NCBI RefSeq assembly: GCF_022701175.1
Contig: NZ_CP078088.1
Location: forward strand, 2,418,001-2,482,000
Length of the DNA stretch: 64,000 nt
Direction of reading: 5' to 3'
Origin: Allobaculum sp. Allo2
GTDB taxonomy: Bacteria > Bacillota_I > Bacilli_A > Erysipelotrichales > Erysipelotrichaceae
Shown here in pieces: positions 1 through 64,000 of this stretch; positions within the stretch are counted from its first letter, which is position 1, and each line of letters begins with the position of its first letter. Below the pieces are notes generated by a model, which saw only the letters and a list, made by a program, of their open reading frames with translations, searched no databases and was not told where the DNA came from. The translations under genes and the position numbers were made by a program.

Positions 1-23
1 TGACTAGAAAGAGAGGTCTGCTC

Positions 24-1362
24 TTGAATATACGAACCCTGACGTACGAGCAGTATGCGAAGTTTCTGAACGACTCGCATATGGCTTACAGCTTCCTGCA
101 GAGCGGCGACTTTGCCCGCGCGCACGAAGCGCATGAAACTGTCCGCTACTACGCCGGCGAAGAAGACGGAAAAATCCTGTATGCGATTTACGCCATCTTC
201 CGTCCTGCCTTCCGCCTGTTTACTTACGCGTCTTCCCCGCGCGAATGGGTCAGTGCCTCCCGGAACTCGCCCAGGATCCCGTGAAACTCGAACAGTTTGT
301 TTCCGGCATGCGACAGACGCTCAAAAGAAGGGGCACTGCTGTGGCTGCTTGAAAGCAGCGTAGAATACCAGCCGCACGATAAAAACGGCGATGTCGTTGA
401 AGGTCTCTTCTGCAACGAAAGCTACCGCGACCTTCTGGCTGGCCTCGGCTTTGAAAAGACAAAGCTCTGGCGCGGCTACGATGAACGGTTCCAGTCCCGC
501 TGGGTGTCCTGGATCGACTTGCAGAAAAATCTTCCCGAAATTTCCAGAGGCTTTCCAATCGCACTCGACCGGCCGCATGAAATGTATACCTGGCCTGAGC
601 TGATGAAGGAAATGGCCGGCAACACCCGCCGTTCCTTTCAGAAAGCGGACCTTCCCTACCTCGAATACACCATTACCCGCGGGGATGAAAATTCCGATCT
701 TTCCGAATTTGACACGCTTCTCGAACAGAGCGCCCAGAAGCATAACTTCAATTCCGGTTCGACGGCCGGCCGGCAGGAACTGCTCGAATCGTTTGGGCCG
801 CACGGCTATGTCTGCATTTCCGCTTTAAACGTTCCGGCTTACCGTACGTATTTAGAGGAAAAGGAAAGGAATTTTCCGAAAAGGAAAAGAAGCGCAGGCC
901 GTCTGCGAGGCAATGCCCAATTCGAAAAAGAAGCGCAATCAGCTGCTGGAAATTCAGGAGCAGAAAGCCCATAACGAAAAGGAGATGGAAGCTCTTGTAG
1001 AACTCAGAAAAGCCGAGCCGGCCGATCGGATTCCGCTGGCCGGCGGCATCTTCTTTGAAACGCCTTCGGAAATGGTTTATCTCTACGGCGGCAGCCGCCC
1101 GGATCTCGCCCGTTTCATGGGGCCGTATGTAACCCAGAAAGCGATGATCCGCCTGGCTCTGGAACACAACCTGCGCCGCTACAACTTCTGGGGCATTTCC
1201 GGCTTTTTCAAACCGGATGAAGAAGGCTACGGCGTCTTCTACTTCAAGAAAAATCTTGGCGCGACCGCCGGGGAGTACTGCGGTGAGTTTACGATGGTAC
1301 TCCATCCCCTGCTTGGAAAAACATTCCGAAACAAAATTCGCAGCGGTATGCTCGAAAAATAA
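24..1362 (+). CDS. FemAB/MurM-type aminoacyl-tRNA-dependent peptidyltransferase (frame-disrupted)
   Basis: Enzymes of this family add amino acids from aminoacyl-tRNA to the peptidoglycan stem peptide at the inner face of the membrane. The reading starts at a TTG at 24 with a GAGAGG site just upstream. FemAB hallmarks are visible: RWVSWIDL, then TRRSFQKADL, and a C-terminal block with IPLAGGIFFETP, YLYGGSRPDLARFMG and YNFWGISG. A lysine/glutamate-rich stretch near 850-990 matches the coiled-coil arm that touches tRNA in this family. The frame changes near 245, near 320-335 and again near 850-890. Each change fits lost bases in A or G runs, so the gene is probably whole (about 445 residues) in the organism. 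Family assignment is strong; the amino acid added is unknown. Confidence 0.85.
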
Positions 1363-1379
1363 AGTTATTCGATCCATAC

Positions 1380-1408
1380 GGCGGGCAGAGAAATCTGTCC
1401 GCTTTTTT
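1380..1408 (+). terminator. Rho-independent terminator after the FemAB gene
   Basis: GCGGGCAGA and TCTGTCCGC form a nine-base stem around a four-base loop and are followed by six T. It lies 18 bases after the FemAB stop codon. Confidence 0.9.
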
Positions 1409-1705
1409 GCGTTTTTCCGCCTGCGTTTTCCCTTTTCTTCTCTTTTCTGTTCTTATCCGTTTTTTCTGTTCTTATCCGTTTTCGGTTCCTGCTCCTGTTG
1501 CGTTGCCGCCGTTGGCCCCGGCGTTTTATGGAACGTCTTAAAAATTGCCGTAAGGCGGCAAGATAAAGAGGTAAACGATTACAGTCCGCGACAGGAAAGA
1601 AATGATCCTCTCTCCTTTTGAGAACAGCGAAAACACGATGAGAAAAGCAACGCAATCCATGGGTGCTTATTGAACTTACGTCCGTCTTTTTATAAGATCA
1701 GGTAT
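1409..1705. other. Intergenic stretch with a short tandem repeat
   Basis: No convincing gene. An 18-base unit is repeated directly with a 19-base period at 1443-1479 within a T/C-rich tract. The promoter of the following hydrolase gene presumably lies in the last 100 bases but I could not fix its boxes. Confidence 0.5.
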
Positions 1706-3021
1706 ATGCGATCCGATAAACCTGTAAGAAAAAATCGACACGATCCGCCTCCAGGCCGGGCTCGAATGTCGTTCCTAAAAGAAAGAAGCGAAAGCGCCGC
1801 TACGATCCGCCCCGGCTTGCCATCGTCCTTGTAGCCGTATGCATCGCCGTTGGCCTCGTGGGCTACGGCGGCTATGCCGGCATGCGCGCTGTCGCCGGGT
1901 TGTTCTCGCCAAAACCAGCGGAGAACGCAGGCGCCTCCCTGTCTTCCGCTTCGTCTTCCGCTTCTTCCAAGGCCAGCTCGTCCAGTCAGGCTTCACAGGC
2001 TGGCGTTAACGGAATTACGGCTAAGGAGCTTGAAAAACTGAATGCAGTGAAATCGGAAATTGAACGTTCGACCAGCGGTGCCGAACTCGCGGATCTGAAA
2101 GCGCAGATTCTCGACTATCTGAATTCGCATAACATTGACCAGTCCAAATTTTCCTGGTCGGTCATGGATCTGACGACGGATGCCTACATTGAATCGGACA
2201 ATGCAAAAACCAATTTCACCGCCGCCTCCACATACAAGCTTCCCCTTTGCATGTATTACTACGAAGAAATCGAAGCCGGACGGATCAATCCGAACGACTC
2301 GCTCGAATACTCCGAAGAAATGCGGGAAGAAGAAGATAAGGAAAACCTGAACCAGCCGATTCACCGCAAGTTCAAAGTCGGCGATAAAATTCAGATCGAC
2401 GAACTTCTCGAAGCCGCACTGCTGTATTCCGACAACATTGCCGGCCACATGCTTTACGAAAACCTTGGCGGCTATGAGAAATTCAAGGAACTCGTTTCCA
2501 AGTATTCCCCGTCTCCGCAGGCACCGGAGTTTTACAACGAACGTTACAACGTACTGAATGCCGACTACACGATGCATCTTCTGTACAAGCTGTACAAAAC
2601 GCCAGGTACGTTCAACGATCTGAAGTACTGGCTGCAAAACGCGTCGCTCAATACGTTCCTCAACCGCGATCTGAGCGGTCATTACATCCAGAAAATTGGA
2701 AACATCAACGCCGTTCGAAACACGCTGGCCATTTCCAACGGACCGGCTCCGTTCTCCATTTCCATCTTCTCGTCTATCGGCAAGAAGGAAGGTCTGAACG
2801 CGATTGCGGATCTTGGCGTTCTCGTCAACAACTACTTCGTCAACAAGTACAATTCCGGCTACTACGCCAATCAGGATGCCGCCTACATCAATATGCTCAA
2901 CAGCCAGATGTCCGCACCGGTCGATGTCATCTACTACCGTCCGGGTCCAGAAGGACAGACTCTCCCGGATCTGACTTCTGAAGAGCAGAGCATGGCCGAA
3001 GAGGCTGCCGAAGAAGACTAA
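1706..3021 (+). CDS. Membrane-anchored serine hydrolase of the class A beta-lactamase / PBP-like fold
   Basis: The protein has a basic cytoplasmic N-terminus (KRKKRKRR), one hydrophobic segment (RLAIVLVAVCIAVGLVG), a Ser/Ala-rich linker and an extracellular domain. The catalytic domain shows the SxxK motif as STYK in AASTYKLPL and the SDN motif in YSDNIAGHML. In place of the usual KTG box there is KIG (HYIQKIG), so true beta-lactam hydrolysis is doubtful; many Bacillota have such a protein of unknown substrate. The ATG at 1706 is in a different frame from the body; one lost base between 1720 and 1850 would join them. Otherwise translation would begin at GTG 1858 inside the membrane segment, which is unlikely. 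A strong terminator follows. Confidence 0.8.
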
Positions 3022-3036
3022 AATCGAATTTTGCGA

Positions 3037-3066
3037 AAGAACGCTCCCCGATCGGGCGTTCTTTTG
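3037..3066 (+). terminator. Terminator after the beta-lactamase-like gene
   Basis: AGAACGC and GCGTTCT pair around a CCCGATCGGG core and are followed by TTTTG. It ends the hydrolase transcript. Confidence 0.8.
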
Positions 3067-3101
3067 TTTGTCGAAGCGTTCCGGATTGCTTATGCTTTCT
3101 C

Positions 3102-4807
3102 TTGATGAAACCCGATCTTACCAGCAAGCCCCCAGTTTGCGCGGCTGAAATTGCGAAAAACATGAAAGCTCTCCATTACGACAGAGCCAGAAGCGAGGTC
3201 AAAACGTGCCTTCGTCTTTCTTTCTCGCCCTGGCTGCAGCTGACGTATGGACAGTGTCTGGCCGGCCTTCAGCAGTATAAAAAGCTGAAGACGCTTTTAT
3301 GGCAGCTCTAGAATGTGCACCGACGCCTCTGTTTGAAGCGCATGTCTGTCTGCGTCTCTGTCGTCTGTATACGCAGACCGGACATCTCAAAAAAGCCAGC
3401 CAGTTTCGGGAGCAGGCCAAAGCTGATCTGGAACGCGTTCAGGGCAAGACCAATCCAGCCGCCCTGCGCCCGCTGCTGGCCTTTTACGATCTGGCCAGCG
3501 CATGGCTGCTGTATGAGCAGGGCAAAACGAGCGACGCGCTTCAGACAATACAGAGCTTTATTGCCGGGGCAAAATACATATCCTCCCTGCAAAATGCGCT
3601 TTGCGAGGCGTGGACGCTGCAGGCCGATCTGCTTTCGGTTCTGTATTCCTATCCAGAAGCCATTGCCGCCTACCAGAAAGCGCTGGAGTGTACCGACAGC
3701 ACTCCAGAAAACTGGCGCCCTTTGCGCAAGGCTCTGATTCTGAACAATCTGGCGGACGTCTATGAAGGCGCCGAAGATTTTGAAAACGCCAACCGCATTT
3801 ACCTGGACGCCATGGATCAGCTCGATCGCCTCAAGGATGAGCACATTGTCGATCTTTCGGCCTGCCATCTGGAAATTCTGCTTTCCTTTGCCAACTGTCT
3901 GATCCAGCAGGAAGAAATGGACGACAGCATTCAGCAGCTCGCTCATCATCCGCTGCTCAATAAAAAGACCGCAAAACGGAACGCACCTCTGACCATGCTT
4001 CTAGCCATACAGCCGTTTCCCTTCGCGATACGCTCGTTGACGCGCTCCTCGACCAAGCCATCGAAATTTCCGAACGCGTCGAATGGCCGGCCCGGCTCTA
4101 CTGGAAAAGCCGCATTCACTACATCGAAGGCCTGTCCGCTCTGTATCAGGCGGAAAGCCGTCCTGAAAATCCGTTCCCTGCGTTTTTGCAGGCGTGGATC
4201 GATCAGAAGGAGTTCCTTCTGCATTCTCCGGTCTCTTCCGGGAATACCTCGGACGGGTCGCCTATTATGCGGCGTATTCCTTCGATCCAAAAACTGTCGA
4301 AGCATGGCGTGATCGCAGTCCGTTTGCGAACGTGACGCAAAAGGAACTGTATCTTTGCGCTTTAGATGAATTTGAAAAATGCGCCTTCAAGGATCCCGCC
4401 TTTTTCGGCTTTACGATGGCCTCGATCCAGAACGAACTGGGAACCATCGCCTTAAAAGACGGACAGAAAGAAGACGCGAAAACCGAATACGAAAAAGCCG
4501 AGCAGGGCTTTGAAAACGCGTGGAAGCAGGACAGAGACGATCTATTGGCTCTCAGCTCCTTTGTACCGCCGAACTCAACCTTCTTGGCGCGCTGGACGAA
4601 TCCGATCTCGACCATGCCGGAAAAGACGTTTTAAAGCGGCTGCTCGATCATCTTGACGCGCTCGATTCCCTGAGCGACCATGCCCCGCTCATTGAAGAGG
4701 CTCTGGGCCATCTCATTGAAAACGATCGATACTTTCCCCGGTATACGCGTCCAGTTGAGCGCTTCTGCCGCCGTCTGCAGCACAAAACCGGCGAACACGA
4801 TCAGTAA
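3102..4807 (+). CDS. Tetratricopeptide-repeat protein (frame-disrupted)
   Basis: The deduced chain of about 565 residues is almost entirely helical, with TPR-like units such as SYPEAIAAYQKALE and NLADVYEGAEDFENANRIY. It has no signal peptide or membrane segment, so it is probably a cytoplasmic protein-protein interaction scaffold. Starts at TTG 3102 or ATG 3105 are both possible. The coding frame moves four times (near 3300, 4000, 4200 and 4540), each step equivalent to one lost base, with open sequence between. I read this as sequencing loss rather than decay, but four breaks in 1.7 kb could also be a young pseudogene. The partner is not indicated by the neighbours. Confidence 0.65.
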
Positions 4808-5048
4808 ACTCCCTTTAACCGATTAAACCGAAAAGCCATGCAGCAGGAAGCCGAAGCCGTTCCTTTGCATGGCTTTTTGAATCTATCGTTTTTCTGTCCG
4901 CCCGATCCAGCGGTTCGATTGCTGCTCTGAGCGGTTTCCTTTTCTGGTCGATCCGGGTTTCTGGTACTTATCCATGAAGACATCCATGGAGGCATTGTCT
5001 CGATTCATGCGCAAAACCTTTTGCGCTGTCGGGAACTATACTGAAGCC

Positions 5049-5683
5049 ATGACAACTAGACCTGTATATACTCCAAAACTGACACGCCCTTTCTATCAGC
5101 AGGAAGACGTTGAATTTGACTGGCACAGCGGGACTTCTCCCGCACAGAAGCAGAAAAATTCCGCTCTGCTCCAGGAAACATGGAAGAAAAAGCATCCTGG
5201 CAAAACGATTCTGGAAGTGAGCACAAAATCGACCGAAGAAATGGGGCGGCGTCTCTCCCCGTTTAACATGACGCTGCGCCTGCCTTCTTTGCGCAAGGCG
5301 TTTCCGGTGGAAAATGTGTATCAGGCGTCCAAGGCATTTCGCCATGGCGGTCCCTATGTGGATTTGCTTGGCGTAACCCCGTGGAAGCCAAGCGCGATCC
5401 GCGCCTGCGCGATTCCGGCGAGCTGGTGTTCTTTGAACTGGAAAAGAAGAAATATCCGACAGAGCCCGTTTTTCTGTTTTATAACTGGCTATATCTGATC
5501 ACCCTTCTTGAAAATCCGAAAGAAGCCGCAGCCGTACGAGACTGCGACGCCTACTGCGATATCGAATTCAACCCCGACAGGCAGATCAACTGTCAGGCAC
5601 GCGCGTGCGCGATTTACCATTCCCTGTTCCAGCTCAACCTGCTGGACGAAGCGAAAGATTTTGAAGGCTTCAAAAGATCATGA
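5049..5683 (+). CDS. DarT1-associated NADAR-type antitoxin family protein (orphan)
   Basis: NADAR proteins of this family remove ADP-ribose that the toxin DarT1 places on DNA guanine. Features recalled for the family are present: EFDWHSGTSPAQKQKN, LSPFNMTLR, VYQASKAFRHGGPYVDLL, AKRDPRLRDSGEL, FYNWLY and a C-terminal block EFNPDRQINCQARACA. The first part reads from ATG 5049; at about 5385 the frame moves by one lost base and continues to 5683. I see no DarT (DUF4433) toxin gene on either side, so it is an orphan here. The stop overlaps the next start as ATGA. Family call is made by memory of conserved motifs and should be confirmed by a profile search. Confidence 0.72.
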
Positions 5684-5930
5684 TGGCCAATGATATTACC
5701 GAAATTAAGGAACAGTCTGGACGCAAGGAAGACGCGCAGACTCTAAACGATCTTCGTTCCAATCAGCGCCGAACGTCCTTTGCGGTCGGTACATGGATTC
5801 GTCATCCGACCATCGGTGCCGGGAAGTCATCCGCCGTACGCCGGACAGCTATGTAATTCGTTTTCACGTCTCTGGCCCCAAAGCGCTGACCCGGGATTTT
5901 GTCGAACTCAACTGCAAAAAAATCGGCTGA
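5680..5930 (+). CDS. Small SH3-like protein coupled to the NADAR gene
   Basis: The gene overlaps the NADAR stop by four bases (ATGA), which suggests translational coupling. The product is about 84 residues after allowing one lost G at about 5826. Its second half (GTWIRHPTIGAGKV, then VIRFHVSGPKALTRDFVEL) resembles the beta-barrel tail found at the end of PcrA/UvrD helicases and in stand-alone small proteins that bind partners. The role is unknown. Sharing an operon with a DNA-ADP-ribose hydrolase hints at a DNA-related task, which is only inference. Confidence 0.5.
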
Positions 5931-6219
5931 ATTTCATACGCCGTGTTTCAAAAGATGGTGAATTGAAATAGTGAACGCAGCTATTGAACGGATAAAAACG
6001 GGCGTTTCGTTTACTTTTTCAAAAATCTGTTTTCCCTCTCAATTTCCTTTATCTAATCCAGGAAACTGAGGGGATTTTGCTTTTCCCAGGGCTGCGTTTC
6101 GCCTTTTCCTTGCTTCCACGCTAAGATTTTTGAGTTGAAGGACTAAATGCAGCTGCCAAATATGTGAATCCAGGTGGGTTCGTTTTCCTTCTTAACTCTC
6201 GTTATTGTTTAGCGAGTTA

Positions 6220-6262
6220 ACAGATCTGGCTTCAAGTGGACAGAAGCCGGATCTGTTTTTTG
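6220..6262 (+). terminator. Stem-loop with T run
   Basis: CAGATCTGGCTT and AAGCCGGATCTG pair around an 11-base loop and are followed by TTTTTT. It can end the transcript from the NADAR operon; on the other strand it overlaps the end of a transposase remnant. Confidence 0.75.
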
Positions 6263-6482
6263 ATTCCTGGCTTTTCCAGAATTTCAGAAGATTTTTCCAG
6301 AAAGCAGAAATAATCGTACGGTGTATGACCGTGCAGACTTTTTAATCCATCTGAGTTGACAGGCGAGATGGCGATGTTCAGCTGCTCCTGACTGGTCAGT
6401 CCCAGCTTGGCTAAATCAAAAATATGCGTGCCTCGGTTCTTCGGAAAAATTCTCCATAAAAGGAGATGTTTGTTCTCATTCG
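6232..6482 (-). pseudogene. IS30-like transposase, C-terminal remnant
   Basis: About 83 codons remain open on the minus strand. They match the end of IS30-type DDE transposases: NENKH, IFPKNRGTHIFDLAKLGLT, QEQLNIAISPVNS and HTPYDYFCFLEKSSEILEK. The N-terminal two thirds, including two of the three catalytic acidic residues, is missing. A related, more eroded copy lies in the opposite orientation at 14286-14614. Confidence 0.6.
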
Positions 6483-6533
6483 TTTAGTTCCTATTCCAGA
6501 AACTGCTTTGCTGTGAGTACCTGTTTGGGGAAA

Positions 6534-7056
6534 TTAACGTTTACAGCGCACATAGGCCTCCGCATCTGCAGCAAGCAGCCAGAACGAGATATACATGCCC
6601 TTGACTTCGTCAATATGGTTCTGATCCTTAAAAACGCTGTTTGCTGTCATAACGCTTCATAAGCGCAGCTTTAACCGTCTTTTTATCCAGCTGACAAGGA
6701 ATGACTTAGTCCGGGTGCAGCACACCTGCTAACTGACGACCCATAATCACCATAAGTTGGCCGTAGAAAGGGCAGGCCGTCACGGCGGCGGTCTTTTCGC
6801 CCACGATCGTCCAGCCGCAGGACTTGCACATAGAACTGCGCAAATTCTCCGATTCTCCCTGCTGCCGCTCACCGACCGCCGTTGTTTCCCACTGCATATC
6901 GTCGGGCTGCTCGATTTTCAGAGCCTCTCAATAGCCTTGCAGAGTCTCCAGGACAGACTCGGGGCGACAATACAGACAAGTCATCTTTTGCGCAGTGCTG
7001 TCAAACTCGATGGCTCCGCCGCAGCATGCGCATTTCTATTCCTGTAAAAGGTTCAT
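6534..7056 (-). pseudogene. TFIIB-type zinc-ribbon protein, degenerate
   Basis: Reading from ATG 7056 downward gives pieces of the two-ribbon cytoplasmic protein common in Bacillota: KCACCGGAIEFDS, MTCLYC, EQPDDMQWETTA, MCKSCGWTIVG, then VIPCQLDKKTVKAALMKRY and YISFWLLAADAEAYVR. The second ribbon has lost a cysteine pair member (CPFYG for CPYCG). The frame is broken by TAG, TGA and TAA codons and by at least one shift near 6630, and the usual C-terminal membrane part is absent. This is real decay, unlike the single-base breaks in neighbouring genes. Confidence 0.7.
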
Positions 7057-7132
7057 GTGTCATTTCTCCATATCGGCACAGCACAGCTGCTTTGCAGTAC
7101 GACCGAAAGGAATATACCCAGACGGATCTGAA

Positions 7133-7170
7133 TAAAAACAGGGCTGCCGCATTAAAGCAGAGCCCTGTTC
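7133..7170 (-). terminator. Terminator of the small lipoprotein gene
   Basis: AACAGGGCT and AGCCCTGTT form the stem. On the minus strand it is followed by a run of T, 50 bases after the lipoprotein stop. Confidence 0.85.
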
Positions 7171-7218
7171 ATAGATGTTTTCATGTGCCTGTGAACGGCA
7201 AATATAATGCAATATGAT

Positions 7219-7686
7219 TTATTTCGTCCACTGGAGAGTGCCGAGAATACTCTGTACTTCATCACTTCCAAAATCACACTCGTAGCCTTTTACAATAAAC
7301 ACTTTTTCGCCAATCTGTGCGCTGGCTGCATTTTCGGCCACATACCAGGTGCCGTTCGTCAGCTCTTTTTCTCCATCGTAGGTTCCATAGGGATCGCCGG
7401 ATTCCAGAAGCTCCTTCGCACTGTCCAGATCCTTCGTATACTCTTCTACCTGCAGATAGGGATCGCCATATTCAAATTCCTCGGCATGGCAGATGAAGTC
7501 CGCCATGTCATTCCCGTTCATGTCGGTGCCGGTCACCAGGCTCCAGCCGGAAGGAAGTTCTGCCGTTACCTTGTCGCCGGAAACCGCTGTCGTTTTCGCT
7601 GCACTTCCGCCGTTGTTTCCGCCGGAGCATGCAGCAAGGACCAGCATCATTGTGAGAGACAGAAGAGTCGTTAAAATCTTTTTCAT
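7219..7686 (-). CDS. Small lipoprotein of unknown function
   Basis: The 155-residue product starts with a lipoprotein signal (MKKILTTLLSLTMMLVLAAC) whose lipobox LAAC predicts lipidation of Cys20 and anchoring outside the membrane. A short Gly/Ser linker is followed by a compact acidic domain with no motif I recognise. An IS4-family element begins 11 bases upstream of the start codon. Removing the element and one target copy restores AAAGGAAAATTATTATG, a good ribosome site; after insertion only GGAAAA remains, and the original promoter or upstream gene is now 1.6 kb away. Expression is therefore probably reduced or driven from within the element. Confidence 0.75.
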   Translation of the reverse strand: MKKILTTLLSLTMMLVLAACSGGNNGGSAAKTTAVSGDKVTAELPSGWSLVTGTDMNGNDMADFICHAEEFEYGDPYLQVEEYTKDLDSAKELLESGDPYGTYDGEKELTNGTWYVAENAASAQIGEKVFIVKGYECDFGSDEVQSILGTLQWTK

Positions 7687-7722
7687 AATAATTTTCCCAA
7701 TGTCATTAAGTTAAGATTTCTC

Positions 7723-7760
7723 AGACCACATCAGCGTTAAGCAGTGATGTGGTCTTTTTC
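7723..7760 (+). terminator. Inward-facing terminator at the left end of the IS4 element
   Basis: AGACCACATCA and TGATGTGGTCT pair around an 11-base loop and TTTTTC follows. It lies between the left inverted repeat and the transposase gene and would block transcription entering from outside, a common protection of insertion sequences. Confidence 0.85.
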
Positions 7761-7883
7761 TACTCTTCAAGTCAAATCTCGAATGATTCGAGTTTTTCAC
7801 TTTTTCTAAAAATCTATTGACAAATTTCTGCCGCCGCGCGGCTGCTTCGCAGCCGATGGGGAGAACTTAAAGGAGTTTTCCCT

Positions 7884-9115
7884 ATGACTGCTATCGCCAA
7901 AGAATGTTCTTTCTTCAGAAACACCTTCCTCAATATCATCAGCTCAGAAACGGCGAACCCTGCCAATTTTACTTCTCAGTCCGCCTTCACCCGTAAGCGG
8001 CAGATTGACCTGCATGAGCTTGTCCTTCTTCCGTTTCAGCTGACAGAGGAATCCCTCGCTGCTTCCTTTCCCTGGATCCTGTTTAAGGGCGGATCATCTG
8101 TTTCAGCCTCTGCTGTGTCTCAGGCCCGTTCCAAAATCAACTCTTCACTTTATAAAAACGTCTTCAATCGGTTTAACAAGGCAACTTCCAGCTCTGATGT
8201 TAAAACCTTCAAGGGTTATCGCCTCCTCGCTGTAGATGGAAGCGAGATTCAAGTTCTTCCTGAACAGGACAATGACATCACCTATGGCGCTTCTAAAAAG
8301 GCAAGAAGAGGCACTTTGTTCATTTGAATGCCGAATTCGACGCCCTCAACTCCGTCTTTACTGACGCGCTGCTTCAACCCGGCTCTGAGAAGAATGAAGA
8401 TTCAGCTCTTCTTGAACTCGCTCAGCGTTCTTCATTTCAGAAAGCCATCTTCATCGCTGATCGGGGATACGAAGCTCTTATGTCTTTCTATCGCCTGCAG
8501 AAGGAACATGTCCCTTTTGTCATACGTATCAAAGACGAGACATCATCTACAAGCATTCTCAAGTACTATAAGACTCCCGAGTCAGAAGAGTATGACATTC
8601 CTTTCAATGTGATTCTGACCAGTAAAAACAACAGGCATGTCAAAGACCATTGGGATGTCTATAAGTACATCTCTTCGTACAGGAAGCAGCCTGAATTTGA
8701 CGGTCAAACGACTGAACTCCCTTTAAATATCAGGGTTGTGAGGTTCAAAGCTGCCTGCGAAGGGAATGAATCATTCATTACCGTCTGCACCAATCTGTCG
8801 GAAGCTGAGTTTGGGACCGAGGACATCAAGCAGATCTACCGTCTGCGCTGGCAGGTTGAAGTCGGCTTCAGGGGACTGAAACGAAACACCGATCTTGAAT
8901 GGACTCATTCAAGGAAGCTTGATCTGGTCCAGGCAGAGATCTATGCCAAAATGACTCTCTACAATCTTTGTTCCCGTTTGCGCAACAAGGTAGAAAGATC
9001 TCGTCAGCACCAGAAGCGCATCGCTCAGGCCAAAAAGCACAAGCAGAAGGCAGATTTCGGATTCATCATCAAAACGATTCAACAGTGGCTGTTCAAAAAG
9101 CCAGAATCAGCTTGA
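7884..9115 (+). CDS. IS4-family DDE transposase (one frameshift)
   Basis: The DDE triad is visible: D in LLAVDGSEIQVLP, D in FIADRGYEALMSFYRL, and E in YRLRWQVEVGFRGLK, which matches the family signature Y-2-R-3-E-6-K. The start ATG 7884 follows an AAAGGAG site. One base, most likely a C before CATTTGAATGCC at about 8319, is missing, so the chain splits at residue 145. With it restored the protein has about 410 residues, normal for the family. Given the pattern in this window, the enzyme is probably functional. Confidence 0.92.
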
Positions 9116-9217
9116 GTACACTGGAAGATCTTCTTCTGGCCAGGATATCTCCGATCAGAGAAGGAAGAGCTGATACCAGAAAGAAGAAGTGACAGATTTG
9201 AAAACCGAAAAGTCATC

Positions 9218-9254
9218 AGGATGATTTTTTCAACAGGTAGAAAATCATCCTTTT
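9218..9254 (+). terminator. Terminator after the IS4 transposase
   Basis: AGGATGATTTT and AAAATCATCCT form the stem and TTTT follows. Confidence 0.85.
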
Positions 9255-9376
9255 CGTCATGCCTGAGACGCAAAATATAAGAAATAACAACGCTCATGAA
9301 CAGGGTATACGATTTTTATCCCTCCTTAACTTAATGACATTGTAATTTTCCTTTCAAAAATGGCTATAGTGTACTG

Positions 9377-9790
9377 TTATGCATTTACACTGGGCATTGT
9401 TTTCCAGACACCGTAGACGTACAGTCCGGGTACCAGCAAGCTGAGCGCCAGATTCGTAATACGGAACTTTCCGCCGCCGATCAGACCGATTCCCGTAGAA
9501 ATAATGCTCAGAACCGTGATCCCAATGCCCCAGTTCACGCATTTGCTGGCATTCTCAGGGACTTTGCACGCCCTGAGACCTTTTACGCCGGCGATGATCT
9601 CAATCACCGAGTTGATTGTCACGATGATGGAACTCGCGTAGAGGATACCCGTTCCATCTGCACTCCCCGCCAGCGCCGCCAGTGCACTGACACCAAGAAT
9701 CGCGATCACCCCGGCGATCCCTGCGATGATGCCGCCTGCGATCATCAGGATAGAAGTGATCTTCAAAAATATCTGTCTGCCGTTAGTCAT
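9377..9790 (-). CDS. Four-helix integral membrane protein of unknown function
   Basis: Starting at ATG 9790 (MTNGRQIF), 10 bases after a GGAG site, the product has 137 residues and about four hydrophobic helices, including ILMIAGGIIAGIAGVIAILG and LALSLLVPGLYVYGVW. An upstream in-frame ATG at 9835 lacks a ribosome site. No family motif was recognised. It was probably followed by the lipoprotein gene at 7219-7686 before the IS4 element entered between them. Confidence 0.7.
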   Translation of the reverse strand: MTNGRQIFLKITSILMIAGGIIAGIAGVIAILGVSALAALAGSADGTGILYASSIIVTINSVIEIIAGVKGLRACKVPENASKCVNWGIGITVLSIISTGIGLIGGGKFRITNLALSLLVPGLYVYGVWKTMPSVNA

Positions 9791-9846
9791 GGTAATTTTC
9801 TCCGTTTTTGTTGATTCAGAATGCAAATTCTTCACGGTATCTTTGG

Positions 9847-10397
9847 TTATTTCTCTTGCTTTTTGAACTCGACTGTTTTGCTGCTGTCCGCAAGGTCGAG
9901 CTCCAGGATCAGTCTGCCGTCAGTATCTTCATCCGAGGCCTCATGGTAAAAGGAAGTGATTTCCCCGCAGGGGATCCATCTTTCCTCTGCAATACGCAGG
10001 TATCCAGGAAAAACTCCGTAGACTGGACGATTCCCGGCTGAAGATAGACAAATTGAATAGGATCATCCAGCTATTGCTCGCCATCCAGTAAAAGCTTGAT
10101 GCGGCAGCCGCTGTCCAGCTCTATGACATAATGCCCGTCCTCACTTGACCAAGTGCCTGAAATCACCTGAAGCAGCATCTCATTATCGGCGTATGTATGA
10201 TCGCCATCCAGTATCGTAGGAGTCTCTGAACCATCTATCGTAGGAGTCTCTGAACCATCCACAGTGTCCGGATTCATCGAGCCGCCATTTTCCATGATCC
10301 GTTCAGCAGCAAAATAACGAAACAGACGAACTCCGGTCACTCCCAGAACTGTCAGCGCAGGCAGCGCAATCAAGAATACGCTTCGAATCTGTTTCAT
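9847..10397 (-). CDS. Membrane-anchored hypothetical protein with in-frame stop
   Basis: ATG 10397 follows GAAAGGAGGGGG. The product begins with a membrane helix (FLIALPALTVLGVTGVRLF), then a linker holding a duplicated DGSETPTI unit, then a beta-rich domain (ISGTWSSEDGHYVIELDSG). A TAG at 10071-10073 interrupts the reading; open sequence in the same frame resumes with LDDPIQFVYLQPG, and after one lost G near 9970 ends EFKKQEK at 9847. Together this makes about 183 residues. Whether the TAG is real or an error is undecided. The function is unknown; it lies downstream of the two-component genes. Confidence 0.5.
10212..10259. repeat. Two tandem 24-bp units
   Basis: The unit beginning TATCGTAGGAGTCTC is present twice in exact tandem and encodes the doubled DGSETPTI linker of the gene at 9847-10397. 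Copy number in such linkers often varies by slippage. Confidence 0.9.
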
Positions 10398-10676
10398 CCC
10401 CCTCCTTTCTCCTGATGAGGATTCCTGCTGCAGAGCAAGTTCGGCCTGAGCTGCGGCAAGAAAAAGCCGGCACGTGTTCCGCTTGCCTCTCAGGGCCTTC
10501 TCGTTTTCGACAGAATACGGATATTTATTTTCCTTACAGATTGATACTGTGGCCATTGTAATGAGTTATTTTCGATCGCGCCCTGTCCTTAAGTACAGGT
10601 TCGGACACTTTTTCAGAAAAATTTTCAAAAAAATCCCGGCTCTAAAGAAAGCCAGGATAGACAGAACAGGTTCTTG

Positions 10677-11328
10677 TTATTCGGTTGTGGAAAATGTCTG
10701 TTCCTCGGGGAGGTTTGGAACGATAAAATTCTTCTTTGTTACCGCGATGGCAAGCTGGGTTCTATTCGTAAATCCGGTTTTGGACAAAATGTTGGAAACA
10801 TGGTATTTGATGGTTCTTTCCGAAACATTCTGCCGGGCGGCGATCTCATAGTTTTCCAATCCGTCACAGATCAGCCGCAGTACCTCGATCTCCTTTGACG
10901 TCAGCTCCGTACTTTCGACCAATCCCAATTTTCCTTCGGCGTTTCGCCCGGAAAAGATGTTCGCCCGCCATGGTCCGGTCGATCACGTCGATCAGTGCTT
11001 CCGGACTGATGTCCTTATACCAGAAGCTGTCCACTCCGGCCGCTTTTGCACGTTTCAGGTAGCTCACCTCAACCATGGATGTGACGATGACGATCCGGAT
11101 GTCCGGAAACTTCGCCTTGGTCTCGGCGGCAGCTTCAATGCCGTCTTTACACCCTGAAGTACAGACATCCATCAAAATCAGGTCAATGTGCTGCTGACCG
11201 CATTTCAAAAGAGCCATATCCGCTCCGTTGAGACTGGCGGCCAGCTCCTATCTGCAGCTGTCGGAAAGCACCCGCTCCATGTATTCACGGGGCATCCGCT
11301 GATCCTCTACAATCAGAACCTGTTTCAT
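10677..11328 (-). CDS. NarL/LuxR-family response regulator (disrupted)
   Basis: The receiver begins MKQVLIVEDQ with the acidic pair, has the phosphoacceptor Asp in LILMDVCTSG and the conserved Lys in FWYKDISPEAL. The C-terminal LuxR-type helix-turn-helix reads LTSKEIEVLRLICDGLENYE, then VSERTIKYHVSNILSKTGF. Breaks are a TAG at 11248-11250, where family members have Tyr in a phrase like RYELAAS, and a two-base loss (one T, one A run) near 10935-10960. Its start overlaps the end of the kinase gene, so the pair is translationally coupled. It would bind DNA when phosphorylated; targets are unknown. Confidence 0.8.
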
Positions 11329-12613
11329 TTCATACTCTCCTTTGTCCCCGGGAAAACCACGGTCAGCACAAAGACCGGTTTCGACTGTATTTCCATCGTA
11401 CCGCCGCAGTCCAGAATATGGCGATACAGGTTGAAAAGTCCGTCCTTGGGAACGATCTCCGTTTCGGGCGATCTTCCGTCGTTTGTGATCTGCATGGAAA
11501 TGCTGCCGCCGGTTTTCTCCACCGTTATATACAGTGCTGTTGATCCGACATGGCGCACGCTGTTTGTCAGACATTCCCGCATGGCGAGGATCATCACACC
11601 GCGAAGCTTCTCCTGCTCAGGCAATTCTCCGGATAAGTTTACTTGGATACCGATGGTCCTGGCATCCTGCAGGAATCTGTCCAGCTCGCTGTGCCCCTGC
11701 GAATAGTCATTATCGTATTTAATAGCGCTGACCGCACGGGAGAACAGCTCAATGGCATTTGCCGCTTCCTCCGTCTGGTTGTGGTTAAGAATGTGGCGTA
11801 TGGCAATCAGTCCCGCTCCCTATCGTCATGCAGCTTCGTCTTGGCGGCGAGCACTTCCTTTTCTCTTGTCAGGATTAAAGCATTGTCAGAAAGCCATTTC
11901 AATTCGAGCGAAATGGCTTTCAGCCGTTTAATCTGCGCTTTCAGCTCAAGATTTTTATGGTACAGCTCCGTGACATCCGAAAAGATAGCTTCCGTATACA
12001 AGGTGCCGTCCGACGCTTTCACTTCAGTCTTCCGGTAACGCCAGGCTTTGCCGTCGGGAAAAAGACAAGTCTGCCTCTGGGGAGAGAGCTGGATCACCCC
12101 GCTGCACGCGTTGCAGTCTGACAGCGCATCCTGCAGTTCCGCAACCGTCTGGAGATCACTCTGTGAGATCGTGCGGAACAGAGTATCCATTTGCCGGTTG
12201 CACAGTTTCACACTCCCGGAGGGCGTAAAATAGCAGATGCCGCTTGGCAGCATATCCAGAGCCTGCTTGACGGAATCGCGGCTGAGCGTCTGCTTTCCCA
12301 GTCTGTGCAGCTTTGCCATATCCCATATCAGCAGAAGATCTGCCGCTAATGTGATGCCCCATAAAAGCCACATAGGCAGAGGCAGCCATGTCCTGTACGC
12401 CAGTCCTTTGGTCATCTTTGAAAAAGCATCCGCCAGCCCGGACAATACGATAAGAACGAGCACAAATATGGATAGATGCATAATATTATTCCGCTTGTCG
12501 CGCAGTTTACCGTAAGCAGCCAGCATCACGAAAAGGGACAGGATCAGGGTAAGGAACAAGGCAACCAGCAGCGGCGTTTGTGCCGGAGTTGAAGAAAAAT
12601 AAAAATTCCTCAT
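11325..12613 (-). CDS. Sensor histidine kinase (one frameshift)
   Basis: The N-terminal half has about three membrane helices (VALFLTLILSLFVMLAAYG, LSIFVLVLIVLSGLADAF, MWLLWGITLAADLLLIW), followed by a PAS-like region (MLPSGICYFTPSGSVKLCN). The dimerisation box is HDD at KLHDDRERD, in which HDD followed by a glycine-rich turn is typical of HisKA_3-like kinases. After one lost base at about 11817 the chain continues through LIAIRHILNHNQTEEAANAIELF to an ATPase domain with ECLTNSVRH (N box) and ITNDGRSP (G1). The start overlaps the stop of the preceding gene. It would phosphorylate the regulator at 10677-11328. Confidence 0.78.
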
Positions 12614-14243
12614 GCCGGTTCACCCGCCTTTCCGATCCGAAGGGAAAAGCGCTATACGCCTTCCTCACAGGTGCACGTATCGGCAAGAACAGACAGCTCC
12701 GACAAATCGCCTTTGCTTTCCGCATGCAGATAAAAGACGATCGCATCTTCCAGACTGCGGGCTTTCAGCCAGACCAAACGAAGGTCATCCATGGCCGCTT
12801 CCGTCACGGCTTCAAAAAGTCATAGACACGGATTGCATCCTGGGTATAAATGCGGTTTTTGCCCGGAATATCCATGGCACATTCCACACTCATCAGTTCC
12901 AGATTGGCAAGGGATTCCTCCAGACAGGCGGACAGCTCAGCGGTATCCGTTACGCTCGATCTTTCACCGATAAACATCAGATTGCCCCGGCGTTTTATGT
13001 ACGCGCCGATCACCGCCGCTTTTGCCAGCAGACTGCGGCGAATTTCCGGATTGTCTTCCGCTTCATTTTGTGTCAGCAGCTGATCGAGCAGCTCGATCTG
13101 ATGCACTGTGTGTGCCTGCAGCCGGTCATAGAGCCGGCTCTTTTCCCGAACTGCATTGATCTTTACCTTGGTTTTATAGTTTTGCTGCTCCACATCATCG
13201 CTTTCCGAAATCCTTTGCCGGTTTTCCTCCAGCTTTTCCAGCAGAGCAGTAATGTCTGTGATATCTTCCTGCCACAAAACATGACCGCCATTGATCCTGC
13301 AGCTTCTGAGCAGCGTGTTGCGATCCAGCATGGTCGCGTCCTTTTGTGCCGAGCGTATCACATCCGCCGTCAGCATCGGTGCGTTTGAAGAGGCATAACG
13401 GGTATGCAAGTCCGTGTCTACGATCTGCGCTCCTATGGAGCCGGCTTCAAGCAGCGATTTGTACCCGGTATTGGTCTGAATCAGCCCGCTCTGAATACAG
13501 CTTTCCAATATTCCGGTAAACATCAGGCACTGGGCTGCCGTGATGTCTCCGCCGATCAGCCGCATCCATTTTGCGCCGCTGATATATCAGGGCATATGCG
13601 ATCGAGCATGTTAACAGCAAGAACGGAAGATATTTTTCCTTTGGGAGAGTCGGCACTTGATCAGCATGATGACAAATGCCGCCAAAGCACAAAATATCTC
13701 CCATCCGAGAACGATATAATACCCGAATCTATATCCATTGTTTTCGCCCGTCCATGCCTCTCCTTCCGGGAAGGAAAAGGCAAGCTGATGGAAATCATTT
13801 GTAAGCTCAAAAAGCAGACAGAGCACCGTAGGAACAGCTAATAACAGGAGCGTCGTTTTCGATAACTTTGCATTTGCGGGCTTCCCCAGTGGGAGGGCAA
13901 CAAGCAAAGAAAACAGCGGAATAAACAGCATGGGCAGGTAGTACCAGTCCCACAGTTGCCGTGCTGTTCCGATATCGGTTATGAAATAGTATTTCATTGA
14001 ACGGAGAATAAACCAGAAAACCATTAAACCTGAAACAGCAATCAGATAATGGCGCACCTCTACCTGAATGATCCGTTTGCTGACGGAAATTTCCCATCCG
14101 ATATAAAGAGCGATATAAATAAGCGAGCGGACAATTCCACTGGGAACGCCCAATATGCCAAGATTTCCCAGAACGCGTAAGAAAACAGCAGAGAAGATCA
14201 TCGCGTCTACAAGAAGACCTGTTTTGTGATTCTGTTTCGTCAT
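12610..14243 (-). CDS. Seven-helix membrane sensor of the two-component cluster (disrupted)
   Basis: ATG 14243 follows AAAGGAGG. About six to seven membrane helices occupy the first 200 residues, then come a PAS-like and coiled-coil region (SIGAQIVDTDLHTRY, DITALLEKLEENRQR) and a helical C-terminus. It lacks an ATPase domain, so it is an accessory sensor rather than a kinase. Frame changes near 13640, 13570 and 12825 fit lost bases; the last sits in a T5 run. A TAG at 12652-12654 lies 14 codons before the stop that overlaps the kinase start as ATGA. The three-gene order sensor, kinase, regulator is seen in many Bacillota; the signal is unknown. Confidence 0.6.
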
Positions 14244-14285
14244 GAGGAACCTCCTTTCTAATTCATCTTGTTTTATTATTCGGGC

Positions 14286-14614
14286 AAGGTACAGGTAACG
14301 TTTTCCCGAAGAACCGAGGCAGCCATATTTTTGATTTAGCCAGACTGGGACTGACCCGTCAGGAGCAGCTGAACATCGCCATCTCGCCTGTCCGCTCGTA
14401 TGAATGAAAAAGTCTGCACAGTCATACGCCGTACGGTTATTTCTGCTTTCTGAAAAAAGAACCCCGAACTATACAGTCCAAGGTTCTGTCGGAAATCACG
14501 AGCGATGCTCAAAAAGTTATTTGTTTAAAATTTGCGGTAACCCCGTTTTACGACATTTTTCGATTAACAAAACGGCGCAAACGCTGTTTAAACCTGATTT
14601 TTGTGCTTATTTAG
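14286..14614 (+). pseudogene. IS30-like transposase remnant (inverted second copy)
   Basis: The bases around 14310-14450 are close to the complement of 6310-6440 and encode the same peptide, PKNRGSHIF, LARLGLTRQEQLNIAISPV, then after a shift LKSLHSHTPYGYFCFLKK. The rest up to the lysS end is eroded. It lies just upstream of the two-component cluster and may have displaced its promoter. Confidence 0.55.
14452..14487 (-). terminator. Terminator of lysS
   Basis: AGAACC and GGTTCT bracket the hairpin; on the minus strand it ends in TTTTTTC, about 125 bases after the lysS stop. It overlaps the transposase remnant. Confidence 0.7.
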
Positions 14615-16122
14615 TCCGAGAGGGGCTTCATCGTCGGGAAGAGCAGGACTTCGCGAATCGAGCTCTGATCGGTCAGGAGCATGACAAAACGGTCAATGCC
14701 GAGGCCGACACCGCCGGTAGGCGGCATGCCGTATTCGAGGGCTTCTACGTAGTCGACGTCCATGTCGTTCGCTTCATCATCGCCCAGTTCGCGCAGAGCG
14801 AGCTGATTGAGGAAGCGTTCTTTCTGGTCAATCGGATCGTTGAGCTCAGAGAAGGCGTTGGCGTATTCGTGGCCTTTGATGAAGAGCTCATACCGGTCGG
14901 TGAAGCGCGGATCTTCCGCGTTCTTTTTGGCCAGCGGGGAAATTTCTACTGGATAATGGTAGACAAATGTCGGCTGTTCCAGCGTTTCTTCCACATATTT
15001 TTCGAAGAACAGGTCGAGAATGTGACCAACCGAGTTGTGCTTCTTCTCGAGTTCAATGCCGTGTTCTTCCGCAATTTTCTTCGCTTCTTCGAAATCGGTA
15101 ATTTTTTCGAAGTCGATGCCGGTCTTTTCGAAAACCGCTTCGGACATTTTCAGACGAGCGAACGGCTTAGAAAGATCAATTTCCGTACCCTGATACGTTA
15201 CGGTCTGCGTACCGAGAACGTTCTGTGCTACATAACGGAACAGACCTTCGATCAGGTCCATCATGCCCCGCAGATCGGAGTAAGCCACATACGCTTCAAC
15301 GGTTGTGAATTCCGGGTTGTGGGTCTGGTCCATGCCTTCGTTACGGAACAGACGGCCGATTTCATAAACCCCTTCGAGTCCGCCGACAATCAGACGCTTC
15401 AGGTTCAGCTCAGTAGCAATACGCAGATACATATCGATGTCGAGCGTATTGTGATGCGTTACAAACGGACGGGCTGCCGCACCGCCAAGAATGGTATTCA
15501 GAACTGGCGTTTCGACTTCAATCAGGCCCTGGCCGTCAAGATACTGCTGAATGGCACGAATGATTTTCGGACGCGTAATTGCAATGCGGCGGGCATCGTC
15601 ATTCATGATCAGATCGACGTAGCGACGACGGAAACGCTCTTCCATATCCGTCAGTCCATGGAATTTTTCCGGAAGCGGACGGAGTGATTTGGAAAGATGC
15701 GTGTACTCTTTGGCGCGTACGGCAATATCACCATGATCGGTTTTCATCAGAATGCCTTCAATGCCGACAATATCGCCAATATCGTTTTTCTTGTACACTT
15801 CGTAAGCCTCATCGCCTACCGTATCTTTACGTACGTAAATCTGGATCTGGCCGTCACGGTCCTGGATATGCATGAATCCGGCTTTGCCCATGCGGCGCTT
15901 GGTCATAATGCGGCCGGCGACTTTAACCGGAACCTGAAGTTCTTCGAGTTCTTCTTTGGATTTATCCGCATAAACCGGCAGAATATCGCTGGTTCGGTGG
16001 GTTCTTGGATAGGCCTGGCCGAATGGATCAACGCCCATATCGATCAGATCCTGCATTTTCTGACGACGGACTTTTTCCTGTTCAGTCAGTTTTACGTTAT
16101 CTTTATTGCCTTTCTGGCTCAT
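14611..16122 (-). CDS. lysS: Lysyl-tRNA synthetase, class II
   Basis: The 503-residue enzyme charges tRNA-Lys with lysine in the cytoplasm. An N-terminal OB-fold anticodon-binding domain ([20 protein letters not shown]) precedes the class II core. Motif 2 is [15 protein letters not shown] and motif 3 is [15 protein letters not shown]. The length is normal and the frame is unbroken. ATG 16122 follows AAAGGAATGTCATC. It is the best-preserved marker in this part of the window, flanked downstream by a transposase remnant and upstream by the Sua5-family gene on the same strand. Confidence 0.98.
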
Positions 16123-16290
16123 GATGACATTCCTTTCTGTTTACATATTTTCGGTGCGCAAAACAAAAGTCTGCAGATCAGACCGTTCGCTTTCCAGTTT
16201 GGAAAAAGCGTTCAAATTCACTTTATCAAAAACAGTTCTGACCATTTTTCGTTTTGCTTTCTCTTCAGAGTATTCATTTTTCGGGCTCTG

Positions 16291-16946
16291 TCAAATTGTT
16301 CGAAAACCCGTACAGACGCCCGCTATGCCTGCGACAGGCTGTATGGCTTTAGCCAAGGACTTTTTAATCTCTTCGAGATGAATAGGTCCCTGACGAAGGA
16401 TTACAGGTGCGTCCCCGGTGCAGTCCACGATGGTGGAGGCGATGCCTTCCTGACAGGGACCGTCGAGAATTCCGTCGAGTGCCGGAAGCATATCGGCAGC
16501 CTCTTTCATGCAAAGGGCAGCCGGTTCGCCGGAAAGATTGGCGGAGCTGACCATCAGCGGTCTGGCTGTCTGACGCATGACATCGAGCAGTACCGGCGCA
16601 TCCGGAATACGAAGGGCAATCGTATCCTTCCCGTTCGTGTATTCCCGACTGGCGTTTTCTTTAAGACGTACGATGAGCGTCATGGCGCCAGGTAAAAATG
16701 CGTCCGCCAGCTTCTGCGCCAGCGGGGAAATTTCAACGATATCCTCGACCTGATCCAGAGATGCGCACATCATCGGGATCGGTTTGGATTCCGGTCTCTT
16801 TTAATCTGTTTCAGTCTTTGAAGGGCGTCCAGATCACCGCAAATGCAGCCGACGCCATATACGGTATCGGTCGGAAACGCGAGGATTTTTCCGTCCTTCA
16901 GATCCTGAGCCATTTCACGAGTCTGTGTACTCGAATACTGTTTCAT
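16291..16946 (-). CDS. L-threonylcarbamoyladenylate synthase (Sua5/YrdC/TsaC family), one frameshift
   Basis: This cytoplasmic enzyme makes threonylcarbamoyl-AMP from Thr, bicarbonate and ATP for the t6A modification of tRNA. ATG 16946 follows GCAGGTGAAAAA. The N-terminal block AFPTDTVYGVGCI is the family signature; KPIPMM, PGAMTLIVRLKE, TIALRIPD and PLMVSSANLSGEPA follow in order. The frame breaks at about 16795, where an A4 run should be A5 to read KQIKKRPESKPIP. With it restored the protein has about 219 residues. Because the gene is normally essential, this break is good evidence for sequence error. Confidence 0.92.
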
Positions 16947-16991
16947 TTTTTCACCTGCTTTAGAATTTCCGCTTAATTTATTTGGGTTTCT

Positions 16992-17021
16992 ACTATATAG
17001 TGCCTTAAGCATTGTATACAA
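16992..17021 (-). promoter_or_regulatory. Predicted sigma-A promoter of the Sua5-family gene
   Basis: On the minus strand TTGTAT (17021-17016) and TATAGT (16997-16992) are 18 bases apart, 46 bases before the start codon. Confidence 0.6.
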
Positions 17022-17191
17022 CCAGAGCCGGCCTGGCTTGCCCAAAAGCCAGATCGGTGTTCTGCAGCGTACGTGTCCGGCTTGTCTGCATTCGGATTCG
17101 GATCCCAAATCGCCGGCAGCCCTTGTCCTGGCGATCGTTCCTGGGATGCGGATACATTGGCCGGGTGTGCTATTCTCGTTAAGAGGAAGAT

Positions 17192-17236
17192 AAGAAAGCA
17201 GGCCGGGTTTTACGGTCTGCCTTTCTTCTGTTTTTT
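17192..17236 (+). terminator. Strong hairpin with T6 upstream of mnmE
   Basis: AAGAAAGCAGGCCG and CGGTCTGCCTTTCTT form a long stem and TTTTTT follows. No plus-strand gene precedes it within 200 bases, so it may end a small RNA from 17050-17190 or act as an attenuator of mnmE. Confidence 0.75.
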
Positions 17237-17300
17237 AATCTGCCTGTTTACACGCTTTTGGCTGAACGGCGCGGCCGGTTTCAGCTTCAGGAGGTTTTAC

Positions 17301-18630
17301 ATGTTTGAAGATACCATTGCGGCGATTGCTACCCCGCTGGCGCGCGGAGCCATCTCCATTATCCGGCTCTCGGGCGACGATGCGATTGCGATCGCGGATT
17401 CCCTCTTTTCCGGAAATCTTTCCGCCGCGAAAAGCCATACCATTCATTATGGATATATTGAAGAAAACCAGACGCCGGTTGACGAGGTTCTCGTTTCTGT
17501 TTTCCGTGCCCCTCGATCGTATACGTGCGAGGATGTTGTGGAAATCAATGCACACGGCGGACCGCTCGTTACCCGCAAGATTCTTTCGCTGCTCCTGAAA
17601 AACGGCGCGCGGATGGCCCGACCCGGCGAATTTACGGAGCGCGCCTTTCTGAACGGCCGGATTGATTTGTCCCAGGCGGAAGCGGTCGAAGACATGATTG
17701 ATGCGTCCACCGATGCCGGAAGCCGACAGGCCATCTACTCCATTCGCGGAGAAATCCGCAAGCTGCTTCAGCCGCTGATCGATTCCATGATGGATCTGAT
17801 CGCCAATATCGAAGTCAATATCGATTATCCTGAATACGAAGATGCCGCCGAAATGACGGCGGAAACGCTCCTGCCTCATTCGCGTGAAATTATTGAACGA
17901 ATGGATGAAATTATCGAACGTTCGAAAGCCGGGATGATGGTACAGGACGGCATCAGGACGGTCATTGCCGGCAAGCCGAATGTCGGCAAAAGTTCTCTGC
18001 TCAACGCTCTGCTGCGGGAAGACAAAGCGATTGTAACGGATATTGCCGGAACGACGCGCGACTTAGTCGAAGGCCGTGTTCAGATCGGCGATTTTGTTCT
18101 CAATCTTGTCGATACCGCCGGCATCCGAGAAGGGGCAGAAAAGATCGAGCAGATCGGTATTGAAAAAGCCGTCAGTCGATTGAAGATGCGGACCTTGTTC
18201 TGCTCGTTCTGGATGCGTCCAGACCTCTCGACGAACAGGATCAGGAGCTTCTGAAGATGACCGAAAACAAGCGGCGCATTCTGATCCTGAACAAAAGGAT
18301 CTTGCCCCCGCCTTTGAAATGGATGGCGCCGTCTCGATTTCCGCTCTGAACAAAGATCTGGGCGGCTTGAGCGAAGCGCTCGGCCATCTGTTCACGAGCG
18401 ATCAGATCGTATGGCAGCCGCGTCTTTCCAACGAACGGCAGCTCGGGCTTCTAAGTCAGGCCCGACAGGATATGGATCGCGCCAGAGAAGCTATGGAAAA
18501 CGGCATAGAGCCGGATCTGATCGAAATTGATCTTCTGTCTGCACACGATCATCTCAAGGAGATTCTCGGTGAAGTTCACCGGGAAGATCTTCTCGATACC
18601 CTGTTTACCAATTTCTGTCTGGGCAAATAA
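17301..18630 (+). CDS. mnmE: tRNA uridine-5-carboxymethylaminomethyl modification GTPase MnmE (two frameshifts)
   Basis: MnmE works with MnmG to modify the wobble uridine of several tRNAs. ATG 17301 follows AGGAGG. The N-terminal folate-binding domain starts FEDTIAAIATPLARGAISIIR. The embedded G domain shows GKPNVGKSS (G1), a TTRD (G3-type switch) and DTAG. After losses of one base near 18180 and one A near 18293 (AACAAAAGGAT for AACAAAAAGGAT) the frame gives NKKDLAPAF (NKxD, G4) and ends in the hallmark FCLGK with the catalytic Cys. Total is about 444 residues. The adjacent order of Sua5-family and mnmE is unremarkable. Confidence 0.96.
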
Positions 18631-18658
18631 GGAAAACGCCCGCTAGGAGTACTTTTTC

Positions 18659-19264
18659 ATGTATTTTATTTCCACCTTATCCGCCAGCGCGCCCATCGTT
18701 TTGCGCGAAGCCGCCTATATGTCGGATACGACCCGGCTGTTTCATGAAGTGGTCATGGATCTGGCAGCCTTTTCCATGTATCTGCTGGAGCTGATGTCGA
18801 TCATCCTGATCGTCTTTACCACCGTTTCGGCGTTCTTCAAGCTGTTTCGTCATGAACGCTATGCCCGCGTCTATCTGCTTCATGGCCAGTCTCTTGGTCT
18901 GACCTTCAAGCTGGGTGCCGAAATTCTGCGAACGATCACAGCGGCGTCCCTGATGGATATTTTCGAAGTCTTTCTTCTCATTGTGGTCAAGGCCTGCATG
19001 GTCGTTCTGATCGACCGGGAACTGAAGAGTGCTGATGAAAGCGATCTTTCGCTTCCTCCCGCTCAGCGTATAAAAGAAAGCCATGGATCCAAGTCTTCGC
19101 GTTCGGGAGCAACCTATCATTTCTCCCTGCTCCATAACGAAAACCGTACCCGTTCAGCCGAAGAAATGGATGAACTGCGAAATGAAGTCGAATCTCTGCG
19201 CCGTCAGCTGGATGCCCAGAATACGGCTTCGAATTCCGCCTCAAACGATCCGCAAACCGAATAA
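18659..19264 (+). CDS. DUF1622-family membrane protein
   Basis: The 201-residue product has three hydrophobic segments: MDLAAFSMYLLELMSIILIV, a middle helix around LGAEILRTITAASLMDIF, and FLLIVVKACMVVLIDRE. The phrase LTFKLGAEILRT is typical of DUF1622. The last 70 residues are polar with a short coiled coil (MDELRNEVESLRRQLD). It starts 28 bases after mnmE with TAGGAG at good distance and may share its transcript. Molecular function of the family is unknown. Confidence 0.8.
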   Translation: MYFISTLSASAPIVLREAAYMSDTTRLFHEVVMDLAAFSMYLLELMSIILIVFTTVSAFFKLFRHERYARVYLLHGQSLGLTFKLGAEILRTITAASLMDIFEVFLLIVVKACMVVLIDRELKSADESDLSLPPAQRIKESHGSKSSRSGATYHFSLLHNENRTRSAEEMDELRNEVESLRRQLDAQNTASNSASNDPQTE

Positions 19265-19278
19265 ATCTGGATCCATTT

Positions 19279-19317
19279 CAGGTTCATTTTTCCATTCGTG
19301 GAAAATGAACCTTTTAC
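19279..19317 (+). terminator. Terminator of the mnmE-DUF1622 transcript
   Basis: AGGTTCATTTT and AAAATGAACCT form the stem with a TTCG-containing loop and TTTTA follows. Confidence 0.9.
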
Positions 19318-19552
19318 GTATATTTCCTCGAAGACAAAAAGAGACGCCGAACCCGAACTAATGCTGCTTTTGAGAAATGGAGACCTCAGAGTATGCCGCT
19401 CCCGGTAAGCCGCTGATCATTTTCGACATCTTTTTATCTTTTTGCGATACTCCGATTATTCATTCATTATTAATGGTATTTTAAATCTGTAATCCCTGTT
19501 GGCTGATCCAAAGCGGCCGAACGGTTTGGCAAACAGGACAAAGGAGAAGATT

Positions 19553-20439
19553 ATGAAATTCAAACGTACAGCTGCGCTCCTTTGCGCGGCTCTTCTTCTG
19601 GCTGGCTGTTCTTCTTCCGATTCCAAACCGGAGAAAGACAGCACAAGCGGAGGACAGAGTGAAGCAACGTCCGTCGCACAAACAGAAGAAAAGAAAGAAA
19701 AAGAAGAGGAAGGTTTTAAAGAAACCGTTATTTACGATCAGGACGGTCTCAAGGTCACCGCAACCGGCATGGAAAAAGGCTTTCTGGGCGAAGAAGTAAA
19801 GATGGTCTTTGAAAACAATTCGGATAAGAACTGGACCGTTCAGGCCAGAAACACTTCGGTTAACGGCGCTATGATCGATCCATCCATGTCCATCGAAGTG
19901 GCTCCCGGCAAGACTGGCAAAGGCGAAATGACTTTCCTTTCAAGCATGCTGGAAGATCAGGGCATCGATAAAATCCACACCATTGAATTCAACCTGCACT
20001 TCTTCAACAGCGATGACTTCATGGACAGCGTAGATTCCGATCTGATCACTCTGAAAACCGGAGAAGAAGAATCCGAAACCGATGCACCGGAAGGTACCGT
20101 TCTTGTAGACCAGAATGGAATCAAGATCATTTCTCTGGATGAAGTGGAATACGATGAATTTTTCGGAGCTGATCTTATGGTCTATATCGAGAATAATTCA
20201 GAAATCCCTAGGACTGTTCAGGCCAGAGACTGTTCCATCAACGGCTATATGGTAGATCCAATCTTCTCGTCGGATGTTATACCTGGTAAAAGGTACGAGA
20301 GGGCATTACCATCATGTCTTCCGACCTTGAAGACAACGACATCGATAAAATCTCAGAAGTTGAACTGACATTCCATATTTTTAACTCAGATGACTTGATG
20401 GATTCCTTTGACGTCGGTCCTGTCACTCTGAATTACTAA
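19553..20439 (+). CDS. Lipoprotein with two copies of an unknown beta domain (one frameshift)
   Basis: ATG 19553 follows AAAGGAG. The lipobox LAGC sits at the end of a signal peptide, and an acidic, Lys/Glu-rich linker follows. Two homologous domains of about 100 residues come next: the first runs from VIYDQDGLKVTATGM through VQARNTSVNG, the second from VLVDQNGIKIISLDEV through VQARDCSINGYMVDP. The second copy breaks at about 20291, where A4 should be A5 (VIPGKKVREG); it then continues to FDVGPVTLNY and stops at 20439. The organisation resembles surface lipoproteins of the DUF5067 kind, which is a tentative comparison. Confidence 0.75.
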
Positions 20440-20484
20440 TCCAAAACGATCTGCAGGCAGCTGCAGTTCATAAACGCTGAATAT

Positions 20485-20537
20485 GAAAAAATCCCCGAAG
20501 AATATCGGATTTCTCCTTTATCTTTCGGGGATTTCAT
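20485..20537 (-). terminator. Terminator of rRNA operon 1
   Basis: AAATCCCCGAAAG-type arms pair across about 25 bases; the minus strand ends in TTTTTT. The same hairpin follows each of the three rRNA operons. Confidence 0.9.
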
Positions 20538-20542
20538 TTTGT

Positions 20543-20648
20543 CTGGCAGCTTCCTATCTTTGCCTTGCGGCTATTGTCGGCGTTCTGCAGCTTAACGGCT
20601 GTGTGCGAGATGGGAACAGGTGTATCCTGCAGGCTATCGCCACCATAC
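20543..20648 (-). rRNA. rrf: 5S rRNA (type A)
   Basis: The minus strand shows the 5S frame GTGGCGATAGC, CATCTCGCACACAG and GTTAAG. Helix II is closed by two CTGCAG arms. The loop reads TCGCAC where most bacteria have CCGAAC. It is identical to the 5S of operon 2 but very different from that of operon 3. Ends are approximate. Confidence 0.9.
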
Positions 20649-20757
20649 GTAGATTTTTTGAATGGATCTTCCAAAAACAAACATCAGTCTTCCAGCATAA
20701 CGATCTAACGCGATCGTTGGTTTCCATAGTGGCTTCTTGCGTATAGCTTTCTCGAAT

Positions 20758-23630
<2,873 letters not shown>

Positions 23631-23939
23631 CTAGTTCTCTAACTTTGGTTCTAGTTATGCTTGTTTCGAGATTTTTCTATTTCGTAAGAACTGTTCCACT
23701 AACTGTTTCCAACTTTCGGTTAAATCTTTTTACTCTTCAACTTTTCGTTAGACCTTCTGTTATGTCTTCTTACTGATGCTCGTTTTTCAAAGATCCATTC
23801 TTGGAACAAAAGAAAAGATAACTATTTATCCTTCTTTCTGTCCTGGAAGATCGCTCTTCCAAAACCTCACAGACAAATCCTCACTCATTACTCTTTGCCA
23901 TCGGCTTTCGCCTATGGACTTCCTTGTACTTTCTCCTTA
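23631..23939 (-). other. 16S-23S spacer without tRNA genes, operon 1
   Basis: No tRNA-like cloverleaf or CCA end is visible. The spacer is T-rich on the plus strand and nearly identical to that of operon 2; operon 3 lacks about 45 bases of it. Confidence 0.7.
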
Positions 23940-25465
<1,526 letters not shown>

Positions 25466-25636
25466 TATTGACTCAAACGCTTATGCGTTTAATGTTTCGT
25501 GAATAAATGATTGTTCGAGTACTTTTTGTGATTTTAAGAATCGACGTTGTGTATTTCGAATTTCTTGATCTGTCTGTAAAGTTTTCAAAGAGCCATCTGT
25601 TTGCGAGAAGATCAATGTCTCTCACAAGGCTTGTTT

Positions 25637-25665
25637 ATCCTATCATCGTCAGAAATTTCTGTCAA
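25637..25665 (-). promoter_or_regulatory. rRNA promoter P2, operon 1
   Basis: TTGACA and TAGGAT are 17 bases apart on the minus strand, about 170 bases before the 16S gene. Confidence 0.8.
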
Positions 25666-25768
25666 CAGTTATTCGTGAAATTCTTCAAGATTTTCACTTA
25701 AGCTGTTTTCTTAGATATCTAAAGGTGATTTGACGACTGAGAGAAGCGATTTCCCTCAGCGCTCAACT

Positions 25769-25797
25769 ATAATAACACGGGCATCGAAGTGACGCAA
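25769..25797 (-). promoter_or_regulatory. rRNA promoter P1, operon 1
   Basis: TTGCGT and TATTAT are 17 bases apart on the minus strand, 132 bases upstream of P2. Tandem promoters are usual for rRNA operons. Confidence 0.7.
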
Positions 25798-25980
25798 GCA
25801 TTATTTGTGAATTTTAAAACAATTTCACGACTAGCTGATTGGGCTGTTATTTCGCTTTTGCGTACAAACAGCTTTTCATTTATACACCTCAAAAGAAAGA
25901 ACGCAAATCTTATGCTCCTGGGATCGCCCCCAGAAAATTGATTTTCCGTCTGCTTTCTGTACAGCTCATCGGGTTTCCAT

Positions 25981-26016
25981 AAAAGGAGGACTCTGGTTTT
26001 ACTTTCCAGAGTCCTC
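25981..26016 (-). terminator. Terminator of the GH123-like gene
   Basis: AGGACTCTGG and CCAGAGTCCT form the stem and the minus strand continues CCTTTTA. It lies about 75 bases after the stop. A second perfect hairpin (CGGCATC / GATGCCG) is at 26037-26058. Confidence 0.85.
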
Positions 26017-26089
26017 ACAATCGGTTTAAAGCGTACGGCATCCAGATTCAGATGCCGTTTCGAACGTTCCTTTTTCGAACAGACTGAGC

Positions 26090-29000
26090 TTAGTCATTCT
26101 GTACTGTAGGAAGGTGATTCGCATTGGGGAGAAGACGCAGGGCCAGAAGAAGCGCATGGAGCGTTTCGACTTCCTGGTCGACCTGATCCTGACTTTCCGG
26201 ATGATTCAGGATTGCTTTGGCCGTTTCTGTTTCTTCTGCCAGCTGCGTCCAGCCTGTGCTTTCGTAGTCGGTTTCCTCAAATTTGAGGTGATCGACTTTA
26301 TCTGTGAGCTGAGCGAGCAGTTCCGTATGGATCGTTTCCATTTCTTCCGGGGCAATCGTGTGCGCAGCTGCCTGCATTGCATCCGCAACCGCTTTGGTCT
26401 GTGCATGAACGCTCATTCTCACCTCCTGAGAAGAGGCAACGGCCGAGCCATAGCTGCTCGTCTGCGACGGCTTGCTCATGCTGTCAACGGCGCTCTGCAG
26501 GCTGGCTTTTGCACTCTCGTCGAGATCTTCATTTGCGAGCAGCCAGCGAACTTTCGCACTGTCGCGAATACCCTGCCTGAGCATTTCATAACGCGGGGTA
26601 CTGTAATAGTTCTTGCCCTGAATCAGATCGGTATTACCTCTCTCAAGCGGATAGATAAACCAGCCGTCTCCCGGTTCCCAATAGCGGTAAGTAGCGTCGC
26701 CGTGCATGTCATAGACGTAGTTATCGAATGCCCAGCGCATGTAACCGTCGGTTTTGAGGGTAACGGTATAGAACATATCCCAGTAGTTGTCGCCTGGATC
26801 GGAAATCATGAAGTTCGACGGATAGTCGCCCGTGCACGTATAGAACGTGGTGTTCAGACCTTTTTCGCGTCGATGCTCGGACAGCGCAGCCGTTTGTTCC
26901 TTGGATGTATTGCCCAGGTTGACGGAAATATCGTCAATCTTATCTGTGAAATCGTAATAGGACGGAGCACTGTAGTTCAGTGCGGAAGAAATCTTGAACT
27001 GTTTGCCGTCTTCGGTCTTAATCGAATCGATCAGCTCAACAGCCGGTTCCAGCATATCCAGACTTCTTTCATCCATGGAAATATAGGTGATGTCGGTCCA
27101 TCCTTTTTCCTCGGAATGCTGCAGATAGTCCTGCAGAAAGTCGGTCCAGATTTCTTTCCATTCGTCGCTTCCCGGCGTAAAGGTCTGGGATTTGGTCGAG
27201 CTCGTTGCTTCATCAAACCACGAAATCTGGTTGTTCCATGGAACGATGGAATAGGCCTTGATCTGACCAATGCCGTTGGCTGGATCCAGAACGCCGCATT
27301 CAATCATGAAATTGATCCAGGTATCGTACCAGGAATAGTCGAAATCCCAGGTACCGTCAGACTTCTTCGTCCACTGCACCATGGACAGGTCGTTATAGAA
27401 CGACTGATGGCCCCAGGCCTGATCCACAATATTGGCTACCGCATCGTGACCGCCGATGGCCGCATAGTCTTCGTAGGAATCACGCATGAGATCCAGATGT
27501 TCTTGGGTGAAATAGAAATCTTTCTGACTGTCTGTGCAAATCGATCCCTTGTTATTGGCACCTAAGCCAAGATAGTTGTCCGCTACCGAGAACGGATGCT
27601 GCCAGAGCTGAATTCCAGTCAGTTCCGGATCCGGCTGCTGTACATTAATGACTTCCAGCGTATAGTCGAGTTCCTTCAGCGAAGACGCTTCATCGCAGGA
27701 GATACGAACCTTGCCTTTGTACGTACCCGGTTTCGTCGAAGCGGTCGTGCCAAACTGGATCCAGGCAAAGCGAATCGACTGTGCAGGAATGGTAATCTTG
27801 CCGGGATTGCCGATCAGATCCGGGAACTCCTTAACCGGCGCACCCGAATTGCCGCGTCCAATATTGGCCGTAGTCGTTTCGAGCCAGCCATAATGCATGG
27901 CTGATGCCGGCAGTTTATCTCCGTCTTCATTCACGAAATCGGAAAAACTCAGTTCTACGTTATGAAGGTCTTCGCCCATGGACGCTACGTTGACTTTCGA
28001 GTTGATCGTGTCATTTTTCCAGAGCGTTCCCTTAAATGAATCGCCCTCACCCGCATAGAGGCTCGAATAGTTTTCCGGAAGATCCAGAAGCTTTTCGTTG
28101 CCGACATAGGCATTCATCGTCGACAGATCGGGATCGACATTGAGAACAATTGAAGCGCTGATTTCCGGATGATCTTTCAGTGCTGCCATAATGGTTACCT
28201 TTTTCTTTTCTGTAACGACATCCTTGCCAGCGATGGTGACTTTTCCGTTTTCATCCACTGCGGCAATTGTCGGGTCGCTGCTCGTCCAGACGAGAGTACC
28301 CGTCGAATTCCATGGCTGGAACTCTTTTTCGAGTGTCAGTTCTGTTCCTGGAATTGCTGTCGTCGCTGTACTGTGAAGAGAAACAGAAATCGGTGTCAGT
28401 TCCTCATGATAGACTTTCAGATAATCGAGCTGAATGGCCATATCGGGCTGATCCTTCAGTTCCACTTTCAGCGTATGTTCGCCTTCTTCAAGCGTATCTG
28501 AAGCCCAGATCAGCTGCTGATTCACACGCGTATCGCTCGTAGCGCTGGCGGTTCCCACTTCTACGCCGTCAATAGAGAACGTATAAACGCCATGACCAGG
28601 GGCTTTGGTTGCCCACATTTCGACTTTATTGCCGATGAACTTCATTTCAAAGGAGTCTCCGTCATAGGCATAGTGCTCATATCCGTCGTGAAATGCGTCT
28701 GGATAAGCTGTACCGCCGCCTTTCCAGTTTCCGTTGTATTTCACTTTAAAGAGCTCATCATCTTCCGTGATGTCCATATCTTCGACGATCGTATAGCCCT
28801 TGAACGGTTCTGGTTCACCACTCGACCAGACTTTAAAGTAAGTAACGCTCATTCCATAAAGCGTTCCGGAAGCCGCCGCATTGGCTTCATCCAGAATGGT
28901 CAGCTTCAGCGTATGCTCTTTTTCATCCAGGTTAAGATTCGAATCTTCGGAACTGAACAGGAGCGTATCCGCTCCGGTTCGGCTTTCGGCCCACGCATCG

Positions 29001-29419
29001 CAGGTAACGGCTTCTCCGTCATCAATGGAAACGGAAAACTTCCGATGATTGGGGGCTTTTACACCGTAGATTTCCACTTTCTGGCCTGTAAACGTAAAAG
29101 TCAGACTGGCGCCAGCCTGATTGGCATAATGCTCGGTTGCAGCCGGATCGCCGCTTCCGCCTGCTGTCCATCCGCCGTTATTCGCGTTGCCTTCGGAATA
29201 GGCAATGGAGGCGTCCGTGTCATCCACTGTTTTTTCGGTAAGAGTTTCTGCCTGCGGCATCAGCGCTGCATTTTTCATGATCGTTTGAGCCGGTGTCCAG
29301 GATTTCGCCAGAACCGGAACAGGAACAATCAGACTCATTGCCATGCTGCCTGCGCAAAACAGGCTTCCCATTCTGCCAAACGTTTTCGCTCTGGCAGATG
29401 TTCTGCTGTGATTCTTCAT
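26090..29419 (-). CDS. Secreted multidomain glycoside hydrolase, GH123/DUF4091-like
   Basis: The 1109-residue frame is intact. A signal peptide ends at VLAKSW (about residue 38). Two related carbohydrate-binding-like domains follow (about 60-200 and 215-345; YANQAGASLTFTFTGQKVEIYG and YAYDGDSFEMKFIGNKVEMWA), then a Big_2-like domain (350-430; VWTSSDPTIAAVDENGKVTI). The catalytic part (about 440-970) carries the Asp-Glu pair D783-E784 in YISMDERSLD, as expected for GH123 beta-N-acetylgalactosaminidases that use substrate-assisted catalysis. The C-terminus is helical, without LPXTG or SLH anchor, so the enzyme is probably released. ATG 29419 follows GTGAGGA. The gene sits alone between two rRNA operons. 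Confidence 0.82.
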   Translation of the reverse strand: MKNHSRTSARAKTFGRMGSLFCAGSMAMSLIVPVPVLAKSWTPAQTIMKNAALMPQAETLTEKTVDDTDASIAYSEGNANNGGWTAGGSGDPAATEHYANQAGASLTFTFTGQKVEIYGVKAPNHRKFSVSIDDGEAVTCDAWAESRTGADTLLFSSEDSNLNLDEKEHTLKLTILDEANAAASGTLYGMSVTYFKVWSSGEPEPFKGYTIVEDMDITEDDELFKVKYNGNWKGGGTAYPDAFHDGYEHYAYDGDSFEMKFIGNKVEMWATKAPGHGVYTFSIDGVEVGTASATSDTRVNQQLIWASDTLEEGEHTLKVELKDQPDMAIQLDYLKVYHEELTPISVSLHSTATTAIPGTELTLEKEFQPWNSTGTLVWTSSDPTIAAVDENGKVTIAGKDVVTEKKKVTIMAALKDHPEISASIVLNVDPDLSTMNAYVGNEKLLDLPENYSSLYAGEGDSFKGTLWKNDTINSKVNVASMGEDLHNVELSFSDFVNEDGDKLPASAMHYGWLETTTANIGRGNSGAPVKEFPDLIGNPGKITIPAQSIRFAWIQFGTTASTKPGTYKGKVRISCDEASSLKELDYTLEVINVQQPDPELTGIQLWQHPFSVADNYLGLGANNKGSICTDSQKDFYFTQEHLDLMRDSYEDYAAIGGHDAVANIVDQAWGHQSFYNDLSMVQWTKKSDGTWDFDYSWYDTWINFMIECGVLDPANGIGQIKAYSIVPWNNQISWFDEATSSTKSQTFTPGSDEWKEIWTDFLQDYLQHSEEKGWTDITYISMDERSLDMLEPAVELIDSIKTEDGKQFKISSALNYSAPSYYDFTDKIDDISVNLGNTSKEQTAALSEHRREKGLNTTFYTCTGDYPSNFMISDPGDNYWDMFYTVTLKTDGYMRWAFDNYVYDMHGDATYRYWEPGDGWFIYPLERGNTDLIQGKNYYSTPRYEMLRQGIRDSAKVRWLLANEDLDESAKASLQSAVDSMSKPSQTSSYGSAVASSQEVRMSVHAQTKAVADAMQAAAHTIAPEEMETIHTELLAQLTDKVDHLKFEETDYESTGWTQLAEETETAKAILNHPESQDQVDQEVETLHALLLALRLLPNANHLPTVQND

Positions 29420-29798
29420 AAATCCTCACTTTCTTTCTCGACCGAAAGCACAGAACCCGATTGGGAATCCATGCTCCCAGTAAAATCAGCGGTCAAGAAC
29501 GGTTGTTTTCCAGCTGCACTGCCCGCTGCAGCCTGTCTTTTGAATTTGCCCGATTAAAAGACGAAACGTCTATTCTTTTCCGCTTTCATCCATCATCTTA
29601 ACGTATTTACGAAATCCCAAAGATTTCAATTTTTGTGAAATCCGCAATCCAATTTCAGTTTGTTTGAAAAAATTTTGAACAGCGTTCCGCTCAGAACTGA
29701 ATCTTTACACCGCTTCTGGACCAGTTCTACCTGCTGTCCGGGCGGACGGCAGCGACCGGATCAGATCCCGGATTTCTCACTTCCAGAACGCAGACTAT
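29420..29798. other. Upstream region of the GH123-like gene
   Basis: No gene seen. The region should hold the promoter of the GH123-like gene, but I could not place convincing boxes. It ends at the terminator of rRNA operon 2. Confidence 0.5.
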
Positions 29799-29849
29799 GA
29801 AAAAATCCCCGAAAGATATAGGATTTCTCCTTTATCCTTCGGGGATTTC
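29799..29849 (-). terminator. Terminator of rRNA operon 2
   Basis: Same hairpin as in operon 1 (AAATCCCCGAAAG arm with CTTCGGGGATTT) and T run on the minus strand. Confidence 0.9.
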
Positions 29850-29855
29850 ATTTGT

Positions 29856-29961
29856 CTGGCAGCTTCCTATCTTTGCCTTGCGGCTATTGTCGGCGTTCTG
29901 CAGCTTAACGGCTGTGTGCGAGATGGGAACAGGTGTATCCTGCAGGCTATCGCCACCATAC
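29856..29961 (-). rRNA. rrf: 5S rRNA (type A), operon 2
   Basis: Identical over its length to the 5S of operon 1, including the unusual TCGCAC loop. Confidence 0.9.
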
Positions 29962-30069
29962 TTAGATTTTTGAATGGATCTTCCAAAAACAAACATCAGT
30001 CTTCTAACATAACGATCTAACGCGATCGTTGGTTTCCATAGTGGCTTCTTGCGTATAGCTTTCTCGAAT

Positions 30070-32942
<2,873 letters not shown>

Positions 32943-33251
32943 CTAGTTCTCTAACTTTGGTTCTAGTTATGCTTGTTTCGAGATTTTTCTATTTCGTAAG
33001 AACTGTTCCACTAACTGTTTCCAACTTTCGGTTAAATCTTTATTACTCTTCAACTTTTCGTTAGACCTTCTGTTATGTCTTCTTACTGATGCTCGTTTTT
33101 CAAAGATCCATTCTTTGAACAAAAGGAAAGATAACTATTTATCCTTCTTTCTGTCCTGGAAGATCGCTCTTCCAAAACCTCACAGACAAATCCTCACTCA
33201 TTACTCTTTGCCATCGGCTTTCACCAATGGACTTCCTTGTACTTTCTCCTT
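32943..33251 (-). other. 16S-23S spacer without tRNA genes, operon 2
   Basis: Nearly identical to the spacer of operon 1; no tRNA gene seen. Confidence 0.7.
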
Positions 33252-34778
<1,527 letters not shown>

Positions 34779-34952
34779 GATATTGACTCAAACGCTTATG
34801 CGTTTAATGTTTCGTGAATAAATGATTGCTCGAGTACTTTTTGTGATTTTAAGAATCGACGTTGTGTATTTCAGAATTTCTTGATCTGTCTGTAAAGTTT
34901 TCAAAGAGCCATCTGCTTGTGAGAAACTCGATGCCTCTCACAAGGCTTGTTT

Positions 34953-34981
34953 ATCATATCATCTGCAGAAATCTCTGTCAA
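34953..34981 (-). promoter_or_regulatory. rRNA promoter P2, operon 2
   Basis: TTGACA and TATGAT are 17 bases apart on the minus strand; the boxes are closer to consensus than in operon 1. Confidence 0.85.
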
Positions 34982-35083
34982 CAACTGTTTGTGAATTTCT
35001 TTATGATTTTCACTTAAGCTGTTTTCTTCGATATCTAAAGGTGATTTGATGCGTTTTGGAAGTCATTTCCTTAACGCTCACTT

Positions 35084-35112
35084 AGAATATCACAGCATTT
35101 TCTCCTATGCAA
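35084..35112 (-). promoter_or_regulatory. rRNA promoter P1, operon 2
   Basis: TTGCAT and TATTCT are 17 bases apart on the minus strand at the place matching P1 of operon 1. The sequence between the operon 1 and 2 boxes has diverged while the boxes are kept. Confidence 0.7.
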
Positions 35113-35413
35113 GCCTTATTTGTGAATTTTTAAAACATTTTCACATCTAGGAATTGCTAGAGATTCAGCTGTGTTCTTCAAGCGGCTGTCTGCTTTCAAA
35201 CAGCTTTGTTAAGATACTCCTTCTTTACGGAATCTGTCAAATTAAAATACTCTCGCCGCATTTTCCAGAAAATTGAAATAGTAAATTCCAGTCCTGGGCG
35301 ATTTTTTCGTTTCGTCTTTCTGGAAATTCTAACTTCCATTTCGAACTTAAATTCCAGTTTTCTTTCCTGCGAACCGCGCGTCTGCTGGATCTTCTGCCTG
35401 CAGAACCTGGCAG
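35113..35413. other. Intergenic A/T-rich stretch
   Basis: No gene or RNA recognised. It separates the promoters of rRNA operon 2 from the end of the ABC operon. Confidence 0.5.
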
Positions 35414-35466
35414 ACAAAAAGGCTGCTCAAATGCAGGACAGAACCGTCTGTCTTCGAGCAGCCTGG
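35414..35466 (-). terminator. Terminator of the GntR-ABC operon
   Basis: AGGCTGCTC and GAGCAGCCT bracket a long loop and the minus strand continues TTTTTG. It is about 80 bases after the permease stop. Confidence 0.85.
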
Positions 35467-35543
35467 ATTCTCAAGTCGAGCACGATGGGAAAAGGACTAT
35501 CCGTTTCCACGGGATCCGCGCACTGTTTGAGATTTTTCTGTTT

Positions 35544-36191
35544 TTATTTCTGATCCATTTTCGCGAGCAGTCTGGGAACGATCAGGTAAGAAAGCACGAC
35601 GCAAAGCACCATAATGGCAAAGCATGTCCACAGAAAATCGGTCTGCATGCTGAAAGGGGCTGCATCGGCTGTGGCCATCGCTTTCGCCGAAGCCTCATTC
35701 AGTTTGATGCTCCACAGAGCAACGCAGGCACCGCCGGGCAGGAGAGATCCAAAAATACCCAGGATGAAGGCGCTCTTTGGCAGCATGGTGATCAGCGGAA
35801 TGCCAAAGCCGAGGGCGGAAAACGACAGAATCCAGCCGAGCAGAATATTGATCAGTACAACTTCCTGATCTTTTCCAAAGCCAAGACCATAGACGATTGC
35901 CAGACTGAGTCCGAACCCAAACAGTCCGCAAAGCAGACTGAGGATATATTTTTCGCGGATGGCGGTCGGTCTGGAAATGGGCAGTGCGGTCTGATACAGA
36001 TTCCATCCGCTCATTCGATCGGTAATGATCGACGCTACGCCCTGCATCAGAAAATAAATTGTAATATAGGAAATCAAGCCTTCACTGGCGTCCATCCAGA
36101 TCATGAAAATACTGATCAGGGCGAAGATTCCCAGCATTACAATCCACTGGGTTTTCAGCATCATGAAGTCCTTTTTCATAAGTCCTTTCAT
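35544..36191 (-). CDS. ABC-2 type transporter permease
   Basis: The 215-residue protein has about six hydrophobic helices, starting MKGLMKKDFMMLKTQWIVML and ending ILVVPRLL-like with VLCVVLSYLIVPRLL. It resembles the small ABC-2 permeases paired with YtrB-like ATPases. Its start overlaps the ATPase stop by four bases (ATGA). The substrate is unknown; GntR/YtrA-controlled transporters of this layout often respond to cell-envelope antibiotics. Confidence 0.85.
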   Translation of the reverse strand: MKGLMKKDFMMLKTQWIVMLGIFALISIFMIWMDASEGLISYITIYFLMQGVASIITDRMSGWNLYQTALPISRPTAIREKYILSLLCGLFGFGLSLAIVYGLGFGKDQEVVLINILLGWILSFSALGFGIPLITMLPKSAFILGIFGSLLPGGACVALWSIKLNEASAKAMATADAAPFSMQTDFLWTCFAIMVLCVVLSYLIVPRLLAKMDQK

Positions 36192-37054
36192 CGGCTTTCT
36201 CCTTTCCGCTGCCCTTTGGACAGCATGACGATCATTTCATCGAGCGTCGCCGGATGAATTGCATAATCCGGATACCGCCGGCTGAACTCGGTACGGTCTT
36301 TGACCAGCATTTCGGTATGCAGACTTTGCGCTCTTGCAGCCAGGATCAGCTGCTCATCGACGAACTGAACCTGATCCGCGGTCAGCTGGGCAATGCCAAA
36401 CCGATCGATTTCCTCACGGTCGAGCTCGAACAGGATTTTTCCGTCCTGAATGTAGAGAATCGAATCTGCAATCCGTTCCAGATCCGAAGTAATATGACTC
36501 GTCATCAAAATGGCATGGTTTTCGTCTTCCATGAATTCCTGCAGCAGATCCAGAATTTCTTCGCGTACGACCGGATCCAGTCCGGCGGTCGCCTCATCAA
36601 GCAGAAGCAGGTCCGGCTGATGCGCCAGTGCCGTCGCAATCGAGAGTTTCATGTACATGCCGCGGGAGAGATGGGCAATTTTCCGATCCAGCGGTACCTG
36701 AAAACGATCCAGAAAACGGAAGAAGTAGTCTTCCTGCCAGTTTTCATAAATCGTCTTCATGATGGACGAGATTTCTTTTGGCGTGAATGCGCCCGGCAGA
36801 CCTTTGGAGTCGCCGGAATAGCCGATTTGGTTGTGCAGGCGCGCATTGTCCAGGGCATTTTCGCCGTACATCAGAATTTCGCCGGACTGGGGAATGTCCT
36901 GTCCAAGAATGCATCGAATCGTTGTACTCTTTCCCGAGCCGTTTTCACCGACCATGCCGACAACCCGGCCGGCCGGGACGGTAAAGGAAACGTCCTTCAA
37001 AGAAAAATCCTTAAAGGCTTTATTGAGACGGGTTACTTTAAGTGCGTCTTTCAT
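36188..37054 (-). CDS. ABC transporter ATP-binding protein
   Basis: The 288-residue ATPase has Walker A GENGSGKST, the ABC signature LSRGM, Walker B LLLLDEATAGLDP and the switch His in MTSHITSD. The C-terminal 70 residues form a small extra domain typical of ATPases that work with ABC-2 permeases. It overlaps both neighbours by four bases, so all three proteins of the operon are coupled. Confidence 0.93.
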   Translation of the reverse strand: MKDALKVTRLNKAFKDFSLKDVSFTVPAGRVVGMVGENGSGKSTTIRCILGQDIPQSGEILMYGENALDNARLHNQIGYSGDSKGLPGAFTPKEISSIMKTIYENWQEDYFFRFLDRFQVPLDRKIAHLSRGMYMKLSIATALAHQPDLLLLDEATAGLDPVVREEILDLLQEFMEDENHAILMTSHITSDLERIADSILYIQDGKILFELDREEIDRFGIAQLTADQVQFVDEQLILAARAQSLHTEMLVKDRTEFSRRYPDYAIHPATLDEMIVMLSKGQRKGESR

Positions 37055-37437
37055 ACTTCGTCTTCCTCATACAGCAAAGAAACCAGATTCAGCAGCTCTT
37101 CCAGAGTCATCTGCGTTTCTTTCGCTTTTTTAATCAGCGCTTCCGCACAGGCTTCCACTTCTTTCTGTCTGGCTTCCTGCGCTGCCTGGCTGTCGATCTG
37201 GGCAACAACGGTTCCCCGCCCGACAGCCGACTCAATCAGGCCTTCCTGTTTCAGATCTTCGTAGGCTTTCTGAACGGTAATGACGCTGACTTTCAACATT
37301 TTTGCCAGAGCCCGCATGCTGGGAACCGACTGACCCGGGTTCAGCTTGCCGGAAAGGATCTGGCTTCGCATCTGTGTTTCGATCTGCTCATAAATAGGGA
37401 CGTCTCCCCGAAAGCTAAGAACGATTTCCAGTTCCAT
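37051..37437 (-). CDS. GntR-family transcriptional regulator, YtrA type
   Basis: The 128-residue protein holds an N-terminal winged helix (VPIYEQIETQMRSQILSGKL, VPSMRALAKMLKVSVITVQKAYEDLKQEG, GRGTVVA) and a short helical tail, as in the YtrA subfamily that regulates ABC operons. It is first in its operon and faces a perfect palindrome 23 bases upstream, which suggests autoregulation. ATG 37437 follows AAAGGAGATC. Confidence 0.93.
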   Translation of the reverse strand: MELEIVLSFRGDVPIYEQIETQMRSQILSGKLNPGQSVPSMRALAKMLKVSVITVQKAYEDLKQEGLIESAVGRGTVVAQIDSQAAQEARQKEVEACAEALIKKAKETQMTLEELLNLVSLLYEEDEV

Positions 37438-37459
37438 AATGGGTGATCTCCTTTTAGAT

Positions 37460-37475
37460 ATTGTATATATACAAT
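37460..37475. promoter_or_regulatory. Palindromic operator of the GntR-ABC operon
   Basis: ATTGTATATATACAAT is a perfect 16-base palindrome between the regulator gene and its upstream region. It overlaps the place expected for the minus 10 box, so binding would block transcription. Confidence 0.75.
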
Positions 37476-37740
37476 CAGTACATTAAACACATTTCAAACG
37501 TTTGGCAAGAGCTCCGCAAAAATATTCGAATGAGACCTTTTACGCGATGCATTTCCCGCTCCCTGTTAAAAGCCAGACAAAAGGAAGAGAAACGCTTCGC
37601 CTGTCTTCTCTTCTTCTGGATGGAATCCATCGCTTGGATGGAAGCCATCGCTCATTGCGGATATAAACGGTCCGCTTATGAGCAAGGCGTGCATTTCTCT
37701 TCCTGATTTTGTATTGCGTTGTCTATTGGGTGTTGTATGG
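37476..37740. other. Intergenic stretch with a short tandem repeat
   Basis: No recognised gene. Two near-identical 18-base units (TGGATGGAATCCATCGCT and TGGATGGAAGCCATCGCT) stand in tandem at 37618-37653. Confidence 0.45.
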
Positions 37741-38075
37741 CAATTCGTTTCGCGCTTTGAATACGAGCTGGTATTCGGGCGGCTTAGTCGTGAACAGTCA
37801 GGCTGTGCAGCATTTCCACAAATCTATACGCAAATCGGCTACTGGAACGAAGTAGTCAAACGGAATCTTCCCAGAACTCATTTTCTGACCATCGATAACA
37901 ACGCCACCTTTACCAGCGCAGCCGGGATTGGCGCCTTCCCTACTTTGTTTCCAACTGGCTTCCGCATGCGAATGAAGGCGTCGTCGTCCGTCCCGTCGAA
38001 GACATGACCATTCAGTACTGGCTCGTCTGTCTTCGCCAGAATCAGGAAATGGTCCGTTTCATTCGATCGCTCTGA
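37741..38075 (+). pseudogene. LysR-type regulator, C-terminal remnant
   Basis: Joined over one shift near 37938, the plus strand reads YTQIGYWNEVVKR, FLTIDNNATFTSAAGIG, LPYFVSNWLPHANEGVVVRP and MTIQYWLVCLRQNQEMVRF, which matches the end of the effector-binding domain of LysR regulators. No DNA-binding part precedes it, so only about 110 residues of a 300-residue protein remain. Confidence 0.45.
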
Positions 38076-38244
38076 AGATCTCTGAGAAACACGCAGTCAG
38101 GGACAGCGGTCCGGCGAGCAATGTTTCTGAGATCCTGGTTCGAATTCTCTGCTGGCTCTATACTGGCTTTCCACTGGTTCTCTGTACCGATACTCTGTAT
38201 CGATTTTCTGTACTCCGTCTTCGAGCGCACTGAAAAAGACAAAG

Positions 38245-38290
38245 ACAGGCTGCCCATCCGGTATTTTTTCCGTTTGAGCAGCCTGTTTTT
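38245..38290 (+). terminator. Terminator-like hairpin
   Basis: ACAGGCTGC and GCAGCCTGT pair across a loop of 24 bases and TTTTT follows. It may be a relic of the LysR-like gene's transcript. Confidence 0.65.
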
Positions 38291-38354
38291 CAATTTGTAT
38301 TTCTGTTCTGAACTTCTTTGTACAGGGTAGGCACCTGCAGTAGAAATCGTCTGT

Positions 38355-39637
38355 TTAATGGATCAGACGCTCGTAGAAGCTTTTCTGCTGGCGGGCTTCC
38401 TCTTCAAACGCCTTCTGGACCTTCTGGTAAACCGGGTGGTCGAGGACCGGATAGCGCTGCGTGCGAAGCGGGCGGCTTCCGACACGGAAGATGATTTCTT
38501 TTCCGACCGGCATAGAGAGCACGTCTTCCAGCGGCAGATTTGCGCGAATGCTGACGTTTTTGCCGTCTGCAAGTCCATGCCGCCAAGATAGACGTATGTG
38601 TTGCAGTTGTTGATAATCGTCGTCGCATCCTCCCGTCCATACATTTTGTTCAGCTGAGATTCGGACTGCAGAAGAAGGGTAACGGAAATGTTCTTTTCGC
38701 GGAAAACCGAAATCATTTCCGGAAAGTTTTCGATGCAGCCGCCGCTCGCAAAGTCGTCGCAGATCATGTGTACGCCAATCGGCAGACGGCCGGAACCGCA
38801 CGTATCCGCGAAGTGAAACAGCGTACGGAACACCTGGCCGTAAAAGATATTCAAATAATTCTGAAGACCATTGTTTGTGCTCGAAGTGGAAACAAACAGA
38901 ACGGTTTTCTTCCAGCCCATCTCCGCAATATCCAGCCTCTCCTTCTTGCGAAGCAGTTCCCGCATGGATGAAGGAAACAGGCGGTCGATTTTGGAGTTCA
39001 GATCGCTGAAAATACATCCGGCTGTCCGGATCGGCGTACTGACAAACGTTGACCAGCAGCGGGCCTCAAAGCTGTCCGGCGCAATTTCCAGAATTTCCCG
39101 GAATTCCTTATCCACGCTCGTCTGCACCAGATCGCGCGAATAGTCCAGGTGAATGCGGCTGTGAAACTGCAGCACCTCGTCCAGACCGGCTCCCGGATGA
39201 AGGCGGCACACATGCGCAATTTCGGCGCTGAACAGCGAAGCAGCGGCCTGTGCCCAGTATGGATCGGCTTGCGAATACGGATTTTTCTGCCCGTCGCCCA
39301 CGATGAGCGAGGTGGCAAAATACTCGATGTCTTCATCGGACATCATGTAATCGAGCGGATCAAAGCGGACATCCGATCGTTCCGGATCGATGAAATTCAG
39401 ATCAATCACTTTGTAGCCGCGCTCTTCAAACAGACGGCGGTACGTATTGACCAGACGGCGCTTGGTGACGGTAACGACCAGAGACGATTCGGTCGTTTCC
39501 AGCAGGCGCGGTTCGCAGATGGACATCGTTTTTCCGCTCCCGGAAAAGCCGCAGACCATCACGTTGTTGTTGATGCCAGTCAGAGCGCAGTCGCTCGAAT
39601 AAATCGCGCGATCGCCGAGAATGATTTTTTCACTCAT
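38355..39637 (-). CDS. Soluble VirD4/TraG-like coupling ATPase (one frameshift)
   Basis: The protein resembles type IV coupling ATPases: Walker A GFSGSGKT at about residue 31, a Walker B region HMICDDFASGG, then ISVTLLLQSESQLNKMYG and IINNCNTYVYLGGMD, the TraG/VirD4 C-terminal pattern. It has no N-terminal membrane helices, unlike classic VirD4. At about 38573 an A5 run should be A6; restored, the chain continues KNVSIRANLPLEDVLSMPVG and ends at 38355, about 427 residues. It starts four bases after the ClpP-like gene, so the two are one operon. No relaxase, VirB4 or pilus gene is present here. Confidence 0.85.
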
Positions 39638-39641
39638 ACGC

Positions 39642-40229
39642 TTATCCCTCCTGAATCAGTTCTCCCAGCTGTGCCTTTCCATCGCACAGCCCAAAATCGA
39701 TGGCTTCCTGCAAGGTGAAATACCGGTCTTTGGCGGACGCTTCCTCAATTTCCTGCACGCTCTTTTTCGTATGTGCAGCCAGAATTTCATGAATGCGTCC
39801 GGAATAGTCGGCGAGTCTTTTCATGACTTCCTTCAGCGATTCATGGTTTCCCGCAAACGAAGAATTCAGCAGAGGCTCATGAATCATGAGCTGGCTGTCT
39901 TCAAACATCAGACGCTTCGCGCCTGCCGCAAACAGAACGGCAGCCATCGAATAGCCTTTCTGCATGCAGACGGTATGGATGGGTGCCGGACTCGACTGCA
40001 TGGCGTCATAAATCAGCAGGCCGGCCCCAACTTCCCCGCCGGGTGAATTGATATACAGATCAATGGGCTGACTGGGATCTTCCTCATTGAGTGTCAGCAG
40101 CTGCAAGACGATGCTGTTGGCTTTTTCTTCATCCACTTCTCCAAACACCAGGATGCGCCGTCTGGACAGATGCCGGGTTTCCATAGGAATCAGGGTGGTT
40201 CCCTGACAGGTCTTTTCACTCAGATACAT
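39642..40229 (-). CDS. ClpP-like serine protease
   Basis: The 195-residue protein keeps the ClpP triad: Ser in QKGYSMAAVLFAAG, His in LMIHEP, and Asp in AKDRYFTLQEAIDFGLCD. The fold also shows INSPGGEVGAGLLIYDAM. ATG 40229 follows AAAGGAGG. Divergence from housekeeping ClpP and its pairing with a VirD4-like ATPase, with no Clp ATPase nearby, suggest a specialised protease, perhaps acting on substrates handled by the neighbouring ATPase. That partnership is inference. An IS66 element sits 100 bases upstream and may have affected its promoter. Confidence 0.88.
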   Translation of the reverse strand: MYLSEKTCQGTTLIPMETRHLSRRRILVFGEVDEEKANSIVLQLLTLNEEDPSQPIDLYINSPGGEVGAGLLIYDAMQSSPAPIHTVCMQKGYSMAAVLFAAGAKRLMFEDSQLMIHEPLLNSSFAGNHESLKEVMKRLADYSGRIHEILAAHTKKSVQEIEEASAKDRYFTLQEAIDFGLCDGKAQLGELIQEG

Positions 40230-40406
40230 AACTGGCCTCCTTTACCAGGAAAGAAGAAGTTCGACCTGCACCTCGTCCGGGTCTGCAGGCTTTCCTTTTC
40301 TTCTTTCCTGTCCTGATTCAGTTATACGAAGTAAGCGTCAAATAAAAGACGGGTATTTTCTCGACCGCCTCCTTGGGATAATTCCTTTATTCAAGGAGGC
40401 TTTTTC

Positions 40407-40793
40407 ATGGAATCAATCATCCCTGCAATCGATCTCGGTATCGATTTCTCCAAAGTTAAAAACATCTATCTGGCTCAGATGCCTGCTGACCTTCGCAAAG
40501 GAATTGACGGTTACGTCTCCCTGGTTCAAGGACCTCTCGCTCTGGATCCGCTGGATGGATCCCTCTTTCTCTTCGTTAATCGACAGAAGAACAAGATCAA
40601 AGGTATCCTTCGTGACGGAAATGGATTCTGGCTTGTTTATAAGCGACTCTCCAGATCTTCCCTTCAGTGGCCTGTCAGCACTGACCAGTCCGACTTCATG
40701 CGAATTGACTGTTCGCAGCTGGCTTCTCTGCTTTCCGGTCTGTCGATTGTTCCCCAGCCGGCATTTCTGCCACGAACTTATAAGTATGTTTAA
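40407..40793 (+). CDS. tnpB: IS66 accessory protein TnpB
   Basis: The 128-residue protein has the IS66 Orf2 pattern (MPADLRKGIDGYVSLVQ, LDPLDGSLFLFVNRQKNKIK, DGNGFWLVYKRL). ATG 40407 follows AAGGAGG. TnpB is needed for transposition together with TnpC, but its exact role is unknown. Confidence 0.93.
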   Translation: MESIIPAIDLGIDFSKVKNIYLAQMPADLRKGIDGYVSLVQGPLALDPLDGSLFLFVNRQKNKIKGILRDGNGFWLVYKRLSRSSLQWPVSTDQSDFMRIDCSQLASLLSGLSIVPQPAFLPRTYKYV

Positions 40794-40885
40794 ACCAATT
40801 TAAAAGGATGATTTTCTTGAAGGAATATCAAGATAAATCATCTAATTTACTTTATCTATCGCTCTAAATATGTTAAAATTAATAC

Positions 40886-42725
40886 ATGGATGTGCCGAAC
40901 CCTTACCAGACAATCCGCAACGAGCTCCTCGAAGATCTTCATCATCAGATCAGCACCATGACGGAAGAAGAGAAAGACAAATTTATTGAGGATATGTACC
41001 TGGATCTCTATTTCGCTAAAGAAATCAATAAAGCCGTGAAAAGCGGCCGCTTTGGTCCTTCTACGGAAAAGATGGTTCCCTTGAAACTGGATTACTCTGA
41101 AAACGAGGACGGCGGCCCAGATATCAATATTCTGAATAAACAGCTGGCTCAGCTTGATCTGAAAGCCGATGTTTGTTTTAACCGGGCTACGAAATATCAG
41201 GAAGAGGGAGACCGCTATCGTAAAGAAGCTGAAGATTTAAAGCTCAGTTCTGTTGAAGGAAGCAAGAAAAACCTTCCACCAAGTGCAGAAAGCAGGAAGC
41301 GGTCAAAGAAACCACTACCTTCAGTGTAGAAGGGAAAAGCGCATTTGCCCAGTTTGCGGCTGTGAGATGAAAACTGTTGGAATGAAACGTCACTATAGGA
41401 TTCATCGGATTCCCGCTCGCTATAGGCTGGAAGAAGTGCTGCGTGAGACAGTCGCGTGCCCAAACAAGTGTACGGATGAAAACGGGAAAGCCATCATCCG
41501 CACCGCCGAACCTGACGAGCCTGCACTGATCGACAAGAGTGTCGCAACTTCCTCTATGGTCGCGGGAATTGCCTACGATAAGTTCGTAATGGGAACCCCG
41601 GCCTATCGTCAGGAAAAGCACCTGAGTCTCACGGGACTGCCGATCAGCCGTCAGACCATGGGCAACATCCTGGAAAAAACTTACGATCTTTATCTGAAGC
41701 CCCTCGTAAAACAAATGATTGAGGATCTCCCAAACTGTAACGTCGTCCATATGGATGAGACGGTTTTAAAGTGCACGGAGGTTAAAGATCGAAAACAGTC
41801 TTCTATGGTTGTCGCCGTCAGCGGAATCTATGAAGAGAACCAGATGGCTGTCTATAAGTTTTTCCCTTACAAGAAACAGGAGTTCGTAATCGCCCTCCTT
41901 GGCGGTTCTTTTCGTCATGCCCTTATGACAGACGGGCTTTATGCATATGCCAGCTACTATGTCCCCTGCAGAAAGCTCAACTGTATGGCCCATGCGAGAA
42001 GAAAGATCTTCGAAGCCATCAAAGTCCGGTCAGACTTCGCGCAGTATCAGGCAGACGTCCTGAAGTGGGAAAAGACCACACTGGAGAACGACGAAGAGGC
42101 CGCAGAAGCGGCAGCCCAGCTGGACGAAACAGAGAGACCCGAACCAAGTCCGGGTCTCCAGATTCTGCTCACAGCCCTGTCTCTGTTCGGGAAGCTCTAC
42201 CACATCGAATCCCACGTTGCTTCTTACTCGCACGAGGCGAGAACCGAAGTTCGGCAGGAACTTTCAAAGCCCTGCTTTGAAAGACTCACAAGAGTCATGA
42301 TGGAGATTCAGAGTGGATTCGAGGAAAGAAGCACCGCCTACAGAGCAGCCAAGTACTTCATGGATCGAGCGAACTCGTTGGGAAGGTACCTGGAAGACGG
42401 TGATTATCCGATCGACAATAATGTGGCAGAAAGAGCCGTAAAGCCATTCGTGATCAATCGCAAAAACTTCCAGACTACGAAGAGTATCAAAGGTGCGGAA
42501 GTCGTCGCAGCGTTTATGACTTTGTTTCGATCGGCTGAAATGAACGACTTAAATCCAGAGCGCTACATGGAGTACGTTCTGGATGAACTCAAATGGTTCA
42601 AAGACGATGAAATCGCGGTAGATGTATTGAAGTCACTTCTGCCGTATTCAAAGGATTTACCTGAATATCTTCGAATTGGATACCGTGGACCGGATCCGAA
42701 GTATGAAGAAAACGATGAAGAATAA
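40886..42725 (+). CDS. tnpC: IS66-family transposase TnpC (two frameshifts)
   Basis: The N-terminal part is a Glu/Lys-rich helical region from ATG 40886; then a zinc-binding motif (RICPVCGCEMKTVG) and the DDE core follow. The core shows VVHMDETVLKC, ALMTDGLYAYASYY, MAHARRKIFEA and the C-terminal IDNNVAERAVKPFVINRKN. Two single-base losses, one near 41270 and one in an A4 run at 41334-41337 that should be A5, explain the break in the middle. Restored length is about 613 residues, within the range for IS66 transposases. Confidence 0.93.
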
Positions 42726-42895
42726 AAATACGCCAAGCGGGATCTCGAAAGGGATCCCGTTTAGCGTATCTAATATTCAGTCTCGCGTATACCCGTCGAT
42801 TGTTTGACACTTACTATACGAAATGGCGGACCTTTGCATTTTACGGGGTAAAAGCATGCAGTGCTCCCTAGTGAAAAGACATAGCCAGAGAAACG

Positions 42896-42936
42896 GAACC
42901 CCGAAATCCGTTTCACACCGATTTCGGGGTTTGTTA
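42896..42936 (-). terminator. Terminator downstream of the kinase-RyR genes
   Basis: AACCCCGAAATC and GATTTCGGGGTT form a 12-base stem. T-rich sequence follows on both strands, so it may act in both directions. It ends the long minus-strand unit before the IS66 element. Confidence 0.75.
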
Positions 42937-42973
42937 GAAAAGCAGATAAATCATAAGGGTATACATCCGTTTT

Positions 42974-44823
42974 TTACTTGAACGCTTCGACAATTTTTTC
43001 CGGAAGGTTCTCCAGCGTATCGGGCTCGTCCATCGCGCCGGCCGAAAGAAAATACACATAATCGAGATCGCCGGCACGCTCCAGAGCATCCCTCTGAACC
43101 GGTTCTTCCCTTCTGGTGCAGGCATATGGCGAGCAAAGTACATACACCATCCGGCAAAGGCCATGTCCGCGCGCCATCAGCTGATCGATCGTTTTCAGAT
43201 CGGCAGACGATGGCTGGTTTGCCGTATCGATCACGCGTACAAAAACCGAACGAAGACCTTTGATCAGCAGGCAGTCAAATTCGGCCGGTCTGTCCAAAGA
43301 AAGGTTGCCTTCCCGCGATTCAAAGGACATGCCGCCCATAAAATCGTCGTACTTTGAAGTCATGTGCAGATGCGAGACGAGACGGGCACGAAGGATCGCA
43401 ACCGGATTGCTCAGCAGCTGCTTCAGACGGTGCGAGACAAAGCGCAAAGGCGCACCCGCTTCGAGCGGTTTTGTCCATCCGCTCGAAATCAGAAGCCGTT
43501 TCTGAATCAGCCGTTCCAGACACGCCCGGCAGGACGAAACAATCTCAGGCGAATACTGACTTTCCAGACGCGAAAGCTCTTCTTCCAGGTGGCTGGTTTC
43601 CAGATCCAGCGGATCCAGCGCAACCTTCACTTCCCTATTTGCAGCTTTTTCGATCTGAACCGTATGTTCGTCCATGACCAGACGGAAATTCCAGAACAGA
43701 CGCGCAAAGCTTTCCTTCAGATCAAAAGGCGATACTGCGCGAAATTCGAGCGATTCTACGTAGCGGGAATACAGACCGCTCTCTTCTTCAATGAGATGCG
43801 CCTGTTTCAGCGCATCCATAATGCGCTTTAGGGCGGGGCGGCAGGCTTCCGGCAGGGCGTAAACCTGCATTCGCTCATGGGCTGGGGCCAGAGCGTGATC
43901 ATCAAAGACGATTGGCGAAATGTGTACGGAAAGTGCGGAAAGCAGTTCACAGAGCGATGTCCACGCCGCTGGATTTTCGGAATAAATCGCCCACAGCTCT
44001 TCGTCGCCTTCATAGTGCGCAAACGCCGGCTGACCGGTTTTCAGACCCAGCCAGTTCATGACTTCCTCATCCTGCATGCAGGGTCTTTCATTGAGACATT
44101 CCGGCTGGAGAGAATCGCGTTCCGGACAGTCTGAAAGATCCGGATCCAGATTGTCTTCTTGGAGGGACTTTACAGTATTTAAACGATACGCTTTGCCGCT
44201 TTGAACGAGACCTTCCAGCAGGCTTCCTGCCGGTCCGGTTTTCTCAAATCTCTGCACAAACATCCGGGCTAAAACCGAAGGCTTTGAAACGAAGGCTTCT
44301 GCATCGTTTTCGATGCTTCCGCTTTCCTCCGTTTTGTTCCTGTCCGATGCCCGATCGAGAGCTTCATCCGAGCAGTCTGGATTCAGGATATAGACGGGAA
44401 CTTCTCCATCCATTTCGGTTTCGGTGTATACCGGACCGCACCTCGAAGATGAAATGGGCAAAAACGCTGTTGAATCTCCCTCATTCAGAAGTACAAGATC
44501 GATTTGAAGACTTTGATGACGGGTGCGCATCAGGCGGGCAATCTGCACAGCCAGCGCATAGTCCCGTTTCGCCTCTTCCTGATTTTTGGAGCGCAGACCA
44601 TCCGGAGCTGACGGGGTTCAAACGCAAAAAGCGTATGGAGAATATCTTCCACGTACTCCAAACGAAGTTCCATCCAGATCTGATGTTCGCTGCTGAAATC
44701 GAGCAGAAACGGAATTTCATCAATCAGAACTAAATCGTTGATCTTCCAGTCCTTGTAATCGTGACAGGCGGCAAGCGGCCAGAAGCTTTGTTCAAAACGG
44801 TTCAGGATATCGGCTGCACGCAC
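42974..44823 (-). CDS. C-terminal part of the RyR protein, with nuclease-like fold at its end (one frameshift)
   Basis: Two open parts join across an A5 run at about 44588 that should be A6 (CAPKNQEEAKRDYALAVQIARL). The sequence begins ILNRFEQSFWPLAACHDYKDW and is probably continuous with the RyR-domain segment upstream. The middle is helical and acidic. The last 170 residues (SKYDDFMGGMSFES, EFDCLLIKGLRSVFVRVID, IDQLMARGHGLCRMVYVLCS) resemble the PD-(D/E)XK-like domain seen in DUF1887/Card1 proteins, where EVD and a later ExK form the site. Here EFD is kept but the ExK position reads RVID, so catalysis looks lost. This fold assignment is tentative. Confidence 0.5.
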
Positions 44824-44857
44824 GGCTTGCGCCGGATCCAGCTTAGCGAGCGCTTTT

Positions 44858-46352
44858 TCAGGATGCCCGTGTGCTTTTTATACGGCCCGCTGGCTTTCTG
44901 CTCCCCATTCCAGATTTCCAGAACGCAGCTTTTCCAGGCGAAAAACGCCGACCAGACGGTTTCGTTTGCGCGGGCAATCGATTCCAGTTCCTCCAGTCCC
45001 AGAGAAACGGCGTAGCCGAGGCGCGCACGTCTCTGGCTTTTCGCAAATGGTGCTGGTGCACTTCCACCGAGCGTCGATCCAGATCATCCAGTAAAGCCAG
45101 ATGTGCTTCATCGGCCTGATCCCACATGGACCGCTCTTTCCAGATTCCGTTCTGAAGCGTCAGACTGGGCGTGGAATCCACCAGCAGCAGATGGTGCTCG
45201 TGATGGTCGTACGTTCTGCCCGGAATGCAGGCGTCCAGATCATCCAGCCGGCTCCAGCCGCGGCAGAGCTTTTCGACAATCCAGCGGCGATGTTCCGCGC
45301 ACACCAGATTTTGTCTGGCCTGGGCATACACCGGATCCGACAGGCGTTTTCGAAATTCGGAAAGTACGTCCTTCGGATTTTGTAGATCGAGCGTCAGATC
45401 GAATCCCGCCAGCTTTGCGGGAATAGTCATAGCGGTACATAAAGACGAATAGTACGCGTAAGGATCTTCAAATTCGCGTCTGGCAGCTTCCAGATCCGGC
45501 ATGCTCTGGCGCTGCCATAACAGATGGGCATTAAACGCCAGCTCATCGAGCAGCCGGCATAGTTTTTCTTCGTCTTTGGAAAACTCTGCATCCGTTCGGA
45601 TTGGCAAGGCTTCCATACTCGAACATGTAAAATCCGGTTCTTTTTCGTTTTCCTGCCACACAGCCAGCTCGTAGGGGCCCTCAGGAAACTGCTGATGAAA
45701 GCGAATATCGCAAAGGACGTTCTCTTGTGCACACAGATCGCTCAGCGAAGCAGCCAGATTGCGGTTTCTGGTATCCCGTGCGAGCGCAATGAAAACGGAA
45801 TCCGAATGCAGAACGTCTTTTGCAGTCTTCCCGGCAGATCGAACAGCGTATCCCCGATGAAATCGAGGTGCAGAGGATAAAAACGAATGGTTCCATACGA
45901 AGCATTTGCGGGAACGGATTTTTCACGGTTCCAAAAGGCGTTTCGTAAATGAGACCGAAGAAATCCCGAAGACCCGGCCGCCCTTTTACGTACCGTTCAA
46001 ATTCTTCCGGATCTTCGCTGACAATCAGAATTTCTACTGGGTTTTCCTCAAACTGAATCATCTGCAAAAGCAGATCGATAACCAGCTCGCTGAAAATGCC
46101 AAACCCGATCAGCATGACCCGGTTTTCCCGGCGCGTTTTCCCGTTCAATCGGGGATTTTGCCGGCCGACGGGCAGCTCAAACAGATGCGCATGAAGATGG
46201 CGCAGCGGTTCCAGTCCTCTTAAGCGGGAACTCGAAGACGCCTGAAAAAACTGTTCGAGCGAAATGAGCGCGCTCTGCTGCTTTTGCGCCGCGTCATCTG
46301 CCGCACGCGGGATAAGATGGCGTTCAGATCTTCGAGCATCAGTTCCGCGCAA
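44858..46352 (-). CDS. NAD-binding (TrkA-N-like) and ryanodine-receptor (RyR) domain segment (frame-disrupted)
   Basis: A Rossmann-type start is visible in VMLIGFGIFSELVIDLLLQM, with the usual acidic residue later in ILIVSEDPEEFE and a second strand in SVFIALARDTRNRNLAASL. The RyR-like domain follows: LVCAEHRRWIVEKLCRGWSR, YDHHEHHLLLVDST and HLALLDDLDRRSVEVHQHHL. Frames change near 45870, 45800 and 45010, each equal to a lost base (one in an A4 run that should be A5). There is no start codon with a ribosome site between this part and the kinase, so kinase, NAD-binding, RyR and the segment at 42974-44823 are probably one protein of about 1450 residues. Confidence 0.6.
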
Positions 46353-47359
46353 GGATAGCGGCGCGCGCGAGGCGCCAGAGCCCGGCTGATCATCTGCGCA
46401 AGCTGTCGTAAAAGGCGCGATGCATTTTTCAGAGCCGGATCCGCGAAGAGCCGGGAATTTTTCAGTTCGGCATACACCGCACCAAACGTACAGCCTGCCG
46501 GATTTCCATCCGGGGTTCTTCCGTGTTCGCTGTCTTCTTCGGTAAAAATCAGCGCGTTATACAAAATGGCGCCAATCGAATAGAGATCGGTCTGATTGCT
46601 TGGATCTTCCCAAAGCGCTTCGGGTTCCATATAGCCTGGCGTTCCCGTGACAATGAGGCCTGGTTTGTAAACCGAACAGATCGATTCCACATCGTACAGG
46701 CAGACGCCCTGCGAGAGATACGTATCGTTGTGCTTGCGGATGCCGAAGTTGGCCGGTTTGAGATCCCGGTGAACCATTCCGCTTTCGTGAAGCGACTGCA
46801 CGCCGCGCAAAAGCGAACCGATCGCGGTCAGCAGCAGTTCCAGAACTTCACTCGCCGTTTTCGACGACTGACGAATGGAGCGGCAAAGATCCGCGAACGA
46901 AACGACGCGGGCAGCCGGCATCCAGATCCAGAAGCTGCCTTTCTGTCCTTCTTCTTCATAAATTTCGTACAAGGGCAGAAAGTTCGCCAGATCCTGCGAC
47001 TTTCCTTTCTGAAGCGTCTCCCGAAGCAGGAAGTACGGGGCAAGCAGCGGATCGACAAAATCTGCACTCTCGCCCTTTTGTCCGTACTGTTTCAGTACCC
47101 CGCGAAAACTTTCCTCGTGATAAGCTTCGTACACCGTAGAAAAAGCTCCTTCGCCAAGTTTTGAACAAATATGAAAAACCCGGCACAGCCGCTCCTCGCT
47201 CTGTCTGGAATACAGCACCAGCCGGATTTCATTTGGATTTCGAATTTCCATACCCATTCCCGCATTCTTTTTGGTATTCTTTTGGGCCTTCATATCGGCC
47301 TTCTTCTCAGTCAGCTTTTTTCCTTTTCTTTTCAAGTTTCTTTTCAAGTCTTCTCGCAC
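46220..47359 (-). CDS. Eukaryote-like serine/threonine protein kinase domain
   Basis: A lysine-rich N-terminus precedes the kinase core, which might start instead at the ATG around 47245. The glycine loop is KLGEGAFSTVYEA, the catalytic loop HRDLKPANFGI, and the activation segment GTPGYMEPEA. The metal-binding motif is DVE (LYDVESI) in place of DFG; the Asp is kept. No PASTA or membrane part is present, so it differs from PrkC. The C-terminal residues after LEDLNAIL read better in the next frame (DDAAQKQQSALISLEQFFQ), which runs into the NAD-binding segment, so a fusion is likely. A PP2C phosphatase gene lies immediately upstream, the usual antagonist. Confidence 0.85.
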   Translation of the reverse strand: MREDLKRNLKRKGKKLTEKKADMKAQKNTKKNAGMGMEIRNPNEIRLVLYSRQSEERLCRVFHICSKLGEGAFSTVYEAYHEESFRGVLKQYGQKGESADFVDPLLAPYFLLRETLQKGKSQDLANFLPLYEIYEEEGQKGSFWIWMPAARVVSFADLCRSIRQSSKTASEVLELLLTAIGSLLRGVQSLHESGMVHRDLKPANFGIRKHNDTYLSQGVCLYDVESICSVYKPGLIVTGTPGYMEPEALWEDPSNQTDLYSIGAILYNALIFTEEDSEHGRTPDGNPAGCTFGAVYAELKNSRLFADPALKNASRLLRQLAQMISRALAPRARRYPCAELMLEDLNAILSRVRQMTRRKSSRARSFRSNSFFRRLRVPA

Positions 47360-47630
47360 CGGTGCGTTTTGTCCGTCCCCGGACGACCGTTTTTTCAGCT
47401 GCTGGCGGTTTTCCTTTACAGCGACATGCTTCTACAGGGGCATGCTTCCCTCGCCCTGCAGCAAAATGGTTCTGCGTATTCGGCGGCTCTCCGGCTTCTG
47501 CTTTCTTTCAAAAGGCGAATAAGAAACCGCGCCGTCGGCCTGAAGCCTCCAGGTGCCGGCTTTTGCGATCGTGTCCCCGAAAAATCAGCAAAAACCGGTG
47601 ACTCTGGGCTTCGACGAACCAGAATACGTT
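47360..47630 (-). other. Unassigned stretch between phosphatase and kinase genes
   Basis: Several frames are partly open (for example PESRRIRRTILLQGEGSMPL in the kinase frame) but none is convincing. It may hold an extended N-terminus of the kinase or a small broken gene. Confidence 0.35.
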
Positions 47631-48416
47631 CTATTCGATTTCCCGGCCCCGGATAGGCAGCCGCATTTGGGCCGGCGTTTTTATATCGACACAAACCGGC
47701 GTGCCGTCGTGCCGGTCGTATGTTCGATGCCCTTATCCAGTTTTCGAGCTGGAGCGCTAAAAGGAACAGTCGTCCACACCGTTTCCTTTTTCAGATAGCC
47801 CGTAATTCCCTCGAAGTTTTCGGATTCTATGAGCTTTCGAGCCTCGGTTTTCATGCGGTTGCGATCGTACAGTAAAGACCAGGCTCCATCCGAACAAAGC
47901 AGAATTGACGTATACGGCTTGCCGCAGACGTGTCCGATCTGAAGGAGACGCTCGCCATGCACTGTGGTCGATGCGGGTGTTCCGTTTTGCTTCGAAGCCG
48001 GCATGACCAGCAGCCCCCGATCGGTTTCTTCTCCCATCGCCAGGATCATCGCATCGCCAAGCGAGAGATAAAACAGACGATCCGTATCCCGGTCGTATCG
48101 AAGCGCGGCGTATATACACGAATAGTCCTCTACGCTGCATCCGGTTTTTCGGCTTCCAGTCGCTGGGCATTCCACACTTTCTCAAAGATTTTCTGGCGCT
48201 GAAGACCGGCCGGCCGGGTCAGATCCAGATCCATCAGCAGATCGAGCAGCGTGTGCACCGCGATTTTTGCGCCTTTCGCCGCTTTTTACACGTACTGACT
48301 CCGTCCGCCAGTGCCAAAACGACACGATTTTCTTCCACTGCCGCGCCGAGGCAGTCTTCGCAGTCTTTCTTTTCCTGGATATGACGCGTACCGCGATCCG
48401 ACATCCAAAACAGCAT
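47631..48416 (-). CDS. PP2C-family protein phosphatase (frame-disrupted)
   Basis: Such phosphatases remove phosphate from Ser/Thr using two metal ions. ATG 48416 follows GGAGGAAGAAAA. The order of motifs fits: GTRHIQEKKDCED, then VLALADGVST (metal-binding Asp), AAKGAKIAVHTLLDLL, LFYLSLGDAMIL (second Asp) and SILLCSDGAWSLL (third). Three losses are inferred: A runs near 48290 and 48150 that need one more base, and one near 47712, after which the frame ends with HDGTPVCVDIK at 47631. Length is then about 262 residues, normal for stand-alone PP2C. It probably opposes the kinase encoded next. Confidence 0.8.
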
Positions 48417-48552
48417 TTTTCTTCCTCCACAGACATCTCCCTTCTTCGCCAGGAACTGCCGCGGCGGCAGAGCCGGTTGTTTCGAAAAAGAAAGGCGAAA
48501 GACAGAACCGTCCGCAAGGCCACCGATATAAGCAACCGATCTAAATAACCGA

Positions 48553-48601
48553 TATACATAACAGAGAATTTCCTCTCGTATACATAACGGAAAATTCCCT
48601 C
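48553..48601. repeat. Two direct repeats of about 22 bp in the leader of the phosphatase gene
   Basis: TATACATAACAGAGAATTTC and TATACATAACGGAAAATTCC stand 26 bases apart, in the 218-base gap between the phosphatase gene and the unknown gene upstream of it. They could be regulator sites for the second half of the locus. Confidence 0.5.
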
Positions 48602-48634
48602 ACGCAGAAGGTGCTGTCGGGCGGCCAGGAGCCG

Positions 48635-49650
48635 CTAAAGAATCAGGGAGGCGTAGGAGGAGAAGGTCAGCAGGACATCGAACAGATTTTTGCCGCTGAC
48701 GGGCTGGTAGCCGGCGGCGATCAGATACGGATCCGCCTGCTGCTTAAAGGCTTTGAACAGATCTTCGTAGCACGCCCACATATCGGGGAATCGACGGCGT
48801 GCAGATCGTTGAACAAATAGTAGAAGGCACTCAGCAAAACCGTCCGGCTCATCGCCATAAGCTGCGGCACGCTTCTGGGCTCTGGTTTCGGCTCAGCTTC
48901 TTGCGTGTTTGAAGCTTCGGCCTGTTTCTGGGAATCGGCTTGCTTTTTCAAACTGGCCAGTCTGTTTGCTTTCCCGTTTTGTACGGCTGCCTTCGGCAAA
49001 GTTTCTGGTACCGTTATCCCATTGTCCCTGGCCAGAACTCTGGCCAGGTTCAGGATTTCTTTGTCATCCAGATTCTGGTCTGCACACTGATTGCGAACCC
49101 TGGCCACAAAATCCGTCCAGATTTGCATGGGATCTTCCGCATCCGGTTCTTCTTCGGTATCGGACGGATTCAGCGCTTCCAGAAGCACTTCCGGCAAAAG
49201 GTTTTCTTCCTGCTTTCTGAACTGTTTTCCGTCTTTTCCTATAGAAGAGACCAGATTGTTGGCATTGATCAGAAGACGCGCAAACTGTTTGACGTCTTCG
49301 CCCGCAACGCCCAGTTTTTCTTCGAGCAGCCCGATCCCCTCTTTTTGCATGGAGCGTACGTCGGTAAACCACAGACCGCCTTTGCACGTCTGGGCATCCA
49401 CGCCGCGCGCATTGAGCTGATCGAGAATCGCCTGATACTGCGCTCTGGCACTGCGCTGTTCCTGTGCCAGTTCCATGACGGTCGGCGTTCTCCTAGTATC
49501 CGTCAGCGCGTAGATATCGCAGTCGTAGTTTTCGAGAAGAAACGCTTTAAAATCCTCCTCCGACCACGAAAGCGCGTCCTGTCCTTCCAGATTCGAGGCG
49601 AGAGGGCTCTGCCGGACGTAATTTCGATACTGCTGTGTCGGCGTCTCCAT
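48635..49650 (-). CDS. Unknown cytoplasmic protein of the kinase locus (one frameshift)
   Basis: The product is about 338 residues after restoring one C in a C4 run at about 48798, so that it reads HAVDSPDMWACYEDLFKAF and ends FDVLLTFSSYASLIL at 48635. The first 250 residues are polar and mostly helical (YQAILDQLNARGVDAQTCKG, DVKQFARLLINANNLV). An Ala/Glu/Gln-rich linker precedes the helical C-terminus. No known domain was recognised. It starts five bases after the preceding gene's stop, so the two unknown genes form a pair. Confidence 0.7.
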
Positions 49651-49655
49651 AGCTT

Positions 49656-50666
49656 TTACGGACTTTCCGCTCTTACTTTTTCACTGCGGATCGAGTCAAT
49701 CATCTGTTCCGCGCGCTCAATTTTCTGCGCCGGACTCAGATCGTTCTGGCGAAGGTAGTAGAGATAGACCATTTCCGCGAAGTTCTTGTAATTGATGCCG
49801 CGGCCGGTCGGCACATACTCCAGTCCGCCTGCCCGGTTTGTCATGGATTCCGATAAAAAGCGGGTGAGGTTATTGTCGTAGTAGTCCCGGAACAGATTGA
49901 TTTCGATATCGGAATCGTGATCCAGAATTTCAAAGTCCGCCTGATTGTTCGTAAAGTAGCTCATGTTATAGACAATGGCGAAATAGTACAGCATCTGCAC
50001 TGTAACGCCCTGTACGCGAAAACGGCCTCGGGCCAGATCATCGATTTTTCGAAGCAGTCCGTATTTGCCTTTCGGCTTCAGATCCGGCCTGTCTGCAGTG
50101 GCCAGCGGTTCAAAGACATCGTCATCGAGAAAATCCGCACCGTTTTCGAGCGTCATTCTCGGATTGCCGGATTTTTCGCGGACGCAGCTCTGCAGGTAGT
50201 TTTTGCCTCCAAACCCTGCGGATTTTGGAAATCCGCCGTATTTCACAAACTGCCGGAGAATGCGTACCCGAAGCGAATCGTCCTTCCAGGCTGCATCTTC
50301 GGGAAAACTCAGACGGTCCACATCGCGTTTGAGATATTCACTGGGTGTGGCATACGTCTGAAAGCGACGATAGAGACTGTTCAGCATGCTGGCTTCGACA
50401 TCTTCAAACGTTTCCAGCTCGAATGCATACGTGTCGGTAAGGTGAAGATAGTAGTCATTGGACTGATCGGGCAAATACGAAATGCCCAGGCGATCGTAAA
50501 GATCCAGCAGCTTTTTTAAAGCGGACGGCCGCATGGATTCGGTGGCTTTTTCCAAAGCTTTCTGCCGCAGCGTGACAGCCCGTTTTGTATACAGGCCGCT
50601 GAATTCGTCTTCGAGCGAATCCAGCGCCGAAGCCAAGCGTCGGGTAATCGTTCTCTGGCTTTCCAT
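49656..50666 (-). CDS. Unknown 336-residue protein of the kinase locus
   Basis: The frame is intact. The N-terminal third is helical (MESQRTITRRLASALDSLED), the middle contains an aromatic-rich segment (TVQMLYYFAIVYNMSYFT), and the C-terminus shows ADFEILDHDSDIEINLFRDY and GINYKNFAEMVYLYYLRQ. I recall similar phrases in unannotated proteins next to kinases in gut Bacillota but cannot name a family. There is no signal peptide. The upstream gap of 450 bases may contain the promoter for this gene and those following it. Confidence 0.75.
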   Translation of the reverse strand: MESQRTITRRLASALDSLEDEFSGLYTKRAVTLRQKALEKATESMRPSALKKLLDLYDRLGISYLPDQSNDYYLHLTDTYAFELETFEDVEASMLNSLYRRFQTYATPSEYLKRDVDRLSFPEDAAWKDDSLRVRILRQFVKYGGFPKSAGFGGKNYLQSCVREKSGNPRMTLENGADFLDDDVFEPLATADRPDLKPKGKYGLLRKIDDLARGRFRVQGVTVQMLYYFAIVYNMSYFTNNQADFEILDHDSDIEINLFRDYYDNNLTRFLSESMTNRAGGLEYVPTGRGINYKNFAEMVYLYYLRQNDLSPAQKIERAEQMIDSIRSEKVRAESP

Positions 50667-51120
50667 CGTAGAAACTCCTCCTGTTTCCTGATTTCACAAA
50701 AATGATAAGATCCTCGCCAAACTGCCCTCGCGAAGGGGGTAATTTTTACTGCCTTTCCAAAAACAGCCTCAGCATAGCGGGCATAGCGGGAATCGATCAT
50801 CGGTTTTCATAAACATATTCGTGATCATTTTGGATGATCGTTCTGTTTCTAGGATATCCAATCGGGATTTAAATGGTCATTCTTTTTGGAACGGGGCAGG
50901 AATTGTGTACGATCTCTGAGATTTCCTGCAGGTTCTGGATGGTCCAGAACGAGCAAAAGCGGTGAAAAATGCGCACTGAGCGATGAAAAAATTGCAGATA
51001 AGCAGACAAACACAGAGAAAGGCAGAAACAAACAGCTCCATCCAGTCCCTTCTCTGCCTGCGAGAAGGACGGAATGAAACTGTCTGGGTCGTGTCTGTTA
51101 TTTTCTTGTTCCTGTAAGTT
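50667..51120. other. Gap between the first two genes of the kinase locus
   Basis: No gene could be established. On the minus strand one frame around 50930-51030 encodes a hydrophobic helix (MELFVSAFLCVCLLICNFF), and another near 50690-50800 is open (MIDSRYARYAEAVFGKAV), so a broken small membrane protein is possible. Confidence 0.4.
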
Positions 51121-51876
51121 TTACTTGTTCTGGCCAGAGGGCATGCGCGCTGGCTGATTTGAATACAGCATCGTCGTTCTGGACAGCTCATCGAGCCGTT
51201 CATCCAGATCGTCGCCGTCCTTTAAAGTCTGGCTCTGGCGCAGTTCGAGCAGCTTGTCGATCACGCCGTTGATACGGTTGAGAAGATCCGTCGAATCCGC
51301 CACGTAATTGTCCAGAAAGCGGATCCGCTTTTCCGTTACGTCGGCACTGCCGAATACTTCAACAGCCTGACTGGCGTTTTCATAGTTTTTTCGAGAACGT
51401 CTCTGGCTCCGTCCAGTACGCTCTTGTAGCGGGAAGCAGACATCCAGGAGCTGCCAAAGGAATCCTGAATCAGACGGTCGATCGCATTTTCGCTCTCCTC
51501 CGCCTGTTCAATCTGCTTTTTCAAAATGGCCAGACGCTTTCGATACGGTTCGGGAACCTCTCGCTCATATTCCGGCGCTTTCGCCTGGACAGGAAGCGGA
51601 GGCTTTTGTTCCGCATCTGGCGCGGACCGCTTTGTCGAAGGGCGGGCCGAATGGGACTGGATGGCTTTGAAAAAGCGCGTTACGGCAAGCAGGCCGTAAA
51701 AAGCGAAAGCATGCAGAACAGAAAAGCAAAGAAATTTTTCGACCGGTCAAAAACACCGAGTAAAAACGTAAAGCAGATGCCAAATACAATCGCATATCCG
51801 GCTGCAGCATACGCAGAAAGTTCATCAAACGTGTGAAATGCCTTTTTCCTGTTCAGACTGTTTTTCTTTGTGCCAT
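51121..51876 (-). CDS. Two-TM protein with cytoplasmic coiled coil, first gene of the kinase locus (frame-disrupted)
   Basis: ATG 51876 follows AGAGGAATTGTC. After restoring one A near 51865, one T near 51705 and one A near 51393 the chain has about 252 residues. Two membrane helices come early (GYAIVFGICFTFLLGVF and FFAFLFCMLSLFYGLLAV). A Pro/Lys linker leads to a helical cytoplasmic part (LAILKKQIEQAEESENAIDR, STDLLNRINGVIDKLLELRQ). The layout recalls XpaC-type proteins that accompany TelA, but I do not see enough to assign it. It could recruit the soluble components to the membrane, which is inference. Confidence 0.6.
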
Positions 51877-51991
51877 GACAATTCCTCTTTTTCTTTCCAG
51901 ATCCTTGTCCTTTTCACCAGCCCTTTGTCCTTTTTCCAGAGCTTTGGTCTTTTTCTTCCCCTTTCGGATGAAGCGTTCGATTCAAAAGATC

Positions 51992-52015
51992 GGACTGCTA
52001 TCATTTTAGCAGTCC
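51992..52015. other. Perfect inverted repeat between divergent genes
   Basis: GGACTGCT and AGCAGTCC are separated by eight bases. It lies in the 250-base region between the divergent genes at 51876 and 52128 and lacks a T run, so an operator is more likely than a terminator. Confidence 0.45.
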
Positions 52016-52127
52016 CTTAGACGAAAAGAACTGCGCCGGACGCCAAATCGTCCAGACGGCCTGTCTTTATTGCCTGCAGGTTTGAAAAGGAAGAATCCTG
52101 TGCTTAAAGGGATGGAGAGAGAGGAGA

Positions 52128-53079
52128 ATGCCTATGCAGCAGGCCGCCATGCCGCCAGACGATTTTGGCAAACGAAAAGAAGCCGCCTTTGCCGCCGCAA
52201 AAGGACTCCCGTTCTTTTCATGCCTCAAATCGCGCCTCAAAAATACGGCTTCCCAGAACGCTCACAATCGACCGGCTTTTCATCAGATCTCCAGACTGCT
52301 TCATGCGCTGAAGCCAGCACCCGTTGCGCTTCTTATCGCCGGTCTGTGCTTTGTCCTGCTTCCGGTTTATGTGATGCGTTCCTCTTCCATCTCCGATTTT
52401 CCCTATACGGACGATGCAGACGGCGTGCTTACACTGGAAAAAGCCGGCGTAAGCGTTCAGGTCGCTCACCTTGAGAAGATCAATGGCGTCAGCTTCGCCA
52501 CCCTGCAGATTTCCAGACAGGATACGCTGAAATCGAAGAGCATGAGTATCAACGTCTACGACACCCGAACAGAAGAAGATGACCCGAATTCGTATTCCGC
52601 AGACGCCTGCACCTGGATCGATATGCCCTTTGGCGTCGATACGATGTATCAGACGCTGGCCCTGTCCGGAAGCGAAAAACGGATCTGGACGCGAACGATC
52701 TGTCCTTTTCCGTTGACGGATTTTGGGAAAGCGACCTGCGCTCCGATTACGACTTTCTCGATGAGAAAGGAACGATGAGCGACGAAGACCTGCTGAAAGC
52801 ATATCGCGAGCTTGGAGATCAGAACTACACCGTTCAGCTGACAGATGACGGCAGGGATTCCAGCTATTCGACGATCGCCTTTTCGTTAAGCTGGCCCGAC
52901 GATAGACCGAATTCGTATTTTGGACACGTCAACATTCTTTACAAAAAGAAGGGCAGACCGTATTTGCGGATGTCTACGAAATGAAACCTTCCGCCGGATC
53001 GTCCAGCTTTCAGTACGTCTACACCCCTTCCCTTCCGATTCCTGACTACGATGAAGTCGAAGTCCTGAAAATCGACTGA
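52128..53079 (+). CDS. Membrane-anchored hypothetical protein (two frameshifts)
   Basis: One membrane helix (PVALLIAGLCFVLLPVYVM, about residues 65-85) follows a cytoplasmic N-terminus; the remaining 230 residues would be outside. The extracellular part reads continuously after restoring one G near 52680 (EKRDLDANDLSFSVDGFWES) and one G near 52953 (KKGQTVFADVYEMKPS) and ends at 53079. No known domain. It is divergently oriented to the kinase locus and may not belong to it. Confidence 0.6.
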
Positions 53080-53087
53080 GAAAACAT

Positions 53088-53136
53088 CAAAGCTTCGAAA
53101 CCCGTTGTTCTGCATGGGCTTTCGGAGCTTTTCTTA
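53088..53136 (+). terminator. Terminator of the membrane-anchored protein gene
   Basis: AAAGCTTCGAAACCC and GGGCTTTCGGAGCTTT pair with one bulge and TTCTTATTTTT follows. Confidence 0.7.
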
Positions 53137-53176
53137 TTTTTCGCTATGAAAAGAGGGACGGAATGCTAGATTTTTT

Positions 53177-54244
53177 ATGAACTTTGAAAAAATTCGCCCG
53201 CAGCTCTGGAAGTATGGCCGCCGTGGGCGCCAGGCGCTTTCGGCCGCCGTCAAAATCGGGATCGGTTCTGCCGCCGCCATTCTGGTCTGTCAGCTTCTGA
53301 AGCTTCCCAATGCGGCATCCGCGGGAACCATTACCCTGCTGACTCTGATTGCCCGTACCCGTAAGGATACGATTCAGCTGATCGGCTGGCGTCTGGTTTC
53401 CTTTGTGATTACCGTCGTGATCTGTGCCGTCATTTTCCCTCTGGTGGAAAAGTCGTATCTGGCTTACGCTCTGTTTCTTTTCGCCGACGTGCTGATTCTT
53501 GATCTGCTCAACTGGCAAAGTACGCTTTCCGTCAACGCGGTCATCGGCGCGCACTTCCTGATCAACCGGGACTTTTCTGCGGAATTTGTGATCGATGAGC
53601 TGATTCTGCTCATGATCGGTACGCTCATCGCCTTCGGACTGAATCTTCTGCAGCCGACGCTGAGTGAACGCGAACGCCTGTATCGAAAAATCGGCGCCGT
53701 CGAAGCCGAACTGAAAACGTGCCTGTGCGACGTGTCGGCGTATTTGCGCAAGGAACAGAAAGCCGACGTTTCGCGCAGCGATCTCAATCTCCTGCAGGAG
53801 GAACTGAACGAATGCATCGCCCAGGCCACCCAGTTTACGCAAAACTCCTTTCACGAACGGGACAAATGGTTTCTGCAGTATTTTGAAGTGCGGCTTTTGC
53901 AGTGCATGATTCTCAAGCAGCTGCATGCTCATGTCAAAGCCATTCAGTCCATACCCGGACATGGCAAACTGGCCGCAAATTTTATCGACACGCTCTCCTT
54001 TCACGTAACGGAATCTTCCCGGCCAAAAACGCAGCTTGAAGACGTCGACCGCCTCATTCGGCAGGGCGCCTTGTGTCCGGATGAGCAGAGCGATTTTGAA
54101 AGTCAGGCGATGTTTTATCACGTGCTGCTCGACTTGAAGGAATACCTGCAGCTCGAGAGCGAATTTCTTTCTTCCTTAAGTCCAAGACAGCTTCGCCAGT
54201 ACGAAGAAAAGGTAAATTACCTCCCAAAAGAAGCTGTTTCGTAA
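53177..54244 (+). CDS. Aromatic acid exporter (ArAE/DUF939) family membrane protein
   Basis: The 355-residue frame is intact. The first half has about five membrane helices with the family-like segment ALSAAVKIGIGSAAAILVCQLL, then TLLTLIARTRKDTIQLIGWRL, which is typical of ArAE_1 proteins. The second half is a cytoplasmic helical domain with a coiled coil (DLNLLQEELNECIAQATQF). Members are thought to export aromatic carboxylates or similar amphiphiles; the substrate here is unknown. Confidence 0.82.
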   Translation: MNFEKIRPQLWKYGRRGRQALSAAVKIGIGSAAAILVCQLLKLPNAASAGTITLLTLIARTRKDTIQLIGWRLVSFVITVVICAVIFPLVEKSYLAYALFLFADVLILDLLNWQSTLSVNAVIGAHFLINRDFSAEFVIDELILLMIGTLIAFGLNLLQPTLSERERLYRKIGAVEAELKTCLCDVSAYLRKEQKADVSRSDLNLLQEELNECIAQATQFTQNSFHERDKWFLQYFEVRLLQCMILKQLHAHVKAIQSIPGHGKLAANFIDTLSFHVTESSRPKTQLEDVDRLIRQGALCPDEQSDFESQAMFYHVLLDLKEYLQLESEFLSSLSPRQLRQYEEKVNYLPKEAVS

Positions 54245-54435
54245 TCCATCCAAGTCCGGGTTATCGACAGTTTCGAGCCTGCTCTCTTTCGCGCTGATCT
54301 GCTTGCGCCCCTTCCCGCATGCATATATTCGTCAAAAAGGAGGCACATCCGTCTTGAAAATCAAGACGGACCCCTTGGTCCGCTGGAAAAACCTGAAAAG
54401 CCGCCCCCATAAAATAAAACAGAATCTGTTCCTTT

Positions 54436-54467
54436 GAGAGATGCCGAGACTGGCATCTCTTTTCTTT
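54436..54467 (+). terminator. Terminator after the exporter gene
   Basis: GAGATGCC and GGCATCTC form an eight-base stem around GAGACT-like loop bases and TTTTCTTTT follows, 190 bases after the exporter stop. Confidence 0.85.
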
Positions 54468-54570
54468 TCCGCTTTTGCCTGCACGATTGGCGGCAGGCGT
54501 TTTATGCCTGAATCGGGACGATTCAGTGTTTTCGGCCCATGGGAAGAAAAGGCTTTCCCCGTTTTCGTTT

Positions 54571-54666
54571 TTGCGTTTTATCGTATTATTCACTTTATAT
54601 AAAGCTGTTTTTCAACGGGAAATTTCCCGCCGTCCTGGGAAATACCCAGAGTTTGAAGCGCTTTCC
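54571..54666 (+). promoter_or_regulatory. Predicted promoter and possible cre site of the PTS operon
   Basis: TTGCGT (54571) and TTTATA (54594) are 17 bases apart. Downstream are a perfect palindrome GGGAAATTTCCC (54618-54629) and TTGAAGCGCTTTCC (54653-54666), which agrees with the CcpA cre consensus at about 11 of 14 positions. Catabolite repression and RpiR control are plausible but not proven. Confidence 0.45.
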
Positions 54667-54752
54667 CAACGTCCTTGCAAACCATTTACCTGTTTCTGGA
54701 AGTTTTCTATTCTGTCCTCGTCAACAGGGCGAACAGCCAGGGAGGAAAAATT

Positions 54753-55320
54753 ATGAGCATTGTATTAGCCAGAGTCGACCAGCGGCTCATCCACGGAATC
54801 GTCGTGACCCAGTGGGCAGGAGTGACGAAAGCCAAACGCCTGATGGTCATCGACGACATCGTATCCGGCGATGAAATCCAGAAACAGGCGATGCGCATGA
54901 GCAAGCCGGCCGGAACAGGCATGTCCATCATCGACACCGAAACCGCCATCCGTAACTTCAAAGCGGGCAAGTACAACAACCACAACGTCTTCGTCATTGT
55001 GCGCGAGCCGGAAACGCTCGTCACCCTCAAGGAAAACGGTATTGAGATTCCGAAAGTCAACATCGGCATTCTCTTCGACGGCGAAGGCAAAAGACGGTGA
55101 AAAAGATGGTTTCCGTCAGTGAAAAGGAAGTCCAGGACTTCCGCCGTCTGCAGCAGCTCGGCGTACCGGTAACGTTCCACTATGTACCGGGCGAGAGCGA
55201 AGAAGCCTTTGAAACGTACATCAAGGACGAAAAACCGTCCCGATCCAGACGGATCTCTCTAAGCAACTTCACCCTTTTGCCAAAGAGGCGCTCGCAGTCG
55301 ATTCAAACCAGGAAATCTGA
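54753..55320 (+). CDS. PTS mannose/fructose/sorbose-family component IIB (two frameshifts)
   Basis: IIB takes phosphate from IIA on a His and gives it to the sugar moving through IIC/IID. The phosphorylated His is in RVDQRLIHGIVVTQWAG near the N-terminus, as in all members. ATG 54753 follows GGAGG. The frame breaks at about 55090 (A4 for A5; FDGEGKKTVKKMVSVSE) and about 55243 (A5 for A6; DEKTVPIQTDLS). Restored length is about 189 residues, slightly longer than the usual 160. First gene of the PTS operon. Confidence 0.9.
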
Positions 55321-55357
55321 ACACGCAGATCAATCATTCTGAGAAAGGAAACTGAAT

Positions 55358-56168
55358 ATGGAAATTTTACAGGCTATCCTGATCATCCTGCTCGCTTGCT
55401 GGATGGTCATTGACCAGCAGGGGCTCGTCCTCATGACCTGGTTTCCCATCATGATCTCGGTTCCTGCCGGCATCATCATGGGCGATCTCACTACCGCACT
55501 TATGATCGGCGGAACATTTCAGCTGATGAACCTTGGCGTCGCCAACATTGGAGGCAGTTCCGTCCCCAACTGGGGACTAGCCGCACTGGTCGGCATCTTC
55601 GTTGCCTGCCGTACCACGGGCGATCTCGATTCCGCCAAAGCCGTTGCGCTGGCGGTCGGCGTTCCTGTCGGCATGCTCGGCATTCAGCTCGACGTTCTTG
55701 CCAAACTGCTCAACACCTACGTAGCCAACGCAGCCAAAAAGCCTGCGATGCGCTGAACTTCAAAAAATGGAACGCATTCTCTGGCTTGGACCCGTCATCT
55801 TCATGCTTTCCACCGCTCTGCCAACTGCACTTTGCGTCATCTTCGGCGAACAGATCGTCAGCTTCATTCTTTCCGTTGTTCCCGAATGGTTTACCAATGG
55901 ACTGTCCATCGCGGGCAACATGCTTCCGGTTGTCGGTATCGCGCTTCTGCTTCAGGTTATGCCGGCTAAGAAATACCTGTCCATGCTTCTGGCCGGATTC
56001 GTACTATCGGCCTATCTGAACGTGCCGATGCTCGGCGTTTCGATCATCGGTCTGGCTCTTGCCTACTATTACTTCACCACCGCATCGTCTAAGCCGGCCG
56101 CTGCCGTCGCAAAGAGTGCCGGCGATACTGCAATCATCGAAGAGGAAGGAGATGACTGGGATGAGTAA
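55358..56168 (+). CDS. PTS mannose/fructose/sorbose-family component IIC (two frameshifts)
   Basis: Integral membrane component that, with IID, forms the sugar channel. Typical segments are GLVLMTWFPIMISVPAGIIMG, LMIGGTFQLMNLGVANIGG and, in the second half, PVIFMLSTALPTALCVIFG and MPAKKYLSMLLAGFVLSAYL. Two bases are missing near 55735-55770, one from AAAAA and one from AAAAAA, after which AKKACDALNFKKMERILW reads through. The total is about 271 residues, normal. Its last eight bases overlap the start of the IID gene. Confidence 0.9.
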
Positions 56169-57022
56169 AAACATGGAAACTCCATCCGTTATTCAGGAAA
56201 ACAGCCCGGCACCCGCAGCCGAAAGCCATCGGGTGCTGACCAAAAGATATTCGTACTGCTGCATTTCGCTACATGTTCATGGCCTGCAACGTTTTCAACT
56301 ACGAAAGCCAGCAGGGACCTGGCGTCGTTTTCGGTCTGAAGAAAGCACTGCGCAAGCTCTATCCGAACGATGAAGATTACCGGGCTTCGCTCGACAACCA
56401 GTTCAAGTACTTCAACACTACAACCTGGATGGCCAACATTCTTCTTGGCGCCTCGCTGGCCATGGAGGAAAAAGACGGTCTGGAGGCGCTCGACACCGTA
56501 CAGAACTTCAAGACCGGCATGATGGGGCCTTTAGCCGGAATCGGCGACACCCTGATCTGGGTTCTGTATCCGACCATCATGGGATCCATCGCAGCCTACA
56601 TGGGTCTGGAAGGCAATCCGATCGGCGCCGTCATCTGGATGGTCCTGAATGTCTGCTTCCTGTTCCTTCGCTTCAAGCTGTTCGACCTCGGCTATGAATC
56701 CGGTCTGAAGCTGATTACTGCTTTAGGCGACAAACTGCAGACGTTTACCCAGGCCGCTTCCATCATGGGGCTGACCGTCGTAGGCGCCCTCATTCCTTCC
56801 GTAATCCATATGACGGTCGGTCTGGAATTTGCGTTTGGCGAAGTGGCTCTGAACATTCAGACGGGCGTACTCGATTCGATCATGCCAGCTCTGCTCCCCG
56901 CACTGCTTACCTTTACGGTGTACAAGCTGCTCTCTTCGCGAAAAATGAGCGTCATTCAAATCATCTTCGCCATCATTGCGCTGGCGCTGGTCTGCTCCTT
57001 CTTCGGTATTCTGACCGTTTAA
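56161..57022 (+). CDS. PTS mannose/fructose/sorbose-family component IID (frame-disrupted)
   Basis: ATG 56161 lies inside the end of the IIC gene. The N-terminus reads VLTK and, after two missing bases near 56245, DIRTAAFRYMFMACNVFNYESQQGPG, the family's N-terminal signature with the aromatic-rich membrane helix. Later come KTGMMGPLAGIGDTLIWV and a C-terminal hydrophobic helix (IFAIIALALVCSFFGILTV). About 288 residues in all, normal for IID. Confidence 0.9.
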
Positions 57023-57069
57023 TTTCCTTACTTTGTCTTTCCCTTCTGGAAAGGCGCACCGGAATAAAA

Positions 57070-57109
57070 CAGCTGCCGGCTTTTCTTTCAATAAAATTTC
57101 CGGCAGCTG
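57070..57109 (+). other. Intercistronic stem-loop between IID and IIA
   Basis: CAGCTGCCGG and CCGGCAGCTG form a perfect 10-base stem with a 20-base loop. No T run follows, so it is more likely an RNA processing or stability element that lets IIA be made at a different level. Confidence 0.7.
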
Positions 57110-57173
57110 CTCTCGTTCTGATCGTTCTGCATTCTCATTCTTTACCCCATTTACGAAAGGATACCTGCTGATC

Positions 57174-59314
<2,141 letters not shown>

Positions 59315-59319
59315 TTTTG

Positions 59320-59346
59320 AAGACTCCAGAATCTGGAGTCTTTTCT
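59320..59346 (+). terminator. Terminator of the PTS-glucosidase operon
   Basis: AGACTCCAGA and TCTGGAGTCT form the stem and TTTTCTG follows, six bases after the stop. Confidence 0.9.
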
Positions 59347-59569
59347 GTTTCTGCGCTTTGATCTTTTCAGTAAGCGGAGTGCCCCTCACACTTCGCCTGA
59401 TCACGGAATGTGCACGAAAAAGGGATGGATGTAAAAACGGTCTTATCGATTTCTGAAAATTCCTGTACCTTAAAAACGGACCGAAAGAGTATGGCTGTAC
59501 AAAACCTGTTTTTCTTTTCCATCCATTCTGGATGGACTATCCCCGCACTAAGGAGAAAGGAGAAGGATC

Positions 59570-60323
59570 ATGAATTTTTTCCAGCAGGTAAAAGTGAGCT
59601 ATGACGGCTTAAACGATACAGAAAAGGAAATGGCCAGTTTTCTCGTTTCCCATACAGAAGATCTTTGCGGCCTGTCCATTAACGATATGGCGAAAATGCT
59701 GCAGTCGAGCCGGTCATCCGTACTGCGCCTGGCGCAGAAACTCGGCTATCGCGGCTATTCCCAGATGAAATTTGAAATGCAGGAAGCGTTGAATGCGCGG
59801 GAAGTCATTCCGCAGGATCTGGTCGATCAGTACCGTCACGATGTGATGCGAACGTTCGATATGTGCGCGCAGTTCAATTACACGCCGCTGCTGAAAGCCA
59901 TCGATTCGGCAAATCGCCTGATCATTTACGCGACCGGATTTGTACAGAACAACTATTCCCAGCAGTTTTCTTCGGAGCTTTTTCTCTACGGCAAGCCGAA
60001 TCATCTGATTTCTGGAGAAACGAACTTTGAAATTATCGCCCGTACACTGACGCCGGACGATCTGGTCATTATCACCAGTCTCAGCGGAGAAACCCCGCAT
60101 CTCAAAAACATCGTCAATCTGCTCAACATTCGAAAAGTCCCGATCTGTTCGGTGACGATGCTTTCAAAAACTCTCTCAGCGATCACAGCCAGTTCTCGCT
60201 GCACTATGAAATCTCCCGCTTCCACTGCAGGCCGAAGACTCCAAATCCATGAACGCCCTTTCCATCGCATTAACAGTTCTGGCAAGAAAGTATCTGGAAT
60301 ACGCGCACTTCGATGAAATGTAA
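59570..60323 (+). CDS. RpiR/MurR-family transcriptional regulator (two frameshifts)
   Basis: The N-terminal helix-turn-helix (LSINDMAKMLQSSRSSVLRLAQ, KLGYRGYSQMKFEMQEAL) and the C-terminal SIS sugar-phosphate domain (RLIIYATGFVQNN, LVIITSLSGETPHL) define the family. ATG 59570 follows GAGAAAGGAGAAGG. The end breaks at about 60170 (A5 for A6; MLSKNSLSDHSQFSLHYE) and about 60225 (one C; RFPLQAEDSKSMNALS) and stops at 60323. It has its own transcript after the operon terminator and is the likely regulator of the PTS genes. Confidence 0.9.
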
Positions 60324-60395
60324 ACTGCAAATCCAGGCGTCCGATCCGCGAGCCGCTGAAAGCGAAGAATTCTCTGTTCATAAAACGCAGACAAA

Positions 60396-60446
60396 GAAAA
60401 ATCCCCGAAGAATATCGGATTTCTCCTTTATCTTTCGGGGATTTCA
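60396..60446 (-). terminator. Terminator of rRNA operon 3
   Basis: The same CCCCGAAAG-type hairpin as at operons 1 and 2; T run on the minus strand. It can also stop the regulator gene's transcript from the other side. Confidence 0.9.
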
Positions 60447-60451
60447 TTTTG

Positions 60452-60557
60452 TTCGGCAACTACTTATCTTTGCCTTGTGGCTATTGTCAGCGCAAGATGG
60501 CTTAGCTTCCATGTTCGGGATGTAAATGGGCGTATCCCATCCGCTATCGTCACCGTA
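60452..60557 (-). rRNA. rrf: 5S rRNA (type B, divergent), operon 3
   Basis: The core is canonical (CATCCCGAACATGGAAGCTAAG), with helix II closed by GGATGG and CCATCT. It differs from the type A copies at roughly a third of positions, with compensating changes in the stem, while the 3' quarter (GACAATAGCC, AAGGCAAAGATA) is nearly shared. Ends approximate. Confidence 0.88.
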
Positions 60558-60670
60558 CTTTTAAAGTTTATCAAATGGATCTTCCAAAAACAAACATCAG
60601 TCTTCCAGCATAACGATCTAACGCGATCGTTGGTTTCCATAGTGGCTTCTTGCGTATAGCTTTCTCGAAT

Positions 60671-63543
<2,873 letters not shown>

Positions 63544-63813
63544 TCTAGTTCTCTAACTTTGGTTCTAGTTATGCTTGTTTCGAGATTTTTCTATTTCGTA
63601 AGAACTGTTCCACTAACTGTTTCCAACTTTCGGTTAAATCTTTATTACTCTTCAACTTTTCGTTAGACCTTCTGTTATGTCTTCTTACTGATGCTCGTTT
63701 TTCAAAGATCCATTCTCTGGAAGATCGCTCCTCCAAAACCTCACAGACAAATCCTCACTCATTACTCTTTGCCATCGGCTTTCACCAATGGACTTCCTTG
63801 TACTTTCTCCTTA
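63544..63813 (-). other. 16S-23S spacer, operon 3, with deletion
   Basis: About 45 bases present in operons 1 and 2 (the block around GATAACTATTTATCC) are missing near 63715. No tRNA gene. Confidence 0.7.

Positions 63814-64000
<187 letters not shown>

Follow-up and report, generated by a model that had tools for sequence, protein, structure and literature searches.

Within the window, by which we mean the entire 64,000-nucleotide stretch analysed here, a gene for a ClpP-type serine peptidase is located four bases upstream of a gene for a VirD4/TrwB-type ATPase, both on the minus strand. The four-base gap, already read in the preliminary description, is confirmed. The host genome belongs to the Allobaculum group and comprises 2.73 Mb in one contig, with an estimated completeness of 58%. 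Upstream of ClpP, between the pair and a kinase module, sits an IS66-type element which is missing from the locus of A. mucilyticum. The features are:

38355 to 38570, minus strand: actual C-terminus of the ATPase, read in the frame of ORF 38355-39017
38363 to 39637, minus strand: soluble VirD4/TrwB-type ATPase (PF02534, 121 bits), frameshifted in this assembly beyond about residue 361
39642 to 40229, minus strand: ClpP-type serine peptidase, 195 aa (PF00574, 151 bits), triad S94-H117-D168
40407 to 42725, plus strand: IS66-type element with a tnpB-like (40407-40793) and a tnpC-like gene (41253-42725), read from the sequence
42974 to 47359, minus strand: C14, a multidomain kinase protein of about 1340 aa in frame-broken pieces (Pkinase, 67 bits; the C14 profile matches five ORFs of the window)
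47681 to 48185, minus strand: PP2C-type phosphatase with a broken frame (PF13672, 24.9 bits)
48721 to 50666, minus strand: C15, a protein of about 590 aa split into two halves by a frame break (C15 profile, 316 and 66 bits)

The window also holds three minus-strand rRNA operons in a span of 44 kb (20541-25464, 29854-34779 and 60451-64000).

The reading frame of the ATPase breaks near 38565 at a run of five A, in what looks like a one-base indel. The annotated C-terminus is out of frame after about residue 361, i.e. over the last 60 or so residues. The real C-terminus, NVSIRANLPLEDVLSMPVGKEIIFRVG..., is in the frame of the overlapping ORF 38355-39017, and the C-terminal NVSIRANLPLEDVLSMPVGKEIIFRVGSRPLRTQRYPVL aligns with NISTRANLPLEDVLALPVGAEIVCRIGRRPLKTKRYPIL of A. 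mucilyticum. The break probably is an assembly error because the assembly is rich in indels; the genes for ClpB, a prophage ClpP, the kinase protein and C15 are split as well. A pseudogene would be the residual alternative.

The window ClpP matched PF00574 with 151 bits, far above the gathering score of 20.2, and stayed below the housekeeping ClpP equivalog TIGR00493 (129 bits vs 308.6). As stated in the preliminary description the catalytic triad is intact, with S94, H117 and D168 all present. Across the family of paired ClpPs, the Ser and the His are retained in 76/76 and the Asp in 74/76 proteins, the two exceptions carrying an Asn (L118 and L121). In a phylogenetic tree most paired ClpPs formed clade I (70 rows, support 100/98) beside canonical ClpP; a smaller clade II fell separately. 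The paired ClpPs are distinct from the housekeeping ClpP. The residues of the docking pocket, compared by eye, are variable, and so they are in canonical ClpPs. One paired-type ClpP, on contig 13 of genome G128 (L200), is unlinked, i.e. without an ATPase; by eye, the adjoining gene pair resembles an AbiEii-type nucleotidyltransferase system.

For the ATPase, coupling-protein motifs without a membrane anchor had been described, and this held. The window protein matches PF02534 with 121 bits and carries a Walker A (GFSGSGKT) and a Walker B motif (CDDF), with about 30 residues ahead of Walker A. The ATPases of such pairs (here termed dyad ATPases) start about 33 residues (median) before Walker A, the maximum 19-residue hydropathy has a median of 1.22, and no N-terminal anchor or transmembrane segment was found across the subfamily. 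The cut-off of the NCBIfam model for CD1115-family VirD4 proteins (NF045973, 250 bits) was not reached, neither by the frame-truncated window ATPase (237.6 bits) nor by an intact relative (L110, 248.2 bits). Proteins that database records place near this cut-off as 'VirD4-like conjugal transfer protein, CD1115 family' may therefore be misnamed. Walker B reads DDF in 40/40 dyad ATPases vs DEF in 37/37 conjugative ATPases. At residue 295 (window numbering) the Walker-B Glu, which is invariant in conjugative relatives, is replaced by an equally invariant Asp; this exchange could slow hydrolysis. In a tree all paired ATPases formed one clade (support 100/98) apart from 38 conjugative CD1115-type proteins, with the same split into I and II as in the ClpP tree. 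An AF2 model built for the A. mucilyticum orthologue (pLDDT 89) matched TrwB residues 106-500 with a Z-score of 29.3 over 358 residues, and Helicobacter Cagbeta with a Z-score of 28.4, followed by DndH, DotL, VirB4 and HerA. The model contains the TrwB-like nucleotide-binding domain plus the all-alpha domain. From these fold matches, together with the missing membrane segment, the dyad ATPase is a VirD4-class motor minus the membrane part.

We examined whether the pair exists in other genomes, as the preliminary description had proposed. The searches used the ATPase alone and adjacency of a ClpP was asked afterwards, thus the test of linkage was not circular. Among 316 genomes of the order, 12 loci formed a distinct ATPase group, whose open frames mostly span 419-465 aa. 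A ClpP gene was adjacent or one small gene away on the same strand in 10 of the 12; the two exceptions (G128b and G135b) are second ATPase copies in genomes already carrying a pair. A scan of bacterial and archaeal genome contigs with the ATPase profile A5 yielded 80 loci, from Clostridia and relatives. In 75 of them a ClpP was present within 2.5 kb, always co-directional, upstream of the ATPase in 68 and downstream in 7. For 42 of these 68 the gap was at most 20 bp or the genes overlapped (median 8.5 bp). Three of the five loci without a ClpP are at contig ends, the other two (L134 and L158) have no adjacent ClpP. In an even sample of 299 Lachnospiraceae genomes, picked by neither motif nor ClpP, all 22 ATPases (19 genomes) had a ClpP within 1.5 kb. 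Among conjugative VirD4 relatives a ClpP neighbour was seen in none of 73 fetched loci, some of which repeat between searches, and in none of 4 in the Lachnospiraceae sample. ATPase and ClpP co-diverge (Mantel r 0.86, null maximum 0.25; 0.81 within clade I). A first scan of genome contigs with ClpP alone detected no relative, nor did a search of viral contigs. Sampling GTDB Bacillota at class and phylum level brought no further dyad-type member, thus the wider spread is in Clostridia and relatives. These data support that the pairing is conserved across Firmicutes and separate from conjugation. A further lineage was observed in G135 (C85) and G128 (C36): at these two loci (L318 and L319) a canonical-like ClpP is accompanied by a soluble VirD4-like protein of 569-575 aa with a Walker-B EE motif, with a short ORF between them.

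Does this ClpP have another unfoldase? It had been noted that no Clp ATPase partner is encoded nearby. In fact, a profile search of the whole 58%-complete window genome detected no Clp unfoldase besides a ClpB, which reads in two frames. Several assemblies of the group are incomplete and therefore the argument rests on the closed A. mucilyticum genome (G001). There and in six relatives profile searches found no ClpX over the cut-off, no ClpA and no ClpC, only ClpB. The ClpB of the window group (TIGR03346, >1130 bits in three scanned genomes) is without the [LIVMF]GF docking tripeptide. Thus, a housekeeping ClpX/ClpP pair, which would have spoken against a dedicated arrangement, was not found in the window group. 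The paired ClpP is the sole ClpP in G004, G120, G143 and G145. No housekeeping ClpP could be detected in the window genome (G000), in G001 or in related Erysipelotrichaceae, and several relatives (G002, G003, G034, G057) show no ClpP at all. Extra Allobaculum ClpPs were considered as housekeeping enzymes and rejected; those examined were prophage head-maturation proteases. In each of 14 Clostridia hosts a strong canonical ClpP is present besides the paired one, and because these hosts retain a housekeeping ClpP, ClpX or ClpC could in principle engage the second ClpP as well.

The 'kinase genes' next to the pair are fragments of a single protein of about 1340 aa with an N-terminal kinase, which is intact in A. 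mucilyticum (G001, locus L109). Its homologue at L119 ends in a Card1-like nuclease domain (PF09002, 26.1 bits, narrowly missing the cut-off of 26.4). The PP2C phosphatase likewise is intact in A. mucilyticum and L119 (75 bits in the latter), and C15 is also present beside the pair in L119, L123, L150, L177 and A. mucilyticum. The order C15, PP2C, kinase, ClpP, ATPase is shared by the window group, L119 and L123; in A. mucilyticum a TIR-NACHT-TPR gene is inserted between kinase and pair, and a kinase tail is also upstream of the pair in L116. L120, L122 and L123 represent one syntenic site. L123 has the module there, L120 lacks it and L122 keeps only a remnant of it with an RyR domain (RyR, 120 bits); the pair is found in all three. 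The kinase/RyR module is thus a recurrent but optional neighbour. The link to the kinase locus that had been proposed for the window stands insofar as pair and kinase/RyR genes do occur together in some loci with the same gene order (L119, L123 and A. mucilyticum); it is not essential (L120, L122), and the module is absent from most loci.

Comparison of the loci demonstrated that the pair stays constant while its neighbours vary. A protein of about 220 aa, C3, is encoded just upstream of the pair in about 11 loci. Its model matched type III secretion chaperones and YbjN (ExsC, VecA, CesT, YbjN; probability 1.0). Most of these proteins terminate in a DLFxxxGG-type tail, which is conserved and possibly a degron or a docking motif. 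In L110, L111, L113, L118, L121, L125, L133 and L135 this YbjN/secretion-chaperone-fold protein lies upstream of ClpP, and its C-terminus is disordered. An unrelated protein, C6, takes the same upstream slot in 7 loci. In genome G090 ThiF/E1-JAB, kinase-like, PP2C-like and vWA-like genes are near the pair; the adjoining stretch (L036:12518-15532) encodes a JAB-ThiF fusion, a possibly E2-like protein of 197 aa and a tandem of two nearly identical 112-aa ORFs, possibly a ubiquitin-like conjugation coupled to the protease. Type III-B CRISPR genes were seen beside the dyad only at two sites in unrelated hosts, and not in the window. At L124 (Synergistaceae) Cmr5, Cmr6, Cas6 and CARF-RelE genes adjoin the pair, and a degenerate CRISPR array, missed by the exact-repeat scan of the loci, ends 128 bp before ClpP. 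On contig 29 of G799 (L320, L321) RT-Cas1, Cas6, Cmr1, Cas10, Cmr3, Cmr4 and CorA are followed by the ATPase, a second soluble VirD4-like protein, ClpP and a CARF-PDDEXK nuclease. Two CRISPR loci in more than 100 are suggestive of an immune role of the pair. Most immediate neighbours match no defence model.

On balance we lean towards the reading that the pair is a dedicated ATP-dependent protease in which the VirD4-type motor feeds ClpP. In favour of it are the conserved co-directional linkage, missing in conjugative relatives, the co-divergence and common I/II split of the two proteins, the retained ClpP triad, the soluble VirD4 fold with its DDF signature, the chaperone fold of C3, the further ClpP/VirD4-like array and the lack of a detectable alternative unfoldase in the window group. 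VirD4-class motors are hexameric rings, and some of them, such as Cagbeta and DotL, recruit protein substrates via small chaperones. Without the anchor that aims it at a secretion channel, the VirD4/TrwB-type ATPase would form a cytosolic ring motor, dock to ClpP and feed protein into its chamber, in the place held elsewhere by ClpX, ClpC or ClpA. The loss of the anchor together with the tight linkage to ClpP would most simply mean that a motor once directed at a secretion channel was turned towards a protease chamber. Substrates may be brought by the exchangeable neighbours, i.e. C3 with its chaperone/YbjN fold, C6, the kinase-phosphatase module or the type III CRISPR modules, with the chaperone-fold or other neighbours acting as adaptors; the pair would therefore probably be an effector, under regulation, of conflict or stress responses. 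Speaking against a dedicated protease are the ATPases without an adjacent ClpP, namely the paralogues G128b and G135b and the contig loci L134 and L158, as well as the Asp in place of the Walker-B Glu in all dyad ATPases. The wider proposal of a new class of ATP-dependent protease, in which a translocase of the VirD4/FtsK-HerA clade feeds ClpP, secretion-chaperone-like adaptors pick the substrates and the whole serves as an exchangeable immune effector, including for type III CRISPR, is plausible and we put it forward tentatively.

VirD4/HerA motors more often move DNA, which counts against protein feeding. The main rival, to which we assign a minor share of the probability, is a HerA-like DNA motor; on sensing or translocating invading DNA it would switch on a bound ClpP, which degrades host or phage proteins. 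It draws on the analogy to HerA rings that activate SIR2 or DUF4297 enzymes, on the VirD4 relatives being mostly DNA coupling proteins and on the defence-type neighbours, i.e. TIR-NACHT, E1/JAB, the Card1-like nuclease and the two type III-B CRISPR loci. It also draws on HerA, SIR2-HerA and DUF4297-HerA appearing among the Foldseek/VIA matches, ranked below VirD4. Against it, the solved structures nearest in fold belong to VirD4-class coupling proteins, and some of these (Cagbeta, DotL) handle protein. The secretion-chaperone-fold genes upstream likewise suggest a protein cargo, and neither the window ATPase nor its ClpP had a PADLOC match at E 0.01. Rather improbable to us is that the genes are merely co-transcribed and functionally separate, ClpP working with housekeeping Clp ATPases or alone and the ATPase doing something else. 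The Clostridia hosts with their housekeeping ClpP, the few ATPases without an adjacent ClpP and the single unlinked ClpP in G128 would agree with this; the linkage of 22/22 and 75/80 with co-divergence would not, nor would the retention of the pair in window-group genomes without detected ClpX, ClpA or ClpC, or the similar pairing in the further VirD4/ClpP lineage.

The neighbourhood suggests another alternative, that the pair belongs solely to the kinase/PP2C/RyR/nuclease system and processes its substrates. The gene order common to the window group, L119 and L123 and the kinase tail in L116 are in line with this, but most loci are without the kinase module and at the one syntenic site the pair is retained where the module is absent (L120) or reduced (L122). 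We regard this as very unlikely. Finally, resemblance of the ATPase sequence to CD1115-family VirD4 could mark the pair as a remnant of a conjugative element, a degenerate VirD4 with ClpP as a passenger. The preliminary description had found no relaxase in the window; a search for PF03432 had no match in the whole window genome (58% complete) or in A. mucilyticum. Other hosts had their nearest relaxase tens of kb off or on another contig, except for a weak 25-bit match 8 kb away from the pair in G796. In plasmid and phage collections no subfamily member was among the matches listed, only conjugative VirD4 at about 30% identity. The pair therefore is not confined to ordinary conjugative elements, and by this relaxase search no conjugative element was seen at it. 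The active-site residues are also under conservation. The remnant reading is already contradicted and we give it hardly any weight.

How does a motor feeding ClpP compare with established systems? ClpXP, ClpCP and ClpAP are alike in that a ClpP peptidase with an intact triad and a ring ATPase are encoded together; here, the motor is VirD4/TrwB-type instead of an AAA+ Clp unfoldase, the ClpP forms a separate clade and no ClpX, ClpA or ClpC was found in the window group. With the VirD4/TrwB/CD1115 coupling proteins (NF045973) the ATPase shares the fold, Walker A and the all-alpha domain and scores 237-248 bits with the CD1115 model; unlike these it is anchorless, about 420 instead of 585-680 aa long, has DDF in place of DEF, stays under the family cut-off and has a ClpP next door but no relaxase or conjugative neighbours. 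HerA-effector defence systems (SIR2-HerA, DUF4297-HerA, HerA-NurA) also combine a ring motor of the FtsK-HerA/VirD4 class with an adjacent effector enzyme, often in a defence context; here, the effector is a ClpP peptidase, the motor is nearer to VirD4 than to HerA and PADLOC gave no match. CagZ with Cagbeta and IcmSW with DotL, coupling complexes of type IV secretion systems, exemplify VirD4 motors which handle protein with the help of small partner proteins, as may be the case for the pair; the dyad motor, however, is predicted to be cytosolic and its partner is a protease, not a secretion channel. Proteolysis as an immune output is known from CalpL and SAVED-CHAT, protease effectors of type III CRISPR (PMC11229360), and two dyad sites abut type III-B CRISPR (L124, L320/L321), yet no CARF or SAVED sensor was matched in the pair itself and most dyad loci have no nearby CRISPR genes.

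A literature search found no description of a pair of ClpP and a VirD4-type ATPase in the publications that could be searched. To our knowledge, all ClpP machines characterised so far rely on an AAA+ unfoldase, and all VirD4 proteins characterised so far work for a secretion channel. Each part is from a known family; the machine, if real, is not. Of the new arrangement suggested in the preliminary description, the stable pairing stands, conserved apart from conjugation and kept where no ClpX, ClpA or ClpC was found; that the motor feeds ClpP we infer. Many gut bacteria carry this unit of ClpP and a VirD4-type motor, sometimes beside antiviral systems. If the reading as a dedicated protease is true, the cytosolic pair would constitute a secretion motor rewired into a protease. 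It would explain how genomes without ClpX or ClpC keep a ClpP, and proteolysis would join the toolbox of several defence islands.
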